A stretch of 64,000 bases of DNA from Desulfosudis oleivorans Hxd3. Lineage in GTDB: Bacteria > Desulfobacterota > Desulfobacteria > Desulfobacterales > Desulfosudaceae. Positions within the stretch are counted from its first letter, which is position 1. Every line of letters begins with the position of its first letter. The notes under the pieces were generated by a model. That model did no database searches. It was not told the origin of the DNA and saw only the letters and a list, made by a program, of their open reading frames with translations. Positions 1 through 64,000 of the stretch are shown here, one piece after another. The stretch lies in the NCBI RefSeq assembly GCF_000018405.1, contig NC_009943.1, positions 3,723,001 through 3,787,000 on the forward strand. Reading direction: 5' to 3'. Position numbers and translations under genes: made by a program.

Positions 1-269
1 ATCATCGATGTTTCCACCATGCCGATCAACTGGTCCTTTGTAACAGCGCCGGCTTCAAAAGATTTTCTTAAGGCCAGCTGTTTTGTCTCCAGGCCCGGGC
101 CAAAGGGCTGCCCGGTGAGCAGGGCCTCAATGCTCTCATCCAGTATGGTCTGCATTTGTGCCCTGGTCATGTTCGCCGCCCGAACGTTGGAAGCGGCGCA
201 GGATAAAAAAATCGCGAGACACACGCATGCCACGCGATGTCCGATGTGCCGATGTGTGATGATGAACAT
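1..269 (-). CDS. Secreted protein of unknown function, N-terminal part only
   Basis: An open frame of 89 codons runs off the left edge of the window, so the C-terminus is missing. It starts at ATG 267-269, preceded on its own strand by a GGGAGCAGG ribosome-binding site. Residues 1-32 look like a signal peptide: a basic start with several His and Arg, then the hydrophobic stretch VACVCLAIFLSCAASNVRA. The segment after it (MTRAQMQTILDESIEALL, then GAVTKDQLIGMVE) is helical and hydrophilic. I do not recognise the family. It lies downstream of the START-like gene in the same direction with a gap of about 180 bases, so it may belong to the same envelope or lipid-handling group. Confidence 0.6.
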   Translation of the reverse strand, partial: MFIITHRHIGHRVACVCLAIFLSCAASNVRAANMTRAQMQTILDESIEALLTGQPFGPGLETKQLALRKSFEAGAVTKDQLIGMVETSM

Positions 270-448
270 ATCCTGCTCCCTGTTTTTTATGAAACGTACC
301 TGTTCCGACTGTTATCAACCGCAAAAAAGTCCTGCTGTCAAAATCGATTCTCCGGTGTTCCGATCCCGATTTTGATTTGGATCTGGATAAAAAGTGCGTT
401 ACCCGTTTAATCACGCCCCAAACAGTGCCGCCTAACAATACGGGAAGG

Positions 449-1720
449 CTATGATGAATAGCTTTTTACCCGCTCGGCGATAAGATTCTCAAACTCTTTG
501 GAGGTTTTAAAGGCCCCCAGTTCCTCGGCCAGGCGGTCCCGGAGAACACTGTCTTCCCACAGTTTCCGGCGTAAAAACGGATCCGTCAGAATCCGGTCTG
601 CCAACTGCCGGTCTTCAATAAAAGATCTTACCGCAACAGGAGAGGTGGCCACTTTTTCAAACACCACCTCGGCCAGCGGACTTTCCCTTTCAAGCAGCCC
701 GTGGACCAGCCTTTTTTCCTTTGCGATCTCATCCACCAGCCACCGCTCCTCCATCAGCTTTTCCATGGAAAAAAAGGTGTCAAACGGCTTGTCCGACAGG
801 TAAGCGACAACGGCGTCCACCTCCTGCCGCTGGATGCCGGCAAGCCCCCTGGCCCCCACCACGTTCAACAGGTCCATCATGCCCTGGCGAATGCTTTCAA
901 AGTCGGATCGGGTAGCATACACATTATCCACGATTTGCCGGGTGGTGGTCATTTCGAACAGCATGTCCAGCAGCACCGGGTCGATGATGTATTCACCTAC
1001 CCGCTTTTTTAAAATGTTTGACACCAGCTTTTTGTCGTCCAGCATGCGTTCAATCATCGCGTATTCCGGCGATGCCAGACCGGCCCGAATGTATTTTTTC
1101 TTTTTCACCATCTCCCGAAGCCCGGCAATATTGATGGCCGGATAGTGCTTGATCTGAAACTCGTTGGCCAGGCCCACCGGCACGTTTCCCCCGGGATCGG
1201 AGCGGTACTGGTAGGTGACCCGGGTCTTGTCTCTGCCGAAATATTCAAAATAGTACTGGCCCTCCAGGTCGGTAAGCCGCAAACAGCAGGACTGTTCGGG
1301 AAAATCAAAATTTCTGGCCAGCCTGAAGGTGAGCTGGGCCGTCCCGTTTTCAAAATTGTAAATGGACTGATTCTCCACCACCATGTCCCTGTCCTTGTAG
1401 GGAAACGGCGCGCTGATTACGGTGTTGATGATGTATGTGTTTCGGTCAATGGTTTTGAGGATGGTGGCTTTTTTGCAGTTGGCCATCCATTCCGGATAGG
1501 CCGGAATATCCCGAAACACCTCGCCGATGATCTCGATCTTGGCATCCACAAAGCCCACGCCCTTGAATGTGCACACCTCGGTTCGCGGGTGGGTCATTCG
1601 ATAGGTGTCGACACCGTCAGCCGACCCAATAAGCTGCCACTGGCCGTCGGTGGCGCCGGCAAAGGAAGCCGCCGCGAATAAGCCACATACAACGACCACG
1701 GCCCTGAGAATCAACCGCAT
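449..1720 (-). CDS. START/SRPBCC-type lipid-binding secreted protein
   Basis: A 423-residue protein. The start at 1720 is chosen because GGGAGG lies just before it and the sequence then opens with a clean signal peptide (MRLILRAVVVVCGLFAAASFAGA). Residues about 25-210 have the pattern of START/polyketide-cyclase lipid-binding domains: WQLIGSADGVDTYR, an EVFRDIPAYPEWM stretch, and SAPFPYKDRDMVVE. The remaining 200 residues are charged and helical and match nothing I know. The protein probably binds a hydrophobic ligand in the periplasm. The neighbours upstream are an SCP2-like domain protein and an SCP2 protein, which supports a role in lipid or sterol-like ligand handling. The exact ligand is unknown. 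Confidence 0.75.
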   Translation of the reverse strand: MRLILRAVVVVCGLFAAASFAGATDGQWQLIGSADGVDTYRMTHPRTEVCTFKGVGFVDAKIEIIGEVFRDIPAYPEWMANCKKATILKTIDRNTYIINTVISAPFPYKDRDMVVENQSIYNFENGTAQLTFRLARNFDFPEQSCCLRLTDLEGQYYFEYFGRDKTRVTYQYRSDPGGNVPVGLANEFQIKHYPAINIAGLREMVKKKKYIRAGLASPEYAMIERMLDDKKLVSNILKKRVGEYIIDPVLLDMLFEMTTTRQIVDNVYATRSDFESIRQGMMDLLNVVGARGLAGIQRQEVDAVVAYLSDKPFDTFFSMEKLMEERWLVDEIAKEKRLVHGLLERESPLAEVVFEKVATSPVAVRSFIEDRQLADRILTDPFLRRKLWEDSVLRDRLAEELGAFKTSKEFENLIAERVKSYSS

Positions 1721-1785
1721 AAAGCCTCCCTGAAAAGTTTTTCGAATTGAAGCAAATTTCAAACAACCCATTAAAATAAAAGGCC

Positions 1786-2223
1786 CTATTTTTCAGTATG
1801 GACCGCTTTCTTTTTCTTCGGCCGGAACACCCGGTTGAGCCGGTTGACGGTCTCCATGAACCAGGCAATGGACTTGGCATCCCCTTCCAGCAGCAGCACG
1901 CCGTTGACCACGGCACGATAAAGGGCCTTGGGCTTTCCCATCAGCATGTCCATCATGGCCCTGCCCCCGGCCTGGTTGTCTTTCCAGATCAGGCCGAAGT
2001 CCCTTGGTATGGGACGCCGGCCGGAGCGCAGCCTGCCGTTGGCACACTGAAAATAGCGGGCCGTGTCGTCCTCTTTGGATGCCATGATAAATACAAAATC
2101 GGTTTCGGCCAGCCGGGCGGAAAACTCCCTGTTGATCATGCCGGCCACCCGCATCACCCAGGCAAAGCCGTACATCAGCAGGGCCAGCCGAACCCGGTAA
2201 AACCATTTTCTGATAATGCCCAT
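1786..2223 (-). CDS. Small protein, possibly SCP2-like
   Basis: A 145-residue protein. The start at 2223 has CAGGAG upstream. No signal peptide is evident, but residues about 8-25 (YRVRLALLMYGFAWVMRVAG) are amphipathic to hydrophobic. The order of short blocks (RYFQCANGRL, DFGLIWKD, a loop, GVLLLEGDAKSIAWF) resembles the strand order of SCP2 sterol-carrier domains, where a GxxxxxGD step precedes the last helix. This is pattern recognition only. It ends 65 bases before the START-like gene and probably shares its transcript. It could equally be an uncharacterised family. Confidence 0.6.
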   Translation of the reverse strand: MGIIRKWFYRVRLALLMYGFAWVMRVAGMINREFSARLAETDFVFIMASKEDDTARYFQCANGRLRSGRRPIPRDFGLIWKDNQAGGRAMMDMLMGKPKALYRAVVNGVLLLEGDAKSIAWFMETVNRLNRVFRPKKKKAVHTEK

Positions 2224-2650
2224 GGACCACTCCTGGTTGTTGTCGATTGCCGTCATCCAGATGATCGCCCGAATAAAAGGGCGGGCTGAGTCCGATCAAC
2301 CATATCCGGACCCAGCCCCTAACGCCAGTACTTTTTCATCCCGGCGCCGCCCGCTTGAAGGGGAGACTGCTCTTTTACAACATATGGTTGCCGGCGACGG
2401 CCCCCGGCAAAACGCCCTGTTATTGATTCGCCGGCCGGCCATCGCCGGAAAACCGCTTCTTCAAACTATCTAGTGTCCACCCATCTGTTGTGAGGACACG
2501 CAAAATGTTTCCAATTCAGTCCCGCCATGGCGGGATTTCGCAAGGTCAAGGAAAACAAGGGATTCAGCGGAGGCGTACTGTTGTACGCCGCACAAGGAAG
2601 CCCGCAGTTTGACGCAGAGATTGCGGAAAAAGGCCATTTATGGATGGAAA
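2224..2650. other. Gene-free stretch with hairpins and dispersed repeats
   Basis: I see no gene here. The stretch contains a CCCGCC-AT-GGCGGG palindrome at 2521-2534, a short hairpin GGCGTAC-TGTT-GTACGCC at 2572-2589, and copies of two dispersed repeat families listed separately (2473-2512 and 2608-2656). Confidence 0.6.
2473..2512 (+). repeat. Dispersed repeat family A, copy 1
   Basis: A roughly 40-base unit containing GTGTCCACCCATC and TGTGAGGACACG, so its ends form a GTGTCC...GGACAC inverted repeat. The same unit recurs at 24878-24908 (reverse), 30934-30973 and, more diverged, at 36171-36206 (reverse). All four copies are intergenic. Confidence 0.75.
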
Positions 2651-2656
2651 CTATGT
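2608..2656 (+). repeat. Dispersed repeat family C, copy 1
   Basis: It contains AGGCCATTTATGGATGGAAAC preceded by TTTGAC and a purine-rich run. A close match (CCATTTGTGGATGGAAAC) lies at 7237-7290. Both copies end just inside or at the 3' end of a leftward gene. Confidence 0.55.
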
Positions 2657-3220
2657 AAAAAGCGGTTGCAGCATCATAGCAAAGGCCATCTCGCCGTCGA
2701 TCTCCATGCGGCCGCTCATGAAAAGTTGAATGGGATTTTCCTCGCCCCGGTTGATCCGGTTGGCGTCCTCCATGGAGAGGCGCAGGCCCACCTTTGGGGT
2801 CTGGGCGCCGTTAAAGGTGACCGAAATATCGGAAACCGTGCCGTCCGGGTTTTTGATCGCAAACACGCTGGTGCCTTTCAGCCCGGTCAGAACATCATAT
2901 TTTTTCCGGGTGAGCTGGCTCTGCATGCCGAGCAGCATGTCAATGTTCTTCATGTCCGCCATTTTTGCAATGGTTTCAAGCGAAAGGGCGATGTGGACCC
3001 TGGGATTGTCAATGGGCCCTTCCTGCACGGTAAAGTCCACGCCGTCCTTGATGACAAAACCGTACACGGCCCCTGAAATATCCACGTTCAGGGTCAGTTC
3101 CGTGCCTTTCAACTCCTCCTGTGCCCCCCGCATTTGGACATACTCCGCGGCCAGCTTGGGTATAAATTCGGTTAACAGCTCCCTGACATTGACGGTAATG
3201 GTAAAGGTCTGATCTGACAT
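2651..3220 (-). CDS. SCP2 sterol-binding domain protein
   Basis: A 189-residue cytoplasmic protein without a signal peptide. An AAAGGAG ribosome-binding site precedes ATG 3220. The middle and end fit the SCP2 lipid-carrier domain: strands around YGFVIKDGVDFTVQEG and NPRVHIALSLETIAKM, then the helix-turn ADMKNIDMLLGMQSQ, and near the C-terminus NPIQLFMSGRMEIDGEMAFAMML, matching the conserved G-x-x-x-x-x-G-D/E segment. SCP2 domains bind acyl-CoA or other hydrophobic ligands. The gene is divergent from a TetR regulator and carries a strong promoter overlapped by operator-like repeats, so it is probably the regulator's target. Confidence 0.8.
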   Translation of the reverse strand: MSDQTFTITVNVRELLTEFIPKLAAEYVQMRGAQEELKGTELTLNVDISGAVYGFVIKDGVDFTVQEGPIDNPRVHIALSLETIAKMADMKNIDMLLGMQSQLTRKKYDVLTGLKGTSVFAIKNPDGTVSDISVTFNGAQTPKVGLRLSMEDANRINRGEENPIQLFMSGRMEIDGEMAFAMMLQPLFT

Positions 3221-3295
3221 AATGGCTCTGCTCCTTTAATAAATGGTTCCTGGCATTGGGCCGATGCATCAGCGGTTCTGTTTTTGGCCAAAACG

Positions 3296-3313
3296 TTTTG
3301 TACAGTTGTATAA
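3296..3313. promoter_or_regulatory. Operator-like repeat 1 (TTTTGTACA-N3-GTATA)
   Basis: TTTTGTACAGTTGTATAA is repeated as TTTTGTACATACGTATAT at 3344-3361, 48 bases further on. This copy covers the -10 region of the leftward promoter of the SCP2 gene. It is a plausible site for the divergent TetR regulator; binding is inference. Confidence 0.5.
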
Positions 3314-3337
3314 TAACTCTCCGTCGCGGGATGTCAA
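3310..3337 (-). promoter_or_regulatory. Sigma-70 type promoter of the SCP2 gene
   Basis: Read leftward, TTGACA (3332-3337) is followed after 16 bases by TATTAT (3310-3315), five of six matches to the -10 consensus. The SCP2 start codon lies about 90 bases further on. Confidence 0.55.
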
Positions 3338-3343
3338 GGGGTT

Positions 3344-3361
3344 TTTTGTACATACGTATAT
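3344..3361. promoter_or_regulatory. Operator-like repeat 2 (TTTTGTACA-N3-GTATA)
   Basis: Second copy of the motif, TTTTGTACATACGTATAT, just upstream of the -35 box of the leftward SCP2 promoter. It includes the small palindrome ATACGTAT. Together with the first copy it brackets the promoter. Confidence 0.5.
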
Positions 3362-3418
3362 TTATTTTTTACCCTCAACCATTATCAGGTATTTCCCATA
3401 TTTATAACATCACAACAG

Positions 3419-3447
3419 TTGACAACCGGCACGGGCTGGCCTATGAT
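3419..3447 (+). promoter_or_regulatory. Sigma-70 promoter of the TetR gene
   Basis: TTGACA at 3419-3424, a 17-base spacer, then TATGAT at 3442-3447 (five of six to consensus). The expected transcription start falls at about 3454-3455, exactly at an ATG, which suggests a leaderless transcript. Confidence 0.6.
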
Positions 3448-3454
3448 CCGTCTC

Positions 3455-4147
3455 ATGAAACCCAAAAAAGCCAGCACGCCGCGACCAACGGCAAAACGGC
3501 CGGGGCGCCTTCCGGAGTCAACACCCAAAAGCGATGCCACCCGTGAGATGATTGTTGCCGCGGCCCGCAAGGTATTTGTCCGGTACCCCTACCACAAGGC
3601 CAGCATCCGAACCATTGCCGCCGAGGGAGGGTTTCATTTCTCCCTGATCAACCACTACTTTACCAAGTCCGAACTGTTCGGCGCCGTGGTGGCCCAGGTG
3701 AGTCAGGAAATGCTGGACAATTTCACCTCGTGGCTCAAGGGCATCTCGGTCATGTCGCCGGAGGATGGCTTTTCCCTGTTTCTCGACCGGGCCCTGGACC
3801 ATTTTTTCAAACACCCGGACGTGCTGCGCATTCTGATGAAAAACGCGGGAGAGGCCGATTCGGAAGAGACAACACGGGCCTTTGACCATTTTACAAAGTA
3901 TGTGTTTACCGGCGGTGGTATTCTTATCAATGAACTGCGCATGGCAAAAAGCGTGGACAACATCGTGGTGTGGTTCTACGGGGTGCTCAACCTGCTGATC
4001 AACTTTGTGGGCGCGGCCCACTACCACTGCCAGGTGCTCAACATGGACCCCAACGGCCCGGATTTTCGCAAGTGGGTAAAAAACTGCCTGATGTACCTGT
4101 TCACCCCCACCTTAAAAGAGCTCTTTCCGGCAGGACAATCCGCCTGA
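3455..4147 (+). CDS. TetR/AcrR family transcriptional regulator
   Basis: About 230 residues. The N-terminal helix-turn-helix is typical of TetR: SDATREMIVAAARKVFVRYPYHKASIRTIAAEGGF followed by SLINHYFTKSELFGAVV, spanning about residues 25-80. The remainder is the helical ligand-binding and dimerisation domain. No good ribosome-binding site is visible before any in-frame start. The promoter at 3419-3447 would place the transcript start at the ATG at 3455, so I chose that start and suspect leaderless translation; an upstream ATG at 3443 would lie inside the -10 box. It is divergent from the SCP2 gene and probably controls it in response to a hydrophobic ligand (inference). Confidence 0.85.
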   Translation: MKPKKASTPRPTAKRPGRLPESTPKSDATREMIVAAARKVFVRYPYHKASIRTIAAEGGFHFSLINHYFTKSELFGAVVAQVSQEMLDNFTSWLKGISVMSPEDGFSLFLDRALDHFFKHPDVLRILMKNAGEADSEETTRAFDHFTKYVFTGGGILINELRMAKSVDNIVVWFYGVLNLLINFVGAAHYHCQVLNMDPNGPDFRKWVKNCLMYLFTPTLKELFPAGQSA

Positions 4148-4204
4148 TCATAAAACGACAAGCCTCTCCATGAAAAAAACCGGCAACCAGCACACGAGGT
4201 AAAC

Positions 4205-5065
4205 ATGCACTCTGTTGACACAGCAACCCGGCTGTGCGCGGTCATCGGCAACCCGGTGGAACACAGCCTGTCCCCGGCCATTCACAACGCCGCCTTTGCC
4301 GCCCGGAACCTTAATTTTGTCTATGTCGCCTTTCGGGTGAATGATGTGGGCCCGGCCCTGGCCGGCATGCGGGCCCTTGAAAACTTCCGGGGCATGAGCA
4401 TCACCATTCCCCACAAGATCTCGGCCATCGGCCATGTGGATGAGATCACGGACCTGGACCGGGCCATGGGCGCCATCAACACCGTGGTCAATGAAAAGGG
4501 CCGGCTGACCGGCTCCAACACCGACGGCCCCGGCGCGTTAAAAGCCCTTAAAAATGCCGGGGTGGAAACATCCGGCAAAACCGTTCTGATGCTGGGGGCC
4601 GGCGGCGTGGCCCGGGCCATTGCCTTTACCCTGGCATGGCAGGCCGACATTGCCGAACTCGTGCTGCTGGACATCGACAGTGCCCTGCGGGAACAGCTCT
4701 CGTCGGACCTGAAAAACGGAACGTCCGCCACCATCACTGCCGCAGGCTTTGAGAATAAAGCCCTGGCCCATGCCATGGCCCGGGCCGATATCGTGATTCA
4801 CTGCACCCCCGTTGGCATGCATCCCAAAACCGATGCCTCCCTGGTGCCGCCCGACCTGTTCCGGCCCGGCATGGCGGTGTTTGACGTGGTTTACAACCCC
4901 CTGGAAACAAAACTGCTGACCGAGGCCGCTGCCTTTGGCCTGAAAACCGTCTCCGGGGTGGAGCTGTTTGTGAACCAGGCCGTGCTTCAGTTTGAAAAAT
5001 TCACCGGCGAAACCGGGCCGGCGGATGTGATGCGCCGGGTGGTCATGGAGCATCTGAAGTCATGA
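4205..5065 (+). CDS. aroE: Shikimate dehydrogenase
   Basis: 286 residues, the usual length. The enzyme reduces 3-dehydroshikimate with NADPH in aromatic amino acid synthesis. The substrate-binding N-domain shows NPVEHSLSPAIHNAAF (residues 17-32), the catalytic lysine in ITIPHK, and NTDGPGAL. The NADP domain starts with the Rossmann glycine motif GAGGVARA, and the C-terminal helix carries GVELFVNQAVLQFEKF. A GAGGTAAAC ribosome-binding site precedes the ATG. The stop overlaps the start of the shikimate kinase gene, so two successive steps of the same pathway are translationally coupled. Confidence 0.95.
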   Translation: MHSVDTATRLCAVIGNPVEHSLSPAIHNAAFAARNLNFVYVAFRVNDVGPALAGMRALENFRGMSITIPHKISAIGHVDEITDLDRAMGAINTVVNEKGRLTGSNTDGPGALKALKNAGVETSGKTVLMLGAGGVARAIAFTLAWQADIAELVLLDIDSALREQLSSDLKNGTSATITAAGFENKALAHAMARADIVIHCTPVGMHPKTDASLVPPDLFRPGMAVFDVVYNPLETKLLTEAAAFGLKTVSGVELFVNQAVLQFEKFTGETGPADVMRRVVMEHLKS

Positions 5066-5586
5066 ACATTGTACTGATCGGCTACCGGGGCACCGGCAAA
5101 AGCGAAGTGGGTGCCATACTTTCCCGGCAACTGGACATGCCCTGTATCGGCATGGACGCCGAAATCGTCAGACGGGCCGGGTGTTCCATCCCGGAAATCG
5201 TGGTAAAACAGGGATGGCCGGGGTTTCGGGACGCAGAGGCGGCCCTGGCCCTTGAACTGGCCGGCCGGGATAACCTGATCATCGACACCGGCGGCGGTGT
5301 GATTGAACGGCCGGAAAACATAACGGCCCTCAAGAAAAACGGACAGGTCTTCTGGCTCACCGCTTCCGTCGACACCATTGTGTCACGCATTCAGACCGAC
5401 ACCCAGCGGCCTTCCCTGACAGCGGACAAAAGCTTTACCGACGAGGTGGCCGGGGTGCTGGCCCGCCGGATCCCCCTCTACCGGGCCGCGGCCCATCATG
5501 AAATCGCCACCGACGGTCTTTCTCCGGCCCGAGTGGCCGACACCATTGTCTCCCTGCTGCAAGAAGGCTCCGGCCGGCCGGCATGA
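5062..5586 (+). CDS. aroK: Shikimate kinase
   Basis: 174 residues. It phosphorylates shikimate with ATP. The Walker A motif GYRGTGKSEV is at residues 7-16, the shikimate-binding DAEIVRRAG follows, then the GGGVIE segment and the R-rich lid (RIQTDTQRPSL). It overlaps aroE by four bases (ATGA), and its own stop overlaps the next gene in the same way. The coupling to aroE fits the pathway. Assignment to aroK rather than aroL is by convention. Confidence 0.92.
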   Translation: MNIVLIGYRGTGKSEVGAILSRQLDMPCIGMDAEIVRRAGCSIPEIVVKQGWPGFRDAEAALALELAGRDNLIIDTGGGVIERPENITALKKNGQVFWLTASVDTIVSRIQTDTQRPSLTADKSFTDEVAGVLARRIPLYRAAAHHEIATDGLSPARVADTIVSLLQEGSGRPA

Positions 5587-6812
5587 ACGCAACGACCCGC
5601 ATAAAAGCATATCTCCCGGCCCTGGCTGTGGGCCTGCTGTTTTTTGCCATCCACTTTTTGCTGATCTTTCATCATGTTTATGTGGATGCGTCACAGAAAG
5701 GCGCCCGTATATCCCCCGGCCGGCACCTGGAATTTCCCCGGCCCTGGCACAACTGGCTTGACCTGAACCGATGGGACGCGGGCCACTATGAAAATATCAT
5801 TGTCAACGGCTACAGGAACGCCGCGCAACCGCACACCCCCCGGCCGACGATCCAGTGGTATCCGGGCTACCCCCTGCTGGCAAAGTCCCTGTGCGCCATA
5901 ACCGGCGCAAAACCCACCCTGGTCTTTTCCGGCCTGTCGGTGGTGTTTACCCTGGCCTTCTGGCTGGTACTCTGGTCCCCCGGCATGACGGCCCATTTTG
6001 GCAGAAAAACCATCCTGCTCGTCAGCCTGCTGATCCTTTGCTGGCCGGGGAGCTTTATCTGGTTTGCCGGCATGACCGAGCCCCTGGTGGCCCTTCTGCT
6101 CGTCCTGATCCTTTATCTCTGGGTCACCCGCCGGCCGGCATGGATCTTTCCGGTCCTGGGCCTTGCCACCTTTACCAAGCAGCCCTTTGTGCCGGCGGCC
6201 CTGGTCATTATTCTGCTCGACCGCCTGGCAAATGGCCGCAAAATCCTGGCCAGCCTTAGCCTGCTGCTGATTTCAGTTTCAGGCTTCATCGCCTTCGGTG
6301 CCTACACCTTTTTTTGTTTCGGCGACTTTTTTGCCTCCAGCACCATGGCTTCCAAAGCCTTTGGCATCCTTGTCAACCCCTTTTCCCTGGTCGATCTTGC
6401 CAATTACGCCCGTCACATTGACACCCTCAACGGCGCCGTGGCCGCGGCCACGGTCCTGTTTCTTCTGGCATGGGGGCTGAAGCTGGCCGCCCCGAAGCAG
6501 ACCGGCCCCTTTCTGAAAGCCCTTTTTTTCCGAAATCCGGCACCGGTCTCAACCGAACTCTTCCTCTGGTCCGTGGCCCTGGCCTACACCGCGTTTGTGG
6601 TGCTGGGCTCGGCCTACAACCAGACCTTGCCCTTCATGTCCATGCTGCGGTACCAGAGCGTCAATGTTTGTCTGTTTTTTCTTCTTGCGATCCTTCTGCG
6701 GCCGGTGGTCGGATGGAAGCTGATGCTGATGGTGGTGCCCCTGGCGTGGATCGGGATTTACTGGCAGAATGTGCTGACCGTGAACTACTGGTTGTGGAAG
6801 TGGGTTGCATAA
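5583..6812 (+). CDS. GT-C membrane glycosyltransferase, PIG-V/mannosyltransferase-like
   Basis: 409 residues with about nine to ten hydrophobic segments. The first luminal or periplasmic loop holds WLDLNRWDAGHYENIIVNGY, the signature of the PIG-V-like branch of GT-C enzymes, in which the RWD acidic residue is needed for catalysis. A second conserved loop reads PTIQWYPGYPLLAKSL. These enzymes use polyprenyl-phosphate sugars, and a polyprenyl-phosphate mannosyltransferase is encoded at 10518-11252. The start overlaps the aroK stop by four bases, so it is cotranscribed with aroE-aroK although its function is unrelated. The acceptor is unknown. Confidence 0.75.
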   Translation: MNATTRIKAYLPALAVGLLFFAIHFLLIFHHVYVDASQKGARISPGRHLEFPRPWHNWLDLNRWDAGHYENIIVNGYRNAAQPHTPRPTIQWYPGYPLLAKSLCAITGAKPTLVFSGLSVVFTLAFWLVLWSPGMTAHFGRKTILLVSLLILCWPGSFIWFAGMTEPLVALLLVLILYLWVTRRPAWIFPVLGLATFTKQPFVPAALVIILLDRLANGRKILASLSLLLISVSGFIAFGAYTFFCFGDFFASSTMASKAFGILVNPFSLVDLANYARHIDTLNGAVAAATVLFLLAWGLKLAAPKQTGPFLKALFFRNPAPVSTELFLWSVALAYTAFVVLGSAYNQTLPFMSMLRYQSVNVCLFFLLAILLRPVVGWKLMLMVVPLAWIGIYWQNVLTVNYWLWKWVA

Positions 6813-7236
6813 GCCCGGATATTTCACTCTTTCCTTATCATCCAGATCGGTATCGGTATCGGTATCGAATTTCAAAAAAACGCCGGACCGGATCGATTTC
6901 GATAGCGATCCCGATTTCGATCGGCGGATGCCACGGGCCAGACGACAGCTTACCCGTGCTTCGTTTCCGGACTAATGTTCACGGGCAACCTGCGGTTTGC
7001 CAGGAGCGCCGCACCCCAGTGCGGCGACCCAAAAGAACGGACGGCACATCAATAAACTTTAGTGCTCCGCGCGATTTTTCCGTACCCGTCATTGCCCAAC
7101 CTGATTGGAAAATCCAGCATAAAATAAATTCAAATGCCTTTTACTTTTCCCGTTTGCACTCGGCTGCGCTGCAATGGGCGATAACCACGCAGTTGTAAAA
7201 ATTTCATGCGGTCAGAAGCAACAAGCATCCCTGCCG
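6813..7236. other. Gene-free stretch with short tandem repeats
   Basis: I see no gene that can be defended. The first 110 bases hold a short tandem array of ATCGGT (three units, about 6845-6868) and a GATCGATTTCGATAGCGATCCCGATTTCGATC stretch made of GAT/CGAT steps. A related CGATCCCGATTTTGATTTGG sequence occurs at about 361-380. The rest is featureless. Confidence 0.45.
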
Positions 7237-7290
7237 TTTGACACAAAAATCGTAAAAAAAACCATTTGTGGATGGAAACTTTCTATTTTG
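7237..7290 (+). repeat. Dispersed repeat family C, copy 2
   Basis: It carries TTTGACACAAAAATCG and CCATTTGTGGATGGAAAC, matching the unit at 2608-2656. It overlaps the last codons of the leftward GT-C gene. Confidence 0.5.
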
Positions 7291-8692
7291 TGGAATAGCG
7301 GGAATAAGCCCGGTCCAGGACAATCATCAACCCCACAAACAGCAGCGGCCAGGCGATGACCCCGGCCATGGGTGGCAGGCCGAACATCATGGTCAGGAGA
7401 TTATTCGGGTTGAACCGGCCGGCGGTAAATTCCGGAACAATGATTGAAAAAAACGGATTGGAAACAGCCGGGTCGGCCAGAAAGGCCACTGTGGATTTGG
7501 CCATCCAGCTCATTCCCACCCCGGCGGCGGCAATGCTGTAGAACCACAGCAGCGGCTGCTTTGTCCGGGACACCCACACCACCCCTTCATAAATCAGCAG
7601 AACGGCAACGGGAATCAGGTGCCGGGGGCCATAGGCGTAGCCGCCGTCCCACATGTAGTAGGAAGAAAACAGCAGCACAAAACAGACTGAAAACCAGGCG
7701 GTGTAGTCAAGAGCCACCGTCCCGAGTTGCTTTTCCTTCCGCCACAGGAACACAACCAGGACCACCGCGAGAAAAGGCGCAAAAAACAACAGCCCCCGGT
7801 AGGGAGAGACCAGCAGGTGCCAGAGCGCCTCCGGTTGAGGCAGGCCAAAACCCAGGTTTTGCCGCATGGGGGCAAACCCCTCGTGGCTCACATGGCTGTA
7901 AGGCATGGAAAAAGGACTGCCGGTGATGATAAAGACATAAAAACTGTTTGCCAGCAGGCCCGGTAAAAACCCGCCCACAAAGGCCGCTGCCTTTTTTACG
8001 CTCTTTTCCCGGACAACAATCAGGACCGCCCACAGGGGAAGGGCAAGGCCCACCGGGTATTCGGCCAGAAAGGCGGCCCCCAGCAGCAGGCCGGCATAAA
8101 AATGGGGCCGTCCCCGCTTTAGCAGTATGCAGGACAGCAGCAGCAACAGGGCTGCCAGCAGGTGGCCAAAAAAGGCGCCGGCATAGACAAACACAAAAGA
8201 ACCGTAAAAAGGCAGGCAGACCAGCCACACGGGAGAGACTGAGGGGTTTACGCGCCTCACCATCCAGGCGGCGGCCGTCAGAATGAGTACAAACGGCAGG
8301 GAGCCGCACATCAGGCTGCCGGTCGCATAGGCCCAGAACCCTGGAAACACGAACGTGTCATTATAAACGGGCCGGTGGCCTTGGGTATAGGCCCGGGAAT
8401 AGGCCGGATAACGGTCCGGCCCCAGATGCTCAAGCCCGGAAAGCCTTGCCATCCCGTAAAACGGCAGCGTGATAAAGGTGGAAAGCGGGGCCTTGTCCGA
8501 ATAGTAATGGCCGTTGATCCGGCTTTTATCAAGGGTGTACTTCTCGTAGCGGTCAATCTTCAGGGTGCCCTGCTCAAAAAGGGTGATCATGGGAATGGCA
8601 CGGGACCCCGGATTGTGTGTAAGCCAGGTGTCAATGAAAAAGGCGGACAGCCCAAGATTTGCCACGATAAAAAGCGCAAAAAACTTTTTCAC
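7283..8692 (-). CDS. GT-C type integral membrane glycosyltransferase-like protein
   Basis: 469 residues and about ten to eleven hydrophobic segments. After the first membrane segment comes a loop with DRYEKYTLDKSRINGHYYSDKAPLSTF, where the early acidic residues and SDKAP motif are typical of an uncharacterised GT-C/ArnT-like group. Another conserved loop is YMWDGGYAYGPRHLIP, close to the end of many bacterial GT-C proteins. It overlaps the upstream PMT-like gene by four bases and so belongs to the leftward run beginning with the polyprenyl-phosphate mannosyltransferase. It probably moves a sugar from a lipid carrier on the periplasmic side; donor and acceptor cannot be read from sequence. Confidence 0.7.
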   Translation of the reverse strand: MKKFFALFIVANLGLSAFFIDTWLTHNPGSRAIPMITLFEQGTLKIDRYEKYTLDKSRINGHYYSDKAPLSTFITLPFYGMARLSGLEHLGPDRYPAYSRAYTQGHRPVYNDTFVFPGFWAYATGSLMCGSLPFVLILTAAAWMVRRVNPSVSPVWLVCLPFYGSFVFVYAGAFFGHLLAALLLLLSCILLKRGRPHFYAGLLLGAAFLAEYPVGLALPLWAVLIVVREKSVKKAAAFVGGFLPGLLANSFYVFIITGSPFSMPYSHVSHEGFAPMRQNLGFGLPQPEALWHLLVSPYRGLLFFAPFLAVVLVVFLWRKEKQLGTVALDYTAWFSVCFVLLFSSYYMWDGGYAYGPRHLIPVAVLLIYEGVVWVSRTKQPLLWFYSIAAAGVGMSWMAKSTVAFLADPAVSNPFFSIIVPEFTAGRFNPNNLLTMMFGLPPMAGVIAWPLLFVGLMIVLDRAYSRYSTK

Positions 8693-10521
8693 TGCATGGC
8701 CCCGTAAAAAGAGGAGACATACTCGAACACGGCATACTCCCGGTCGGCAAGGCCCCGGTCTATATCCCAGTAAAGCCGGAACAGCTTCATGCGCAGCTGC
8801 CGCTGACCGTAGTTGATGTCGAGCGACTTTTTATATGCATCAATAGCCTCATCCACCCGGCCCTGCCTCAGCAGCAGATCGCCCAGGGCCTCGTACTTCT
8901 GGGCCGCGGCCAGGGAGGTGTCCGGCACCTTGTCAATATAAACCGCCGCTTTTTCAAAATCGCCATGGTCCGCGTAGTAACCGGCCAGGGCCAGGTTGGC
9001 GAAGGCCGAATAAGGCTGGCAGAGCGCCGCTGACCGCTCCCAGAACACAAGAGCCTCGGCCTGCCGATCTTTGGATGCCAGGTTGGAGGCATGCACATTC
9101 AGGTAGGCGGTAAAATCCTTGTCGCCGGGCACGGGCACAAAGGCCAGAACAAAAAAGAAAGTGGCGGCAGCGATATAAGCCCCTGCTGTTTTAAACGAGC
9201 CCTGGCGCAGAGCGGACACCAGCCAGCCAAGGCCCAGAACCGCAAAAGGAATCAGCACCACCATCACGGGCAGGCGAATACGAACGTTGGAAAAGAAAAT
9301 GACCATGGTGGCGCCGTAGGCCAGGCAGACCAGGGCCGCCAGTGCCTTTTTGCGATCCGTAAACCCCAGCATCACCAGGCCGGCCATACCCAGGGGCAGG
9401 ACCAGCCCGATGGACAGAAGCGGCCATCTGAGAAATGAAATATAGTCCTTTAAAAAACCCAGGTGGTGATTGTCCGCCGACTCGTAACGGTTGAAGGCGG
9501 CCAGCACCTTGACCCCGATTTTCCGGGCAAAGGCGGCCGGGTTTTCCATTGCAAACCGCTTGACCTCCCCTGTCCAGTAGGCTGACGCCTCCCGGGGGGA
9601 GAGCTTTTCCCCCTGGCGGCGGCTGGCCTCGATCACAAACCCGATGGCCTGCTGCGTTGCATTGGATGTGGCAAACCGTACCGGCCGGTAATAAGGGAAA
9701 GGATTGTCCGGATTGTTTGCGATATAAAGGTTGAACCCGCCGGCAGGGGTGACGGCAAACGCGCCGGTCATCTTATAGTCCCGCACCACAAAGGGTAAGA
9801 CCGCCACGGCAAATCCCAGAACAAAGCCGGCCAGAACAGCCGGCCAGGTACGCACCGGCACCCGGTCCCGGAAGCACGCCCATGCCGCGCAGGCCAGGGC
9901 CACCGGCATCATGACAACGGCGTTGGACCGCACATTGATCAGCAGGGCCATGATCACACCGGTCAGAATCGCCCAGGCCCAGGTATGTCGAAGCGGTTTT
10001 TGTTTTTCTTCCGACACCGCGTCCATCAGCACCAGGCAGGCATACACAAAAGCGGAAAACAGAAAAACCGAGAGCGCGGTCTTGTGCAGCACCACGGAGA
10101 AAAAGACAAGGGGCGCATACAGGGCCGCAACCATGCCTGAGAAAAGGCCCACCCGGGCCCCGCCCATGCGTCGGCCGACCAGAACAATCATCATACAGGT
10201 CCCGGTGCCCAGGGCCATGTTCAGCAGACGGATATAAAACGGGTCCGGGGCAAACAGGGTATAAACCGCGGCCATGATATAGGCGGGAAGGGGCGCAAAA
10301 TCGGGCACGCTCAGGGTGCCGAACTCGCCGGAAGCCATTCGAACGGCCCAGGTGTGGTAAACCTGCTCGTCAAACAGCAGAAAATCGGCGTAAAGGCTTT
10401 TCTGAAAACTCAACAGCGCAAAAATTCGAACCGCCAGGGCCACAGCCCCGACCAGGCCGGCGGCCAGCCAGGGGCGATTCTTAAAAACCGTTTTCAACTG
10501 CATGGCGGTGGTTGCGTTCAT
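8689..10521 (-). CDS. PMT/ArnT-like glycosyltransferase with C-terminal TPR domain
   Basis: 610 residues. Residues about 15-470 are a GT-C membrane domain with roughly a dozen hydrophobic segments; the first loop has LLFDEQVYHTWAVRMASGEFG, where the DE pair fits the catalytic acidic position of the family. Residues about 470-600 are soluble and form TPR-like helix pairs (AAQKYEALGDLLLRQGRVDEAIDAYKKSLDINYG). It starts in an ATGA overlap with the upstream DPM1-like gene and ends in one with the next GT-C gene. The TPR tail may hold the enzyme to a protein partner or acceptor. Protein O-mannosylation is possible but unproven. Confidence 0.78.
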   Translation of the reverse strand: MNATTAMQLKTVFKNRPWLAAGLVGAVALAVRIFALLSFQKSLYADFLLFDEQVYHTWAVRMASGEFGTLSVPDFAPLPAYIMAAVYTLFAPDPFYIRLLNMALGTGTCMMIVLVGRRMGGARVGLFSGMVAALYAPLVFFSVVLHKTALSVFLFSAFVYACLVLMDAVSEEKQKPLRHTWAWAILTGVIMALLINVRSNAVVMMPVALACAAWACFRDRVPVRTWPAVLAGFVLGFAVAVLPFVVRDYKMTGAFAVTPAGGFNLYIANNPDNPFPYYRPVRFATSNATQQAIGFVIEASRRQGEKLSPREASAYWTGEVKRFAMENPAAFARKIGVKVLAAFNRYESADNHHLGFLKDYISFLRWPLLSIGLVLPLGMAGLVMLGFTDRKKALAALVCLAYGATMVIFFSNVRIRLPVMVVLIPFAVLGLGWLVSALRQGSFKTAGAYIAAATFFFVLAFVPVPGDKDFTAYLNVHASNLASKDRQAEALVFWERSAALCQPYSAFANLALAGYYADHGDFEKAAVYIDKVPDTSLAAAQKYEALGDLLLRQGRVDEAIDAYKKSLDINYGQRQLRMKLFRLYWDIDRGLADREYAVFEYVSSFYGAMQ

Positions 10522-11252
10522 CGGCCCGACATCCTCAGTTTGGCAACTACCTTATACGTGGCGATCAGTTCCGAAAAATTAAACTTTGATTTTTCCCGTT
10601 GCCGGGGGGCGAACGCAATGGGAATCTCCACCACGGTCCGGGCAAGAGCAAGGGTTTTATACAGCAGATCCACCTTGTAGGCAAACCGGTCTAAAGCCAT
10701 CAGGCCGCTTAAGTCGATCCGGTCCAGAACCCCGGCCACCCGGGTCAGCCGAAACCCGGTGGTCAGGTCGTGAATCGCGTCAAGCCCCAGCATGCGCCGG
10801 GCAAACCGGTTGCCTGCCACGCTGATAAACTTCCGGTGCCAGGCCCACTGGTCCGGAATGGCGCCGCCGGCCATAAAACGCGAACCGATCACGTAGTCGG
10901 CGCCTTTTTCAAAGGCCGTTGCCATGTCGATCAGGTAACGCGGATCGTGCTGAAAGTCGGCGTCCATCTCCACCACGGCATCAGCGGAAAGCTGGTCCAT
11001 GGCAAAAGAAAAACCTCTTACATACGCATGGCCGAGCCCTCTTCTTTCGCCGGTTGAAAGATGAAGCCGTTCATGAACCGTCATCCGATCCGTCACAATC
11101 CGGCCGGTGCCGTCCGGAGAGGTGTCGTCGGCCACCACCAGGTGCATATCGAAGCCGTCCATCGCCGGAAATATCGTTTCGAACAGGACGTCGATCATTT
11201 TCCCGATATTGGCCGCCTCGTTGTAGGTGGGCATGACTACCGCGATCCGCAT
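10518..11252 (-). CDS. Polyprenyl-phosphate mannose synthase-like GT2 (DPM1 type)
   Basis: 244 residues. A GT2 fold: VVMPTYNEAANIG at the N-terminus, VVADDTSPDGTG for nucleotide binding, VVEMDADFQHDP with the metal-binding DAD, then GSRFMAGGAIPDQWAWHRKFIS, which is characteristic of dolichol/polyprenol-phosphate mannosyltransferases. There is no C-terminal membrane segment, as in soluble bacterial forms. The ATG at 11252 is preferred because ACAGG lies before it. It would make the lipid-linked sugar donor for the two GT-C proteins that follow in the same overlapping run, and perhaps for the PIG-V-like protein at 5583-6812. Confidence 0.85.
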   Translation of the reverse strand: MRIAVVMPTYNEAANIGKMIDVLFETIFPAMDGFDMHLVVADDTSPDGTGRIVTDRMTVHERLHLSTGERRGLGHAYVRGFSFAMDQLSADAVVEMDADFQHDPRYLIDMATAFEKGADYVIGSRFMAGGAIPDQWAWHRKFISVAGNRFARRMLGLDAIHDLTTGFRLTRVAGVLDRIDLSGLMALDRFAYKVDLLYKTLALARTVVEIPIAFAPRQREKSKFNFSELIATYKVVAKLRMSGR

Positions 11253-11328
11253 ATGCACCTGTCGTGTTCAGAAAAATTCTGTTCCAGGCCGATATAGCCG
11301 ATATATGAAGTCGGCCGGTTGGTTCTGT

Positions 11329-12282
11329 TTACTCTCCGGGGGCGGAAGCCGGCTGCTCCAGTATGTTCAGCAGGTCCTGATAAAGGGGATTATTCGGAAA
11401 AAGGCCCACCGCCTTGACCGCGTTGGCCAGGGCCTTTTCCCGGTTTCCGGTCAGCTGATACACCCGGGCACGGTTATAATAAGCGGTATGGTAGCTGGGA
11501 TAAAATTCGATGGCCTTGTCCAGATCGGCCAGTGCCCCGGTGTAGTCACCAGCCTGGGCGCGGACCGATCCCCGGCCGCTTAAGGCCTCGGCCATGCGGG
11601 GAAAAATCGAAAGGGCCTTGTCATAGGCGGCCATGGCCCGGTCCGGCTGCCCCTTCTCCATCCATGCCGAAGCCAGGTTGTTATACGCCCAGGCAAACCC
11701 CGGATTTTCGGCAAGAGCCGCGGTAAAGTCGGCAATGGCCTTATCTGGATCTCCCTTTTCCAGCCAGGTCACGCCCCTGGCGTTGTAAAACTCGGCGGCC
11801 CGGTCCGGCCGCATCTGAATGGCCCGGGAGTGGTCGGCCAGGGCGCCGATAAAATCACCTGTTTTTCGTAAGGCCACGCCCCGATTGTTGTAGGCATCGG
11901 CAAAATCCGGGGCCAGCTCAACGGCCCTGTCCAGGTCGGCCAGGGCCTTATCCATCTGGCCCATGTCGCAAAAAGCCTTGCCTCTTCCGTTATAGGACTC
12001 GGGAAAATCAGGATTAATGGCCAGTGCCCGGTTGTAGTCTGCAACGGCGCCTTCATAATCGCCCAGATCCCAGCGGGCCGCGGCCCGGTTGTTGTAAGCC
12101 GGAGCAAAGTCGGGCGAAAGGTCCAGTACTCGGGTAAAGGCTTCCACCGCCTTGTCGTACTGTCCGGCCTGTACACTGGCCATGCCCGCGTCAAACCACC
12201 CCTGAACGCTCCTGTCTCTGCTGTCGTCACAGCCCACGGCAACCGCGGCCAGCATTATACCAAGGACAAAAATTTTTCTCAT
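11329..12282 (-). CDS. TPR repeat lipoprotein
   Basis: 317 residues. The N-terminus MRKIFVLGIMLAAVAVGC ends in a lipobox-like cysteine at position 18, so it is probably a membrane-anchored lipoprotein. The rest is about eight tetratricopeptide repeats of 34 residues, for example YDKAVEAFTRVLDLSPDFAP and MDKALADLDRAVELAPDFAD. TPR arrays mediate protein contacts. It lies 76 bases upstream of the glycosyltransferase run in the same direction and could be cotranscribed; a scaffold role for that machinery is inference. Confidence 0.85.
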   Translation of the reverse strand: MRKIFVLGIMLAAVAVGCDDSRDRSVQGWFDAGMASVQAGQYDKAVEAFTRVLDLSPDFAPAYNNRAAARWDLGDYEGAVADYNRALAINPDFPESYNGRGKAFCDMGQMDKALADLDRAVELAPDFADAYNNRGVALRKTGDFIGALADHSRAIQMRPDRAAEFYNARGVTWLEKGDPDKAIADFTAALAENPGFAWAYNNLASAWMEKGQPDRAMAAYDKALSIFPRMAEALSGRGSVRAQAGDYTGALADLDKAIEFYPSYHTAYYNRARVYQLTGNREKALANAVKAVGLFPNNPLYQDLLNILEQPASAPGE

Positions 12283-12584
12283 TACGATCCGCCTGTAACT
12301 GTTTTTCCTTCATATTGTTGATTTTTTTAAAGCTTTGGCTCCGTGACCGAAGCAGCTTGTAACATATCCGGGCCGGATTTCCTGTATTTAACGGGCTGAT
12401 CATATTACAGGACCGGATATTTATCAACGGCCGGCCCGTTTACCGGGAAACGGCCTTCCGGCGCGATCCCCTCCGCCAAACAGGACCGAAACAGCTTGAA
12501 TAATTTCTCTGCCGCCTGTATTATTACTGAATAAAATTTTAAAGCATGAATATCAATTTTCTTAAGGTTTGTAAGGAGTAAACC
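12283..12584. other. Gene-free divergent spacer
   Basis: Between the leftward TPR lipoprotein and the rightward propeller gene. I see no gene. The right half is AT-rich and precedes a GTAAGGAG ribosome-binding site. There is a weak inverted repeat around 12430-12455 (GGCCCGTTT and GAAACGGCC). Confidence 0.4.
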
Positions 12585-14219
12585 ATGACATCATTTGGGA
12601 AAATGGCTCGACTGGCGATGACAACCACCCTTTTTGCCCTGCTGGTGGTGGGCCAGAATGCAGTGGCCGGCGTTGTGGCTGAAGGCAGCGCCACCCTGGA
12701 GAGCCTTCACACCGACGGCACCCAGGGCAACGATTACAGCGACATGACCTCAATTTCAGCCGACGGCCGGTTTATCGCCTTTGAATCGTCCGCCACCACC
12801 CTGGTGGACACCACGACCTACGCCGAATATAACATTCTGCTGCGGGACACGGCAGAAGGCGTCACTACCCTGATAAGTGTTACCCCTGCCGGCTATGGAG
12901 CAAACAACAGTTCCCGAAACCCCGCTATCAGCGGGGACGGCCGGTATGTAGCTTTTGACTCCCAGGCCACCAACCTGACAGGTCAAGTCACAGGGGACTA
13001 CCAGATATTTATGCGCGACACCGTTGCCGGCACCACCCAACTGATCAGCCCCAACTATGGAGGCGTTGATACCGGTGCTCCCTATGGCTATGGCGGAGGC
13101 GGACGAAGCGGACGCCCGTCTGTCAGCTTTGACGGCCGGTATGTGGCCTTCTATTCTGATGCCGCCAACCTGACGGCCGACAGCGACACTTTCGGCAGTC
13201 AGGATGTGTTTATCCGGGACACCCAGACCGGCACCACCACCCGAATTATGGCCTATGGCGGAGCACAGCCTGACGCCGGCGTGACCTCCCCGGCCATCTC
13301 CGGGGATGGTTTGGCAGTGGCCTTTCAGTCTGACGCCACCAACCTGCTGGCAGCCGACAACCCGGATGGATCATATGTTAATATTTTTGTTTACGACACC
13401 GCCTCCGGCGTCATCGAGATGATCAGCCGGGCCTATGGCAGCGCCATGGCCGAATTTGATGACCCCACCTATGGCGCGAACGGTACTTGCAGACGCCCCT
13501 CCATCAGCTACGGGGGCCGGTACGTGGCCTTTGAGTCATATGCCACTAACCTGGTCGACGGCGGCAGCACCGGAAATCAGGTGTTCGTATACGACCGGAC
13601 CACCGGTGACATGGTGATCGCCAGCGCTGTTGACGGCGGCACCGCCTGGGGCAACAGCACCAGCGAAACCCCAGCCATCTCCTCCGACGGCCGGTATGTG
13701 GCATTCAGATCTACTGCATCAAATCTTGTCGATTTTGAAAACGCCGGCGTTGCCGGCGCCTATCTGCGGGATACCGTGGAAAACAAGACCACCCTGATGT
13801 CCAGAAGAGACAACATTGTGGCCGGGTATGACGCTGACGCCGTCTACGGCGCAGCCATGACCTACTGGCCGGCGGTCAGCGCCGGCGGCATGTATGTGAC
13901 CTTTGGCTCCGACGAAGACACCCTTGTGGCCGGGGATGAAAACAGCGAAAGGGATATATTTCGCGTTCTCTATGATACCGACGGTGACGGCATCGCCGAT
14001 TCGGACAGCGATGGCGATGGTACGCCGGACTGCACGGATCTCTGCCCGGATGATCCGAACAAGATCGATCCCGGGGCCTGCGGGTGCGGTGTTGCCGACA
14101 CCGACGCCGACGGCAACGGCATTGCCGACTGCCTGGAAGACGACGAGCCCGAGCCGGCGCCACGTCTGCCTGACACCGACATCGGCCCGGATTGTTTCAT
14201 CTCGACGCTTGTTTTTTAA
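12585..14219 (+). CDS. Secreted TolB-like beta-propeller protein with thrombospondin type 3 repeats (copy 1)
   Basis: 544 residues. A signal peptide of about 28 residues is followed by a propeller made of PD40-like units: each has S-x-DGR-[FY]-[IV]-AF-x-S-x-A-x-NLV, then a [IV]-[FL]-x-RD-T strand, seven or eight times from about residues 40 to 450. The C-terminal 85 residues are calcium-binding thrombospondin type 3 repeats (DTDGDGIADSDSDGDGTPD, CPDDPNKIDPGACGCG). The protein ends in GPDCFISTLVF, reminiscent of the CFIAT/CFIST start of a C-terminal anchoring tail seen in related bacteria but without the membrane segment. It is paralogous along its whole length to the next gene; a rho-independent terminator follows. 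Confidence 0.85.
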   Translation: MTSFGKMARLAMTTTLFALLVVGQNAVAGVVAEGSATLESLHTDGTQGNDYSDMTSISADGRFIAFESSATTLVDTTTYAEYNILLRDTAEGVTTLISVTPAGYGANNSSRNPAISGDGRYVAFDSQATNLTGQVTGDYQIFMRDTVAGTTQLISPNYGGVDTGAPYGYGGGGRSGRPSVSFDGRYVAFYSDAANLTADSDTFGSQDVFIRDTQTGTTTRIMAYGGAQPDAGVTSPAISGDGLAVAFQSDATNLLAADNPDGSYVNIFVYDTASGVIEMISRAYGSAMAEFDDPTYGANGTCRRPSISYGGRYVAFESYATNLVDGGSTGNQVFVYDRTTGDMVIASAVDGGTAWGNSTSETPAISSDGRYVAFRSTASNLVDFENAGVAGAYLRDTVENKTTLMSRRDNIVAGYDADAVYGAAMTYWPAVSAGGMYVTFGSDEDTLVAGDENSERDIFRVLYDTDGDGIADSDSDGDGTPDCTDLCPDDPNKIDPGACGCGVADTDADGNGIADCLEDDEPEPAPRLPDTDIGPDCFISTLVF

Positions 14220-14242
14220 AAAATACCTGCCCGACTGAATAC

Positions 14243-14273
14243 AAAGGCGGGGCTAAAAAGCCCCGCCTTTTTT
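14243..14273 (+). terminator. Rho-independent terminator after propeller copy 1
   Basis: AAAGGCGGGGC and GCCCCGCCTTT form an 11-bp stem around a short A-rich loop, followed by six T. A near-identical terminator follows copy 2 at 16253-16283. Confidence 0.9.
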
Positions 14274-14313
14274 GTCCTTTCTTCATCAGCCACCGGCGGT
14301 CCCCGGCACACCC

Positions 14314-14455
14314 TTATGCCTTCCCGCACATGCTTAATCGGAGCCGGCCAGCTCCACCATGCTTTTTGCGATCACCGCCAGCAGCGACACGATCTCACTC
14401 ACCTCAAACTGTATGTCCGCATCGGTGAGAAACACCATCTCCTTTTACGCAGCGG
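14314..14455 (-). pseudogene. Fragment of a duplicated GT2 glycosyltransferase gene
   Basis: This is the 3' part of the gene at 16324-17031 in shortened form. Bases 14314-14379 match 16324-16390, including the stop codon. The match then jumps to about 16709 and continues to about 16775. The two sides of the missing 318 bases in the intact gene carry the same nine bases, ATCACGGCC (16382-16390 and 16700-16708), so the deletion looks like a slip between short direct repeats. The fragment shows that the duplicated block once included the downstream glycosyltransferase. Confidence 0.8.
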
Positions 14456-14582
14456 TAACGTCTGTAAAAACAGCGGCCACTGAATGAAAAAGATTGCATT
14501 TGCCCCTCATCCCCCATAGTATCGACAAGCATTTTACAGGCATCTTTGGTTTTATCGTCATGTTTCAAGGAGTAACGCTATT

Positions 14583-16229
14583 ATGGGATCAAAAAAATCA
14601 ATTCGACTGGTACTGACTGCACTCCTTTTTGCGCTGCTGCTGTTCCCTGCGCAGAACGCCATGGCCGGGACGGTGGCCGAGGGCAGCGCCACCCTGGAAA
14701 GCCTTCACACCGACAGCACCCAGGGAGACGGTGACAGCTACAGGCCGTCGATTTCCGCGGATGGCCGGTATATCGCCTTTGAGTCCGAGGCATCCACCCT
14801 GGTGGATGGGGATATCAACGATTCTAAGGATATTTTTCTGCGGGACACCACTGAGGGTACCACCACGCTGGTGAGCGTGGCTGCCTCCTATGGCGCCCCC
14901 TACGGCTATGGCGCGGATCTTGGTTCCTCCAGCTCCGCCATCAGCGGCGACGGCCAGTATGTGGCCTTTGATTCTAACGCCACCAACCTGGTTGCCGGCG
15001 GCACTTACGGCCAGCAGGTGTTTGTCCGCGACACAGTTGGCGGCACAACAGCCCTGGTCAGTCCCAACTATGGCGGCACTTACGGAGCTCACGGCTATGG
15101 CGCCAACGGCAACAGTGCTTATCCGTCCATCAGCTTTGGAGGGCGGTATGTGGCCTTCCAATCCTATGCCACCAACCTGACCGACGACGGCGCCACGAGT
15201 TATAGCGCCATCTTTATCCGCGACACTCAGGAAGGCGCCACCACCCGGATCATGGCCTATGGCGGGGCACAACCCGACAACAATTCCTACTACCCGGCCA
15301 TCTCCGGAGACGGTTCGGCCGTGGGCTTTCAGTCCAGGGCCAGCAACCTGCTTGAAGCAAACAACCCTGATACGGGGGACCAAAACATCTATGTTTACGA
15401 CACCGCTTCCGGCGCCATTGAGCTGATCAGCCGGGCCTATGGAAGCGCCTTGTCTGAAGAGATCACTCCCACTTATGGGGCGAATGGCGGCTGCGACAAC
15501 CCGGTCATCAGCTACGGCGGCCGTTACGTGGCATTTTACTCCTATGCCACCAACCTGGTCTATGGCGGCAGTAACGGAGAGTATCAGGTTTATGTATATG
15601 ACCGGACCTCCGGTGAAATGGTGGTGGCCAGTGCCGAGGATGGAGGAACAAGTGAAGGAAATAACACATCAGATAGGCCCTCCATCTCGCCCGACGGCCG
15701 GTATGTGGCCTTTAGATCCCAAGCCACCAACCTTGTTACGGATGTAACTGAATATACCAGCTCCGACTATCTTGTCTTTCTGCGCGACACTGTGGATCAA
15801 AAAACGACACTCATCTCCAGGATAGACAATACCGTGGGCGGATACGAGGCCGGCGTATACGGCGGCGGCATCAACAATGCCCCTTCGGTCAGCGACTGCG
15901 GCATGTATGTGGCTTTTGGCGCAGCCGGCAGCTACTTTGTGGAGGGTGACACAAACGGGAACAGCGACATTTTCCGGGTACTCAACGATACCGACGGCGA
16001 CGGCATTGGTGATATGGATACCGACGGCGACGGCACGCCCGACTGCGTGGACCTCTGCCCGGATGATCCGGACAAGATCGAGCCCGGGGCCTGCGGGTGC
16101 GGTGTTGCCGACACCGACGCCGACGGCAACGGCATTGCCGACTGCCTGGAAGACGACGAGGAACCGGCGCCACGTCTGCCTGACACCGACATCGGCCCGG
16201 ATTGTTTCATCTCGACCCTTGTTTTTTAA
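14583..16229 (+). CDS. Secreted TolB-like beta-propeller protein with thrombospondin type 3 repeats (copy 2)
   Basis: 548 residues, with the same plan as copy 1: signal peptide (MGSKKSIRLVLTALLFALLL), repeated PD40-like propeller strands (ISADGRYIAFESEASTLVDG and similar), thrombospondin type 3 repeats with DTDGDGIGDMDTDGDGTPD and CPDDPDKIEPGACGCG, and an identical C-terminal GPDCFISTLVF. Codon-level identity is highest at the 3' end, while the propeller loops have diverged, so the loops may face different ligands. AAGGAG precedes the ATG. The protein is likely exported and stabilised by calcium. Its role is unknown; propellers of this type usually bind proteins or polysaccharides. Confidence 0.85.
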   Translation: MGSKKSIRLVLTALLFALLLFPAQNAMAGTVAEGSATLESLHTDSTQGDGDSYRPSISADGRYIAFESEASTLVDGDINDSKDIFLRDTTEGTTTLVSVAASYGAPYGYGADLGSSSSAISGDGQYVAFDSNATNLVAGGTYGQQVFVRDTVGGTTALVSPNYGGTYGAHGYGANGNSAYPSISFGGRYVAFQSYATNLTDDGATSYSAIFIRDTQEGATTRIMAYGGAQPDNNSYYPAISGDGSAVGFQSRASNLLEANNPDTGDQNIYVYDTASGAIELISRAYGSALSEEITPTYGANGGCDNPVISYGGRYVAFYSYATNLVYGGSNGEYQVYVYDRTSGEMVVASAEDGGTSEGNNTSDRPSISPDGRYVAFRSQATNLVTDVTEYTSSDYLVFLRDTVDQKTTLISRIDNTVGGYEAGVYGGGINNAPSVSDCGMYVAFGAAGSYFVEGDTNGNSDIFRVLNDTDGDGIGDMDTDGDGTPDCVDLCPDDPDKIEPGACGCGVADTDADGNGIADCLEDDEEPAPRLPDTDIGPDCFISTLVF

Positions 16230-16252
16230 AAAATCCCTGCTCGACTGAATAC

Positions 16253-16283
16253 AAAGGCGGGGCCAAAAAGCCCCGCCTTTTTT
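16253..16283 (+). terminator. Rho-independent terminator after propeller copy 2
   Basis: AAAGGCGGGGC pairs with GCCCCGCCTTT, followed by a T run. It is the sister of the terminator at 14243-14273 and lies in the same duplicated block. Confidence 0.9.
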
Positions 16284-16323
16284 GTCCTTTCTTCATCAGC
16301 CGGCGGCTGTCCCCGGCACGCCC

Positions 16324-17031
16324 TTATGCCTTCCTGCACATGCTTAATCGCAGCCGGACCAGTTCCACCATGCTTTTTGCGATCACGGCCGGGTTGGCGC
16401 CCGTGGGCGTACCGGCGGTTCTGGGCCGGTGGCCGTGCACCGGCACATTCACAACCGCAAACCCGGCCCGCCGGGCCCGAATCAAAAACTCGGCGCTGAA
16501 CATGGCGCCCTGGCTTTTGATGTCGTTTCTCAGGGCGTCAATCACGGCCTTACGCATCAGTTTGAAGGCGCAGTTGATGTCCCGGGCGCTTTTTCCAAAA
16601 AACAGGGTGACCAGCATGTGCCATCCCTGGGCATACAAACATCGAACAAAGGGATCCCGCCGGGGGTATCTGTAACCGGCGGCAATGTCGGCCCGGCCCA
16701 TCACGGCCAGCAGAACAATAATCTCACCCACGTCAAACTGCATGTCCGCGTCGGTGAGAAACACCAGTTCCTTTTGCGCGGCGGCAAAGCCCGTGAGCAT
16801 GGCGGCCCCGGACCCCCGGTTTTGTTCATGCCGAATCAGCTGAATACGGGAATTTTCGGCCGCCTGCTTTTGCACAATGGCCGCGGTCCGGTCACTGCTG
16901 CCGTCATCTACCACCAGAATCTCGTAGTCGAACCCGTTGGTGGTCATGACATTCACCACATGATCCAGCATGGGGCCGATCAGGGCCTCTTCGTTGTAAG
17001 CGGGAAGCACAATGGAAACAGACGGATTCAT
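16324..17031 (-). CDS. GT2 family glycosyltransferase (polyprenyl-phosphate type)
   Basis: About 235 residues. The fold is GT-A: SIVLPAYNEEALIGPML, EILVVDDGSSDRTA, LVFLTDADMQFDVGEI with the DAD metal site, and GYRYPRRDPFVRCLYAQGWHMLVTLFFG, as in DPM1/ArnC-like enzymes that load sugar onto a polyprenyl carrier. The start at MNPSVSIVLP (17031) is chosen on family similarity, since no clear ribosome-binding site is visible. It converges on propeller copy 2. A deleted copy lies at 14314-14455. The substrate is unknown. Confidence 0.82.
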   Translation of the reverse strand: MNPSVSIVLPAYNEEALIGPMLDHVVNVMTTNGFDYEILVVDDGSSDRTAAIVQKQAAENSRIQLIRHEQNRGSGAAMLTGFAAAQKELVFLTDADMQFDVGEIIVLLAVMGRADIAAGYRYPRRDPFVRCLYAQGWHMLVTLFFGKSARDINCAFKLMRKAVIDALRNDIKSQGAMFSAEFLIRARRAGFAVVNVPVHGHRPRTAGTPTGANPAVIAKSMVELVRLRLSMCRKA

Positions 17032-17314
17032 GAGGTAAGTGTATGCCACAATCCCCGGGTTCTCACAACAGAAAAGGGCCTGCAGATACAACCGTCCCGT
17101 TTATGGATTTCTGGTTGACGCGCCCGACCCGGCCCGCACAAACGGTCTGCGGATTTAAAAAACACACAGAAGAAAAACCGCTTTTCTCTGAAAATTTACA
17201 TGTTGCATGAAAAACATTTAACTTGACAGAACAACACCATAAGTGCAAAGTACAACTTACCACTTTTCATAAAGCACTCTTTCAATCATCCTTTACGCAG
17301 AAACAGGGGGCGAC

Positions 17315-18493
17315 ATGAAGCAGGCGGCACTCTCGCTAAAAGACAAGCTGGTTGAATTGCGAAAATGGGAGAAAACCTATAAAGCCCTTCAGAAGCACCT
17401 GGATAAACAGCCGATGGGTTACCCGGGCACATTTTCCGGGGTGGAACGGCGGATCCTCAAAGCCATGTTCAGCCTTGACGAGGCCCGGCTGGCAATGCAT
17501 ATGGAATGCTGGCAATTTGAAACAGCGGATGCAATTTTCAACAAAGCCGGCGAAGTATTGGGAATGACATTGGACGAGGTAGCCGGCCGACTCTCTGCAA
17601 TGGAAAAAAAGGGCGCCATATTTGCCAAAAAAGTGGAAGGCGTGTGGCAGTACGCGTTGCATCCCATCATCATCGGCATGTATGAAATGCAGGTTAAGTG
17701 GATGACCCCCGGCCTTTACCTGGATCTCCGGGAATATGCGACCAAAATGCTTGGCATCGAATACCTGACCACGGCCATCCCCCAGGTACGGGTCGTTCCG
17801 GTGGGCAAAAGCATTACCCCGGAACACAGCATCGCCACCTATGATGAAATCAGAAACATCATCGAAAGAACAGACAGGGACATCTGTATGGCCGAATGTA
17901 TCTGCCGCAAAGGCAAAGCCATGCTGGGAGAACCATGCAAGGCAACGGACAGGCTGGAAGCCTGTCTGGGGTTCGGTGATTTTGGCGATATGTATAAACG
18001 GAATGGCTGGGCCCGTACCATTACCAAAGAGGAAGCCCTGGAGCGCCTGGACCAAGCGGAAAAAGAGGGGCTTGTGATACAACCCGCCAATGAAATAAAC
18101 CCGGAGTATATTTGCCTCTGCTGCGGCTGCTGCTGCGGCATTCTGGAGATGATGAGCACCATGCCCCGGCCTGCGGATTTCGCGGCCAGCAACTATTTTG
18201 TCGCACTTGACGAGACGTTGTGTAACGGCTGCGGTAAATGTGTGCGCCGGTGCCAGATGAACGCCTTTGTGGTGAAGGACAAAATGGCGGTCCTGAATAT
18301 CGACAAATGCATCGGGTGCGGCCTGTGCGTGACCACCTGCAAGACCGGCGCCCTGAAACTGGTGAAAAAAGAAGTTGAAACCGTGCCACCGAAAAACACC
18401 GAGGAAATGTTTCAACGCATCATGGCCGGGAAAAAGGGCACTGTCGGCAAGCTTTTGACCGCGACCAAAGGAGCTTTGGGTTTGAAGCCTTAA
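17315..18493 (+). CDS. Multi-cysteine 4Fe-4S ferredoxin-like protein
   Basis: 392 residues. The N-terminal 150 residues are helical and may include a winged-helix-like part. Two unusual cysteine blocks follow: CMAECICRKGKAMLGEPC with a later C in LEACLGFGD (about residues 191-226) and CLCCGCCCG (about 270-278). The C-terminus has two standard ferredoxin motifs, CNGCGKCVRRC and CIGCGLCVTTC, that bind two 4Fe-4S clusters. It is probably an electron carrier or redox sensor. The gene at 36538 has the same order of cysteine blocks. Here it stands alone with GGGGGCG as ribosome-binding site. A partner cannot be named. Confidence 0.82.
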   Translation: MKQAALSLKDKLVELRKWEKTYKALQKHLDKQPMGYPGTFSGVERRILKAMFSLDEARLAMHMECWQFETADAIFNKAGEVLGMTLDEVAGRLSAMEKKGAIFAKKVEGVWQYALHPIIIGMYEMQVKWMTPGLYLDLREYATKMLGIEYLTTAIPQVRVVPVGKSITPEHSIATYDEIRNIIERTDRDICMAECICRKGKAMLGEPCKATDRLEACLGFGDFGDMYKRNGWARTITKEEALERLDQAEKEGLVIQPANEINPEYICLCCGCCCGILEMMSTMPRPADFAASNYFVALDETLCNGCGKCVRRCQMNAFVVKDKMAVLNIDKCIGCGLCVTTCKTGALKLVKKEVETVPPKNTEEMFQRIMAGKKGTVGKLLTATKGALGLKP

Positions 18494-18560
18494 GCAGTTA
18501 AGCGCATACAGTCAGTGCTCACCGACAGCGACGGAGGGCGGCTGCGGTTTATCACAGAAA

Positions 18561-18629
18561 GAGTGTGCGGAAAGGATACTCGCAGTCGCCGGTTTTCAGC
18601 AGGCGCCCAAACCCACGGCCAAAATCAAA
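18561..18629 (-). pseudogene. Relic of a 28-residue-repeat gene
   Basis: Read leftward, this stretch translates to FDFGRGFGRLLKTGDCEY followed by PFR, nearly the same as the fourth repeat (FDFHRGVECLLKTGDCEYLFR) of the protein at 18963-19511. No start or stop frames it, so it is a broken leftover of a second copy. Confidence 0.65.
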
Positions 18630-18639
18630 AGAAAAAGGA

Positions 18640-18867
18640 TCAGCCGGAAAAAATTTCGGCAACCACGTCATTGACCTGGGAAAGTGTCATGCGCCCTTTT
18701 TCCACCAGGATTTCTCCAATTAAACGGTGCGCATTATTCCGAATGTCTTCTTCCACCTGTGTTTTCAGACCATCAATCAGATCTTCAGGGGCAATATATC
18801 CTTTTTCAATGGCTATGATGCCAAACCGTTTATCATAATGTTCGACTTTGCCTGATTTATCAGCCAT
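18640..18867 (-). CDS. Small protein resembling the GspE/MshE N-terminal domain
   Basis: 75 residues. The sequence RFGIIAIEKGYIAPEDLIDGLKTQ followed by HRLIGEILVEKGRMTLSQVNDVV has the paired pattern (GxIAxxKGYIxxExLxxALxxQ, then LGExLVEKGxLTxxQLxxVL) of the MshEN domain of type II secretion ATPases, which can bind c-di-GMP. It is a free-standing copy of that domain; ligand binding is not proven. The ribosome-binding site AAGGAGATG precedes the ATG. It lies downstream of the repeat protein in the same direction. Confidence 0.7.
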   Translation of the reverse strand: MADKSGKVEHYDKRFGIIAIEKGYIAPEDLIDGLKTQVEEDIRNNAHRLIGEILVEKGRMTLSQVNDVVAEIFSG

Positions 18868-18962
18868 GCATTCATCTCCTTTTTCAAAAACGGATCCCTG
18901 TCATCCAGAATCAGATGTAAAAAGCAAGAGCCTTTTGTGTTTCATTTTTTCTGGCACTGCCG

Positions 18963-19511
18963 TTAACCGGCATCATCCTTTATCCTGCCCTGTTTCCATA
19001 TTTCCGCCAGGGCCGTCCGCCATTTTTCATTTTCAAAGGCCCGGCCCCGCCAGTGCTCCCCCTCTTTTACTTCTGACTCAAGAACTTTCCAGGCCGCTGG
19101 ATAATCAAACGCTTTCCACATGGCACCGGCCCGGAAAAGATACTCGCAGTCCCCGGTTTTCAGCAGGCATTCAACCCCCCTGTGAAAGTCAAACTGTTTC
19201 CAGTAAGCACCGGCATAAAATATATATTTCGGGTCCCCGGTTGCAAGCAGAACTCTTTGCCCCGCCTCGTAATCAAACTGTTTCCATTCCAATCCGGCAT
19301 GGTAGATGAATTTTCCGCTGTTGAGCCGTGCAAGCGCGGCCAGCCCGTTTTTAAAATCAAAGTCCGGCCACAGCCGGCCGGCCCGGAAAACATACTCGGC
19401 ATCGCCCAGTGCAGCCAGATCGGCCAGGCCCTGAGCATAATCAAAATCCCTGACGGTTTTTCCCGTCTCATAGATACGCCGGGCATCACTGGTTTCTTCT
19501 GTTTTGCTCAT
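18963..19511 (-). CDS. Protein of five exact 28-residue repeats
   Basis: 182 residues. Five units of exactly 28 residues start at positions 23, 51, 79, 107 and 135 with FD[YF]; the consensus is FD-[YF]-x-x-G-x3-L-x4-GD-x2-Y-[IV]-F-x-AG-x2-WK-x. The aromatic and tryptophan positions are strictly kept, so the units probably stack as a solenoid. I do not recognise the family. The start overlaps the stop of the VWA/DUF2201 gene by four bases (ATGA), making it the third gene of a MoxR-VWA operon, so it may be a substrate adaptor or target of that module (inference). Confidence 0.75.
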   Translation of the reverse strand: MSKTEETSDARRIYETGKTVRDFDYAQGLADLAALGDAEYVFRAGRLWPDFDFKNGLAALARLNSGKFIYHAGLEWKQFDYEAGQRVLLATGDPKYIFYAGAYWKQFDFHRGVECLLKTGDCEYLFRAGAMWKAFDYPAAWKVLESEVKEGEHWRGRAFENEKWRTALAEIWKQGRIKDDAG

Positions 19512-20887
19512 GATGTTTCCGTTATATCCATCACGCTTCCAAAGGGCGGGTTAAAAAACTGCCTGCGGTTGCCGGATATGACCCAGAGCGTTGGAGAATA
19601 GGGGGCAAGGGCGTTCAGATCATAGATCTCTCCATCGGTGATCACAACCAGGGCCCCGGTACGGTTTTTCATATAAACATTAAACAGAGGCGCGAAAAAC
19701 GTGGCCCCCCTGCTGCCGGTTTTGATGTGCCGCCAGTCACCCTTCTGATACAGATAGTGGCCTGATTCGCCATTCACCGGGCGTGCCGCTTCATGTTGCC
19801 GGGGAACGAAAAGGTCCTGGTCGATGCATAACAGGTTGACCTGAAAATCAGACGTGAGTTCTTCCACGGCACCGAAGGCGGCCTCCAACTCACCGGGATG
19901 GGCGGTCATTGATCCGGAAACGTCCACCACAATGGTGATCAGCGGCCTGTTTTTCAGATACCGCCCCGGCGCATAAATCCCGGCGTCAAAAAACCGCCGG
20001 TTGGGCCGGGCAAATGAATAATCCCAGCGGCTGGTCCGGCACATGCGGTCGGCGATGGACCGGACGGTCTTTTTCCATTTCAGATCCCGGGCCGGCACCG
20101 GTTGTCTGATCAGCCGGCTGAGGTCTGAATAGAGCCGCTCACCCCTGCATTCGTCGTGGTTTCTGACAAAACCCAGTATCCGCTCCGCGCCGGCCCTGGC
20201 CTGTTGGTGAGCATTCTCGGTGCTGAACAGATGAATACCCGTAGGCAGAGGCGCGCCGTTACCATCAACAAATTGTATGCCTTCCGGCGGCAGGGCCTTG
20301 TCCGGATCCCGGTTGCCGCTCTCCCACGGCTCTGCACCTGGCAAGGGTCCGGCTGCCGGACGGTTTTCCCCATGTCGTTCGCCCCTGTCCTGGTGCCGGG
20401 CCAGAAGCCATAAATAAACCGCCTCCCAGGTCACGTCAAAAATTTCGGTCCGGCCCACTCTTTTGCCAAAGGCCGCGGGGATTTCGGGCAGACCCGGCGG
20501 CAGGGCCAGAAAGGCCCGTGCCCCCTCGTCTTTTCTGGAAAAAAATGTTCTTGCATGCCCCTTGAGGTATGAATTGATGACCATGTCCTGGGCCAGGTTA
20601 CGGAAATGGACATTCTGGCCGGATCGCCCCCGATGCGCGTGGTTCAGCACAATGTGAAGCATTTCATGAATCAGCAACCCAATCAGGTGATCGGCCGGGG
20701 TGTTTAACACAAACGGCTGATTGTAAAACAGGACAAACCGCCGCGACGATACCGCCAGGGCCAGTGTCGGAACATTTTCACTGCCGACCAGGGAGACGGC
20801 CTGATAAAAATAGGAGGCAAAGCGGCTTTGCCGCCATAATTGTGATAACACGTCATCCCATTTATCAATGACAGACGTCCCGGTCAT
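19508..20887 (-). CDS. VWA-like metallopeptidase-domain protein (DUF2201 type)
   Basis: 459 residues, started at ATG 20887, which overlaps the stop of the MoxR gene as ATGA. The N-terminal domain (about 1-230) carries LIGLLIHEMLHIVLNHAHR; the HExxH zinc motif is typical of DUF2201 putative metallopeptidases. The C-terminal third is a VWA-like fold with the metal-ion-dependent adhesion motif VVDVSGSM (DxSxS) and a later VITDGEI. This pairing with a MoxR ATPase is a known arrangement in which the ATPase acts on or with the VWA protein, often for metal-centre insertion or complex assembly. The target is not evident. Confidence 0.85.
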   Translation of the reverse strand: MTGTSVIDKWDDVLSQLWRQSRFASYFYQAVSLVGSENVPTLALAVSSRRFVLFYNQPFVLNTPADHLIGLLIHEMLHIVLNHAHRGRSGQNVHFRNLAQDMVINSYLKGHARTFFSRKDEGARAFLALPPGLPEIPAAFGKRVGRTEIFDVTWEAVYLWLLARHQDRGERHGENRPAAGPLPGAEPWESGNRDPDKALPPEGIQFVDGNGAPLPTGIHLFSTENAHQQARAGAERILGFVRNHDECRGERLYSDLSRLIRQPVPARDLKWKKTVRSIADRMCRTSRWDYSFARPNRRFFDAGIYAPGRYLKNRPLITIVVDVSGSMTAHPGELEAAFGAVEELTSDFQVNLLCIDQDLFVPRQHEAARPVNGESGHYLYQKGDWRHIKTGSRGATFFAPLFNVYMKNRTGALVVITDGEIYDLNALAPYSPTLWVISGNRRQFFNPPFGSVMDITETS

Positions 20888-22047
20888 GCACTCTCCAGCA
20901 GTTCTGAAACCTGTCGGTCGATCCTTTCGGCCAGGGCTTTGTCTTCCATAAGATGCAAAGCCGATGGGATCTGCGTAAACACAGCACACGTCTTGATCAG
21001 CTGATACACAAAAGACAGACGCATGTCCGCCCTCAAGTGACTGACAAAGGACAGGATGTTGGCCAGCGTGCGCAGGTCACCTGCCTGCAAGTCAGATCCG
21101 GCTGCGATCTTCATGTCCCGCAATGTATTTAAGGCGCCGGTCAGGGCCCATAAAACGTCTTCCGGACTGACCTGGTTGTTTTTCATGGCCGCCAGCTTTA
21201 CGGGATCGCCATCAAGGACCTCCTGAGTGGTCAGTTGCCGGGGGCAGGTCAGCTGAAGGACAAAGTCATCGCTGGCCACCCGGCCCACAAGGGCGCTGAT
21301 CATTTTTTCAAGCGAGGAGAGCGGATGGGTCGACAGGTAGGCGACCAGTGCCTCGTGGGTGTGCAGTCCATAGGACAGGCCCAGAGCCTGGGACACCTGG
21401 TGCCAGCCCCGGGGATTGGGATGGATATGATTTTCATCCCAGAGCCTTTCCGGATACTGGCTGATGTATCTCATGACCGACGGGTGTATCTTTTCCGTGT
21501 AAGCCCAATGCAGCCAGCTTTGCGCGTCCGGTTTCAGATGAAAAATGGCCAGTCGCCCGTCCAGGGCCGCATCATCAAACCGGGTGATGGTGGTGCTGTC
21601 GGTTTCACCTAAATTGCCGGCCAGGACAATAAACGTCCTGTCAGCCAGCCGGTGCTCACCGCAGATTTTTTCAGTGATAATCTGAAACAGGGTCTGAATA
21701 ACCGTGGGATGGGCCCGGTTGGCTTCATCCAGAAACCAGAGGATGCCGTCGAGGCCCTCCGGCACATGGTCCGGCGGAATAAACCCCGGACGGTAATAGA
21801 TCATTCTTTTGGCTTCGTGGTCGGGAACCGGGTATCCGCCGAGGTCAATGTTTTCCTTGAAGGCCAGACGCGTGTCGATAAAAAGAAAGTTCTTCTTTTT
21901 GGCCGTCTGCCGGACGACATCCGATTTACCGATACCGGGGTGCCCCACGATCTTGACGGCAAAGTTGATGGTGGCATCCGCGTCAAGGTAATGCTCCAGG
22001 AGTTCCTTGAGTTCCGGGACATCAACGCTGACTGGGTCTTTTCTCAT
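20884..22047 (-). CDS. MoxR-family AAA+ ATPase
   Basis: 387 residues. Walker A is GHPGIGKSDVV, Walker B is GILWFLDEANRA, and sensor 1 lies in TFIVLAGNLGETD. The ATG at 22047 is chosen since GAGGG is just upstream; a start six codons earlier would lack one. It precedes the DUF2201-VWA gene and overlaps it, and the 28-residue-repeat gene follows, so the three form one operon. MoxR ATPases act as chaperone-like remodelers together with VWA proteins. Confidence 0.88.
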   Translation of the reverse strand: MRKDPVSVDVPELKELLEHYLDADATINFAVKIVGHPGIGKSDVVRQTAKKKNFLFIDTRLAFKENIDLGGYPVPDHEAKRMIYYRPGFIPPDHVPEGLDGILWFLDEANRAHPTVIQTLFQIITEKICGEHRLADRTFIVLAGNLGETDSTTITRFDDAALDGRLAIFHLKPDAQSWLHWAYTEKIHPSVMRYISQYPERLWDENHIHPNPRGWHQVSQALGLSYGLHTHEALVAYLSTHPLSSLEKMISALVGRVASDDFVLQLTCPRQLTTQEVLDGDPVKLAAMKNNQVSPEDVLWALTGALNTLRDMKIAAGSDLQAGDLRTLANILSFVSHLRADMRLSFVYQLIKTCAVFTQIPSALHLMEDKALAERIDRQVSELLESA

Positions 22048-22064
22048 TTGTCCCTCACAGAACA

Positions 22065-22097
22065 AATAAGGCGGAAGTATTGAACCCCCGCCTTATT
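22065..22097 (-). terminator. Probable terminator after the acyl-CoA dehydrogenase gene
   Basis: AATAAGGCGG (22065-22074) and CCGCCTTATT (22088-22097) form a perfect 10-bp stem with a 13-base loop. Read leftward, the hairpin is followed by a T-rich TTATTTGTT. It separates the acyl-CoA dehydrogenase gene from the MoxR operon. Confidence 0.6.
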
Positions 22098-22121
22098 CAA
22101 ATATTTTACACCGCCATCGAA

Positions 22122-23828
22122 TCAGGGATTCATATGGTAAGCGTCAACAAGAGAATAAACGTGTTTTTCAAGTACCCGGGCAAACTGGTCGTTGTCAATT
22201 ACGGGGCTCTTGATGATTTTCAGGGCCTGGTCTTTCTGGGCCTGGGTTGACGTGGGTTTACCGTGAATGTCCACCGCGTATTTTGAAAAATCGCGAACAA
22301 ACACGTCAAAAATCTGGTTCAAAAGCTCGTTATCGATCTTTTCGATGGCGGCGCTTTCGATAATCAGCTGGCCATAAGCCACCAGGGTAAACATTTCACC
22401 GACACCCAGGAGAAAATCAAAGTCGTTCATCATCTGGTCTTTGAGTTCCATGCCCGAGATCATCAGCCAATCGGCAAAGGTCTTTATCTGCTCTTTAAAC
22501 ACGTTGATGTTGGGCAGGTCGACGCTGTTATAGGCGATGTTGTAATCATGAAACTGAATTTTGCCGTATCCCCGGGTGGTGCCCTGCTGAAACAGGTAAT
22601 CATCGTTTTCAGGTCCGTTGAGTCTCGGTATTTCCGGGTATTCCTTGGGATTGAAGAAAAAGTTGGGCAGCAGCTTGGCAATCAGGGCCATATTCACATG
22701 ACGGGTTCCTTCCAGCTTGGGAAAGCCCTTCAATTCCACCACGGCCTGGGAAAAATAGTTGTCTTTTTCAAACCCCTTGGCGGCGATAATATCCCACAGC
22801 ATCTCGTGGACCTCTTCTCCCTGGATGGCCACCTTCATTTTCATGATTGGATTGTAGAGCATGTATCGCTTGTCTTCGGCCGACGCGGCCCGCATATAAT
22901 CGGTGGCCCTGAGACCGAAAAGTTTCATGCCCGCCAGGCGGCAGAAGGAGTCCATGAAGAGCCGCTTGACATGGGGAAATTCGGTGACAAACTTGCCGTA
23001 AACATTTCTATGGGCGGCATGGTTGATGGCTTCATAAAAAGAGTGGGTCACAATACCGGTGGCACCGGAACCGATGTTGAACTTGCAGATATTGATGGTG
23101 TTGAGCATGTCATCCCAGGCCTTGGGGCCCCGGGCGGAAATATCGGCATCGGTGATGGGATAGTCGTGAAGGATAAACTCGGAAACAAAGTTCTGGGCCT
23201 TTATCACGTTCTGAACACATTCAAATTTTTCATGGTGGGAATCGACCACGAAAAATACATAATCGTCGGTACCGGCGATCTTGCCGAAAACCGTAATGGT
23301 AGAAGCCTCGTTACCGTTGCCGATATAATACTTTGTCCCTCTGGCAAGATAGGTCCCGTCATCCTGGGGATACAGTTTCATTTCTGAAGAGTAAATATCC
23401 GCGCCATGCTCTTTTTCCGACAGCCCGAAGGCGCACAGGGGGTTTTCTCTCAACTGCTGAACGGCCCGGTGTTTCAGCTCCTCGTTGTCCCCGAGAAAAA
23501 CCGGGTCCAACCCCAGAGTGGATACATGATACATGTACCAGTAGGCCGCGCCGTAAAAACCGGTGATTTCGGAAAATTCATACATGCGGTAGGTGCTGTA
23601 ATACTGGTCATCGTCTCCATAGCCTTTGGGGAGAAACAGGGTCTCAAAAATTCTCTCTTTTTTGCAGAACTCGGCAAAGTCATGGGTGAATTCAAAGGAG
23701 AAGGTGTCCTCCTTCATTTTTTTCATCCCCTTGTTTTCAAAAAACGCGATGGTCTTGAGCATAATCTCTTTTGACCGTTCGTCAGGGTAGTTTCTGTCCT
23801 GGTATTTTTTGGGGTTCAGCAACAGCAT
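22122..23828 (-). CDS. Acyl-CoA dehydrogenase (long form)
   Basis: 568 residues, longer than the usual 380-400 because of a C-terminal helical extension of about 150 residues. Family motifs: CAFGLSEKEHGADIYSSEM (flavin/substrate loop), GTKYYIGNGNEASTITVFGK (middle beta domain), and the helical part with GSGATGIVTHSFYEAINHAAHR. AAGGAG precedes the ATG. The enzyme oxidises an acyl-CoA at the alpha-beta bond with FAD and passes electrons to ETF; chain specificity cannot be read. The next gene downstream, beyond the MoxR terminator, is unrelated; upstream lies an enoyl-CoA isomerase-like gene in the same direction. Confidence 0.85.
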   Translation of the reverse strand: MLLLNPKKYQDRNYPDERSKEIMLKTIAFFENKGMKKMKEDTFSFEFTHDFAEFCKKERIFETLFLPKGYGDDDQYYSTYRMYEFSEITGFYGAAYWYMYHVSTLGLDPVFLGDNEELKHRAVQQLRENPLCAFGLSEKEHGADIYSSEMKLYPQDDGTYLARGTKYYIGNGNEASTITVFGKIAGTDDYVFFVVDSHHEKFECVQNVIKAQNFVSEFILHDYPITDADISARGPKAWDDMLNTINICKFNIGSGATGIVTHSFYEAINHAAHRNVYGKFVTEFPHVKRLFMDSFCRLAGMKLFGLRATDYMRAASAEDKRYMLYNPIMKMKVAIQGEEVHEMLWDIIAAKGFEKDNYFSQAVVELKGFPKLEGTRHVNMALIAKLLPNFFFNPKEYPEIPRLNGPENDDYLFQQGTTRGYGKIQFHDYNIAYNSVDLPNINVFKEQIKTFADWLMISGMELKDQMMNDFDFLLGVGEMFTLVAYGQLIIESAAIEKIDNELLNQIFDVFVRDFSKYAVDIHGKPTSTQAQKDQALKIIKSPVIDNDQFARVLEKHVYSLVDAYHMNP

Positions 23829-23955
23829 GGCAGGCTCCTTCTACGTATAGGGATATTAGTGCGGATTCTGATGGACGTCACAAAGAATGGTTCATATACA
23901 TCAAATCCAAAATATATAAATAAAATATGAAGAACTCCTAAAAATCTATTTGGGA

Positions 23956-24076
23956 TGGCAAAGTAAAAAGTTCAAGATCAAGGCGTCGCAAATCCCGAGG
24001 AATGAGGCGTACTTGTCGTACGTCGCAGTGACGAGGGCTGCAGCGCAACGCAGATATTGGGCTTTTTACAAAGCCA
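23956..24076. repeat. Dispersed repeat family B, full element with inverted ends
   Basis: About 120 bases. The ends ATGGCAAAGTAAAAAGTTCAA and TTGGGCTTTTTACAAAGCCAT are imperfect inverted repeats (16 of 21). The interior holds GGCGTACTTGTCGTACGTCG, a hairpin like the one at 2572-2589, and GCAGCGCAACGCAGATATT. Related pieces occur at 37433-37471 and 58884-58941. It looks like a REP or MITE-type element. Confidence 0.7.
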
Positions 24077-24085
24077 TTAGATACT

Positions 24086-24802
24086 TTACATCATAAGATT
24101 CAGAGGTTCAATATATTCCGGGTCTTCATTGTCGATAATGTCAACAATATGTTTGTGCAGCCGGCGCTTGTGCTCGCCGAATATGCCCCTCTGTTTGTTA
24201 AATGTCCGGGCAAAGGCCAGGGCCTGGGCCATGAGGTCGTCTTTATCGACACAGGCTTTTTCAATGATATGGTGTTCCTCCAGCTCCGGCGCGGCGACCC
24301 TTTTGCCGGTCAGCTTCATCTCATTGAACTTGTAGTAGGGAATGGCCTTTTTCACAAAGGCCACCATTCCGGGTAAAAATGGAATGCGGACATCCACCTC
24401 CGGAAAGCAGAAAAAGCCCCGGTCCGACTTCATGAACCGGAAATCACAGGCGCAGGACAGGATAGCCCCGTTGCCGAAGGCATGGCCGTTGATGGCCGCG
24501 ATCACGGGGACAGGCGCCAGGAGGCATTTTTTAAACACATCGTTCATGCCGTACATAAAGGCCCGCATATCGTCCAAGGCGTTGTTTGCAAACCGGTCCA
24601 TCATCCATTCCAGGTCAACCCCGGCTGAAAAAATTTTCTCCCCGGTGGAGGTAATGATCATGGCGGTTACGGATTCGTTTGCCAGTGCCCCGTCAATGGC
24701 CTTTCCCATGGCCTGAGCAAAGGCCAGGTTCTGGCGGTTTTCACCATTGTCCATTGTGATCACTGCAACGGTACCATCCAGGGTTAAATCAGCAATACTC
24801 AT
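24086..24802 (-). CDS. Enoyl-CoA hydratase/isomerase family protein
   Basis: 238 residues. The crotonase fold shows ENRQNLAFAQAMGKAID, an oxyanion-hole segment (EKIFSAGVDLEWM) and AAINGHAFGNGAILSCACD. The first catalytic glutamate of hydratases, normally within the GG-x-x-E segment, is absent here (GNGAILS). FFCFPEVDVRI retains a glutamate in the position used by delta3-delta2-enoyl-CoA isomerases, so isomerase activity is more likely. A CAGGAG ribosome-binding site precedes the ATG. It is probably part of beta-oxidation together with the dehydrogenase downstream, from which it is separated by a repeat element. Confidence 0.8.
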   Translation of the reverse strand: MSIADLTLDGTVAVITMDNGENRQNLAFAQAMGKAIDGALANESVTAMIITSTGEKIFSAGVDLEWMMDRFANNALDDMRAFMYGMNDVFKKCLLAPVPVIAAINGHAFGNGAILSCACDFRFMKSDRGFFCFPEVDVRIPFLPGMVAFVKKAIPYYKFNEMKLTGKRVAAPELEEHHIIEKACVDKDDLMAQALAFARTFNKQRGIFGEHKRRLHKHIVDIIDNEDPEYIEPLNLMM

Positions 24803-24877
24803 TTTCTGCTCCTGTAGCTTGTTTTCAGTAGGTTATCAAAAATGCTGCCTGAAAGGAATATAACCAAAAGAATCTTT

Positions 24878-24908
24878 CGTGTCTCCACAAAAGATGGGTG
24901 GACTCTAT
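24878..24908 (-). repeat. Dispersed repeat family A, copy 2
   Basis: Reverse orientation: read leftward it gives GTCCACCCATCTTTTGTG followed by GAGACACG, matching 2473-2512 and 30934-30973. It lies just beyond the stop codon of a sigma-54 regulator. Confidence 0.65.
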
Positions 24909-27020
24909 TTAAGAAGCGTTGTCTTTTTTCCAGCCGTGGGGGATACCCAGTTTTTTCATCCGGTTGCGAAGGGTGTTGGGATTGATTTTCAGAATCTCCG
25001 CGGCACCGCCGGGCCCGTTTATTTTGCCTTTGGACAGGACCAGCACTTTTTTGATGTGCCGGGCATAGACTTCATCCAGTTCTAAAACGCCATCGTCTGC
25101 ATTTCCATTGTCCGGGGTCTTGCCGCCTGACATCCGGGGAATAACGGTCTGGAATGTGAGCGACCCGTCTTTACTCAGGATCAATTCTCTTTCAATCACG
25201 TTCTCCAGTTCGCGAACATTCCCCGGCCAACTGTAAGCGGTCAATGTCTCCATTGCGTCCTGAGACAGGACCGGTTTGACGTGAAGGTTCATTTCGCGGG
25301 ATTTTTTTTCAATAAAATAAGCGACAAGCGCCGGGATGTCCGCCTGCCTTGATCGCAAGGGGGGAATCCGGATCGGAAAAACATTCAGGCGGAACCACAG
25401 ATCTTCCCGAAATTGCCCGGACACGACCTGTTCTTCCAGGTTGCGGTTGGTGGCGGCGATAATGCGAATATCCACGGGTATGGACTCCGTGCCCCCAACG
25501 CGCTCGATGATTTTATTTTGAAGTACCCGGAGCAGGCGGACCTGGACATGGCGCGGGAGTTCCGCGATTTCGTCTAAAAAAATCGTTCCCCTGTCGGCCC
25601 TTTCAAAGCGGCCCATTTTCCGGCTCTCGGCGCCGGTGAAGGCCCCTTTTTCATGCCCGAACAGTTCGCTGTCCACCAGGGTGTCCGGAATGGCGCCGCA
25701 ATTCACCTTGATTAACGGGCCATCCTTTCGCGAAGAGTTCTGGTGAATGAAATTCGCGATGATTTCCTTGCCCACGCCGGTTTCCCCTGACAGCAATACC
25801 GGGCTTTCCTGATCGGCCACGCGGCGGGCCTTGTCCATGACGCCTTTCAGGCCGAGGCTGCCGCCGATAATTTTATTTTCTTCCGGATTGCGAATTTCCT
25901 GCTTAAGAAACTGTTTCTCTTTTTCGAGCAGGTTCTTCAGCCGGATCACTTCACGGTGCTTGATATTATTGGAAAGGCCCAGGGCAAATGGGTCATGGAG
26001 CATTGAAAACAGATTTTTGTGTTCTTCGGTATAGCGATTTTTCCCATCCTGGCTGATGGCAGCGATACCGATGGGAACTTTTTTATGAAAAAGAAACATG
26101 GAAATCGCCGACCAGTCGGATCCCCATAATTTTACATAACTGTTCAGCTCGGAATCGCGTTCGGGCTGATTGGTGACTTTGACTTTTGGAACCGCCCTAC
26201 CTGCCGGGGCCCCCGGACCTGCCGGATCCCGGGGAATGACCAGGCCGCTATACTCCTTCAACAAGCCGGTGACCCTGACCACTTCGCGATCGGCCTTCAT
26301 GTCCTGCTCCCGCTGGTAGACCGAAAGCACGGTGGCGGGCATAAACCGGCTCAGGTATTGAAGGCAGTGCAAAGCCCCGGCTTCCAGGTCCAGATGGCCA
26401 CATATCCGCCGGGTGACCTGGCGAAAAAACTCATATTTATCGTCTACAGGCTCATAATGATCCGGCCCCGGGATTTTTTTTTCGTGGTCCTGCATCATCG
26501 TGTCCAACAGCCATTTATGCTCGTTCTTTAATCCCTGGAGCAGGCGGATGTGGGCATCCGTAAACCTGTTCCTGTTGTCGGCAATAAAAAAAATCATCCC
26601 ATAAACAGATGTTTGTTCTTTAATGGACATGCCCAGCAGAGACCAGTCCGTCCCCCCGCCTGTTCTCTCGGCAATATCGTTTCCAAAGGGGTCTGTTTCC
26701 GGTTCATTGATAATGTAAATTTCAGGCAGATTGTCGTTGGCTGCCAGCGCAAAGAGATCCGCCGGCGCCGAATAAGAAAAATTGGTTTTTTCACTTCCCG
26801 TGGAAGCGGCCTGGGCGATGATCCGTATTCTTTTCCGGTCAAAATCGAGTTGAACCACACTCATTCGGTCAACGGGCACAGAGAGATGAATACAATCAAA
26901 AAACGCGCAAAACGTCTTGTAGATGTCTCCGCCGGAGGCGGCACGCGCTATTATCCGGTTCAACGCAAGGCCTGATTGTGTTTCCATACTGTTTTTCCGC
27001 CCCTGATCCGGATATGTCAT
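24909..27020 (-). CDS. Sigma-54 dependent transcriptional activator with GAF domains (copy 2)
   Basis: Up to 703 residues. The N-terminal 320 residues look like two GAF-type sensory domains joined by helices. The AAA+ domain has LLSGETGVGKEII (Walker A), the sigma-54-contact loop ELFGHEKGAFTGA, Walker B GTIFLDEIAELP, and FREDLWFRLNVFPI. The Fis-type helix-turn-helix at the end is GGAAEILKINPNTLRNRMKKLGI. It begins in an ATGA overlap with the upstream paralogue; another ATG twelve codons in is also possible. It probably activates sigma-54 promoters in response to a small molecule, possibly of the neighbouring acyl-CoA genes (inference). Confidence 0.88.
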   Translation of the reverse strand: MTYPDQGRKNSMETQSGLALNRIIARAASGGDIYKTFCAFFDCIHLSVPVDRMSVVQLDFDRKRIRIIAQAASTGSEKTNFSYSAPADLFALAANDNLPEIYIINEPETDPFGNDIAERTGGGTDWSLLGMSIKEQTSVYGMIFFIADNRNRFTDAHIRLLQGLKNEHKWLLDTMMQDHEKKIPGPDHYEPVDDKYEFFRQVTRRICGHLDLEAGALHCLQYLSRFMPATVLSVYQREQDMKADREVVRVTGLLKEYSGLVIPRDPAGPGAPAGRAVPKVKVTNQPERDSELNSYVKLWGSDWSAISMFLFHKKVPIGIAAISQDGKNRYTEEHKNLFSMLHDPFALGLSNNIKHREVIRLKNLLEKEKQFLKQEIRNPEENKIIGGSLGLKGVMDKARRVADQESPVLLSGETGVGKEIIANFIHQNSSRKDGPLIKVNCGAIPDTLVDSELFGHEKGAFTGAESRKMGRFERADRGTIFLDEIAELPRHVQVRLLRVLQNKIIERVGGTESIPVDIRIIAATNRNLEEQVVSGQFREDLWFRLNVFPIRIPPLRSRQADIPALVAYFIEKKSREMNLHVKPVLSQDAMETLTAYSWPGNVRELENVIERELILSKDGSLTFQTVIPRMSGGKTPDNGNADDGVLELDEVYARHIKKVLVLSKGKINGPGGAAEILKINPNTLRNRMKKLGIPHGWKKDNAS

Positions 27021-29071
27021 CTCTTTTCCCGGCCGTAGGCAATACCCAGTTTCTTCATCCGGTTGCGAAGGGTGTTGGGCTTTATCTTCATCATTTCCGC
27101 GGCGCCGCCCGGACCGTTTATTTTGCCATTGGAAAGGACCAGCACTTTTTTGACGTGACGAACAAAAAGGTCATCAAGGGACAGGATGTCCTCTGTTTTC
27201 ATGTCATGACCCGCAGGTTCCTCATGCGTGGGCGTGGGGCTGAGGTTCTGAAAGGTCAGGGGCCCGCCTGTATTCAGGATCAACTCCCTTTCAATCACAT
27301 TTTCCAGTTCGCGGACATTTCCCGGCCAACTGTAAGCGGTCAATCTTGCCATGGCGTCGGGAGACAGGGGGGGCGTGGGATGAATCTTTAATTCACGGGA
27401 TTTCTTTTCAATAAAATGATCCGAAAGGGCCGGAACGTCCATGGTTCTCGATCGAAGCGGAGGAATCCGGATGGGAAAAACATTCAGGCGGAACCACAAA
27501 TCTTCTCGAAACCGGCCGGCTTTGACCCGTTCTTCCAGGTTGCGGTGGGTGGCGGCAATGATACGGATATCAACGGGTATGGACTCCGTGCCGCCCACGC
27601 GCTCGATAATTTTATTGTGCAGCACCCGGAGCATGCGGACCTGGGCTGGCAGGGGCAGTTCAGCGATTTCATCCAGAAAGATCGTCCCGCCATTGGCTCT
27701 TTCAAAGCGGCCCAATTTTTGCCGCGTTGCCCCTGTGAACGCGCCCTTTTCATGACCGAACAGTTCGCTGTCCACCAGCGTATCCGGAATGGCGCCGCAA
27801 TTGACTTTTATCAAGGGGCCGTCTTTGCGCGATGACTGCCAGTGAATGAAATTCGCGATCATCTCCTTGCCAACCCCGGTTTCTCCTGTCAGCAAAACCG
27901 GGCTGTCCTGCCCGGCGACGAGGCGGGCATTTTCCATGACTTTCTCTAAACCCAAGCTGCCGCCAATAATGGTATCCGGCGCCGTGCAGTGCAACTCTTC
28001 GGCCAGGTCTTTTTTCTCTTCTTCAACTAAATTCTTCAGCCGGATAACCTCACGGTGCCGGATGTTGTTTGACAAGGCCAGGACAAAGGGATCATGAAGC
28101 AGCGCGAAAAGCTGCATGTGCTCCTCCGTATAACGCGCCCTGCCTTCCAGGCCCACAACGGCAGCACCAATCGGCCTCTCTTTATGAATCAGCGGCATGC
28201 TGATACAGCATATTTCACTCCCGAATATGGGCATATAGAGTTTCAGGGCCGAAGAGTCTTCAGGCCGGTTGATGATGCGTATCCCGGGGGTTCGCCTTGT
28301 GTCGGCCGGAATGGGCAGAGGGATCAGGGTCCCTGTCTGCTGATGAAAGAAGCCATAACTTTCCGCCAGCACCCGTTCGGATTGAAACTCCGGTTCCCGC
28401 TGCCGGACAAAAAGTGCGTCAGCCGGCATAAATCGGCTGAGATACTGAAGGCATTGGGAAACACCGGCTTGCAGGTCAAGGTGACCGCACAATCGCCGGG
28501 TGACCTGCCGGAAAAACTCATTTTTGTCTTTTACCGGTTCTTTCAGCTTTGGATGCGGGCTTCTTGTTTCATTATCCAGAATAAGGGCATCCATCACCCG
28601 CTGAAGGGGCTTCTTCAAACCGGAGAGCAAACGGCCATGCGCTTCGGTATATCTGTTCTTTCTGTCTGTCATTATCATTATCGCGCCGTACGTGCCGGTA
28701 TGGTTTTGAAAATTTAAAAACAGGGAGGACCAGTCAAAAAGCTTGGCGCGATTACAGATCTCTTTGCCCAGGGGGTCCTTTTCCGGGTGATTCATCAGGT
28801 AAATTTCAGGTATGTCCCGGCTGCACAGCAACGCTATGAGCTCGCCCGGAAGATTGTAAGTGAAATTGGTTTTTTCACCGCCTATCTCCGTGGCCTGTGC
28901 GATAACCCTTAACATATTAAGGTCATAATGAAACTGGAGCCAGCTCATTTTACCGACAGGCATGACCGCTGAAACACAATGATAGACTTCATTCAGCCCT
29001 TCCTGCAGGTCGCCCTCATCAAAAATACGCTGCTGAACGCGCTGCAAAAGCGTGTCGGAGTTGATTGTCAT
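27017..29071 (-). CDS. Sigma-54 dependent transcriptional activator with GAF domains (copy 1)
   Basis: 684 residues from ATG 29071, which has GAAGGG upstream; an earlier in-frame start lacks a ribosome-binding site. The layout is the same as in the next gene: GAF-like sensory half, AAA+ domain with LLTGETGVGKEMI, GAFTGA loop and GTIFLDEIAELP, and Fis-type HTH GGAAEMMKIKPNTLRNRMKKLG. The two are tandem duplicates, very alike in the AAA+ and HTH parts and diverged in the sensory half, and they overlap by four bases. Hetero-oligomers are possible. It is divergent from the C45-family gene at 29334, a candidate target. Confidence 0.88.
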   Translation of the reverse strand: MTINSDTLLQRVQQRIFDEGDLQEGLNEVYHCVSAVMPVGKMSWLQFHYDLNMLRVIAQATEIGGEKTNFTYNLPGELIALLCSRDIPEIYLMNHPEKDPLGKEICNRAKLFDWSSLFLNFQNHTGTYGAIMIMTDRKNRYTEAHGRLLSGLKKPLQRVMDALILDNETRSPHPKLKEPVKDKNEFFRQVTRRLCGHLDLQAGVSQCLQYLSRFMPADALFVRQREPEFQSERVLAESYGFFHQQTGTLIPLPIPADTRRTPGIRIINRPEDSSALKLYMPIFGSEICCISMPLIHKERPIGAAVVGLEGRARYTEEHMQLFALLHDPFVLALSNNIRHREVIRLKNLVEEEKKDLAEELHCTAPDTIIGGSLGLEKVMENARLVAGQDSPVLLTGETGVGKEMIANFIHWQSSRKDGPLIKVNCGAIPDTLVDSELFGHEKGAFTGATRQKLGRFERANGGTIFLDEIAELPLPAQVRMLRVLHNKIIERVGGTESIPVDIRIIAATHRNLEERVKAGRFREDLWFRLNVFPIRIPPLRSRTMDVPALSDHFIEKKSRELKIHPTPPLSPDAMARLTAYSWPGNVRELENVIERELILNTGGPLTFQNLSPTPTHEEPAGHDMKTEDILSLDDLFVRHVKKVLVLSNGKINGPGGAAEMMKIKPNTLRNRMKKLGIAYGREKR

Positions 29072-29333
29072 GGAATGCCCTTCTGGCGGCCCTGCAATTA
29101 TAAAATGATTTTCAATATAAGGTAATTTTATCATATTTGGCAAGAAGGATTCTCTTATTTGGCAGTATTGGCTTTTAAATATATTATAACATTTTGAATA
29201 TTAAGAATTATTAATGCGGGCACGATAAATGCTAGTGCTGACACTATATAATGAAGCAAAAACTGTATTCATTCAAAAACCCGGGTTCATAAAAGGGTTT
29301 GAGCTTCAACAAAACAACTAAAAGGAGACTTTT

Positions 29334-30815
29334 ATGAAGCGCCTGTCACTCTTCGGCCTGACAATTCTCTGTTTGATTCTGCCGGCACAGATGTTGTTCG
29401 CCTTTGCGCCCAAGCCACCTCCACCTCCCCCGCCTCCCCAGACTACCCCGGAACCCGCACCCGGCCTCAGAGTCGATCGCGTGTACGCGCCCGGTGGAAA
29501 AGGTTATCTGGAATATATCATCACGGATACAGGACAGAAACAGCCCTTCCTGCATCTGGAAGGCAGCGGATATGAAATGGGCTACCAGCAGGGATATCTG
29601 ATTCCGGAAAAGTGCAGAGCGGTTGCCTCTGATGATTTCTATATTGATCTCGGCACCAGCATGATAGGGGGCAATACAGGCATCGACACGGACATATTTC
29701 TGGAACCGATAGCGGAAATGCTCTTGGAGTTCCTGGGCATGGAACGCTCGGATTATCCCGATACGTCGCTGGCAGATATACTGCTTTTCACTTTCAAGAA
29801 AATCGCGCTGTACAATGAAAAATATATTCCCCAGGAATATCTTGATGAAATGCACGGCATTTCTGAGGGTGCCAGGGCACGGGGGATAGATCTTCCTTAC
29901 GAAGATGTCCTGCTTCTCAATATGGGCTTTGACGCCTTCTTGAGCGCCGGCTATCCGATTATGGTTTCCCTTGTTGAAATCGAAAAACTTCTTGATAACC
30001 TTGAACTTTCGTGTAACGCGCATATACTGGACGGCAACGCCACCGTGAATGATGTTCTCTATTTTGGCCGGGACTTCATGTTCGGCGGCGCGGGGTTTTC
30101 CGATCACCCGGTTATTATTGAAACCTTCGGCAAGGGCAGAAACCGGATGGTCAATGTCACGGTGGCCGGAATGGTAGGATGCATCGCCGGAATGAACGAA
30201 AAAGGCCTTGGCATCGGCATGGACATGGTACCGGCCTTTGATTGCAGCCCCGGTGATGTGGGCATGGGCACCCTGTTGACCGCCCGCTGGGTCATGGAAC
30301 AGGCCGATGAGTTGCCAGAGGCCGTTTCGATGATCAAAAAATCCAAGCGGGGTGTTTCCTGGATATATGCCATTGCCGACGGAAAAGGGGCCAACCGGGG
30401 GGGTGTGTCCCTGGAGGTATCAGCGCACAATTACGGTACCCGGTACCTGAACCACCGGCAGGAGTTCCTGGTACCCCTTCTGTATGGTGTTGACCAGCAG
30501 GAAACCTACAGCGACGCCCTGATTCAGACCAACCATTTTCTTACCCTTAATATGAACTCGCTGGCTGGCACCTATGTGGATGGCGACTCAGATAGACGCT
30601 ATGACGACATGGTCCCTCTGCTCAAGAAGGATTACGGGAAGTATGACTACAACAAGGCCTTTGACTTCATCAACTGGATGTATCTTGCGCGTAATCAGGG
30701 GCCCGGTGACTATGTCCACCAGAGCACCACACTGTTCGACCTGACGAATCTGAAAATGACGACCCTTGCAGGGCCGAAATTCGGTCAGGGAGCAACAACC
30801 CTGAGGCTGCAGTAA
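29334..30815 (+). CDS. Secreted C45/acyl-CoA:6-APA acyltransferase-like Ntn hydrolase
   Basis: 493 residues. A signal peptide (MKRLSLFGLTILCLILPAQMLFAFA) is followed by a run of nine prolines. The middle shows LSCNAHIL with Cys227, a strand, then LYFGRDFMFGG and GMVGCIAGMNEKGLGIGMDM, which is the layout of C45 peptidases and phospholipase B-like Ntn hydrolases, where a cysteine becomes the N-terminal nucleophile after self-cleavage. Residues 30-226 would be the propeptide. It is exported and probably cleaves an amide bond of an acylated molecule. AAGGAG precedes the ATG and a strong terminator follows. It is divergent from the sigma-54 regulators. Confidence 0.75.
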   Translation: MKRLSLFGLTILCLILPAQMLFAFAPKPPPPPPPPQTTPEPAPGLRVDRVYAPGGKGYLEYIITDTGQKQPFLHLEGSGYEMGYQQGYLIPEKCRAVASDDFYIDLGTSMIGGNTGIDTDIFLEPIAEMLLEFLGMERSDYPDTSLADILLFTFKKIALYNEKYIPQEYLDEMHGISEGARARGIDLPYEDVLLLNMGFDAFLSAGYPIMVSLVEIEKLLDNLELSCNAHILDGNATVNDVLYFGRDFMFGGAGFSDHPVIIETFGKGRNRMVNVTVAGMVGCIAGMNEKGLGIGMDMVPAFDCSPGDVGMGTLLTARWVMEQADELPEAVSMIKKSKRGVSWIYAIADGKGANRGGVSLEVSAHNYGTRYLNHRQEFLVPLLYGVDQQETYSDALIQTNHFLTLNMNSLAGTYVDGDSDRRYDDMVPLLKKDYGKYDYNKAFDFINWMYLARNQGPGDYVHQSTTLFDLTNLKMTTLAGPKFGQGATTLRLQ

Positions 30816-30875
30816 CTATCAGGATCTGGCCGGCATCAGCCGGGACAACCGGACAACAGATCAGCAAAAGAACAG

Positions 30876-30910
30876 AAAACGGCCGTGGCATAATCGCCAC
30901 GGCCGTTTTT
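30876..30910 (+). terminator. Rho-independent terminator after the C45-family gene
   Basis: AAAACGGCCGTGGC and GCCACGGCCGTTTT form a perfect 14-bp stem around ATAATC, ending in a T run. Confidence 0.92.
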
Positions 30911-30933
30911 GCAATCAGACTGGAGTATAGGGA

Positions 30934-30973
30934 GTATCCATCCATCTTTTGTGAGGACACGAAAAACGTTTCC
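30934..30973 (+). repeat. Dispersed repeat family A, copy 3
   Basis: Carries GTATCCATCCATCTTTTGTG, then AGGACACG, and ends in CGTTTCC, matching the copy at 2473-2512. It lies between a terminator and the lnt gene. Confidence 0.7.
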
Positions 30974-31053
30974 GGGAGAATGTTTTCAACAAATAACGGT
31001 CGCTTTCAATCTGTTCTTGGACATAATTGAGCTTTTATGTTTAATTCAGTTTT

Positions 31054-32643
31054 ATGACTACATCTAAAAAGAGAAAGCAGCCTGTGTCAGGCGCCGGGAC
31101 GGAGAAGGGTTCTCTGTTAAAACCCGTTCTGCTGGTCTGCCTGGCCGCCCTGCTTCAGGTGCTGGCGTTTCCGCGTGCCGGGCTCTGGATACTTGCCTGG
31201 GTCCAGGCAATACCGTTCTGGTACGCCATTTCCAGGGCAGGCACCAAAAAGGCTTTTTTGCTGGGATGGCTTTACGGTGCCCTGATTTCAATCGGCGTTT
31301 CATACTGGGTCTTCTACGCGCTTTATGTGTACAGCAATGCCGGCTTTATCGTCAGCCTGCTGTTTTTGCTGGTCGTAAATGGCGCCTTAATCGGAATTTT
31401 CTGGGCCCTTTACGGTGCCACGGCCAACAGGGTGTTACGGCTGTGCCCCTCCCCTTTTATACGGGCTGTGGGGCTGGCCGGCCTCTGGGTTGTAATGGAA
31501 TACGGCCGCGCCAATCTTCTGGGCGGCATGCCCTGGTGCCTGCTCGGACATTCACAGTACAGGGTGCCGCAGCTGATACAGGTGGCAGACATCGCCGGTG
31601 TCTACGGCCTCTCCTTTCTGATTATTTTTACCAGCTACACGCTGTACAGCGCCTGTACCTGCCTTCCGGATAAACGCATGTGCGGCAGGCGCGTGCTGCC
31701 TGCCCTTGTCGCTGTACTGGCGGTTGTCGTGTATGGAAGCATTCGCCTGGGACAATATGCGCCAAACCCGCAGGAATCTGCTGCCGGGTCTCCGGCCACG
31801 GTTGCGGTTATCCAGGGCAGCACGGCGCAGGATGAAAAATGGGAAAAAAAGAACACGGACGATATCATGTCCCGGCACCTGCGGATGACAGAAGAGGCGC
31901 TCGCCAAAGGGGCGCGGCTGATTATCTGGCCGGAAACAACCATCCCTTTTTACCTGCAGGACAAAATGCCCGAGGGCCTGCTGAACCTGCTGCGCACCTA
32001 TGATGCAGGACTCATAACCGGGGGGTTTCGGTATAGCGGCACGAAAAACAATTATACGTTCTACAACAGCGCCTTCTACGTCGATGGCAACGGCATCAGG
32101 GCATACCACGACAAGCTGCATTTGCTGCCATTCGGCGAGTTTTTCCCCTTAGGATTTATCGACGTGCTCAAGCTCCGGTATGCCGCCCCCCGTCAGTACA
32201 CGGCCGGCACAGCGTATACGCTTTTTGACACTGCGGCAGGCACCTGCGGATCACTGATATGTTTTGAGGTTATCTACCCCCGGTTGGCGCGGGAATTTGT
32301 CAACCGCGGGGCGGACTTTCTGGTCAACATTTCCAATGACTCGTGGTTCGGCCCCACCAGCGCCCATTATCAGCACTTTGCCATAGCGGTTTTCAGGTGC
32401 GTTGAAACCCGCAGGCCCCTGGCGCGGGCTGCCAACACAGGCATATCGGGTTTTATAGATGTGTCGGGCCGGATCGTTTCCCAACAGCCCCCCTTTACCG
32501 AGGGCATTCGCCTGTACCGGCTTCCCGTGGAGAAACGGACAACATTTTACTGCCTCTACGGTGACCTGTTTGCCCTGCTCTGCTTTCCCCTCTGTATCAT
32601 TTTATGGATCTGCCCCCGTCTTCTCGACCCCGAAAAGGCCTGA
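31054..32643 (+). CDS. lnt: Apolipoprotein N-acyltransferase
   Basis: 529 residues. It adds the third acyl chain to the N-terminal cysteine of lipoproteins in the inner membrane. Residues about 20-230 contain six to seven membrane segments. The periplasmic nitrilase-like domain carries the catalytic triad: Glu in IIWPETTIPF, Lys in YHDKLHLLPFGEFFP, and Cys in GSLICFEVIYP. The downstream segment NISNDSWFG is also conserved. A final membrane segment closes the protein. No clear ribosome-binding site precedes the ATG. No coupled partner is visible. Confidence 0.93.
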   Translation: MTTSKKRKQPVSGAGTEKGSLLKPVLLVCLAALLQVLAFPRAGLWILAWVQAIPFWYAISRAGTKKAFLLGWLYGALISIGVSYWVFYALYVYSNAGFIVSLLFLLVVNGALIGIFWALYGATANRVLRLCPSPFIRAVGLAGLWVVMEYGRANLLGGMPWCLLGHSQYRVPQLIQVADIAGVYGLSFLIIFTSYTLYSACTCLPDKRMCGRRVLPALVAVLAVVVYGSIRLGQYAPNPQESAAGSPATVAVIQGSTAQDEKWEKKNTDDIMSRHLRMTEEALAKGARLIIWPETTIPFYLQDKMPEGLLNLLRTYDAGLITGGFRYSGTKNNYTFYNSAFYVDGNGIRAYHDKLHLLPFGEFFPLGFIDVLKLRYAAPRQYTAGTAYTLFDTAAGTCGSLICFEVIYPRLAREFVNRGADFLVNISNDSWFGPTSAHYQHFAIAVFRCVETRRPLARAANTGISGFIDVSGRIVSQQPPFTEGIRLYRLPVEKRTTFYCLYGDLFALLCFPLCIILWICPRLLDPEKA

Positions 32644-32767
32644 GGGTTTTCACGCCACGAACTTTAGCAGTTCATAAATGTGAAAAGGAGCATCAGTAAA
32701 AATCTACCCTACCGGGAAAACCCCTGGGCCGGGGCACGTATAAAATGAGGACTGCGTAAAAGTAGAG

Positions 32768-33724
32768 TTATCCCCACAGGGACCGGATAAAGCGAAGGTC
32801 GTTGATGCGTTTGGCCAGGTCTGTATTGGTATCCGGATCCAGGTCGGCTGCTGCATTGCAGATAGATTCGATACCGGTGCTGACGGTATGCAGATCGACC
32901 CATTGCGGGCAAACCTGTGCGCCGCTTCGGGCCTGGCAAATGACGGCGGTGGTAAATTCTGTCTGTTGGCCGGCCAGTTTTTTAATGGTGGCTTCATCTG
33001 CCGGGGCGTATGACAACTGCCTTCCCAAACGCCGGTTGAGATACAGCATGAAGGCCAGCACGGCTTCCATGATCAGGCTGCGCTCTACCAGACCGTTGAG
33101 CTTCAACCCTTTGCGCACCATCGGGGGCGTCAACGGCAGAAGGTAGTGACCGGGGACGGTTTTGTCCACCAGTGTCAGGCGGCCATGGCTGGTGGTCCTG
33201 AGCGCCTCCAGGTCCAGGGGTATTATTTCCTGTGCCGATAAGGCGCTGACCGGCAGCAGCAACAGTCGGGAAACTTTTTCCTCCCCTGGCCCCCGGGCGC
33301 TCATCAGGATAAAATCCGCCTGGCTGCCGGCGGTAATGTATTTTTTGATTCCGTTTAATCGAAACCCGACAGTCTCGGTCGTCAGAACAACCGGTGCCTC
33401 CTTTGGCTCAGAATGGGCCATTGCCCCGCAGTCGGTTTGCCCGAATGTGGACAGCAAAGACGTCTGATCCGGCGTAAGGTCGGCCTGAAGACGGATCAGG
33501 CTCAGAAAGGGCCGCACCAGGGCGGACTGAACGATCCACAGCAGGGCGCAGCCCAGGTCACCACCCTCACCGGCCAGGCGGGTGCTGGGCCGGGTTGTCC
33601 GGCCGTCGCCCAGGTCCGGTGGAAAGGCAACGGCGATGGTGTCTCGCCATGTTTTTTTTTGCAGGCCTGAATTATCACATCTTTCAAGGTACGTGTCATG
33701 GATAGTGGCCAGGGCGTTTTTCAT
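32768..33724 (-). CDS. Short acyl-CoA dehydrogenase-like protein
   Basis: 318 residues from ATG 33724, which has GAGGA upstream. The middle resembles the beta domain of acyl-CoA dehydrogenases: MAHSEPKEAPVVLTTETVGFRLNGIKKYITAGSQADFILMSARG, then a strand with LVDKTVPGHYLLP. The N-terminal helices are shortened and the C-terminal four-helix part is brief and poorly matching, so FAD binding is doubtful. It begins 7 bases after the CoxE-type VWA gene and is thus the last gene of a MoxR-VWA-dehydrogenase operon. It may be an inactive or specialised homologue maintained as a partner of that module. Confidence 0.6.
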   Translation of the reverse strand: MKNALATIHDTYLERCDNSGLQKKTWRDTIAVAFPPDLGDGRTTRPSTRLAGEGGDLGCALLWIVQSALVRPFLSLIRLQADLTPDQTSLLSTFGQTDCGAMAHSEPKEAPVVLTTETVGFRLNGIKKYITAGSQADFILMSARGPGEEKVSRLLLLPVSALSAQEIIPLDLEALRTTSHGRLTLVDKTVPGHYLLPLTPPMVRKGLKLNGLVERSLIMEAVLAFMLYLNRRLGRQLSYAPADEATIKKLAGQQTEFTTAVICQARSGAQVCPQWVDLHTVSTGIESICNAAADLDPDTNTDLAKRINDLRFIRSLWG

Positions 33725-33731
33725 TCTATCC

Positions 33732-35180
33732 TCACAAAACCAGATCCTCGACAAAAGCCCATAATTGATTCAGGTTCCGGCATGGGCGGATTTCATGACA
33801 GTATTTTCGAAACAGGCGCATGTCGCTGTCACCATTGTCCCAGAAGACCAGGGGTTCAGGGTTGAGCCAGATAATGCGGCGGCATTTTTTTCGCAGTTCA
33901 TTGAGCACATCGACCCGTGGATTCATATAATTGGAACGGCCGTCGCCGATGATGATCATTGTTGTCCGACGGGTCAGTTCATGTAAATGGGATTCGCGGA
34001 AACGCAGAAATGACTCCCCGTAATCCGTGGGTACTTCCGTGGCCAGATGGTTGTCTGAAAAGATTTTTTCAATGGCGGTATTGATGTCATGGGCCTGGAA
34101 AAGATCGGAAACATCCGCCACGCCCGCCACAAACACATAACTTTTTACACCGGAGAAACAGTCCTGCAGGGCGTAAAGCACGGACAGCATGAACCGGGCG
34201 GTGGACCAGACCGAGCCGGAAACATCGCAAAGGGTAACAATTTTGCTTTTTCTGGGGGGATGGGTTTTAAAGACCAGGGACATGGGAACCCCCTGATAAC
34301 GGTTGGCCCGGCGCAGGGTGGTGGACACATCCAGGGCACCACGGCGTCGGGCTGCCTGACGGCGTGAGGCCACATCTTTTAATTTATTCACCAGGCGGTC
34401 GATGATGTCCCGGATGGCATCGATTTCAGCTGGAGACAGGTTGGCCAGAGGCGTTTCACCGATGTTCTGAAAAGGCCGCTCTGCGGAATCGACCTCACGA
34501 AGGCCGACATTATCGGGTTGGGGCTCATGCCGGAAAAGATCGTCGGCCCGGTCCAGAAGGGACTGGAAATGATTTTCAACGGCCCGGCGTGTCACCGGAT
34601 CATCCGCCAACCGGGTTTCGGCCAGTTCCCGGGAACGGGCCCGCAACTGATTTATTTTCAGCAGGATGTTCAGGCGCTGGGCCAATTCCCCGAGGTTGGA
34701 TCTCAGGGGTATCTGTCGGGTCTCTTGGTCGGCATTATTGAGGTCCCGCAGCAAATTCAGCCAGGGCTGGGGCCTGCCTGCCAGAAAGTCCATCAGGGCC
34801 GCGATGACCGGGTCCTCCGTATTCGAATCCGCCTGTGAATTACGGTATTGATCCTGTAACTCGTTTAAAATGTTTTGAGTACCCGCTGCGTCTGCATCCG
34901 GCGGAACATCCGCGTCAGCCGGCGACATGGCCAGATCGTGAAAAAAAAGCTGGTAAAGGGCCTCAAATTTGGGTTGATCGCGTTGGGATTTGACAAAATT
35001 GGCGTTCAAGAGGGTTTTGAACGCTGACTCTTCCAGCAGATCAATCAGGCAGAGTTGATTCACCGTGTCCAGGATTTCAGCCGTTGAAACAAAAAGTTCT
35101 GATGCCCGGCAGCAGTCGGCAAAACGCAGAACGGTATCAAGCAGATGATTTGCCCGGGGATGGGCAGCCACCTCAACCAT
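33732..35180 (-). CDS. CoxE-like VWA domain protein
   Basis: 482 residues from ATG 35180 (GAGGTGG upstream), which overlaps the stop of the MoxR gene by eight bases. The N-terminal half is helical and acidic. The C-terminal part is a VWA/CoxE domain with the MIDAS motif TLCDVSGSV, a threonine-containing strand and IIIGDGRSNY. A conserved WLNPEP follows near the end (IIWLNPEPLVFWDNGDSDM), which is characteristic of the CoxE family. CoxE acts with the CoxD MoxR ATPase in assembling the CO dehydrogenase active site in other bacteria. Here no molybdenum hydroxylase is nearby. Confidence 0.85.
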   Translation of the reverse strand: MVEVAAHPRANHLLDTVLRFADCCRASELFVSTAEILDTVNQLCLIDLLEESAFKTLLNANFVKSQRDQPKFEALYQLFFHDLAMSPADADVPPDADAAGTQNILNELQDQYRNSQADSNTEDPVIAALMDFLAGRPQPWLNLLRDLNNADQETRQIPLRSNLGELAQRLNILLKINQLRARSRELAETRLADDPVTRRAVENHFQSLLDRADDLFRHEPQPDNVGLREVDSAERPFQNIGETPLANLSPAEIDAIRDIIDRLVNKLKDVASRRQAARRRGALDVSTTLRRANRYQGVPMSLVFKTHPPRKSKIVTLCDVSGSVWSTARFMLSVLYALQDCFSGVKSYVFVAGVADVSDLFQAHDINTAIEKIFSDNHLATEVPTDYGESFLRFRESHLHELTRRTTMIIIGDGRSNYMNPRVDVLNELRKKCRRIIWLNPEPLVFWDNGDSDMRLFRKYCHEIRPCRNLNQLWAFVEDLVL

Positions 35181-36084
35181 TGACCACCTCATGAATGCAG
35201 GGGATGACACGGTCGGCATCGGCCTTGTGCTTACACAGCACATCCAGGGTGGTTTCCAGGGCGGCCGGCGTGATTTCATTGATATCCAGGGCCATCAGTG
35301 CCCGTGCCCAATCCAGGGTTTCGGATATACAGGGCCGTTTTTTTAAATCCAGTCGACGCAGCCGGCCGACGATGTCGATCATTTTTTCCAGCAGGGCCCG
35401 GTCGATTCCCGGTATTTTTTTTCTGACGATGGCCAGTTCGGTGGCCGGTTCCGGATAGTCGATATAAAGATAAAGGCAGCGGCGTTTTAAAGCGTTGCTC
35501 ATGTCCCGATAACTGTTTGACGTCAGAAAAACAGCCGGCCGGGTGATGGCTGTCTTGGTGCCGATTTCTGGGATAGTGACCTGGAAGTCGCTGAGCAGTT
35601 CCAGCAGAAAAGCTTCAAACTCCGGGTCGGCCTTGTCCACTTCGTCAACCAGCAGGACAACCGGCTGCTCTGATAAAATGGCCTGGAGCAGCGGTCGCGG
35701 CTGGATAAACCGCTCGGAAAAAAAGGCGTCTTCCTCAGCGGCGATTTTGTCCACGGCCTGTGCAATGGAGTCTGTGTCCGCCAGCAGAGAACCGATTTTT
35801 TCCCGGACCATCTGGGTATAAAGGAGTTGTTTGGCATATTCCCATTCGTACAGGGCCTTTGACTCGTCCAGCCCTTCGTAGCATTGAAGTCGAATCAGCT
35901 GACGACCGGTAGCGGTTGCCACGGCCCGGGCCAGTTCGGTTTTGCCGACGCCTGCCGGACCTTCCACCAGTATCGGTTTTTCCATGGCCGTGGCCAGGAA
36001 AACAACAGTGGCAATTTTAAGTGACGGAATATAACTGCTGGCCTGCAGCCGACGGGTGACATCATCAATGTCATTAAACATCAT
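35173..36084 (-). CDS. MoxR-family AAA+ ATPase (CoxD-like)
   Basis: 303 residues from ATG 36084, with AGGAG eight bases upstream. Walker A is VEGPAGVGKTELARA, Walker B is PVVLLVDEVDKAD, sensor 1 is PAVFLTSNS, and an arginine-finger region RDMSNALKRRCLY follows. It leads the operon MoxR-CoxE-dehydrogenase-like. The type is closer to CoxD than to the ATPase at 20884-22047. It probably remodels a metalloenzyme or membrane complex with its VWA partner. Confidence 0.88.
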   Translation of the reverse strand: MMFNDIDDVTRRLQASSYIPSLKIATVVFLATAMEKPILVEGPAGVGKTELARAVATATGRQLIRLQCYEGLDESKALYEWEYAKQLLYTQMVREKIGSLLADTDSIAQAVDKIAAEEDAFFSERFIQPRPLLQAILSEQPVVLLVDEVDKADPEFEAFLLELLSDFQVTIPEIGTKTAITRPAVFLTSNSYRDMSNALKRRCLYLYIDYPEPATELAIVRKKIPGIDRALLEKMIDIVGRLRRLDLKKRPCISETLDWARALMALDINEITPAALETTLDVLCKHKADADRVIPCIHEVVNG

Positions 36085-36537
36085 AAATACTTCTCCTGTT
36101 GTATCGATTCGGTTTCGACCGGGATAACGGCCGCGGACCGCAAATAAATCATTACTGGCTTGAAACCTTTGTCGTGTCCCCATAATCAATGGATGGACAC
36201 AAGATAGAAAAGATCAGATCAAAAAACAAGAAGTTGATTTTTGCCGGACGATTTTGGCCTGCCTGTTATCCGCCTGTCCCTTGCCCTCCAGCCCCGATTT
36301 TCCAGCCATCAGCGGCTTGTTTTCAAAATAATATTCTGCATGAATCCGCCTTTAGTGTATAGTTTATGAACAAAAAGGCGCGGGCCGCTGATCACACAGA
36401 CAGACCATGTTTTGACACGCACCCGTGACGCAATGAATCCAGCCCATATTTTTTAATCTTTTTCTTGCGTGTTTCCAAGATTTTATATATGGTTGCAATA
36501 ATGCGATACTGACATGAAGGTTGCAGGAGCAAAAAAA
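36085..36537. other. Gene-free divergent spacer
   Basis: Between the MoxR-CoxE operon and the rightward ferredoxin-like gene. It contains a diverged family A repeat at 36171-36206 and an AT-rich stretch at 36440-36510 that could carry the promoter of the ferredoxin-like gene. I see no gene. Confidence 0.4.
36171..36206 (-). repeat. Dispersed repeat family A, copy 4 (diverged)
   Basis: Read leftward it contains TGTGTCCATCCATTGATTA, then GGGGACACGAC. The terminal GTGTCC/GGACAC pairing of the family is kept. Confidence 0.5.
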
Positions 36538-37434
36538 ATGAAGCCATCATCAAAGGATATTTTAAAACGCCATGGCTGGCGCCTTGACCGGGCAGTCCAC
36601 AATTTTGTCTATTTTTATTTTCACAAGCAATATGTTTTCGTGGCAAGATGGCTCACCAGAATCACGGTGATGCTTTTTTCCTGGCTGAAACCGATGAAAG
36701 CCATACCGGAATTCGTGTATAACCGATATCATTCCAAGGTATTGTCCGTCAGCGATGTTACCAAAATACTGTCTCTGGAAAAAAGCCTGGATATCGGGGT
36801 CGATAAGAACAAACGGGTTCTGCCGTTCAAGTACGCCAACAAAATTTTTATTCGCAACCCCAAGCTAATCGCGGTGATGGACTGCCCCTGCGCCCTGAAC
36901 CAGAAGGAATCCGAACGGTGTCATCCGGTGAAAAAGTGCATTGCCGTAGGCCAGGACTTCGCGCCCATCTGGCTGGACCACTGCAAAGAGAAATATCACG
37001 CCACCCAGATTACCCAGGCAGAGGCCCTGGAGATCATCAAAGAGGCGCGCAAAACAGGGCATGTGACCAACGCTTTTTTGAAGGTTGCCACCGGCGGCAT
37101 TACCGGCATCATCTGCAACTGCTGCCCCAAATGCTGTGTTGAGCTTGAATCGACCCGGCTGTCTCAAAAAATTGATCCGTCCGTATCGCAATACGCGCCG
37201 TCCGGCTATTCGGTCAGGCACGACCCCGCCGCCTGCACCCTGTGCGGTGCCTGCGAGGCCGTCTGCCCGTTTGACGCCATAAAAATTACGGATGATCGAT
37301 TGGTCTATGATATCGGCGCCTGCATGGGCTGCGAACTGTGCGTGGAAAACTGCCCCGACAATGCGTTGACGCTCTACAACGACCCGGACAAACTGCTCCC
37401 CCTGGACATTGAACTGTTGAAAACCGAACTTTGA
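36538..37434 (+). CDS. Multi-cysteine 4Fe-4S ferredoxin-like protein, membrane-associated form
   Basis: 298 residues from ATG 36538, chosen because CAGGAG lies upstream. Residues about 25-55 (FVARWLTRITVMLFSWLKP) are hydrophobic and may lie at the membrane. The cysteine blocks follow the order of the protein at 17315: MDCPCALNQ with a C pair in ERCHPVKKC, CNCCPKCC, then the ferredoxin motifs CTLCGACEAVCP and CMGCELCVENCP. It is therefore likely an electron carrier or redox sensor with two standard and one or two unusual clusters. It lies between two MoxR-VWA modules. The stop codon directly abuts a family B repeat. Confidence 0.8.
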   Translation: MKPSSKDILKRHGWRLDRAVHNFVYFYFHKQYVFVARWLTRITVMLFSWLKPMKAIPEFVYNRYHSKVLSVSDVTKILSLEKSLDIGVDKNKRVLPFKYANKIFIRNPKLIAVMDCPCALNQKESERCHPVKKCIAVGQDFAPIWLDHCKEKYHATQITQAEALEIIKEARKTGHVTNAFLKVATGGITGIICNCCPKCCVELESTRLSQKIDPSVSQYAPSGYSVRHDPAACTLCGACEAVCPFDAIKITDDRLVYDIGACMGCELCVENCPDNALTLYNDPDKLLPLDIELLKTEL

Positions 37435-37471
37435 TGGCTTCGTAAAAAGTCCAATATCTGCGTTGCGCTGC
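37433..37471 (+). repeat. Dispersed repeat family B, half element
   Basis: It starts at the stop codon of the ferredoxin-like gene with GATGGCTTCGTAAAAAGTCC and continues into AATATCTGCGTTGCGCTGC, which matches the right half of the element at 23956-24076 in reverse. Confidence 0.7.
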
Positions 37472-37487
37472 GCCCCTTCTTCCGGTG

Positions 37488-40400
37488 TCAACCCATCAGC
37501 GACTCAACGATTCCCGGCAACAGTTCCGGGAGCATGGCAATATCTTTGATGATCAAATACTCTTCCGGGGCGCACATTTTTTTCAGGTAGTCGTTTCCCG
37601 ACTGGTCGATGGTTATGCAGAAGGGCTTGATGCCCAGCCGTTTGGCTTCGATAAAGGCCATCATGGTGTCGTTAAGCCCGTACTCCCGTGAGTTCCTGTC
37701 TTCGCCGTAGTCAAGGTCCTGGGGAAATCCGTCGCTCAGGAGAATCAGCAACCGGTGGTCCGCCTCACGGTTGCTGAGTTTGGAAACGGCGTGGCGGATA
37801 GCGGTGCCCATGCGCGTACTCTGCCTGGGCTCAATGCCGCAGATGCGCATTTTCACCTTTTCCGTGTTGGACTCGTCAAAGGACTTGATCACATAGTAGT
37901 CCACGTGTTCCCTGCCATGACCGGAAAACCCGTACATGGCGTACTGGTCGCCCAGCGCGTCCAGCGCTTCGGACATGACAATCAGGCTCTCCTTCTCAAT
38001 GTCAATCACCCGCTTGTCGTCGCGGGATGATTTTCCCCCTTTTTTATCCTGCGAATCTTCTGCCGATACCTCTGGCGCGGTTTCTTCCGTGGAGGCGCTC
38101 ATGTCGATCAGCAGTAGCGTTGACATGTGCCGTATCTTTTTGTCTTTTCTGCAGAACACCCTGTCCGAAGGAACGGCCCCCGCTTTTTTATCAACAACGT
38201 GTCGAATCAGGGCGGTAAGATCGATCTCATCCCCCTGGTCCACATTGTGGATAATATCCAACGACGCCGGCCGGATCCGCTGGAACTGGGCCCGCGTTTT
38301 GCGGATAAGGTCGCCGTATTCCGCGTAAATCCTGTGATACATGTCCGGGTCGCTCTGGCGGGGCTCCTTTTCCCTGAGGCAGCACCATTTTGTCCTGTAT
38401 TCTCTGGCAAGAAAATCCCACTCGTCATAATAGTATTTTTTCTTGCCGGTCCCGGCTTTACCAACCGTCTTCCCGGTGGTCACCCCCTGTTTTATATCAA
38501 CACTGCCCGGGTCCCGGGCTTCATCGCCGCCGTCTTTTACCGTAAAATTATCAAGGTCGGAAAGGTAGAACCTGTTCGCCGCAGGCACCGGCGTAAGCAT
38601 GCTCAACAGGGTGATGTCCTGGGCCATGTCAAGGAGCCGTTCCAGCTCCTCCGGTGTCAGGGTGATATCCGTCCCTGTTTCTGAACCGTCCCCCTCCACA
38701 ATTGTATTCGGGGGCATTACCATGGGTCCGGTTCCTTCTGTTTCCTCCGGTTCTTTATTCATGCAAAGCGGCAATGGCAAAGCCGCCTTTCGGGACTTTT
38801 GCCGGACCAGTGCGCTGAGTGTGTCATAGACCCGTGCCGTTATCGTGTAGGAATCAAGAACGGTTTCTGCTTGCGCGGGAAACGCCGCGAGATGGTCTTT
38901 CAGGTCGGCATAAACACCGGCAAGGGGCTTGGAAAAGGGGGCGTCCATGTTTATATCAGCAGCATACCCGAGGGATAGCCGTAAGAGCAATTCAAGGGCC
39001 GCGCCAAAAAGGTCGTCCCGGGGGACATCCCTTTTTAAAAGGGCGTTTTCAATTGTGCGCTCAATCTCCGGAGAAAGACCGGGATAGTTTTTTTTCAAAT
39101 TATAGAAAATCCTGCCGTCCTCAAGGATGTGAAAAATATCAAGGGCCAACTCCCTGTCAGGAAACGACTCCAGCAGCTGCCATATGCCCGCGAATTCAGG
39201 GGCCAGGGTGCCGAACTCGATATATCCCGCCTTAAGCGCGGCAGCCGTCTTGTAATAACGGATGTTGGCCGCCGCGTTATCTTCTTCCGCCACATAGGAA
39301 GAAAGAAAAAAAATAAAGCCCGTGTCCTCCGCTATAAGACCCAGCCGGTTCCTCTCTGATTCGGCCATCTCATCATTGCTTCGAATACGGACCTTCTTCC
39401 CGCACAGGGCGTGGCAGAACAGTGAGAGCATTTCCCGGTGCTGTTCGAGAAAGGCGGCGCTTCCCCATTTAACCAGTTCGGCCCCGGCTTCCGGGCTTTC
39501 CATTGCAAAATAGGTGACGCCCTCTTTTTTGTTTTCAAGAAGGAGGTCCATTCCCCGGCTCACCCAGTTGACCAGAAAGTAAACAGGAATATTTTCAAGG
39601 ACATGCTTCACGTTTTGATAATAGGCCCGGAACGCCTTTTTTGAAATTTCATCCAGTTGTTTGCCCAGATCGAAGATCGTCTGCTGGACCGGGTTGGAAA
39701 AGGAGCCAAGCGACAGGGCCATAGCGTTCATGTCCTCGATGATTTCATCCGGTCTTCCGGATGCCATCTCAAGAATCTTTTCCAGAATTTTGTCGCGCAG
39801 GTTGGGATTTATTCGCAGAATGCGGTTGGGGAGCGTCTCATAGAAAGCACCGGCCTTTTCAGGCGTCGAGTTAAAGGCGATGGCTGTAATCTTAAAAATT
39901 TTTGTGGTTTCAGAAAGATAAAGCCGGTCAAGCCCTTCCGGTTCCATGGAAAAATATTGGGTCCCCTTATCCCTGTTTTGCCTTAAAATACGGAAGCCGC
40001 TCTCTTTCCATATCTTGTAGACTCTTGGTGACAGATACCGCAGGATGGTTGCCGACGTTTTTATAAACGCGGTCGCGGTCGCTTCGCCCCCGTTTTCCGC
40101 GTCAAGAATGTACTTTATGTCCGACGCCAGCTGGTTGATCTTGGCAAAACGGGCGTGCGCCAGAAAAGCCGGGGTGGCCATTAAAAAGTCTTTGGCGCAG
40201 GCCGTCGACCATGATCCGATTTTGATACTCTCGGTAACCCAGTTTTTCAGGTAGCCAAGCCCGTCCTCGCAAAAAAACGGCCGGCTGGAATCAAGGTACG
40301 CCCGCACCGGGCCGTCTGTATCCGGGAATGACCGGTGAATCTTTCTGGCAAGTGACACCCAGGTGGCATACGCGCTTTCAGAAAGAAGCGCCCGGGCCTG

Positions 40401-40508
40401 TTTCTCCGCGCTTGCAAACGCCTGGCCGCATTCTTTAGAGATACTGGAAAAAAAGGCGATATCCGCCGCTTCCGGCAGCCGGTCGCCGGGATGGTTGACT
40501 GAACTCAT
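37488..40508 (-). CDS. NorD/CbbO-type VWA protein
   Basis: 1006 residues. About 600 residues of helical repeats precede a charged linker. The C-terminal VWA domain has the MIDAS motif LLLIDMSASTEET, a long acidic insertion, then STRMGTAIRHAVSKL and LLILLSDGFPQDLDY, and ends in GIKPFCITIDQSG. This order is that of NorD/CbbO proteins that work with NorQ/CbbQ ATPases to activate heme-copper NO reductase or Rubisco. Neither target is present here, so the target is open. It follows the NorQ-like gene with a 6-base gap and runs convergent to the ferredoxin-like gene. Confidence 0.85.
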   Translation of the reverse strand: MSSVNHPGDRLPEAADIAFFSSISKECGQAFASAEKQARALLSESAYATWVSLARKIHRSFPDTDGPVRAYLDSSRPFFCEDGLGYLKNWVTESIKIGSWSTACAKDFLMATPAFLAHARFAKINQLASDIKYILDAENGGEATATAFIKTSATILRYLSPRVYKIWKESGFRILRQNRDKGTQYFSMEPEGLDRLYLSETTKIFKITAIAFNSTPEKAGAFYETLPNRILRINPNLRDKILEKILEMASGRPDEIIEDMNAMALSLGSFSNPVQQTIFDLGKQLDEISKKAFRAYYQNVKHVLENIPVYFLVNWVSRGMDLLLENKKEGVTYFAMESPEAGAELVKWGSAAFLEQHREMLSLFCHALCGKKVRIRSNDEMAESERNRLGLIAEDTGFIFFLSSYVAEEDNAAANIRYYKTAAALKAGYIEFGTLAPEFAGIWQLLESFPDRELALDIFHILEDGRIFYNLKKNYPGLSPEIERTIENALLKRDVPRDDLFGAALELLLRLSLGYAADINMDAPFSKPLAGVYADLKDHLAAFPAQAETVLDSYTITARVYDTLSALVRQKSRKAALPLPLCMNKEPEETEGTGPMVMPPNTIVEGDGSETGTDITLTPEELERLLDMAQDITLLSMLTPVPAANRFYLSDLDNFTVKDGGDEARDPGSVDIKQGVTTGKTVGKAGTGKKKYYYDEWDFLAREYRTKWCCLREKEPRQSDPDMYHRIYAEYGDLIRKTRAQFQRIRPASLDIIHNVDQGDEIDLTALIRHVVDKKAGAVPSDRVFCRKDKKIRHMSTLLLIDMSASTEETAPEVSAEDSQDKKGGKSSRDDKRVIDIEKESLIVMSEALDALGDQYAMYGFSGHGREHVDYYVIKSFDESNTEKVKMRICGIEPRQSTRMGTAIRHAVSKLSNREADHRLLILLSDGFPQDLDYGEDRNSREYGLNDTMMAFIEAKRLGIKPFCITIDQSGNDYLKKMCAPEEYLIIKDIAMLPELLPGIVESLMG

Positions 40509-40514
40509 AAGGTG

Positions 40515-41357
40515 CTATCCGGGGAATACGGCTGAGATGACTTCGTTAATGGCACGCCGCACCTCTTTTTCTTCGGTCAGCAGCGACGTTATGGAAACAT
40601 CGCAGGCCCGCCGGGCGGAAATCCCTTTTTTTATCAGACTGCCCGCGTACACCAGCACCCGGGTACTCGCGCCTTCCGTTAAAGCGTGGCCTTCAATGTG
40701 CCTGATCTTTTCTCCGATGCGCGCCAGATCAGCGGCAGTTTTCTTGTCAACGCCGCTCTCATGGGCGATAATCTCGGCTTCCTTCTCTTTGTCCGGGTAG
40801 TCAAAATTGATGGCAATGAACCGCTGCTTGGTGCTCTGCTTCAGTTCTTTTATGATACTCTGGTAGCCGGGATTGTAAGAGATCACCAGGAAAAAGGATT
40901 CATGGGCTTCAATGACTGTTCCCTTTTTGTCCACCGGGAGTATCCGCCTGTGGTCGGCCAGGGGATGAATAATCACCGTTGTGTCCTTCCTTGCCTCCAC
41001 AATCTCGTCAAGGTAGCAGATCCCGCCTTTTTTAACTGCTGTTGAGAGGGGACCGTCCATCCAGACCGTTTCCTCACCCTTCAGCAGGAATTTCCCCACC
41101 AGATCTGTTGTTGTCAGGTCCTCATGGCAGGCCACCGTGATCACAGGCAGGCCCTTTTTCCGTTTTAATTGTTTGCCCAGCATATACGCCATATACTCAA
41201 CAAAGCGTGTCTTTCCGGTCCCGGTCGGCCCTTTTAAAAGGACCGGAATTTTGGCTTCATAAGCGGCGGTAAACAGTTCCACCTCGTCACCGACAGGAAG
41301 GTAATAAGGCTTTTTTTTAATCATGTGGTTCTGAATCTGAATTTCTCTTGCTTTCAT
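40515..41357 (-). CDS. NorQ/CbbQ/GvpN-type AAA+ ATPase
   Basis: About 280 residues. Walker A is [14 protein letters not shown], a conserved [20 protein letters not shown] follows, Walker B is [12 protein letters not shown] and sensor 1 [12 protein letters not shown]. The C-terminal part ([19 protein letters not shown]) is the usual MoxR-superfamily helical subdomain of this branch. It pairs with the NorD-like gene downstream. It is the third AAA+/VWA module in 22 kb and from a different subfamily than the other two. Confidence 0.88.
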
Positions 41358-41528
41358 CAACAGGGCTCCCTATTCGGCGTATTTATATAAAAAATTATAC
41401 AATCGTACAAAAAATACCTCCGCCTGGCAAACATTATTTTTCACCATCCCTCAGAGCCGGCGCTTTACCATCTGCCGGAAGTGTCCGGGAAGATATCAAA
41501 TTTCACAGAAGAAGATAATGTCCAGACG

Positions 41529-41918
41529 CTACACTTTCCACGCCTGTTGAACGATCACGTCCGGCATGGGGTAGTGTTTTACATTCAAGGTATATATCCG
41601 CCCATTGGTTTGCATGGTAGTGGCGGCCAGAATGGCATCGTTAATATCAATTCCATGGCGTGGGTTCCACTTGCGGTAAAGTTCACCCGCTTTATCGATA
41701 ATTTTCTGATCAACCGGGGCGGTCTGAAATTGTGATAAGAACAAGAGCGTATCTTCTTCCTCGTTCGGTCTCATAAAAAAAATCACTTCCGCCCGTTGCA
41801 TGACGCCCGTCCACAGATCCAACTGCTCCTTGTCGCGAAGCTTTCTGATCAGATTAAGCGCCTTGCGCTCGCCACGCAGATGCCAGATCAGGACGTCGGA
41901 GTCGATAAAGGCCTTCAC
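41529..41918 (-). CDS. vapC: PIN-domain toxin (VapC family)
   Basis: 129 residues. PIN-domain acidic residues are in place: MKAFIDSDVLIWHL (first Asp pair), a glutamate in GVMQRAEVIFF, and the late IDINDAILAATTM with Asp residues that complete the metal site. VapC toxins cut RNA, often initiator tRNA. The start overlaps the stop of the antitoxin gene by four bases (ATGA). The pair stands at the left edge of the accessory region. Confidence 0.88.
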   Translation of the reverse strand: MKAFIDSDVLIWHLRGERKALNLIRKLRDKEQLDLWTGVMQRAEVIFFMRPNEEEDTLLFLSQFQTAPVDQKIIDKAGELYRKWNPRHGIDINDAILAATTMQTNGRIYTLNVKHYPMPDVIVQQAWKV

Positions 41919-42172
41919 CGTTTATACCTCTCCTGTGACTTGCGCATAACGTTTTTATTCGAGGCCACGGTCTCTGCCGCAGACTCATCCCGCTGCCAGC
42001 TTCCAAACGTCTGGGCCAGAACATCAACACCCTGTTCCGCCTCTACCTTTGCAGCAAAATCGCGCACGGCATTCTCAATAACGGCCTTTTTTGATGTGCC
42101 CAGTTTTTTTGCCAGCAGACCAATGCGCTGAATAACCGTTTCATCCATTCGGGTCGACATAATCTTGTCCAT
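41915..42172 (-). CDS. vapB: Ribbon-helix-helix-like antitoxin (VapB role)
   Basis: 85 residues. The N-terminus STRMDETVIQRIGLLAKKLGTSKKAVIENAVRDFA has the strand-helix-helix pattern of RHH DNA-binding antitoxins; the C-terminal tail would neutralise the toxin. AAGGAGG precedes the ATG. Operator-like ACGTAAGAA repeats lie just upstream, as expected for autoregulation. The name vapB is by pairing with the PIN toxin. Confidence 0.8.
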   Translation of the reverse strand: MDKIMSTRMDETVIQRIGLLAKKLGTSKKAVIENAVRDFAAKVEAEQGVDVLAQTFGSWQRDESAAETVASNKNVMRKSQERYKR

Positions 42173-42186
42173 ACGGCCTCCTTATG

Positions 42187-42212
42187 CTTACGTAAGAACA
42201 ATAACGTAAGAA
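42187..42212. promoter_or_regulatory. Operator-like repeats of the VapBC pair
   Basis: CTTACGTAAG is a perfect palindrome at 42187-42196, and ACGTAAGAA occurs twice, 14 bases apart (42190 and 42204). The site lies 15-40 bases upstream of the antitoxin start, the usual place for autoregulation by an RHH antitoxin. Confidence 0.55.
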
Positions 42213-42476
42213 AAACGAACGGTCAATTATTTTTTCACAAATCTCTTACTGACCTGCCCCCAGTAGTGATCCCAGTTGTGGTGAGAGAATTCCAACCCGG
42301 ATATTTCATGAAATTTTCGACATAAAAATTGGCAAAAACACATCAAACCGCTCATGACAGTTTGTGCTTTGGACAACCACATGAATTTTTTGGAAATTTT
42401 TCACACACCAATCCCCACACCAAATTAAAAGAATTAACTCAAAGAAAAAATAATATTGCACGGCCACACTTTACTT
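42213..42476. other. Gene-free AT-rich spacer
   Basis: Between VapBC and the ATPase gene. I see no gene and no clear structure apart from the operator repeats at its left and the palindrome at its right end. Confidence 0.4.
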
Positions 42477-42505
42477 GATATTATGCATTTGAAATGCATA
42501 ATATC
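42477..42505. promoter_or_regulatory. Perfect 29-bp palindrome upstream of the ATPase gene
   Basis: The left arm GATATTATGCATTT and right arm AAATGCATAATATC are exact inverses around a single G at 42491. It ends 22 bases before the preferred TTG start at 42527 and is a strong operator candidate. Confidence 0.65.
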
Positions 42506-42526
42506 AACCCAACAAAGGGGCAAAAA

Positions 42527-43750
42527 TTGGGCCATACATACATAAAGCGCTCTCTGGAGCCAATCATAAAAAGAGCGGCTTCTGAATTTCCCGCAGTTGT
42601 TCTCACCGGGCCTCGCCAGTCAGGCAAAACTACCTTGCTTAAACATTTATTCAGCAAGCAATACCAGTATGTTTCTCTTGAGCCACCCGATGTACGCATC
42701 TCTGCCAAAGAGGACCCGCGTGCCTTTTTGGAGATGTATCCATCGCCTGTGATTTTCGATGAGATACAAAACGCCCCCGACCTGCTGCCATATATTAAAG
42801 AAAAAATTGATGCTGATCGAAGCCGGGCCGGGCAATATTTATTGACAGGATCACAGAATATTTTGCTTATACAGCAAGTAACGGAATCTCTTGCCGGACG
42901 TACGGCGATATTGCGACTTTTACCGTTTTCACAAAGAGAGATTGAGGCACAGCCTGATCGTTCCTTGCCCTGGGATGCTGAATCTCCTCCAGATTATTCG
43001 CGCAAATATTCATACCAGAAGCTTTGGGAAGGATTTATTCGTGGATATTATCCGGAACCAAACGTCCAGACTCGCCGGGATACGAACCTCTGGCATGCCA
43101 GCTATGTCCAAACCTATCTGGAACGGGATGTTCGCACACTCAGGCAGGTGGGAGACTTGTCTCAATTCCAAAGCTTTCTAAGAGCGCTTGCAGCCAGAAG
43201 CGCCCAGTTACTGAATTTAACCGACATCGCCCGCGACCTTGGCATTGCCGTTAATACAGCCAAGGCCTGGCTATCCATTCTGGAAGCGACCTATCAGGTA
43301 ATTGTGCTTCGCCCTTACTTTGCCAATGTTGGGAAACGGCTGGTAAAGACGCCCAAGATCTACTTTACCGATGCAGGCACACTCTGCTATCTGGTAGGGC
43401 TGAAAGACCCGGCGCACGCGGCTTCCGGACCAATGGGCGGTGCGATCATGGAGACAGTAGTAATTTCCGAAATAATAAAAACCTTAACGCATCAGGGAGT
43501 CCAGCCACAGACATACTTCTGGCGGACAACTGCCGGTACGGAAGTAGACCTCATAGTGGATACCGGTGAACGCCTTGTACCCATTGAAGTAAAACTGTCT
43601 GCTACACTCCATCCGGCGATGGCTGCGGCTATAAAAACATTTCAGAAAGATTTTGGGGATGCGGCCGGGCCGGGATATATCATCCATCCTGGAGATACGG
43701 CTCTTCCACTTGGCGCCAATGTTTCAGCACTGCCTCTTTTAGAACTCTGA
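42527..43750 (+). CDS. AAA ATPase with DUF4143 domain
   Basis: 407 residues from TTG 42527, preferred because AAAGGGG lies six bases upstream and because the family normally begins near YIKRxLE; an ATG eleven codons earlier (42494) would overlap the palindrome. The AAA_14 domain has VVLTGPRQSGKTTLL (Walker A), SPVIFDEIQNAP (Walker B) and QYLLTGSQNILL. A winged-helix-like stretch (TDIARDLGIAVNTAKAWLSILEATYQVIVL) leads to the DUF4143 nuclease-like end with TEVDLIVDTGERLVPIEVKLS, an ExK-type motif. The cellular role of this common family is unknown. Confidence 0.85.
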   Translation: MGHTYIKRSLEPIIKRAASEFPAVVLTGPRQSGKTTLLKHLFSKQYQYVSLEPPDVRISAKEDPRAFLEMYPSPVIFDEIQNAPDLLPYIKEKIDADRSRAGQYLLTGSQNILLIQQVTESLAGRTAILRLLPFSQREIEAQPDRSLPWDAESPPDYSRKYSYQKLWEGFIRGYYPEPNVQTRRDTNLWHASYVQTYLERDVRTLRQVGDLSQFQSFLRALAARSAQLLNLTDIARDLGIAVNTAKAWLSILEATYQVIVLRPYFANVGKRLVKTPKIYFTDAGTLCYLVGLKDPAHAASGPMGGAIMETVVISEIIKTLTHQGVQPQTYFWRTTAGTEVDLIVDTGERLVPIEVKLSATLHPAMAAAIKTFQKDFGDAAGPGYIIHPGDTALPLGANVSALPLLEL

Positions 43751-43761
43751 TCATTTTAATA

Positions 43762-43802
43762 TGGCGCGCCCGGAGGGACTCGAACCCCCGGCCTGCGGAT
43801 TT
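43762..43802 (-). repeat. Partial tRNA-Arg 3' end, attachment-site-like (att1)
   Basis: Forty-one bases beginning TGGCGCGCCCGGAGGGACTC match the 3' end of tRNA-Arg(UCG) at 57695-57771 in the same orientation with one mismatch. It is the left boundary of the AbiE cassette. Confidence 0.85.
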
Positions 43803-43960
43803 GCAGGACCACTAAAAAGGGACGATTCCTCCTTTATTTTCAACATGTTGAATAAACTACCAAAAATTTTTTACTTTTGGTTTTATTTGGTTCTATTTAA
43901 ATTTCTTGGGCTCTGACGGGCACAATTTAGGCACAGGTTCTTCTTGACTTTTAATTCCGG

Positions 43961-44010
43961 ATCAGACATATTGTATCCACATATCAACAAATAAACACAA
44001 TGTGTCTGAT
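43961..44010. promoter_or_regulatory. Inverted repeat at the abiE promoter
   Basis: ATCAGACATATTG (43961-43973) and CAATGTGTCTGAT (43998-44010) are inverse with one mismatch, 24 bases apart, and reach the start of the antitoxin gene. AbiEi antitoxins are known to bind inverted repeats at their own promoter, so this is a likely operator. Confidence 0.6.
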
Positions 44011-44610
44011 TGGCAAATGAAAGAATCTCCAATAACAATATTCCGGAAGCATGGTGGGCAACTTCGAATGAGTGAGGCGCTCTCTCACGGTGTTACACGG
44101 TATATGCTCTATTCGCTAAGAGACAAGGGAATCATAGAGCAAGTGACCAGAGGGGTCTATCGGCTGACGGAGCTGCCTCCGCTCTCCAACCCGGACCTTG
44201 TTACAGTAAGCCTTCGGTTCCCTAATGCCGTTATCTGTCTTATTTCAGCACTGTATTATCATAATATCACGACCCAGATTCCGCATTTTGTTTCAGTGGC
44301 GGTGCCAAGAAACTCGCGAATACCGTCACTCGACTATCCTCCTGTTCAGGCCCATCGATTCAATGATGAAGCTTACCGCTCCGGCATCGAAAATCGTACC
44401 ATTGATGGCGCATCAGTAAAAATCTATGCTCCCGAGAAAACCCTGGCCGATTGTTTTAAATTCCGGAACAAAATTGGAATGGATGTTGTTCTTGAAGCGC
44501 TCAAACTATATAGAACCAGGCAACAATTCAACCTCGAAAAGCTGCTTATGTACGCAGAGGTGTGTCGAGTAAAAAAGATTATGGCGCCTTATCTGGAGGC
44601 AATGCTTTGA
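44002..44610 (+). CDS. abiEi: AbiEi-type antitoxin/transcriptional regulator
   Basis: Up to 202 residues (GTG at 44002; an ATG at 44017 is also possible, with no clear ribosome-binding site for either). The N-terminal winged helix is ITIFRKHGGQLRMSEALSHGVTRYMLYSLRDKGIIEQVTRGVYRL. The C-terminal domain has VSLRFPNAVICLISALYYH and YAPEKTLADCFKFRNKIG, both typical of AbiEi antitoxins of type IV toxin-antitoxin systems. It overlaps the toxin gene by four bases. The pair is known to give abortive phage defence in other bacteria. It sits between two partial tRNA-Arg repeats. Confidence 0.88.
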   Translation: MSDWQMKESPITIFRKHGGQLRMSEALSHGVTRYMLYSLRDKGIIEQVTRGVYRLTELPPLSNPDLVTVSLRFPNAVICLISALYYHNITTQIPHFVSVAVPRNSRIPSLDYPPVQAHRFNDEAYRSGIENRTIDGASVKIYAPEKTLADCFKFRNKIGMDVVLEALKLYRTRQQFNLEKLLMYAEVCRVKKIMAPYLEAML

Positions 44611-45524
44611 CCAAAAAACAGGTGAAAAATATCTCAGCATCCATACGGCAAAAGCTGCTCAACAAATCCAGAACTGATGCCCGTCCTTTTCAAGAACTGG
44701 TTCAGTATTATGCCATGGAGCGGTTTCTGTATCGCCTGGCACAGTCCCGGCACGCCAACCGGTTTATTCTGAAAGGGGCGCTGATGCTTCGGATCTGGCA
44801 AGCCCCGGAAACTCGTTCAACGATGGACATTGATCTGCTTGGCAAAACAGATAACAATGTGTCAGCGCTCATTTCCAATATAACCGAGATACTCTCTGTT
44901 GATGTTGATCCCGACGGCCTCTCTTTCTTTCCTGAAAACATAATGGGCGAGCATATTACTGAGGACGCGGAATATAAGGGAGTAAGGATCTGCTTTCCGG
45001 CAAAGCTGGATACGATGAAGCTAAATATGCAGATTGATATAGGCTTCGGCGATATTATCCATCCCGCGCCTGAAAGATCAGAAATACCCACCATACTGGA
45101 GTGCCCGGCACCTCAATTATTGTGTTACAGCCGTGAAAGCTCGATCGCTGAAAAATTTGAAGCCATGTTGAAACGTAGAGAGTTGAACAGCCGGATGAAG
45201 GACTTCTGTGACATCTGGCTCCTTTCCCGCTATTTTGATTTTGATGGGAAAATTGTGTCAGAAGCCATTAGGTTGACGCTTGAACAACGCGGGACAGAAC
45301 TTCCAGGCAACATAAATATAGTCGCCTTTTCGCACGAGTTCATCATAGCGAAACAAGTCCAATGGAACGCTTTTATGAAAAAACTCAGACAGGATCATGT
45401 TCCTGCTGAGTTCGAAACCATCGTCATGCAAGTGAAAGGATTTATCAGCCCGATAATCTCGGCTTTGATTGCACGAAAGACACCACCTTCAAAATGGACT
45501 GCACCTGGTCCATGGGCCTTCTGA
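44607..45524 (+). CDS. abiEii: AbiEii nucleotidyltransferase toxin
   Basis: 305 residues from TTG 44607, which forms a TTGA overlap with the antitoxin stop and has GGAGG nine bases upstream; a longer reading from 44562 has no ribosome-binding site. The nucleotidyltransferase core shows FILKGALMLRIWQ, then TMDIDLLGK with the DxD pair, and later EKFEAMLKRRELNSRMKDFCDIWLLSRYF, all typical of AbiEii/DUF1814 toxins that transfer nucleotides to an essential RNA. It is followed immediately by the second tRNA repeat. Confidence 0.9.
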   Translation: MTKKQVKNISASIRQKLLNKSRTDARPFQELVQYYAMERFLYRLAQSRHANRFILKGALMLRIWQAPETRSTMDIDLLGKTDNNVSALISNITEILSVDVDPDGLSFFPENIMGEHITEDAEYKGVRICFPAKLDTMKLNMQIDIGFGDIIHPAPERSEIPTILECPAPQLLCYSRESSIAEKFEAMLKRRELNSRMKDFCDIWLLSRYFDFDGKIVSEAIRLTLEQRGTELPGNINIVAFSHEFIIAKQVQWNAFMKKLRQDHVPAEFETIVMQVKGFISPIISALIARKTPPSKWTAPGPWAF

Positions 45525-45535
45525 AATAAATTTAT

Positions 45536-45582
45536 TGGCGCGCCCGGAGGGACTCGAACCTGCGGCCTACGGATTCGAAGTC
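45536..45582 (-). repeat. Partial tRNA-Arg 3' end, attachment-site-like (att2)
   Basis: Forty-seven bases matching the 3' part of tRNA-Arg(UCG) up to the anticodon loop, with two mismatches, in the same orientation as att1 and as the intact gene. It lies 12 bases after the AbiEii stop and marks the left end of the 12-kb island. Confidence 0.88.
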
Positions 45583-45736
45583 GTGCTTTTTGAACAAGCT
45601 TTTTTGCCGTATTTTTAACCAGTTGAATTGTATGTAATTTTTTTGTCGTTTTTGGTTATGTTTGTTAACTTTTGATGTTGACGGGCACAATTTAGGCACA
45701 ATCTGAATATAACAAAATTTCGGATGTAGAATAGTT

Positions 45737-46450
45737 TCAAGTTGTATCCATTGCAATCCAAAGGTGATGAATTTTAATCTCGCTACTTACTTTACTGCCA
45801 GTGCGACTATGGGTTGATTGACAACTTGAAACCCTTGTTATTCTATATTGCATAAGCTGCTTAAGGACTTCGTCGGTATTCCAAACACAAGACCCTTTTT
45901 TTGTTCCATCGGCAAGTTCCAAAATCCATTCATTAATTTTTTGATACCAGTGATCAAGGCGTTTCTCTTGAACGTAGCCTACAATCACTGCAATGTTTAG
46001 GTCGAAACCGTGTAACCCTAACTTAAACCGTTCAATTCCACCATTCTTCTTATTTACGTCTCCTATAACATATTCTTTTTCACGGTTTGTGGATGGTGCG
46101 GGAAGTCTTTTGCCTTCGATCACAAGAATAGGATCGTATATGGTATAAGTGATTGCACCAAATATTGCTTTTTCAACTGGTGATGCAGAAAGATCAACAC
46201 GTCTAATGCCGGTCTGATATTCTTCATGATCAAAACGAACCATAGGGAAATCCCGTCTGGCACGAGAGTCAAGAAACTTACACAACTGTAAATTTAGTTT
46301 GTCTTCGGACTGTTCTTTAGGTCTATCGGGATCATCCCGCCAAGCAGGTAGATTCTGATTAATAAAACTAATGGTTTTTAAAGCAAGCGTAGAAGGAACG
46401 TCAATCCCAGAAGTAATTTGCCCAATGTACGTGCCTTTGTCACATTTCAT
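45737..46450 (-). CDS. Possible PD-(D/E)xK nuclease partner of the methylase
   Basis: 237 residues. RRVDLSASPVEKAIFGAITYTIYDPILVIEGKRLP has an Asp followed by a strand and an ExK motif (IEGK), the layout of PD-(D/E)xK nucleases. The rest is unfamiliar. It starts 7 bases after the methylase stop, so the two genes are one unit, most likely methylase plus restriction nuclease. The last third (from about residue 200) is basic and low in similarity to anything. A non-nuclease role remains possible. Confidence 0.6.
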   Translation of the reverse strand: MKCDKGTYIGQITSGIDVPSTLALKTISFINQNLPAWRDDPDRPKEQSEDKLNLQLCKFLDSRARRDFPMVRFDHEEYQTGIRRVDLSASPVEKAIFGAITYTIYDPILVIEGKRLPAPSTNREKEYVIGDVNKKNGGIERFKLGLHGFDLNIAVIVGYVQEKRLDHWYQKINEWILELADGTKKGSCVWNTDEVLKQLMQYRITRVSSCQSTHSRTGSKVSSEIKIHHLWIAMDTT

Positions 46451-46457
46451 ATATTGT

Positions 46458-49319
46458 CTAGTATCCTTGTCTACGAAGATCCACTAGAGTCTCATCGGCA
46501 TCACGGATTGCTGTTGAGCTTATCCAATAACGCAACCTGTCAGGCTTAATAATTAACAAAACATTTTCTGAATAAAAACGTAGCAATCGTATTGTCCTAA
46601 GATGTTCATGAGTTTTGTTATCATAAATAATATTTCGTAGATTATTTTCTTGCTTTTCATCAAGCCAATCTATATTAGGCTTTCCCCCGAAAAAAAACGG
46701 TTGACAGATTAATCCGTTAAGAAAAATCGGATCAGATGCTTTCAGGTTTTCATATATGCTTCCAAGCATCCTGAGAAACATATTCGAGTACACTATGAGG
46801 TGGTTTTTGTTCGCCATCTTTTTTAGCAATTCTGAGTTCTGGCCAAGCCTTACATAGTCGATCATATATTTGAGAACATCCTCAGAAAGTGCATCTTCCC
46901 AAAAAGAGAAAAAAAGTTCTTTTTTATCCCTTGGGTAAGGAAATATGTCGATATCCTTTTTAAAAATTGCAGTAGCCTTACTTACTAATAGTCGTGAACC
47001 ATTTAGTGCACAGGATAGACAATAGATATCATGATATTTCTGTAAAGTTTTAAAAAGTTCTTGGAGTTTTGTTTTCTGGGCCTTGGGCGCATGTATGCCA
47101 ACAATTTCGTTGCGATAGGCTATAAATCCCTTATCCCAAAAAGCAACGGGAAGAGATTTTAACTCCTTAATTAGTATGAGTGGGGCAGTGAAGCGCTCTT
47201 TAGTTCTTGGAGCTTCAAACCTGTCTGTTGCTAATACATCTATTTCATCTTCGTTAATTCCAGCCTCTGTAAATGCAGAGGTTGGTAATAATTTCTGCCC
47301 TTTTAGAAATGGTGCTAATTTTTCCTTATTTCCTTCGATGAAACCTTCACCATAATCCCATCCTTGTTCTTTTACATACTGTGAAAGTGTTCTCATATTC
47401 CTAAGGCTTTGTGATATATCCAGCAGCCGTCCACCACCAAAAAGATTTACACGCCATACATATGCATCGTTTACCGCCTGATTTTGAGTGACTCGATATC
47501 TGTCATAATGATCTAATTCAAAACAGATTCGCTCATTAACACTCATAGTTCTTCGAAATGTCCAGTGATTAATCCAGTGGTTTTCTTTAGGCTCTAAGGT
47601 ATAAGCAATGACTGCAATTGTTTTAGGGTCGGCTTCATATAATTTGCGGATAGAAGTAAAATCAAGGATTGTATCGATTTTGTATTTTTTCTGTATTGCA
47701 GCTCTAAATACAAAGGTATTGTTGTTGTATAGAAATTGTGCTGGTTGAATTAAGCAGACTCTTCCCCCAGGCTTAAGAACGTTAAACGCTTGCTCAAAAA
47801 AAAGATAAGCCACTTGTTTATCTGGTAATGATCCTCGGCTATTGTCATTTTGTTGTGCGATATAATTGACTTCTTTTCCAGAGTCTGACAGTTTGGATTC
47901 GAAGGGTGGGTTTCCAATTATCACATCAAAATCATTATCAAAGAGGGTAGGTACCTTTTGGTGTGAATTAAGGAGGACTTGAAAAAAATCTGCTTTAAAT
48001 AAGTTTGATTTGTATAGAGGGTCAAATTTTAAGTCTTGCCAAATAACCTTTGGCTGTAAAGCATCGCATATAGCTAGACATAAACTAAATACAGATAAAT
48101 CAATGGCGTTGGGGTCTAATTCAATTCCATAAATACTTTGCTTAAGAATTTTCTTAAGAGACGTAACACTTGGGCGTCGCCAGCTATTGCGGCTTCTCCA
48201 GACATTGACCAATCTTTTAAATGCTCCGACAAGAAATATACCTGAACCGCATGCTGGGTCGAGAATCCGTTCTGTGCCTGTTAGCTTAGAATATGGCAAT
48301 GCTTGATCTAAGAGTAAACTGGCCAAGAATGGAGGAGTGTAAACTGCACCATGACCACCTTGAACAAATCGTTGATAAAGATGACTAATAATCTCAACAG
48401 GTAGGTGTTTAAAAGAGAATTGTTTCCAAAGGTATCGTTGCCTTTTTATCGTTCTGGCTTCAACAAGATCGGCAAAGTTGCTGAGAATTCCTTTTGTTAG
48501 CTTTTGTTGACCAATATTTTCAAGCGCAAATACATCGCCATTAAATTTGCGTTCGAGAAAATTTAAAAGCCAGTATACTTTTTCAGGGTCACCACTTTTC
48601 AAAACCTCAAAGAAACTTTTTGCTCCCTTGTGGAATTTACCAAACCAGCTTTCAGAAGGGAATACGTTTCGGTCTTCAAGATATTTAATTAAAACCATTA
48701 AAAGAAGTAAACGTCGTAATATGGGGTTTTTCTCTCCGTCAAGACTTTTGTCCGTTTCTACAACAGCTTGGATTAGTGCTTGGTGTGCAGCTTTAGTGTG
48801 GTTTGTAAGCTCTTTATTATTAGGCTCTTCCCAAAAGGTTCCATCGGCAAGACGTAATGCTGAAAATTGTTGCAGTTCTCTATTAATCGAACTCACAGTT
48901 TTAATCAAAGAAGCATCAATACTTTTTGCAGGACTATATTGACATTCCCCGTCTTCAAATCTCCAGAAATCAGGACCGCGTGCGCATGATAACACATCAA
49001 TCCGAGTTGGCCATGCGATATAGAGCAATGGAGCAGCGCCATGAAGCCAAACCTGTTGGTGAAGTTCAGCTAATTCTTTTTCATTTATCTGTTCATCAGA
49101 GTTATCAACGATATAAGCTGAAATCTGAGATGAACGTCCGTCTGAGAAGCGGCGGAAAAAAATAAAGTCAATGTATTCGAATAATTTCGCATCAATAACG
49201 GCTGCCCGTTCGTCTATACTCAATTCAGAAGTATCAGGGTTTTTGATTGACACCAAACCCTTAATAAGAGCGCCTTCAGGGCTTATAAAGTCAACAAGTT
49301 GGAGGGAACTGTCAATCAT
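46458..49319 (-). CDS. Large N6-adenine DNA methyltransferase, type II/BREX-like
   Basis: 953 residues. The methylase core has motif I DPACGSGIFLVGAF at about residue 354, the following YGIELDPNAIDLSVFSLCLAICD, and motif IV IGNPPFESK at about residue 470. The N-terminal 330 residues are a helical domain of the kind that precedes the methylase in Eco57I-like enzymes; the C-terminal 350 residues probably recognise DNA. No obvious nuclease motif lies within it, which fits a separate nuclease gene downstream. The AT-rich base use differs from the core genome. Confidence 0.8.
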   Translation of the reverse strand: MIDSSLQLVDFISPEGALIKGLVSIKNPDTSELSIDERAAVIDAKLFEYIDFIFFRRFSDGRSSQISAYIVDNSDEQINEKELAELHQQVWLHGAAPLLYIAWPTRIDVLSCARGPDFWRFEDGECQYSPAKSIDASLIKTVSSINRELQQFSALRLADGTFWEEPNNKELTNHTKAAHQALIQAVVETDKSLDGEKNPILRRLLLLMVLIKYLEDRNVFPSESWFGKFHKGAKSFFEVLKSGDPEKVYWLLNFLERKFNGDVFALENIGQQKLTKGILSNFADLVEARTIKRQRYLWKQFSFKHLPVEIISHLYQRFVQGGHGAVYTPPFLASLLLDQALPYSKLTGTERILDPACGSGIFLVGAFKRLVNVWRSRNSWRRPSVTSLKKILKQSIYGIELDPNAIDLSVFSLCLAICDALQPKVIWQDLKFDPLYKSNLFKADFFQVLLNSHQKVPTLFDNDFDVIIGNPPFESKLSDSGKEVNYIAQQNDNSRGSLPDKQVAYLFFEQAFNVLKPGGRVCLIQPAQFLYNNNTFVFRAAIQKKYKIDTILDFTSIRKLYEADPKTIAVIAYTLEPKENHWINHWTFRRTMSVNERICFELDHYDRYRVTQNQAVNDAYVWRVNLFGGGRLLDISQSLRNMRTLSQYVKEQGWDYGEGFIEGNKEKLAPFLKGQKLLPTSAFTEAGINEDEIDVLATDRFEAPRTKERFTAPLILIKELKSLPVAFWDKGFIAYRNEIVGIHAPKAQKTKLQELFKTLQKYHDIYCLSCALNGSRLLVSKATAIFKKDIDIFPYPRDKKELFFSFWEDALSEDVLKYMIDYVRLGQNSELLKKMANKNHLIVYSNMFLRMLGSIYENLKASDPIFLNGLICQPFFFGGKPNIDWLDEKQENNLRNIIYDNKTHEHLRTIRLLRFYSENVLLIIKPDRLRYWISSTAIRDADETLVDLRRQGY

Positions 49320-49403
49320 TGCTTTAAAACCTATCTCGATAAAGGCAGCGGATGTATCTGTTTTTATGATTTGTCATTTACAGTCTCTATCTACCTAAAT
49401 TCG

Positions 49404-49847
49404 CTAAATGATTTTTTGGGGCTTGTAAGAGGAGGTTCGGAGCGAAAAACTGTCATCAGCCTTCTGTAATTCAAATATTTCAGTTTCTATTTGTTCTGTA
49501 TGAAATTGAAAAAATCTTTGCATGGTCGTTGCACTGAAATACTTCCCCTTTTCATTAACAAACATATCAACCCCATCAGTATAAATAACAAGCTGAGTAA
49601 GAGGGTCATCCGAATCAGGTAATAGGTTTGATAGGTTTCTTATTCCTTTTTGAATTTTTTGAAGACTTAACCCCTTCTCTTTTAATATAATGATCAATTT
49701 TAATTTGATGATATCCCTAAACGAATAAAAATGTGTCTTGCCATCTTTTTTAGGATTTATCAGACCGATCCTTACCCAATATTTGAGTTGGTTGTTGGTG
49801 GCCTTGGTCAATTTAAGTATTAGTCTGGTTGGATATATGTAATTCAT
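49404..49847 (-). CDS. MerR-like transcriptional regulator
   Basis: About 147 residues. The start at MNYIYPTRLILKLT (49847) is chosen because the MerR-type helix-turn-helix begins there: LILKLTKATNNQLKYWVRIGLINPKKDGKTHFYSFRDIIKLKLIIILKEKGLSLQKIQ. The open frame continues further upstream, but that part overlaps an opposite-strand gene and looks non-coding. The C-terminal 60 residues would be the dimerisation or effector part. It may control the divergent wHTH-nuclease gene or the methylase pair. No ribosome-binding site is evident. Confidence 0.65.
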   Translation of the reverse strand: MNYIYPTRLILKLTKATNNQLKYWVRIGLINPKKDGKTHFYSFRDIIKLKLIIILKEKGLSLQKIQKGIRNLSNLLPDSDDPLTQLVIYTDGVDMFVNEKGKYFSATTMQRFFQFHTEQIETEIFELQKADDSFSLRTSSYKPQKII

Positions 49848-49981
49848 AAGAGATTGGTTGAAAAAAATTGATATTAGAGCCTTTTTTAAACCAATATGGC
49901 CTATTAGTTGGCTGAAGTCAAGAAATTTTGTGTAAGGATAAAAATTACACAAAGCACCCCGTAAGCCCGATGCTAATATTA

Positions 49982-50521
49982 ATGGCAAAAAAAGAGAATA
50001 CCCCCCTGAAGTATAGACAGTGCCATCAGTTGCTGGTTGATGTTTTTCAGCATCCGTTTTCAAGCACGACTGAAAGGTATAAGCGATTGAAATTTTATTA
50101 TAAGCTTGGAGATAAATGTCGGAGAAGATTGATTTTTGATAAGTGTATTCAGCCACGGAAGGTTGTCACAAAAGAGGGTTGCATTACCTTGTATGACCTA
50201 ACACAGAAAGGCAGACTGGTTCTGCGTGACCTGGGATATGATGCAGAGAACAAAAGCGAAGGGATTGTGCACAAGTTCTGGAAAAACAAGGTTGCTGAGG
50301 ATTACAGGGCCAAGGGTTACGATGTGGAGGTTGAAGCATACATCAATGGCCGGCCCGACATCATCGCCCGGAAGGATGGCAAGAGTATCGCCGTAGAAAT
50401 TGAGACCGGCAAGTCAGATTTTATGCACAACATTCAGAGAGCCATCGACGCTGGATTTGACGAGGTTGTGTGTGTAGCGACGAATGAGAGGGTTGAGAGG
50501 AAAATGAGAAAAGAAGTGTGA
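49982..50521 (+). CDS. Truncated wHTH plus nuclease-like protein
   Basis: About 179 residues. The first part has a winged-helix pattern (YKRLKFYYKLGDKCRRRLIFDKCI, VVTKEGCITLYDLTQKGRLVL). The second part, from SEGIVHKFWKNKVAEDYRAKGY to RPDIIARKDGKSIAVEIETGKSD, has the D...ExxxGK layout of PD-(D/E)xK folds. The whole resembles the C-terminal end of large ATPase proteins, so it may be a fragment cut off by a rearrangement. Possible starts at 49970 and 49982 both lack a ribosome-binding site. It may still be a functional stand-alone gene. Confidence 0.55.
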   Translation: MAKKENTPLKYRQCHQLLVDVFQHPFSSTTERYKRLKFYYKLGDKCRRRLIFDKCIQPRKVVTKEGCITLYDLTQKGRLVLRDLGYDAENKSEGIVHKFWKNKVAEDYRAKGYDVEVEAYINGRPDIIARKDGKSIAVEIETGKSDFMHNIQRAIDAGFDEVVCVATNERVERKMRKEV

Positions 50522-50593
50522 AGATAAGAAAATTTTAAAATAGAATATATTGTTTTTCGAGCCTCATCAACGGTGTGGAGTTGTTCTCCTATC

Positions 50594-51511
50594 TTAATCA
50601 CGCTTATCCTCCAAGTATCCCATTTTTTCTAAACGGTCCAACATTAGTGCCATATTTAAATGCTTGAGTCTTTTTTGCTCATGCAATAAACTTACTAGAT
50701 TTGAGAAGTTGGGCGGAACCATCTCCTTAGGTATTCTACTAATAATGATCCCCAACCCCTCAAAAATATCGGCTTTTTCAAAAGAAATAAGTTGATGAAG
50801 GGCTCTTTTAAATTCAAAAAAATTATTAATTGTGCGTAATATTTCTTCAAAATTACGATTATTTATATTATGAAGAAATGAGGGGCATATTAACTGCCAA
50901 CTTTCCCAGATAACGGAATCCATCTTGATTAATCTTTCATCTATATCTTTTACGTGCTCTTTTAAACTAGAATGAAGATTAGATTGGAAATTTGTAAACT
51001 CTTCTTCAAAAGAATCTCTTTGGTTGATAATCTGCTGTTTTAACCCTTCACGTAAATTAGTTATCGTTGATTCGTTTAGTACATCCATCTTAATATTCAA
51101 AAGTTCGTGTTTAATCTCCTTTTTTAAATTTTGTTCCATTTTTTCTAAGAGCTTTATAGATTCTGCTTCGCGTTTCGATTTTTTCTTTTCGTAGTAAGCT
51201 ATTAAAAATGCAAATATTATTGGATATATAATAGCTGCTAAAGTAAATAACAGGCCGAGGATCATAACACTTTGATCAATTTGCTTGGCATGATCTGCTT
51301 TAACCGACCATTCTTCCAAAATTTTATTTTTTATATAATTATCTAACTGAATTGTCGAATTATCAGGTGAAAAATTTTGATTGGAGTTAGATGAAGTTGG
51401 ATTTTGTTTACCTGTATTTTGCAATTGCGTGGCGGAGGAAGAATTTAAATGCGAAAACGTTAAACAGCATATAATTATTAGAAAAATAATTATTTTCAAT
51501 AAATTGCTCAT
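50594..51511 (-). CDS. Membrane-anchored coiled-coil protein of the signalling operon
   Basis: 305 residues. A signal-like segment (LLKIIIFLIIICCLTFSHL) opens the protein. A polar stretch rich in Asn, Ser and Gln follows to about residue 55. Then comes a strong membrane segment (MILGLLFTLAAIIYPIIFAFLIAYY, residues about 83-107) and immediately KKKSKREAESIKLLEKMEQNLKKEIKHE, the beginning of a long coiled coil. The C-terminal 90 residues are helical and cytoplasmic by the positive-inside rule. I recognise no family. It is the last gene of the operon and a plausible effector acting at the membrane. Confidence 0.7.
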   Translation of the reverse strand: MSNLLKIIIFLIIICCLTFSHLNSSSATQLQNTGKQNPTSSNSNQNFSPDNSTIQLDNYIKNKILEEWSVKADHAKQIDQSVMILGLLFTLAAIIYPIIFAFLIAYYEKKKSKREAESIKLLEKMEQNLKKEIKHELLNIKMDVLNESTITNLREGLKQQIINQRDSFEEEFTNFQSNLHSSLKEHVKDIDERLIKMDSVIWESWQLICPSFLHNINNRNFEEILRTINNFFEFKRALHQLISFEKADIFEGLGIIISRIPKEMVPPNFSNLVSLLHEQKRLKHLNMALMLDRLEKMGYLEDKRD

Positions 51512-51527
51512 ATCGACGTCCCCGAAT

Positions 51528-52016
51528 TTACAGGCTTCTGATGAGTTTGGCCTCTATCGTTTTTGAAAATTTTTCTATCCAAGTTATATTGCTCTCCGTA
51601 TCAATTTCGCCTTTTTCAATATATTCGATCCAAGCCCCTCCCCTGCCTGCAATACTGACAAGCCTCTCCTCGTTATCATCGTTAAAAATTTGAGAGGAAA
51701 CAATCAAAATCGGAACATCATAATAGTCACTATTGCCACTCTCGGGCCGAAGAAGTCTATCCATTATAACCCAGCCAGCACGGAAACCTTCCTCTGTTGG
51801 AGCATCGTCAATATCTATGGATAATAAAGTTTTGACACTGTACAACATTATATCTACAATAATTAGCACTATTTCGTTCTTATGTTGCTCCAATAGATCA
51901 TTTAAGCGATTTACAGTAGCAACTGCATAGACTTTAAAAGATTTATCTCTAAGGAATCTAATTTGTGATGAAACGGTATCTGGCCGATCCTCAATCCAAA
52001 TAATAATCTTCTCCAT
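51528..52016 (-). CDS. Stand-alone receiver (REC) domain protein
   Basis: 162 residues, a single response-regulator receiver domain with no DNA-binding output. The conserved residues are present: the acidic pair E9-D10 (IIIWIEDRP), phospho-acceptor D55 (LIIVDIML), S107/S108 (ILIVSSQ) and K135 (WIEYIEKGE). An insertion of about 15 residues (SIDIDDAPTEEGF) follows the phospho-site. AGGAG precedes the ATG. It follows the histidine kinase with a 15-base gap and is its likely partner; signal output must then go through protein contact, perhaps with the membrane protein encoded next. Confidence 0.8.
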   Translation of the reverse strand: MEKIIIWIEDRPDTVSSQIRFLRDKSFKVYAVATVNRLNDLLEQHKNEIVLIIVDIMLYSVKTLLSIDIDDAPTEEGFRAGWVIMDRLLRPESGNSDYYDVPILIVSSQIFNDDNEERLVSIAGRGGAWIEYIEKGEIDTESNITWIEKFSKTIEAKLIRSL

Positions 52017-52031
52017 GTTTCTCCTCCAAAA

Positions 52032-55000
52032 CTAACCTTCTTTTAACATAATTTTTTTGGGGAATGAAAGAATAAACGTAAAAGCACTATAACCGTCCTC
52101 CTCAGGCCGGATATCAACCGTAAGCTCTCCATAATATTGTTCCGCATAATGTCTCGCAATACCCAGTCCCTTTCCTTTGCCATCTATATTTTCAGCATTA
52201 GCCCCACGAACCCCATCGTTGAAAATACTATACTCTTCTTCTACTGATGAAAGGCTTTTGGCTATATTTGATAAATGAAACTCAATTGTATACTTATTTA
52301 CAAACACCTTCAGCCCTATTAAACTTTTTTGCCGTGCATACTTAACGGCATTTAAAATTAAATTACTGAGTATGTCTCGCAATCGGATAGAAGCTATTGT
52401 TAAATATGGCCCTTGAGTTGGGCCATCATAGGATTCACTTATTTCCTTATCTTTTCTATCTGTCCAGGTCGGGCGGAAAGTCTCATTGTAAATGTTGCGG
52501 AAATTAACAACTTCACTTTTTACTTCGTCAACGACTTTATCTATTATGTTATAATATGAGTCTGCAATAGAACCCCTCTCCATATCCCCTAAATCTTTAC
52601 TTTGGATTTTTTCTACTAATTTATGCAAAGTAGAGGCATATGATTTTATGTCGTCTAAAATTCGGGAAACAGGGCTCTTGCTCCCTACTGGTCCAATTTT
52701 AAAATTGGTTAACGCCGGCGGTAAATGAATATATAGATCTTCAACCCTCAGCATGATAATATCGACTTTTTGTTTTAGTTCATGTTGTAAGATGTCGTTG
52801 AAATGCTCCCTTATAATGGTTTGGACTGCGATAGCATCAAGTATTATCGCTAAATAATCCGCCATAAATACAAGGATTGATTTCCACGTATCCTCTAGTT
52901 CTTCGTCCTGGTCCTTATAGTATAATGTTAAAACACCTACAAATTCAGAATTTTGTAACCGTTTTACTGGTATGATTGTAATTGATTTTATCCCATTTCT
53001 TTTTAGCCAATCTCTATTATATCCCTTCTTAAACCAGTCAGGGTCCTCTCCATATTTTTTCCAAATAGGGAAATTAGTATACCTCTTTTTTAACATTTCT
53101 TCAGAGTTAATATTATAGAATAGGCTACTCTCATCCTTGATATTGATTGATAACCCCTTGGGGTTTTCTTTTTTTAATCTTTCTAGTTCTGATCTATTAT
53201 CGCACCATCCCTTAGGTTTGATTGAGTTCATCCTATTTTTATCTTGAGTCCAAAAAACGGCAGAATATGCTAAAAATATTTCAGAAAAAACTTGGCACAC
53301 TTTGTGATATTTCTGAATATCATCTATTTGGGGGTCCAACGTGTTATCCATTAATACCCCAAGTTTGTACATTAATAGTGCTTGATATAAATATGGGGTT
53401 ATCATTTTCGCAAATCTTCTTAGTAGGAGGACATTTTGTTTTCGGAACTGATAGGGCGCGAAGCCTGATACACCTAAAACACCTAATACCCTATTATTAA
53501 CTTCTAAAGGAATGCTTATCCCACACTTTAGAACCTTACAAAAATCATGTATGAGCTCCTCGCCATCTGGATCAAATCTATAGTTGTCGCCATCTACCTT
53601 GACAGCTCTACAAAAACTTTCCTTTCTATTTCGTATAACACGATAATTCATGCTTTGGGTTCGCTGAGCATCATCAGGCTTGATACTCTCAACAGACGAA
53701 AGGATTTTGAATAATTGTGTTTTCTTGTCTTGGTCTCTTTCATCGATATAATATCCAACAAGCTTGACTACCTCTGTGCTATAATTATAAATATAAACAT
53801 TGCAGATATCTGAGTTGAGCAATGATACAATTTCTTCTGCTACTCGATTACATAAATATTGTAAATATCCTTTTCTATCTCGGCTTAACTGGAGTGGCAT
53901 AAGCCCAAACCTCTGCCGCAATTTGTTGAAGAGCAGCACAATCCTTTCTTGCGAGTATGTCTCTTCAGTCGAGACTAAGCGTGCGAAAGAAGTTCTATAG
54001 TATCTATTAAGGGTTTCTTCAAAATCTTTGATGAGGTTTATTCTTTTATTTTTCGTGACTCGGTTATAAATTGAAGAAAACAAGTTTTCCCCTTGATTAT
54101 CACTTTTCACATATAGTTTTGAGCCATCCTCGGTATGCCTTCCAGCTTGAAGGAGCTCCAAAATCCATTTTTCTGACCAATAAGATATTAACTGATACTT
54201 TTCCAGTGCATTCGAGTCTACAGGAATATATATTCTTGATTTTTTATTAGGTATTTTTTCCCAGCGGTTGAGTTGGAAAGCATAAGGTTTATTTCTGACC
54301 GGCTGATATTTCTTTGAATTAAGGACCCAACTTGCAAGCGCAATACTTCGACAAATACACCTTCTGAGGGTTAGATCGGCATGGAACCTTGTATTCAATA
54401 ATGTCTCATATGAAGATGTGATCCGATGAAGGTCACATGCGATATCCTCCTCACTCCACCAAGGCCTCATGGACCCCAAAAAGGGGACCTTATCTTTAAT
54501 CGCTTTTAACTGGTCTTGATCTTTTGGGTCTATAAAATTAACTTTACTGATTCTACTTAGAAACCCATCAAGGATTTCTTCTTGAAAAGCACCACCTGTA
54601 TTAACACTCGGTGACCTAAAAACAGGCCCCACAGTAACGATAAAATCTATTCCCATGATTTGGATTTGTTTAATGCCTACCAAAAAATATTCTAAGTAAT
54701 GGGCGACCATGTGGTCCAAATTCTTTTCTTTTAACTCCGATATCCATGTATAGAACAGGACTTGTTCCAAAGTTCTAAAACATGTATTCAGACGGAAATC
54801 GGCGATTAATGGATGCGTATAGCTTGCCCTGGTGACCCACGGAGAGTTTTTCCTGATATTAAAATATGTTAGAAGACAATCTTCCCCGTTTTTTTTATTC
54901 GCTTCTTCTCTAAGTTTTATTAACCCTTGGAAGGGGTCCTTTTCATAATTTTTGAATTCCTCCCATGCTGAAGGTTTATTGTTTTTAAACCGCTCCCAAA

Positions 55001-55142
55001 TTTTTTCTGCATTTGAAAAATTATACAGTCTTAGTGGAATAAAACGAAAAACAGATAAAACGTTTTGGGCTGTCTGCAACGCCCATGGTAAATTGTTTTT
55101 GTTGATATGATCTAAAAAAAGATTGGTTTCATCCCTTTCCAT
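52032..55142 (-). CDS. Large GAF-domain histidine kinase
   Basis: 1036 residues from ATG 55142 with GGAGGG upstream. The first 400 residues are a helical domain I do not recognise, including LYNFSNAEKIWERF and PWVTRASYTHPLIADFRL. Two GAF-like domains follow at about 420-590 and 610-770. The kinase end has an H-box HELKQKV, an N-box SNLILNAVKYARQ and a G-box GKGKGLGIARHYAEQYYGEL, so ATP binding and autophosphorylation look intact. There is no membrane segment, so it senses an internal signal. It is the second gene of the four-gene operon, AT-rich, inside the tRNA-Arg island. Confidence 0.82.
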   Translation of the reverse strand: MERDETNLFLDHINKNNLPWALQTAQNVLSVFRFIPLRLYNFSNAEKIWERFKNNKPSAWEEFKNYEKDPFQGLIKLREEANKKNGEDCLLTYFNIRKNSPWVTRASYTHPLIADFRLNTCFRTLEQVLFYTWISELKEKNLDHMVAHYLEYFLVGIKQIQIMGIDFIVTVGPVFRSPSVNTGGAFQEEILDGFLSRISKVNFIDPKDQDQLKAIKDKVPFLGSMRPWWSEEDIACDLHRITSSYETLLNTRFHADLTLRRCICRSIALASWVLNSKKYQPVRNKPYAFQLNRWEKIPNKKSRIYIPVDSNALEKYQLISYWSEKWILELLQAGRHTEDGSKLYVKSDNQGENLFSSIYNRVTKNKRINLIKDFEETLNRYYRTSFARLVSTEETYSQERIVLLFNKLRQRFGLMPLQLSRDRKGYLQYLCNRVAEEIVSLLNSDICNVYIYNYSTEVVKLVGYYIDERDQDKKTQLFKILSSVESIKPDDAQRTQSMNYRVIRNRKESFCRAVKVDGDNYRFDPDGEELIHDFCKVLKCGISIPLEVNNRVLGVLGVSGFAPYQFRKQNVLLLRRFAKMITPYLYQALLMYKLGVLMDNTLDPQIDDIQKYHKVCQVFSEIFLAYSAVFWTQDKNRMNSIKPKGWCDNRSELERLKKENPKGLSINIKDESSLFYNINSEEMLKKRYTNFPIWKKYGEDPDWFKKGYNRDWLKRNGIKSITIIPVKRLQNSEFVGVLTLYYKDQDEELEDTWKSILVFMADYLAIILDAIAVQTIIREHFNDILQHELKQKVDIIMLRVEDLYIHLPPALTNFKIGPVGSKSPVSRILDDIKSYASTLHKLVEKIQSKDLGDMERGSIADSYYNIIDKVVDEVKSEVVNFRNIYNETFRPTWTDRKDKEISESYDGPTQGPYLTIASIRLRDILSNLILNAVKYARQKSLIGLKVFVNKYTIEFHLSNIAKSLSSVEEEYSIFNDGVRGANAENIDGKGKGLGIARHYAEQYYGELTVDIRPEEDGYSAFTFILSFPKKIMLKEG

Positions 55143-55173
55143 AGTCCCTCCGACCACCCGCGACTCAAGTCTA

Positions 55174-55695
55174 TCAATTGCGTATTATGATGGCACCATA
55201 GATTATTAAGTGGGTGACCCACGTTATTTGTAATTTTTGGGGATGGTTTCTTTTCTTGTAGAAAAATCTTGCAAACAGTGTAACTTTATTATTTAAATAT
55301 ATAAAACCATTAACGATGTCAAGATTTTTTTTATTATTTATCCTTGTAAGTTGCACATAATATAAGAAATATCCACCATACCACTTTGGTACCCCTATTT
55401 TGCTTTCTGGCTTTTCTCTCATCACATTAAACAGCGATTCTATTTTGCCTTTGTATTTTTCACCTAGCTTTCTCTCTATGCTATGGATGTTTTTTATCAA
55501 AATTCTTTGGTAGAGAGTAATTTCATTATTTAAAAATACCCCCCTTTCCCCTTCCTCCAATCCATTATATGCTTTATATAACTCAATTATTGAGTGAAGC
55601 TGCGATTCATTCATATCACACAACAGATGGCCTACGAGTCTTCCTTCCTTCATTTTTAGTGTTTTGGGGCATATTTCGCTGTCCTTGCAAAGCAC
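55174..55695 (-). CDS. Uncharacterised first gene of the signalling operon
   Basis: 173 residues, starting at GTG 55695 with a weak AAGAG upstream; later ATG codons at 55653 and 55614 are alternatives. The first half is helical and acidic (MNESQLHSIIELYKAYNGLEEGERGVF). The end holds KVTLFARFFYKKRNHPQKLQITWVTHLII with a hydrophobic stretch near the C-terminus. I recognise no family. It lies 31 bases before the kinase gene in the same direction, so it belongs to the operon. Confidence 0.55.
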   Translation of the reverse strand: MLCKDSEICPKTLKMKEGRLVGHLLCDMNESQLHSIIELYKAYNGLEEGERGVFLNNEITLYQRILIKNIHSIERKLGEKYKGKIESLFNVMREKPESKIGVPKWYGGYFLYYVQLTRINNKKNLDIVNGFIYLNNKVTLFARFFYKKRNHPQKLQITWVTHLIIYGAIIIRN

Positions 55696-55734
55696 AAACT
55701 CTTTTTAAACATATGGACTCCTCATTCCCCCCAC

Positions 55735-55790
55735 TCCCAGTACAACCTCCACAAGCCAACACCGAATCGCCCCCCTTCCCAGTACAACCT
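55735..55790. promoter_or_regulatory. Direct repeat in the divergent promoter region
   Basis: TCCCAGTACAACCT occurs exactly twice, at 55735-55748 and 55777-55790, 42 bases apart (about four helical turns). It lies between the signalling operon and the rightward OB-fold gene, so it is a candidate operator for one or both. Confidence 0.5.
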
Positions 55791-55857
55791 ACTTAAACCC
55801 CGCTATCCTTGTCTTTCTGTAGTTTAAACCCTCAATACAGAGAGAAAGGAGACGCCA

Positions 55858-56124
55858 ATGAACATTTTTATTGGTATCGGCAGCATCGTCGAAGTGAATG
55901 ATGGCGACAAGGTTTTGAAGTTCAGCCTTGCTGTGAGGCAGAACAAGCCCTGTTACGTGACGTGTGTGCTCTTTGAGCCTGATGAACAGGTGAAAGAGTT
56001 TATTGCACACCTGGCGCGTTCGAACCAGATGGTTTGGATACAGGGACGAGTTGCGAGCTATGAATTCAAGAATATCCGGAAAATGGAAATCGTGGTTTAT
56101 GGCCGCAACATCAAACCGTTGTAG
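55858..56124 (+). CDS. Small SSB-like OB-fold protein
   Basis: 88 residues. The strand pattern IGIGSIVEVNDGDKVLKFSLAVRQN, VTCVLFEPDEQVKEFIAHLARSNQMVWIQGRVASYEFKN is that of a short single-stranded-DNA-binding/OB-fold domain (the VxxWIQGRVxxYE segment is SSB-like). AAAGGAG precedes the ATG. It heads a rightward group of small genes next to the recombinase remnant, as often seen in integrative elements. It lacks an acidic C-terminal tail. Confidence 0.65.
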   Translation: MNIFIGIGSIVEVNDGDKVLKFSLAVRQNKPCYVTCVLFEPDEQVKEFIAHLARSNQMVWIQGRVASYEFKNIRKMEIVVYGRNIKPL

Positions 56125-56143
56125 ATCATTCATAGGGGGCGTT

Positions 56144-56482
56144 ATGTGGAACGAACCGACGAGAAAGAAGTTGGGAACTATCCCCCTTCTTTATCAGACA
56201 GAAGGCATTCCGCTGAAGGATAAAAAAATCCATATGCATTTTTTTATCGGCGGGAGTGATTGGTACGTTGCGGAGTATGACCAGGAAGACATCTTCTTTG
56301 GTTTTGCGATACTCAACAATGATTATCAGATGGCAGAATGGGGATATGTGAGCTTTTCGGAGCTGAAATCGATCAAATTCCATGGATTGGAGATTGATTG
56401 TGAACCGAACTGGAAAGTGAAAAGAGCAGTGGAGATCCAAAAAATCTGCAAAGCACAGGGCTGGCGATATGTGAAAGCATAA
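56144..56482 (+). CDS. DUF2958-like protein
   Basis: 112 residues from ATG 56144, with AGGGGG upstream. The sequence TIPLLYQTEGIPLKDKKIHMHFFIGGSDWYVAEYDQEDIFFGFAILNND followed by AEWGYVSFSELKSI matches the pattern I know for DUF2958 proteins, which occur on plasmids and integrative elements. The function is unknown. It follows the OB-fold gene by 19 bases. Confidence 0.7.
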   Translation: MWNEPTRKKLGTIPLLYQTEGIPLKDKKIHMHFFIGGSDWYVAEYDQEDIFFGFAILNNDYQMAEWGYVSFSELKSIKFHGLEIDCEPNWKVKRAVEIQKICKAQGWRYVKA

Positions 56483-56555
56483 GCCGGCAAGTCTTACCAA
56501 CCAGAAAGCCCTTGGGAGAAATCCTGAGGGCTTTTTTATTCGGAAAGGAGTCCAT

Positions 56556-56738
56556 ATGGGCAGGTTTGAAAAGTATGAGGACACGGAGATCCTTCGGGAG
56601 GTCATCAAGAAGCTTAAAAACAAAAAATGCCGGCTTGACTGCGGGCATCATGTGACCTTCGGGTCTAATCTCGGGCAGGACATTACGATCCGAAACGGGA
56701 AAGAGCCGAAGATTATCTGTTCGCAGTGCGGGTATTAG
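56556..56738 (+). CDS. Small cysteine-containing protein
   Basis: 60 residues. AAGGAG precedes the ATG. The first half is a charged helix (EDTEILREVIKKLKNKKC). CGHHVTF, then CSQCGY at the end, could bind one zinc ion through Cys and His. Nothing else is recognised. It sits in a tight run of island genes. Confidence 0.5.
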   Translation: MGRFEKYEDTEILREVIKKLKNKKCRLDCGHHVTFGSNLGQDITIRNGKEPKIICSQCGY

Positions 56739-56750
56739 AAAGGAGCTGAC

Positions 56751-56900
56751 ATGGAATTTTGTCCAGAGTGTGGATCCCAGTTGATCCATACTGACGACTA
56801 TGATCTTTGTCCATGCTGCGGTTATTACGCCTGCGGCTGTCTGGCTTGCAACCCCTTAGATAAAGGAGACGGCGATGTACAGTCCGAGGATAGCGCCTGA
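56751..56900 (+). CDS. Tiny zinc-ribbon protein
   Basis: 49 residues: CPECGSQ at residue 4, CPCCGYYACGCLAC from about residue 20. That is enough cysteines for a zinc ribbon and perhaps a second site. AAAGGAG lies before the ATG. Its end overlaps the next small gene by 26 bases, in another frame. It is probably a regulatory or nucleic-acid-binding accessory protein of the island. Confidence 0.5.
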   Translation: MEFCPECGSQLIHTDDYDLCPCCGYYACGCLACNPLDKGDGDVQSEDSA

Positions 56901-57054
56901 ACAGGTGAGAATGTTGTACCTTCTCAAGAGGGCATACGCCGGCATGGGGGTTAGAAAGCCCATGACCAGGATTGTAAAAGAAGCACTGGATGAGTATCTG
57001 CCAAAGATTAGTGCAGAGATGCAATCCATGGGGAACGAGGTTGCCCCTGAATAA
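56875..57054 (+). CDS. Small ribbon-helix-helix-like protein
   Basis: 59 residues. RIAPEQVRMLYLLKRAYAGMGVRKPMTRIVKEALDEYL matches the helix-turn-helix spacing of RHH/CopG-type regulators that begin with a strand such as xxRIxPEQ. AAAGGAG precedes the ATG. It overlaps the zinc-ribbon gene. A DNA-binding role in controlling the island is likely but unproven. Confidence 0.5.
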   Translation: MYSPRIAPEQVRMLYLLKRAYAGMGVRKPMTRIVKEALDEYLPKISAEMQSMGNEVAPE

Positions 57055-57336
57055 CCTCAAAATCAGGGCACGGTAAACCGTGCCCGTTTATATTCTCCGG
57101 TATCAGCATCGGAGAGTTCTGATTCCGGCCGGTTCACCCATTCTGATACAGGCCTTATAAAGTTTGTTTTCCCGGTATATGTATGGTTAAAAAAAATCTG
57201 GAAACAAATGTCAAAGAGGCGGTGATAGAGATAAAAAATTCGGTGGTGGAGATCAAGAAGTCCGTGAAGAGTATCTACGACGTCATTAACGATATGATTT
57301 TGAGCCTGTATCACGTCATAACCGACAGGCGTAACT
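57055..57336. other. Gene-poor stretch before the recombinase remnant
   Basis: One open frame at 57183-57380 encodes a possible amphipathic helix (VIEIKNSVVEIKKSVKSI), but it has no ribosome-binding site and ends in the recombinase remnant, so I do not call it. No other structure seen. Confidence 0.35.
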
Positions 57337-57648
57337 TTGGGGATGGTTTCTACGGGAACGACTATCGGGTATGGATATAAAAGGGATAGGAAGTATGTGC
57401 AGAAATGGGAAGGCACGCTGCCTCCAGGTCCCATATTCCATGATTTCAGACGGACTGCTGTAAGGAACATGGTCCGGGCGGGGGTGCCTGAACGAGTCGC
57501 CATGATGATTTCTGGTCACAAGACACGGTCTGTTTTTGACAGATACAACATTGTCAATGATGCTGATTTAAAAGAGGCGTCAAAAAGGTATCAGGCCTAC
57601 CTTGAGGAACAGAAAAAAAATTGTCATGGGCACAATTTGCCATTTTGA
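57337..57648 (+). pseudogene. C-terminal remnant of a tyrosine recombinase (integrase)
   Basis: The last 75 codons match the C-terminal end of phage-type integrases: [40 protein letters not shown], with the RxxxxN, SGHKT and catalytic tyrosine (DRY) positions. The N-terminal domains and the first catalytic arginine are missing, and the start of the open frame is unrelated sequence. It ends 46 bases before tRNA-Arg, the usual place for an island integrase. It is therefore inactive by itself. Confidence 0.85.
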
Positions 57649-57694
57649 GGACAAAGACAGGGCCGCCAAATGTAGCTAACCCATTGATTTTATT

Positions 57695-57771
<77 letters not shown>

Positions 57772-57821
57772 GAATGGAACCGGTGCCGGTTGTATGTGAA
57801 CGGCGCCGGTCAGGGGTAAAA

Positions 57822-57898
57822 TGGGGTGAGTGATGGGACTTGAACCCACGACCCTCAGGGCCACAACCTGATGCTCTGCCAACTGAGCTACACCCACC
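57822..57898 (-). tRNA. tRNA-His (anticodon GUG)
   Basis: Seventy-seven bases with the extra 5' G typical of tRNA-His and an encoded CCA. Acceptor GGTGGGTG, D-arm GCTCAGTTGGCAGAGC, anticodon loop TTGTGGC (GUG), T-arm CGTGGGTTCAAGTCCCAT. It lies 50 bases upstream of tRNA-Arg in the same direction. Confidence 0.95.
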
Positions 57899-57982
57899 AT
57901 ATGAGATGCTATCTTCTAGCATCAAGCCGATTCGGTTTCAAGCAAATTTGTGTATTTTTTAAAAGGGTCGCCGCCCGAGCCA

Positions 57983-58870
57983 TCAATCGAAATACGCTTC
58001 CATGTGTTTAAGGAAAAACGCGGCCTTTGACTTGGCAATATCGGTCAGCACCGGGCTTTCCGGCAGAATGTCCGGATCAGCGGCAATCACGCCTTCCAGC
58101 TTTTTCACAAAGGACTCCCGGTCGTGTACCTGGGTATCCAGAAACCGGGCCTCAAACACATCCACCAGCAGAAGCCGGTCGCCGGTCACGGCCCTGGCCC
58201 GGTCAAACATCGCCTGGGAGGCCTCCGGCCCGCCGCCCACGCCGAAAAAGTCGGGAATAAAGGAGTAGTAGACACCGAGAAAGGCATTGCCCATACCGAA
58301 AAAGTAGGTCTCGTCCAGTTCCAGGGAGCGTTTTACCATGGCCACGGCATCGGCCAGCTCCACCAGGGCCTCCGGGTCGGTCATGTTCTGCAGAATCCAC
58401 AGCCCCTGGCTCAGTCCGGTCCAGCTCAGGGCCTCCATGTAGGTCTTGTCCATATCGGCCACCAGTTCCGGAATGTTTTTCCCCTGTTCAAGTCCTTTTC
58501 GGAAATTCCGGTTGGTTTTAAGGGCACGAAGCCCATACTCCTTGCTGATGGCATATAATTCAGTGGCATAGACGGGATCTTCATCCTCCACCAGCAGGCC
58601 GTAGGCGCAGTAGATAAAAGCGCCTTTTTCCAGGTAGACCCGGTTGGTGGGTGATATGCGAATCAGGGCCGAGACCAGCAGGCCATTGGCGGCAATGCCC
58701 TCGCGAATGGCCCGGGCGCTCTGCGTGCCAACGGTCTCTTCCACCATCTGGGTGACAAACGGGGAAACAAAATCGGCCTGCATTCGGAAAATCAACGCAC
58801 AGCCGGTGCAGGTAACGGTCAACATGCCCGCCAGCACCAGCATGGCCACTGTTTGTTGAAATTTTTTCAT
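57983..58870 (-). CDS. TRAP transporter TatT-type lipoprotein
   Basis: 295 residues from ATG 58870 (GGAGTC at a better distance than for the ATG two codons upstream). The N-terminus MKKFQQTVAMLVLAGMLTVTCTGC carries a lipoprotein signal ending at a cysteine. The rest is helical, with repeats like the TPR-like fold of Treponema TatT (Tp0956): EDPVYATELYAISKEYGLRALK and FFGMGNAFLGVYYSFIPDFFGVG. TatT pairs with a DctP-like binding protein to deliver ligands to a TRAP transporter. It lies downstream of dctM in the same operon, separated by a family B repeat. Confidence 0.82.
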   Translation of the reverse strand: MKKFQQTVAMLVLAGMLTVTCTGCALIFRMQADFVSPFVTQMVEETVGTQSARAIREGIAANGLLVSALIRISPTNRVYLEKGAFIYCAYGLLVEDEDPVYATELYAISKEYGLRALKTNRNFRKGLEQGKNIPELVADMDKTYMEALSWTGLSQGLWILQNMTDPEALVELADAVAMVKRSLELDETYFFGMGNAFLGVYYSFIPDFFGVGGGPEASQAMFDRARAVTGDRLLLVDVFEARFLDTQVHDRESFVKKLEGVIAADPDILPESPVLTDIAKSKAAFFLKHMEAYFD

Positions 58871-58883
58871 ATCCATGACTCCA

Positions 58884-58941
58884 GACGGCTTTGTAAAAAG
58901 TTCAAGTTAAACGCAGAAATTGGACTTTTTACAAAGCCGTC
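58884..58941. repeat. Dispersed repeat family B, compact inverted copy
   Basis: GACGGCTTTGTAAAAAGTT (left) and the inverse ACTTTTTACAAAGCCGTC (right) pair at 21 of 22 positions around a 14-base loop. It overlaps the stop codon of dctM and separates it from tatT, so the hairpin could damp read-through or protect the upstream message. Confidence 0.75.
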
Positions 58942-60247
58942 AAAATTGAAGTACCGGCACTCTCTTGCCCGACAGTTCCACCAGCCACAGCGACAGGGCC
59001 GGAAAATAGCTGATCAGCAGAAGGGCCGCCACCAGCAGGGCCAGAAACGGAATTACCATACGATATAGCCTTACAATGGGGATGTCAAACCGCAGGCTGG
59101 AGATAAAAAGGTTGATGCCCACCGGCGGGGTCAGGTAGCCGATCTCCAGGTTGGCCAGAAAAATGATGGCCAGGTGGACCGGGTCGATGTCAAAGGTTGC
59201 GGCCACCGGCGCCACCAGGGGCACCACGATGACGATGGCCGAAAAAATGTCCATCAGGCATCCCACGATCAGCAGAAAAATATTGAGCAGCAGGAGAAAG
59301 AGAATCTTGCTGGAAACATGGGCGGAAACCACCGCCACCAGGCGCTGGGGCACCTGGACATCCACCAGGAAATTGGTCAGGCCCAGGGCCACGGCAAGAA
59401 CGATCAAAATGGCGCCTACCATGACCATACTGTCAATGGCTACGGTAACCAGCTTTTTTGCCGATATCTCCCGGTAGATAAGGCACTCGGTGACCAGAGC
59501 GTACACCGCCGTCACCGATGCCGCCTCGCCCACGGTGATGATGCCGGTGTAAATGCCACCGATCACCACAAAGGGAAGGGGCGCGATCCACTTGATCTCC
59601 CAGAGGGCCGCCCCCAGCCGGGCCAGGGAGAAGGGGGTGGTGGGCACCTGTCGGCCAATGCCGCAGGCCACGCCGAAACCGGCCAGCAGGCAGACGATCA
59701 GAATGCCGGGCAGAATACCGGCAATAAACAGCTCCGTGATGTCCACCCCGGCGACCATGCCGTATATAAGAATGGGCAGGCTGGGCACAAACAGAACGCC
59801 CGAGCTGCCCGAGGCCGTGATCAGGCCCAGGGAGAACCCTTCCGAATACCGGTTGTTGACCAGGGCCGGCAGCAGCAGACCGCCGCAGGCAAGAATCGTG
59901 ATGCCGCTGGCCCCGGTGATGGCGGTAAACACCGTGCAGGCCGCCACCGTTACAATGGCCAGGCCACCGGGAATCCAGCCGGTAAGGGCCTCGGAAAACC
60001 GGATCAGCCGGTCCGCGGACCGGCTCTCCGCAAAAAGGTAGCCGGCAAAGATAAACAGTGGAATGGCGATAAACCCCGGTGCGTTGGCCAGCCGGCACAT
60101 CTCCATCACCGGCACGGCAATGCTTTCCCCGGCCACCAGGCCGAAAAGCAGGACCGTGCCGCCGCCGATGACGGCAAACAAGGGGGCACCGGCCAGGATG
60201 GCAGCCACAAACACAATCACAATGGAGATGGTGATAAGATTTTCCAC
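58940..60247 (-). CDS. dctM: TRAP transporter large permease subunit
   Basis: 435 residues. The start is taken at GTG 60247 (MENLITISIVIV), four codons inside the longest frame, because AGGTGGA lies just upstream and the family starts this way. About twelve membrane segments follow, with the typical ALAGAPLFAVIGGG region, GASGITILACGGLLLPALVNNRYSEGFSLGLITASGSSG, and YLTPPVGINLFISS near the end. It uses the sodium gradient for uptake together with DctP and DctQ. It is the third transporter gene after dctP and dctQ. Confidence 0.92.
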   Translation of the reverse strand: MENLITISIVIVFVAAILAGAPLFAVIGGGTVLLFGLVAGESIAVPVMEMCRLANAPGFIAIPLFIFAGYLFAESRSADRLIRFSEALTGWIPGGLAIVTVAACTVFTAITGASGITILACGGLLLPALVNNRYSEGFSLGLITASGSSGVLFVPSLPILIYGMVAGVDITELFIAGILPGILIVCLLAGFGVACGIGRQVPTTPFSLARLGAALWEIKWIAPLPFVVIGGIYTGIITVGEAASVTAVYALVTECLIYREISAKKLVTVAIDSMVMVGAILIVLAVALGLTNFLVDVQVPQRLVAVVSAHVSSKILFLLLLNIFLLIVGCLMDIFSAIVIVVPLVAPVAATFDIDPVHLAIIFLANLEIGYLTPPVGINLFISSLRFDIPIVRLYRMVIPFLALLVAALLLISYFPALSLWLVELSGKRVPVLQF

Positions 60248-60292
60248 GCAAGCATCCACCTGCCGAACCGACCGGCAACCGGGCGGTCGGGA

Positions 60293-60823
60293 CTATTGGA
60301 CGGCTATCTCTCTTTTCAGCCGGCGCAAACCGTTCACCACAAACGCCGCGCTGCGAATGGCCATGGCGGCAAAGGCATAGGGAATCACCAGCCGCAGCAT
60401 CCATTCCGGGGCACCGAAAAACACGGTCTCCGGCGAAAAGGGCCGGGTCAGGACAATATATTGAACCGCGGCCCAGAACAGCAGAACCGAAGCGGCCGCG
60501 CAAAACAGATCGGCAAAGGCGTCGGTCAGACGCCTTATGACCACACGATGTCTAAGCAGGCGGGAAACAAGATCGATCCGCAGGTGGCGCTGCTGGTCGG
60601 CGGCCAGGGCCGCGCCGATAAAGACCAGCCAGACCACCTGGGCGCGCAGCACTTCGTTGAGCCAGACAAAACCGAAATCAAAAAAATTTCTCAGCACCAC
60701 CTGGAAAAAGGCAAGGCCGATCATGGAAAACAGCAGCAGGCACAGCAGGGTTTTTTCAAGGCCCACCAGGCTGCGGTGGAAGAGCAGGACCACCCGGACG
60801 ATCCTGGAGGGGGCAAGGGTCAC
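60293..60823 (-). CDS. dctQ: TRAP transporter small permease subunit
   Basis: 176 residues with four membrane segments: LVGLEKTLLCLLLFSMIGLAFFQVVLR and FVWLNEVLRAQVVWLVFIGAALAADQQRHLRIDLVSR are the standard DctQ pattern. The start overlaps the dctP stop by four bases (ATGA). It joins the large permease to the binding protein. Gap to dctM: about 45 bases. Confidence 0.9.
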   Translation of the reverse strand: MTLAPSRIVRVVLLFHRSLVGLEKTLLCLLLFSMIGLAFFQVVLRNFFDFGFVWLNEVLRAQVVWLVFIGAALAADQQRHLRIDLVSRLLRHRVVIRRLTDAFADLFCAAASVLLFWAAVQYIVLTRPFSPETVFFGAPEWMLRLVIPYAFAAMAIRSAAFVVNGLRRLKREIAVQ

Positions 60824-61869
60824 GGGGTTTGGCTCCTGTACTGGTCCAGATGGACCAGTATCCGGTCAAGCAGTTCCCTGGAATAAAGTTTATCGGCCTG
60901 ATCGTCCCACACGGTCACGGCCCCTTTTCGAATGGTCTCCACCTGGGCGTCGGTCATGTCCACCCGCACAATGCCGTATTTGACCATGGCGTCCATAGCC
61001 TTTTGATTGTCCTTACGGGAGGCGGCCACAAACTGTTTTTCCATCTCCGGCCGGGCCGCGGCAAGGCCGGCCCGGGACGACGCCGACAGGCCGTTCCATG
61101 CATCCAGGGTACAGACAACCACTGCCGGGGAGTAACGGATCTTTAACGGCACCATGTAGTTGACCACCGGGTAGAGCTGAGTGGCGATCATCCAGAGGGC
61201 CGGCGCGATCAGGGAGTCGGCCACGCCCTGGCGCAGGGAGGGCGCCAGCTCGGGAATGTTCACGGGAATGGGGCTGGCATTGAGGCTCTTGAGCAGGTGC
61301 TCTTCCAGAGTGCCGTACCAGGTCATGAACCGGGCCTTCTGAAAATCGGCAAGATCCGTAAAACTCCACTTCACCGAGTATATCTGGTCAAAATCCTGAT
61401 CCAGCCACGCCAGCAGCTTGAAGCCCCGGGCCTGCATCAGGCGGTCGAATTCAGGCCACATCTTTTCCCGAATGTGGTCCACCTCGGCATAGCTCTTAAA
61501 AAGAAAGGGCAGCTCCACCACGGCAAACTCGGGGCAGGCAATGGTGGCGCCCTGACCGGTGAGGCCGGCGGCCTGAAGCTGGCCCACCCGCATCTTGGCC
61601 ACGATATCCTCATCGTCTCCCATCAGGCCGCCCCAGTACACCTTCACCTTCAGCTCGCCGCTGGTGCCGGATTGAATAACCGGCATCATGATGGTTTCAA
61701 ACTGGTGGGCCCAGCCCACGCCCTTGGGCGTGAGTGTCCCCACCTTCCAGACAACCTTCGGCGCTGTGTCGGCACGGACAATGGTCACAGGTCCTGCCGC
61801 CCAGACGGCCATGACAACAGCCGCCAGCACCCAGACCGCCTTTTTGATTATGCCCTGCTTTTTCATCAT
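60820..61869 (-). CDS. dctP: TRAP transporter substrate-binding protein
   Basis: 349 residues. The signal peptide MMKKQGIIKKAVWVLAAVVMAVWAAGPVTIVRA is followed by the DctP fold: VVWKVGTLTPKGVGWAHQFETIMMPVI, GELKVKVYWGGLMGDDEDIVAKMRVGQLQAAGL and the conserved region FKSYAEVDHIREKMWPEFDRLMQARGFKLLAWL. With tatT in the operon it is probably the TatP type, which in Treponema has a pocket suited to hydrophobic ligands. The ATG overlaps the leuD stop as TAATG. Confidence 0.88.
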   Translation of the reverse strand: MMKKQGIIKKAVWVLAAVVMAVWAAGPVTIVRADTAPKVVWKVGTLTPKGVGWAHQFETIMMPVIQSGTSGELKVKVYWGGLMGDDEDIVAKMRVGQLQAAGLTGQGATIACPEFAVVELPFLFKSYAEVDHIREKMWPEFDRLMQARGFKLLAWLDQDFDQIYSVKWSFTDLADFQKARFMTWYGTLEEHLLKSLNASPIPVNIPELAPSLRQGVADSLIAPALWMIATQLYPVVNYMVPLKIRYSPAVVVCTLDAWNGLSASSRAGLAAARPEMEKQFVAASRKDNQKAMDAMVKYGIVRVDMTDAQVETIRKGAVTVWDDQADKLYSRELLDRILVHLDQYRSQTP

Positions 61870-62393
61870 TAATAGCGTTCGTCCGCGTAGTTAAGCCACC
61901 CCCCGGCCTCGATCAGTGCCCGGTCAAACCCGCCCAGGGAGAACGGCACCTCTTTTCGAATGTCTTTGGCGGTAAACACGAACACCGACCGCTCCAGGTC
62001 GGTCTCCACCTGCACATCCCTGCCCGCAAACGTCTTGAACAGTTCATTAATGGTTTTTGCCGGCAGTTCAGCGGCCAGCATGCCGCAGTTATACATGTTC
62101 TGCCGGAAGATACGCGAAAAGCTCTCCGCGATCACCACGTCGATGTTGTTCACCTCCAGGGCCCAGGCCGCGTGCTCCCTGGATGATCCGCACCCGAAGT
62201 TGGCCCGGGTGAGAATCACCCCTTTGCCCTTCAGGTCCCTTGCCGGGTCAAACCCTTCCAGGGCCAGGTCTTCCAGCAGGTGGGGCCCCAGGGCCTGCTT
62301 GGAGATTTCGGTCAGGTATTTGGCCGGAATGATCTCGTCGGTGTTGATGTCCGACCGGTCTAAAAAAAGTATTTTGCCGTCAAAGGATTCCAT
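61869..62393 (-). CDS. leuD: 3-isopropylmalate dehydratase/homoaconitase small subunit
   Basis: 174 residues from ATG 62393, which has GGAGTAG upstream. LDRSDINTDEIIPAKYLTEISKQALG, then GVILTRANFGCGSSREHAAWAL, are the substrate-binding and swivelling-domain motifs of the small subunit. The short length is that of the archaeal-type enzyme. It pairs with the large subunit just upstream. Substrate may be isopropylmalate, homoaconitate or a related acid. Confidence 0.88.
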   Translation of the reverse strand: MESFDGKILFLDRSDINTDEIIPAKYLTEISKQALGPHLLEDLALEGFDPARDLKGKGVILTRANFGCGSSREHAAWALEVNNIDVVIAESFSRIFRQNMYNCGMLAAELPAKTINELFKTFAGRDVQVETDLERSVFVFTAKDIRKEVPFSLGGFDRALIEAGGWLNYADERY

Positions 62394-62400
62394 GCCGCTT

Positions 62401-63696
62401 CTACTCCGCGCGTTTTTTATACAGTTTCGAGTTGGTGATGCAACCGGCAATGGCGCCGGCCGCGGCCGTGGCCGGGCTGGCCAGGTGAACCATGCCGCCC
62501 TTGCCCATGCGGCCGTTGAAATTCCGGTTGGTGGTGGACAGGCACACCTCGCCCGGGGCCAGCACGCCGTTGCTCATGCCCAGGCAGGCCCCGCAGGTGG
62601 GGTTGGTGACACAGAAACCCGCGGCCATGAACGTCGCGATCAGTCCCTCCTCAAGCGCGGCCTGAAACACCGTGGGCGTGGCCGGAGAGACAATGCCCCG
62701 CACCGACGGATGCACCTTTTTGCCTTTCAGTACTTTTGCGGCCACCCGCAGGTCCTCCAGCCGGCCGTTGGTGCACGAGCCGATATAGACCTGGTCGATG
62801 GGGGTGCCCTCCATCTCGGCCACGGGTTTGACACAGTCCGGCTTGTAGCCGTAGGTCACCCGGGGCGACAGGTCGCTGATATCCATTTCCAGTACCCGGT
62901 CGTAATCCGCGTCCGGGTCGGATACCAGTTTCTTGAACGCCTTGAGAGCCGCCTGCCGGGAAGGGTATTCGCCCTTGATGAACTCCCACAGGTAGGCCAC
63001 GGTGGTCTTGTCCGGATAGCAGATGCCGCAGGTGCCCCCGGCCTCGATGGCCATGTTGCACAGGGTCATGCGGGCCTCCATGCTCATAGCGTCCACGCAG
63101 GGGCCGGTAAACTCAATCACCCGGTTGGTGGCGCCGTTGACCCCCAGCTCGGCAATCACCGCCAGGATCACGTCCTTGGCATAAACGCCGGGGGAAAGCT
63201 TCCCGTTTAACACCACCTTGATGGTGGACGGATAGTTTAAGGCGCAGACGCCCTTTAAAATACCCACCTCCAGGTCGGTGGTGCCCACGCCCGCGGCAAA
63301 GGCGCCAAAAGCGCCGTAGGTGCAGGTGTGGGAGTCTCCCATGATAATGGTGTGGCCGGGCCGCACAAACCCCTGCTCAGGAAAAAGCGCGTGGCACACG
63401 CCGTTGCGGCCGATATCGAAAAACCCGTCGATGCCGTGACGCCGGGCCCACTGCCGCAGGATCTTTCCCTGGGCCGCGGTCTTGGAGTCCTTGGCCGGGG
63501 TCACGTGGTCGATCACCGCCTTGATCTTTGACGGATCAAAGACCCGGTCCTTATTTTTTTCCATCAGGTCGCAGATGGCTGTGGGTGTGGTGATCTCATG
63601 ACAGAACACACCGTCAAGCCTTATCACATGAACCTCTCCAAAGGGCTGGTCCACACTATGCGCGTCAAAAATTTTCTGTGCAATCGTTTTTCCCAT
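62401..63696 (-). CDS. leuC: 3-isopropylmalate dehydratase/homoaconitase large subunit
   Basis: 431 residues. The three cysteine ligands of the 4Fe-4S cluster are visible in VYIGSCTNGRLEDLR and CVTNPTCGACLGMSNGV. GDSHTCTYGAFGAFAAGVGTTDLE is another hallmark of the family. The length is that of archaeal-type LeuC/homoaconitase. The gene ends 8 bases before leuD and starts 10 bases after the dapF-like stop, so it is part of one leftward run with the epimerase-like gene and the transporter. Confidence 0.9.
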   Translation of the reverse strand: MGKTIAQKIFDAHSVDQPFGEVHVIRLDGVFCHEITTPTAICDLMEKNKDRVFDPSKIKAVIDHVTPAKDSKTAAQGKILRQWARRHGIDGFFDIGRNGVCHALFPEQGFVRPGHTIIMGDSHTCTYGAFGAFAAGVGTTDLEVGILKGVCALNYPSTIKVVLNGKLSPGVYAKDVILAVIAELGVNGATNRVIEFTGPCVDAMSMEARMTLCNMAIEAGGTCGICYPDKTTVAYLWEFIKGEYPSRQAALKAFKKLVSDPDADYDRVLEMDISDLSPRVTYGYKPDCVKPVAEMEGTPIDQVYIGSCTNGRLEDLRVAAKVLKGKKVHPSVRGIVSPATPTVFQAALEEGLIATFMAAGFCVTNPTCGACLGMSNGVLAPGEVCLSTTNRNFNGRMGKGGMVHLASPATAAAGAIAGCITNSKLYKKRAE

Positions 63697-63706
63697 TCAC
63701 AAATCC

Positions 63707-64000
63707 TTATTCCTCCGGTGGTGTACCGGACCACACCTCTGTTGAAAGGGTACCCATGGCGATTTTTGCCGCCGGTCCGGTCAACCGTATTGAATAGTCG
63801 TCTTTTACAGTGATGTCAAGCGTTCCGCCGGGCATGTGCACAATAATAGATTGGTCACAGACACCGATTCTGCGGGCTACGGCAGCGGATGCAGAAGCGC
63901 TGCTGCCCGAAGCCAGGGTATAGCCCGCGCCCCGCTCCCAGATCTCGATGGCGATGGTGTTTCTGTCGATCACCTTCATGAACTGGACATTGGTACGGTT
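63707..64000 (-). CDS. dapF: Diaminopimelate epimerase-like protein, C-terminal part
   Basis: The frame is open to the right edge, so only the last 97 residues are seen. NRTNVQFMKVIDRNTIAIEIWERGAGYTL matches the C-terminal domain of DapF. The second catalytic cysteine, expected in ACGTGA, is replaced by serine: ASGSSASASA. No other cysteine lies within this stretch except in GVCDQS further on. The enzyme may therefore not racemise diaminopimelate but act as another member of the DapF/PrpF fold. It is the first gene of a run with leuC, leuD and the TRAP transporter. Confidence 0.75.
   Translation of the reverse strand, partial: NRTNVQFMKVIDRNTIAIEIWERGAGYTLASGSSASASAAVARRIGVCDQSIIVHMPGGTLDITVKDDYSIRLTGPAAKIAMGTLSTEVWSGTPPEE

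Follow-up and report, generated by a model that had tools for sequence, protein, structure and literature searches.

A tandem duplication of a propeller gene and a glycosyltransferase gene with divergence of two ages in Desulfosudis oleivorans Hxd3

How did a pair of secreted propeller genes in Desulfosudis oleivorans Hxd3 come to enclose a broken piece of the glycosyltransferase (GT) gene that follows them, and in what order did the events behind this arrangement occur? The locus lies in a window of 64,000 nucleotides (positions 3,723,001-3,787,000) of the host genome, a single contig of 3,944,167 bases, and all positions below are those of the window unless stated otherwise (Table 1). The original prediction read the locus as a block duplication followed by a deletion in one of the two GT copies. 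Our comparative analyses agreed with these two steps, but the copies proved to be of two ages, such that a later homogenisation step is needed and the predicted history is incomplete. This two-age structure of the propeller-GT duplication is the new result of the present study.

Table 1. Positions of the genes, remnants and repeat-associated features of the duplicated locus
Feature	Position	Strand	Remarks
Propeller gene A	12585..14219	+	544 aa
Putatively homogenised 3' block	14040..14379		Comprises the end of gene A, its terminator and the 3' end of the GT; 95% identical to 16053-16390
Intrinsic terminator stem, gene A	14243..14270	+	
3' portion of the GT remnant, up to the deletion junction	14314..14379	-	1-nt deletion
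Deletion junction, ATCACCGCC	14371..14379		Counterpart of ATCACGGCC at 16382 and 16700
GT remnant past the junction	14380..14483	-	76% identical; one stop; spans the FLTDADMQFD segment
Propeller gene B	14583..16229	+	548 aa; paralogue of A
Partner of the putatively homogenised block, right copy	16053..16390		
Intrinsic terminator stem, gene B	16253..16280	+	
Intact glycosyltransferase family 2 gene	16324..17091	-	255 aa; convergent with propeller gene B

The two propeller genes are adjacent and in tandem on the same strand, and their products share 68% amino acid identity. The N-terminus of A has a hydrophobic segment that would fit a signal peptide, and both proteins comprise seven PD40 blades, TSP3-like acidic repeats and nearly identical C-termini of a CFI-like type, each gene being followed by a strong intrinsic terminator. 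In a BLAST self-comparison, a first collinear block aligned 12608-14379 with 14603-16390 (74% nucleotide identity over approximately 1,800 columns, E = 0), and a second aligned 14371-14483 with 16700-16812 (113 nt, 77% identical), the right copy jumping 318 nt before it. The predicted repetition of the propeller genes, their terminators and the 3' end of the GT gene was thereby confirmed, including the expected match at 14314-14455. The internal loss was also as predicted: the right copy carries ATCACGGCC at 16382, 16541 and 16700, and the left copy joins the first of these to the third, through a junction repeat that has one mismatch to ATCACGGCC. As the 318 bases lost between the repeats correspond to 106 codons, this deletion by itself left the reading frame intact.

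The intact GT was well above the gathering cut-off of Pfam PF00535 (104.5 bits against 23.3; 7e-30), and since no equivalog cut-off was reached in the profile search, the assignment is made at the level of family 2. In the left remnant, the single-nucleotide deletion before the junction causes a frameshift, while past the junction the frame is maintained to approximately 14483 except for one TAA (complement of 14445-14447). Taken alone, 14456-14582 did not match the GT above the level of shuffled sequences (56 of 200 shuffles scored as high); the remnant was extended to approximately 14483 because 14456-14483 keeps both frame and register with the preceding part. Thus, the predicted loss of the upstream part of the left GT stands, with its boundary moved from about 14455 to about 14483. 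When the whole genome was searched with the remnant, the neighbouring GT was the only significant match (E 3e-18), the next being 17 nt long with an E value of 0.2.

Blade by blade, A1 to A7 were each closest to their own partners in B (57-74%), and in the reverse comparison B6 was about equally similar to A1 (58%) and A6 (57%). Together with the single good match of the remnant, this pairing supports duplication of the block as a unit. A and B were 77% identical within blade cores, compared with 59% in the intervening stretches, in agreement with the prediction that the loops differ between the copies. The upstream regions of A and B have nothing in common except the ribosome-binding-like AAGGAGTAA, and the duplicated unit was therefore traced leftwards no further than the gene starts. 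Neither the propeller nor the tail block nor the GT fragment has a further copy elsewhere in the genome. To the left of the propellers, 8689-12282 encodes, entirely on the minus strand, a membrane glycosyltransferase with a TPR tail, a second family 2 glycosyltransferase and a TPR protein.

Strikingly different levels of divergence were observed along the duplicated unit. A changepoint was located at 14040, with nucleotide identity of 69% before and 95% after it (log-likelihood gain 61.8, compared with gains of at most 6.75 in 300 permutations, which ignore codon structure). Synonymous divergence, which had been suggested as a check, was likewise not uniform. Codon by codon, the propeller bodies showed a dS of about 0.92 and a dN of 0.28, with 0.53 synonymous differences per site (0.48-0.59), whereas in the last 48 codons only 2 of 35 synonymous sites differed (0.057, 0-0.15; dS 0.06; binomial p = 3e-9) and no amino acid was changed. 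The longest run identical between the copies spans 78 nt (14070-14147). Across the non-coding 3' region and the tail of the dead GT, identity was 93% (152/163) as far as the deletion junction and fell to 76% (79/104) beyond it (Fisher p = 8e-5). The last 48 codons, the terminator and the GT 3' end are all about 5% divergent, between sharp edges at approximately 14040 and at the junction. The homology, its boundaries and these levels of divergence are established directly from the alignments. As neither the spacer nor the tail of the dead GT needs conserving, the identity of the block is unexplained by constraint, and recent homogenisation accounts for it.

Past the junction, the GT fragment resembles the older part of the duplication: its synonymous divergence of 0.40 is in line with the value for the propeller bodies, given its broad interval (0.21-0.62). 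Mismatches between the remnant and the intact GT in this 104-nt segment fall at 9, 3 and 13 of the 35, 35 and 34 sites at codon positions 1, 2 and 3, a modest signal of coding constraint (position 2 against position 3, p = 0.004), and many of the replacements are conservative (L/M, M/I, D/E and I/V). Taken together, the mismatch pattern and the synonymous divergence suggest that the left GT arose in the same duplication as the propeller, kept its coding function over a large part of its later history and decayed late; as the sample comprises 34 codons, the long coding life is moderately supported.

These observations can be combined into a history that we regard as probable overall, its order and direction being drawn from internal comparison of one genome. 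In the ancestral cassette, a gene for a secreted PD40 propeller of seven blades and a family 2 GT gene would have faced each other across a common terminator, and an ancient tandem duplication would have copied this unit. The two propellers presumably remained functional, with most of their divergence falling in the loops that separate the blade cores, while the left GT, after a long coding period, would have lost its 5' part and, via the 9-bp repeat, 318 in-frame bases. Later, the two cassettes would have been homogenised at their 3' ends over approximately 340 bp by non-reciprocal homologous recombination (i.e., gene conversion), in a tract that begins where the propeller body ends, crosses the TSP3 and C-terminal tag region and the terminator, and enters the GT tail, stopping exactly at the deletion, where homology breaks off. 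Transfer was probably from right to left, which is the simpler direction given a whole GT on the right and a broken one on the left.

Gene conversion is suggested as the agent by a tract of neutral identity far above that of its flanks and with sharp ends. Local similarity above the age of the paralogues, with such edges, is also known from gene conversion and concerted evolution of prokaryotic paralogues (PMC6053082); the present case differs in that one short tract in a tandem pair is concerned rather than lasting homogenisation of whole genes. Each of the processes invoked is ordinary in bacterial genome evolution. The uneven divergence along the pair probably exposes separate events, namely duplication, late gene death and conversion halted by a deletion, and it carries a warning that the conserved 3' end is unfit for dating such duplications.

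The deletion may have either existed already and stopped the tract, or been made by the copying event itself through re-annealing at the wrong ATCACGGCC. In the second version, which refines the history above rather than excluding it, deletion and homogenisation would be one event: the copying tract would have left its template at the ATCACGGCC at 16382 and found a new annealing site, out of register, in the left GT at its third repeat, omitting 318 bases. The end of the tract and the deletion junction do coincide at the same 9-bp repeat, but an earlier 318-nt deletion would stop a tract at the same point, so that the coincidence does not discriminate; we hold the one-event version to be possible, though tentative.

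A mosaic left copy could also have arisen through unequal crossing over while a larger tandem array grew and shrank, with no gene conversion. Tandem repeats of 2 kb at 74% identity are able to recombine, and a hybrid would likewise show a sharp boundary at 14040. Crossing over nevertheless predicts a whole right GT behind the left propeller, and not approximately 75 bp of it followed by old divergent sequence unless extra deletions are added, which makes this explanation unlikely. Still less probable is a single duplication whose 3' block merely seems younger owing to strong purifying selection on the C-terminal tag and the terminator. Among relatives, no C-terminal feature is better conserved than the CFI tag, and the terminator stem is functional; selection on both could explain part of the identity of the tail. 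This reading is at odds with the nearly identical synonymous sites of the tail, with the high identity of a dead GT tail and spacer that need no constraint, and with the end of the identity at the deletion junction; the non-coding and synonymous identity has already largely refuted it. Finally, insertion of some other GT gene between the propellers, for which only the 76% identity past the junction would speak, can practically be dismissed, being contradicted by the sole significant genome match, which is the neighbouring GT, and by the collinear continuation of the fragment from the propeller 3' end.

No single-copy propeller-GT relative was found in three genomes of the family, and neither in these nor in samples of 389 genomes from the class and order was a close propeller found together with a close GT. 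Relatives of the propeller (at most 53% identity) and of the GT (38-42%) occurred in separate genomes of the 389-genome samples, and no propeller adjoins any of the three GT relatives. The family, class and order samples also contained no outgroup near enough to show non-reciprocal transfer. A scan of genome contigs gave one distant match in Paenibacillus, and a scan of viral contigs gave none. A conserved operon of the GT with the glycosyltransferases at 8.7-11.3 kb was considered, given a similar gene order in genome G257, and was dropped, as the membrane glycosyltransferase of the window has no match in that genome.

Both propellers exceeded the gathering cut-off of the PD40 profile PF07676 (47.6 and 38.9 bits for A and B, cut-off 20.9), and they resemble PD40 and TolB-like WD40 propellers in seven blade motifs of the form S-I-S-x-D-G-R-Y-V-A-F. 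Identity with TolB itself was rejected (TIGR02800, 25.8 and 21.4 bits against an equivalog cut-off of 343), and A and B differ from TolB-like propellers by their TSP3-like repeats and CFI tail. An AlphaFold model of B, built on a shallow alignment of 4 sequences and unreliable at residues 470-548, shows a sevenfold repeat of the blade unit (pTM 0.71; mean pLDDT 66.5, with higher values inside the blades), and its matches to propeller folds with Z above 22 point to a predicted multi-bladed propeller. The best solved match was the C-terminal propeller of CylK, a Friedel-Crafts alkylating enzyme (PDB 7FH6/7ROO; Z 31.6, 2.5-2.6 A, 347 residues), likewise seven-bladed and 12% identical, and the next family followed at Z 25.6. 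The active site of CylK needs an N-terminal Ca2+ beta-roll that supplies the catalytic Arg105 (PMC8916777). This domain is absent from A and B, which have approximately 30-40 residues before the first propeller strand; CylK was thus ruled out as a functional analogue, the fold alone being in common and no alkylating activity implied. PDB sequence searches gave no significant match, and the viral fold matches were set aside as generic propellers. Extracellular or surface binding is the likely role of the propellers.

Loops of the DxNGxxD type occur in 5-7 blades of propellers from other genomes of the order, compared with 1 in A and 2 in B, most such loops having been lost from the pair. The inter-blade inserts of A and B are rich in Gly and Tyr, with 12 and 16 YG/GY dipeptides, respectively, against 0-4 in relatives.

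The C-terminus common to A and B, DIGPDCFISTLVF, has the tail GPDCFISTLVF, and relatives end in GGGGCFIRAIF and NCFISTIMGRSLDER. Like the CFI-box putative sorting motif (NF041763, curated cut-off 15.9 bits), these tails have a C-terminal Cys-Phe-Ile followed by a few residues, but A and B lack the glycine run. Neither A and B nor their tail gave a match to NF041763, for which reason surface sorting is proposed only conditionally and the CFI-like tag is regarded as a putative sorting signal; one relative (G025) reached 12.2 bits, and the same genome as A and B encodes other proteins above the cut-off. We consider it highly improbable that the tag and terminator form an exchangeable 3' module, in which recombination would hold the tag regions of surface propeller paralogues identical as the propeller faces diversify, the GT being a bystander, and that A and B are a subgroup in which Gly/Tyr-rich loops have taken the place of the calcium loops of the blades. 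A wider mechanistic consequence would follow only if such exchange of tag modules proves recurrent.

Other CFI-type tails were observed outside the window. At G000:C1:2598454, a minimal C-terminal tail, GGGGGGCFIEAVR-stop, has four residues after CFI and hence no transmembrane segment after the motif, in which it differs from MYXO-CTERM and GlyGly-CTERM; another minimal tail, beginning GGSGGGCFIGTLCW, lies at G000:C1:2726056. In addition, a cluster of repeated secreted-looking genes (G000:C1:2106000-2117500) encodes products with acidic linkers and then CFI/CFV-type tails, such as DDDDTCFIDSAAG, DDDTCFIQTAS and DDDTCFVQAAR, among which two CFI tails and the CFV tail are above the NF041763 cut-off.
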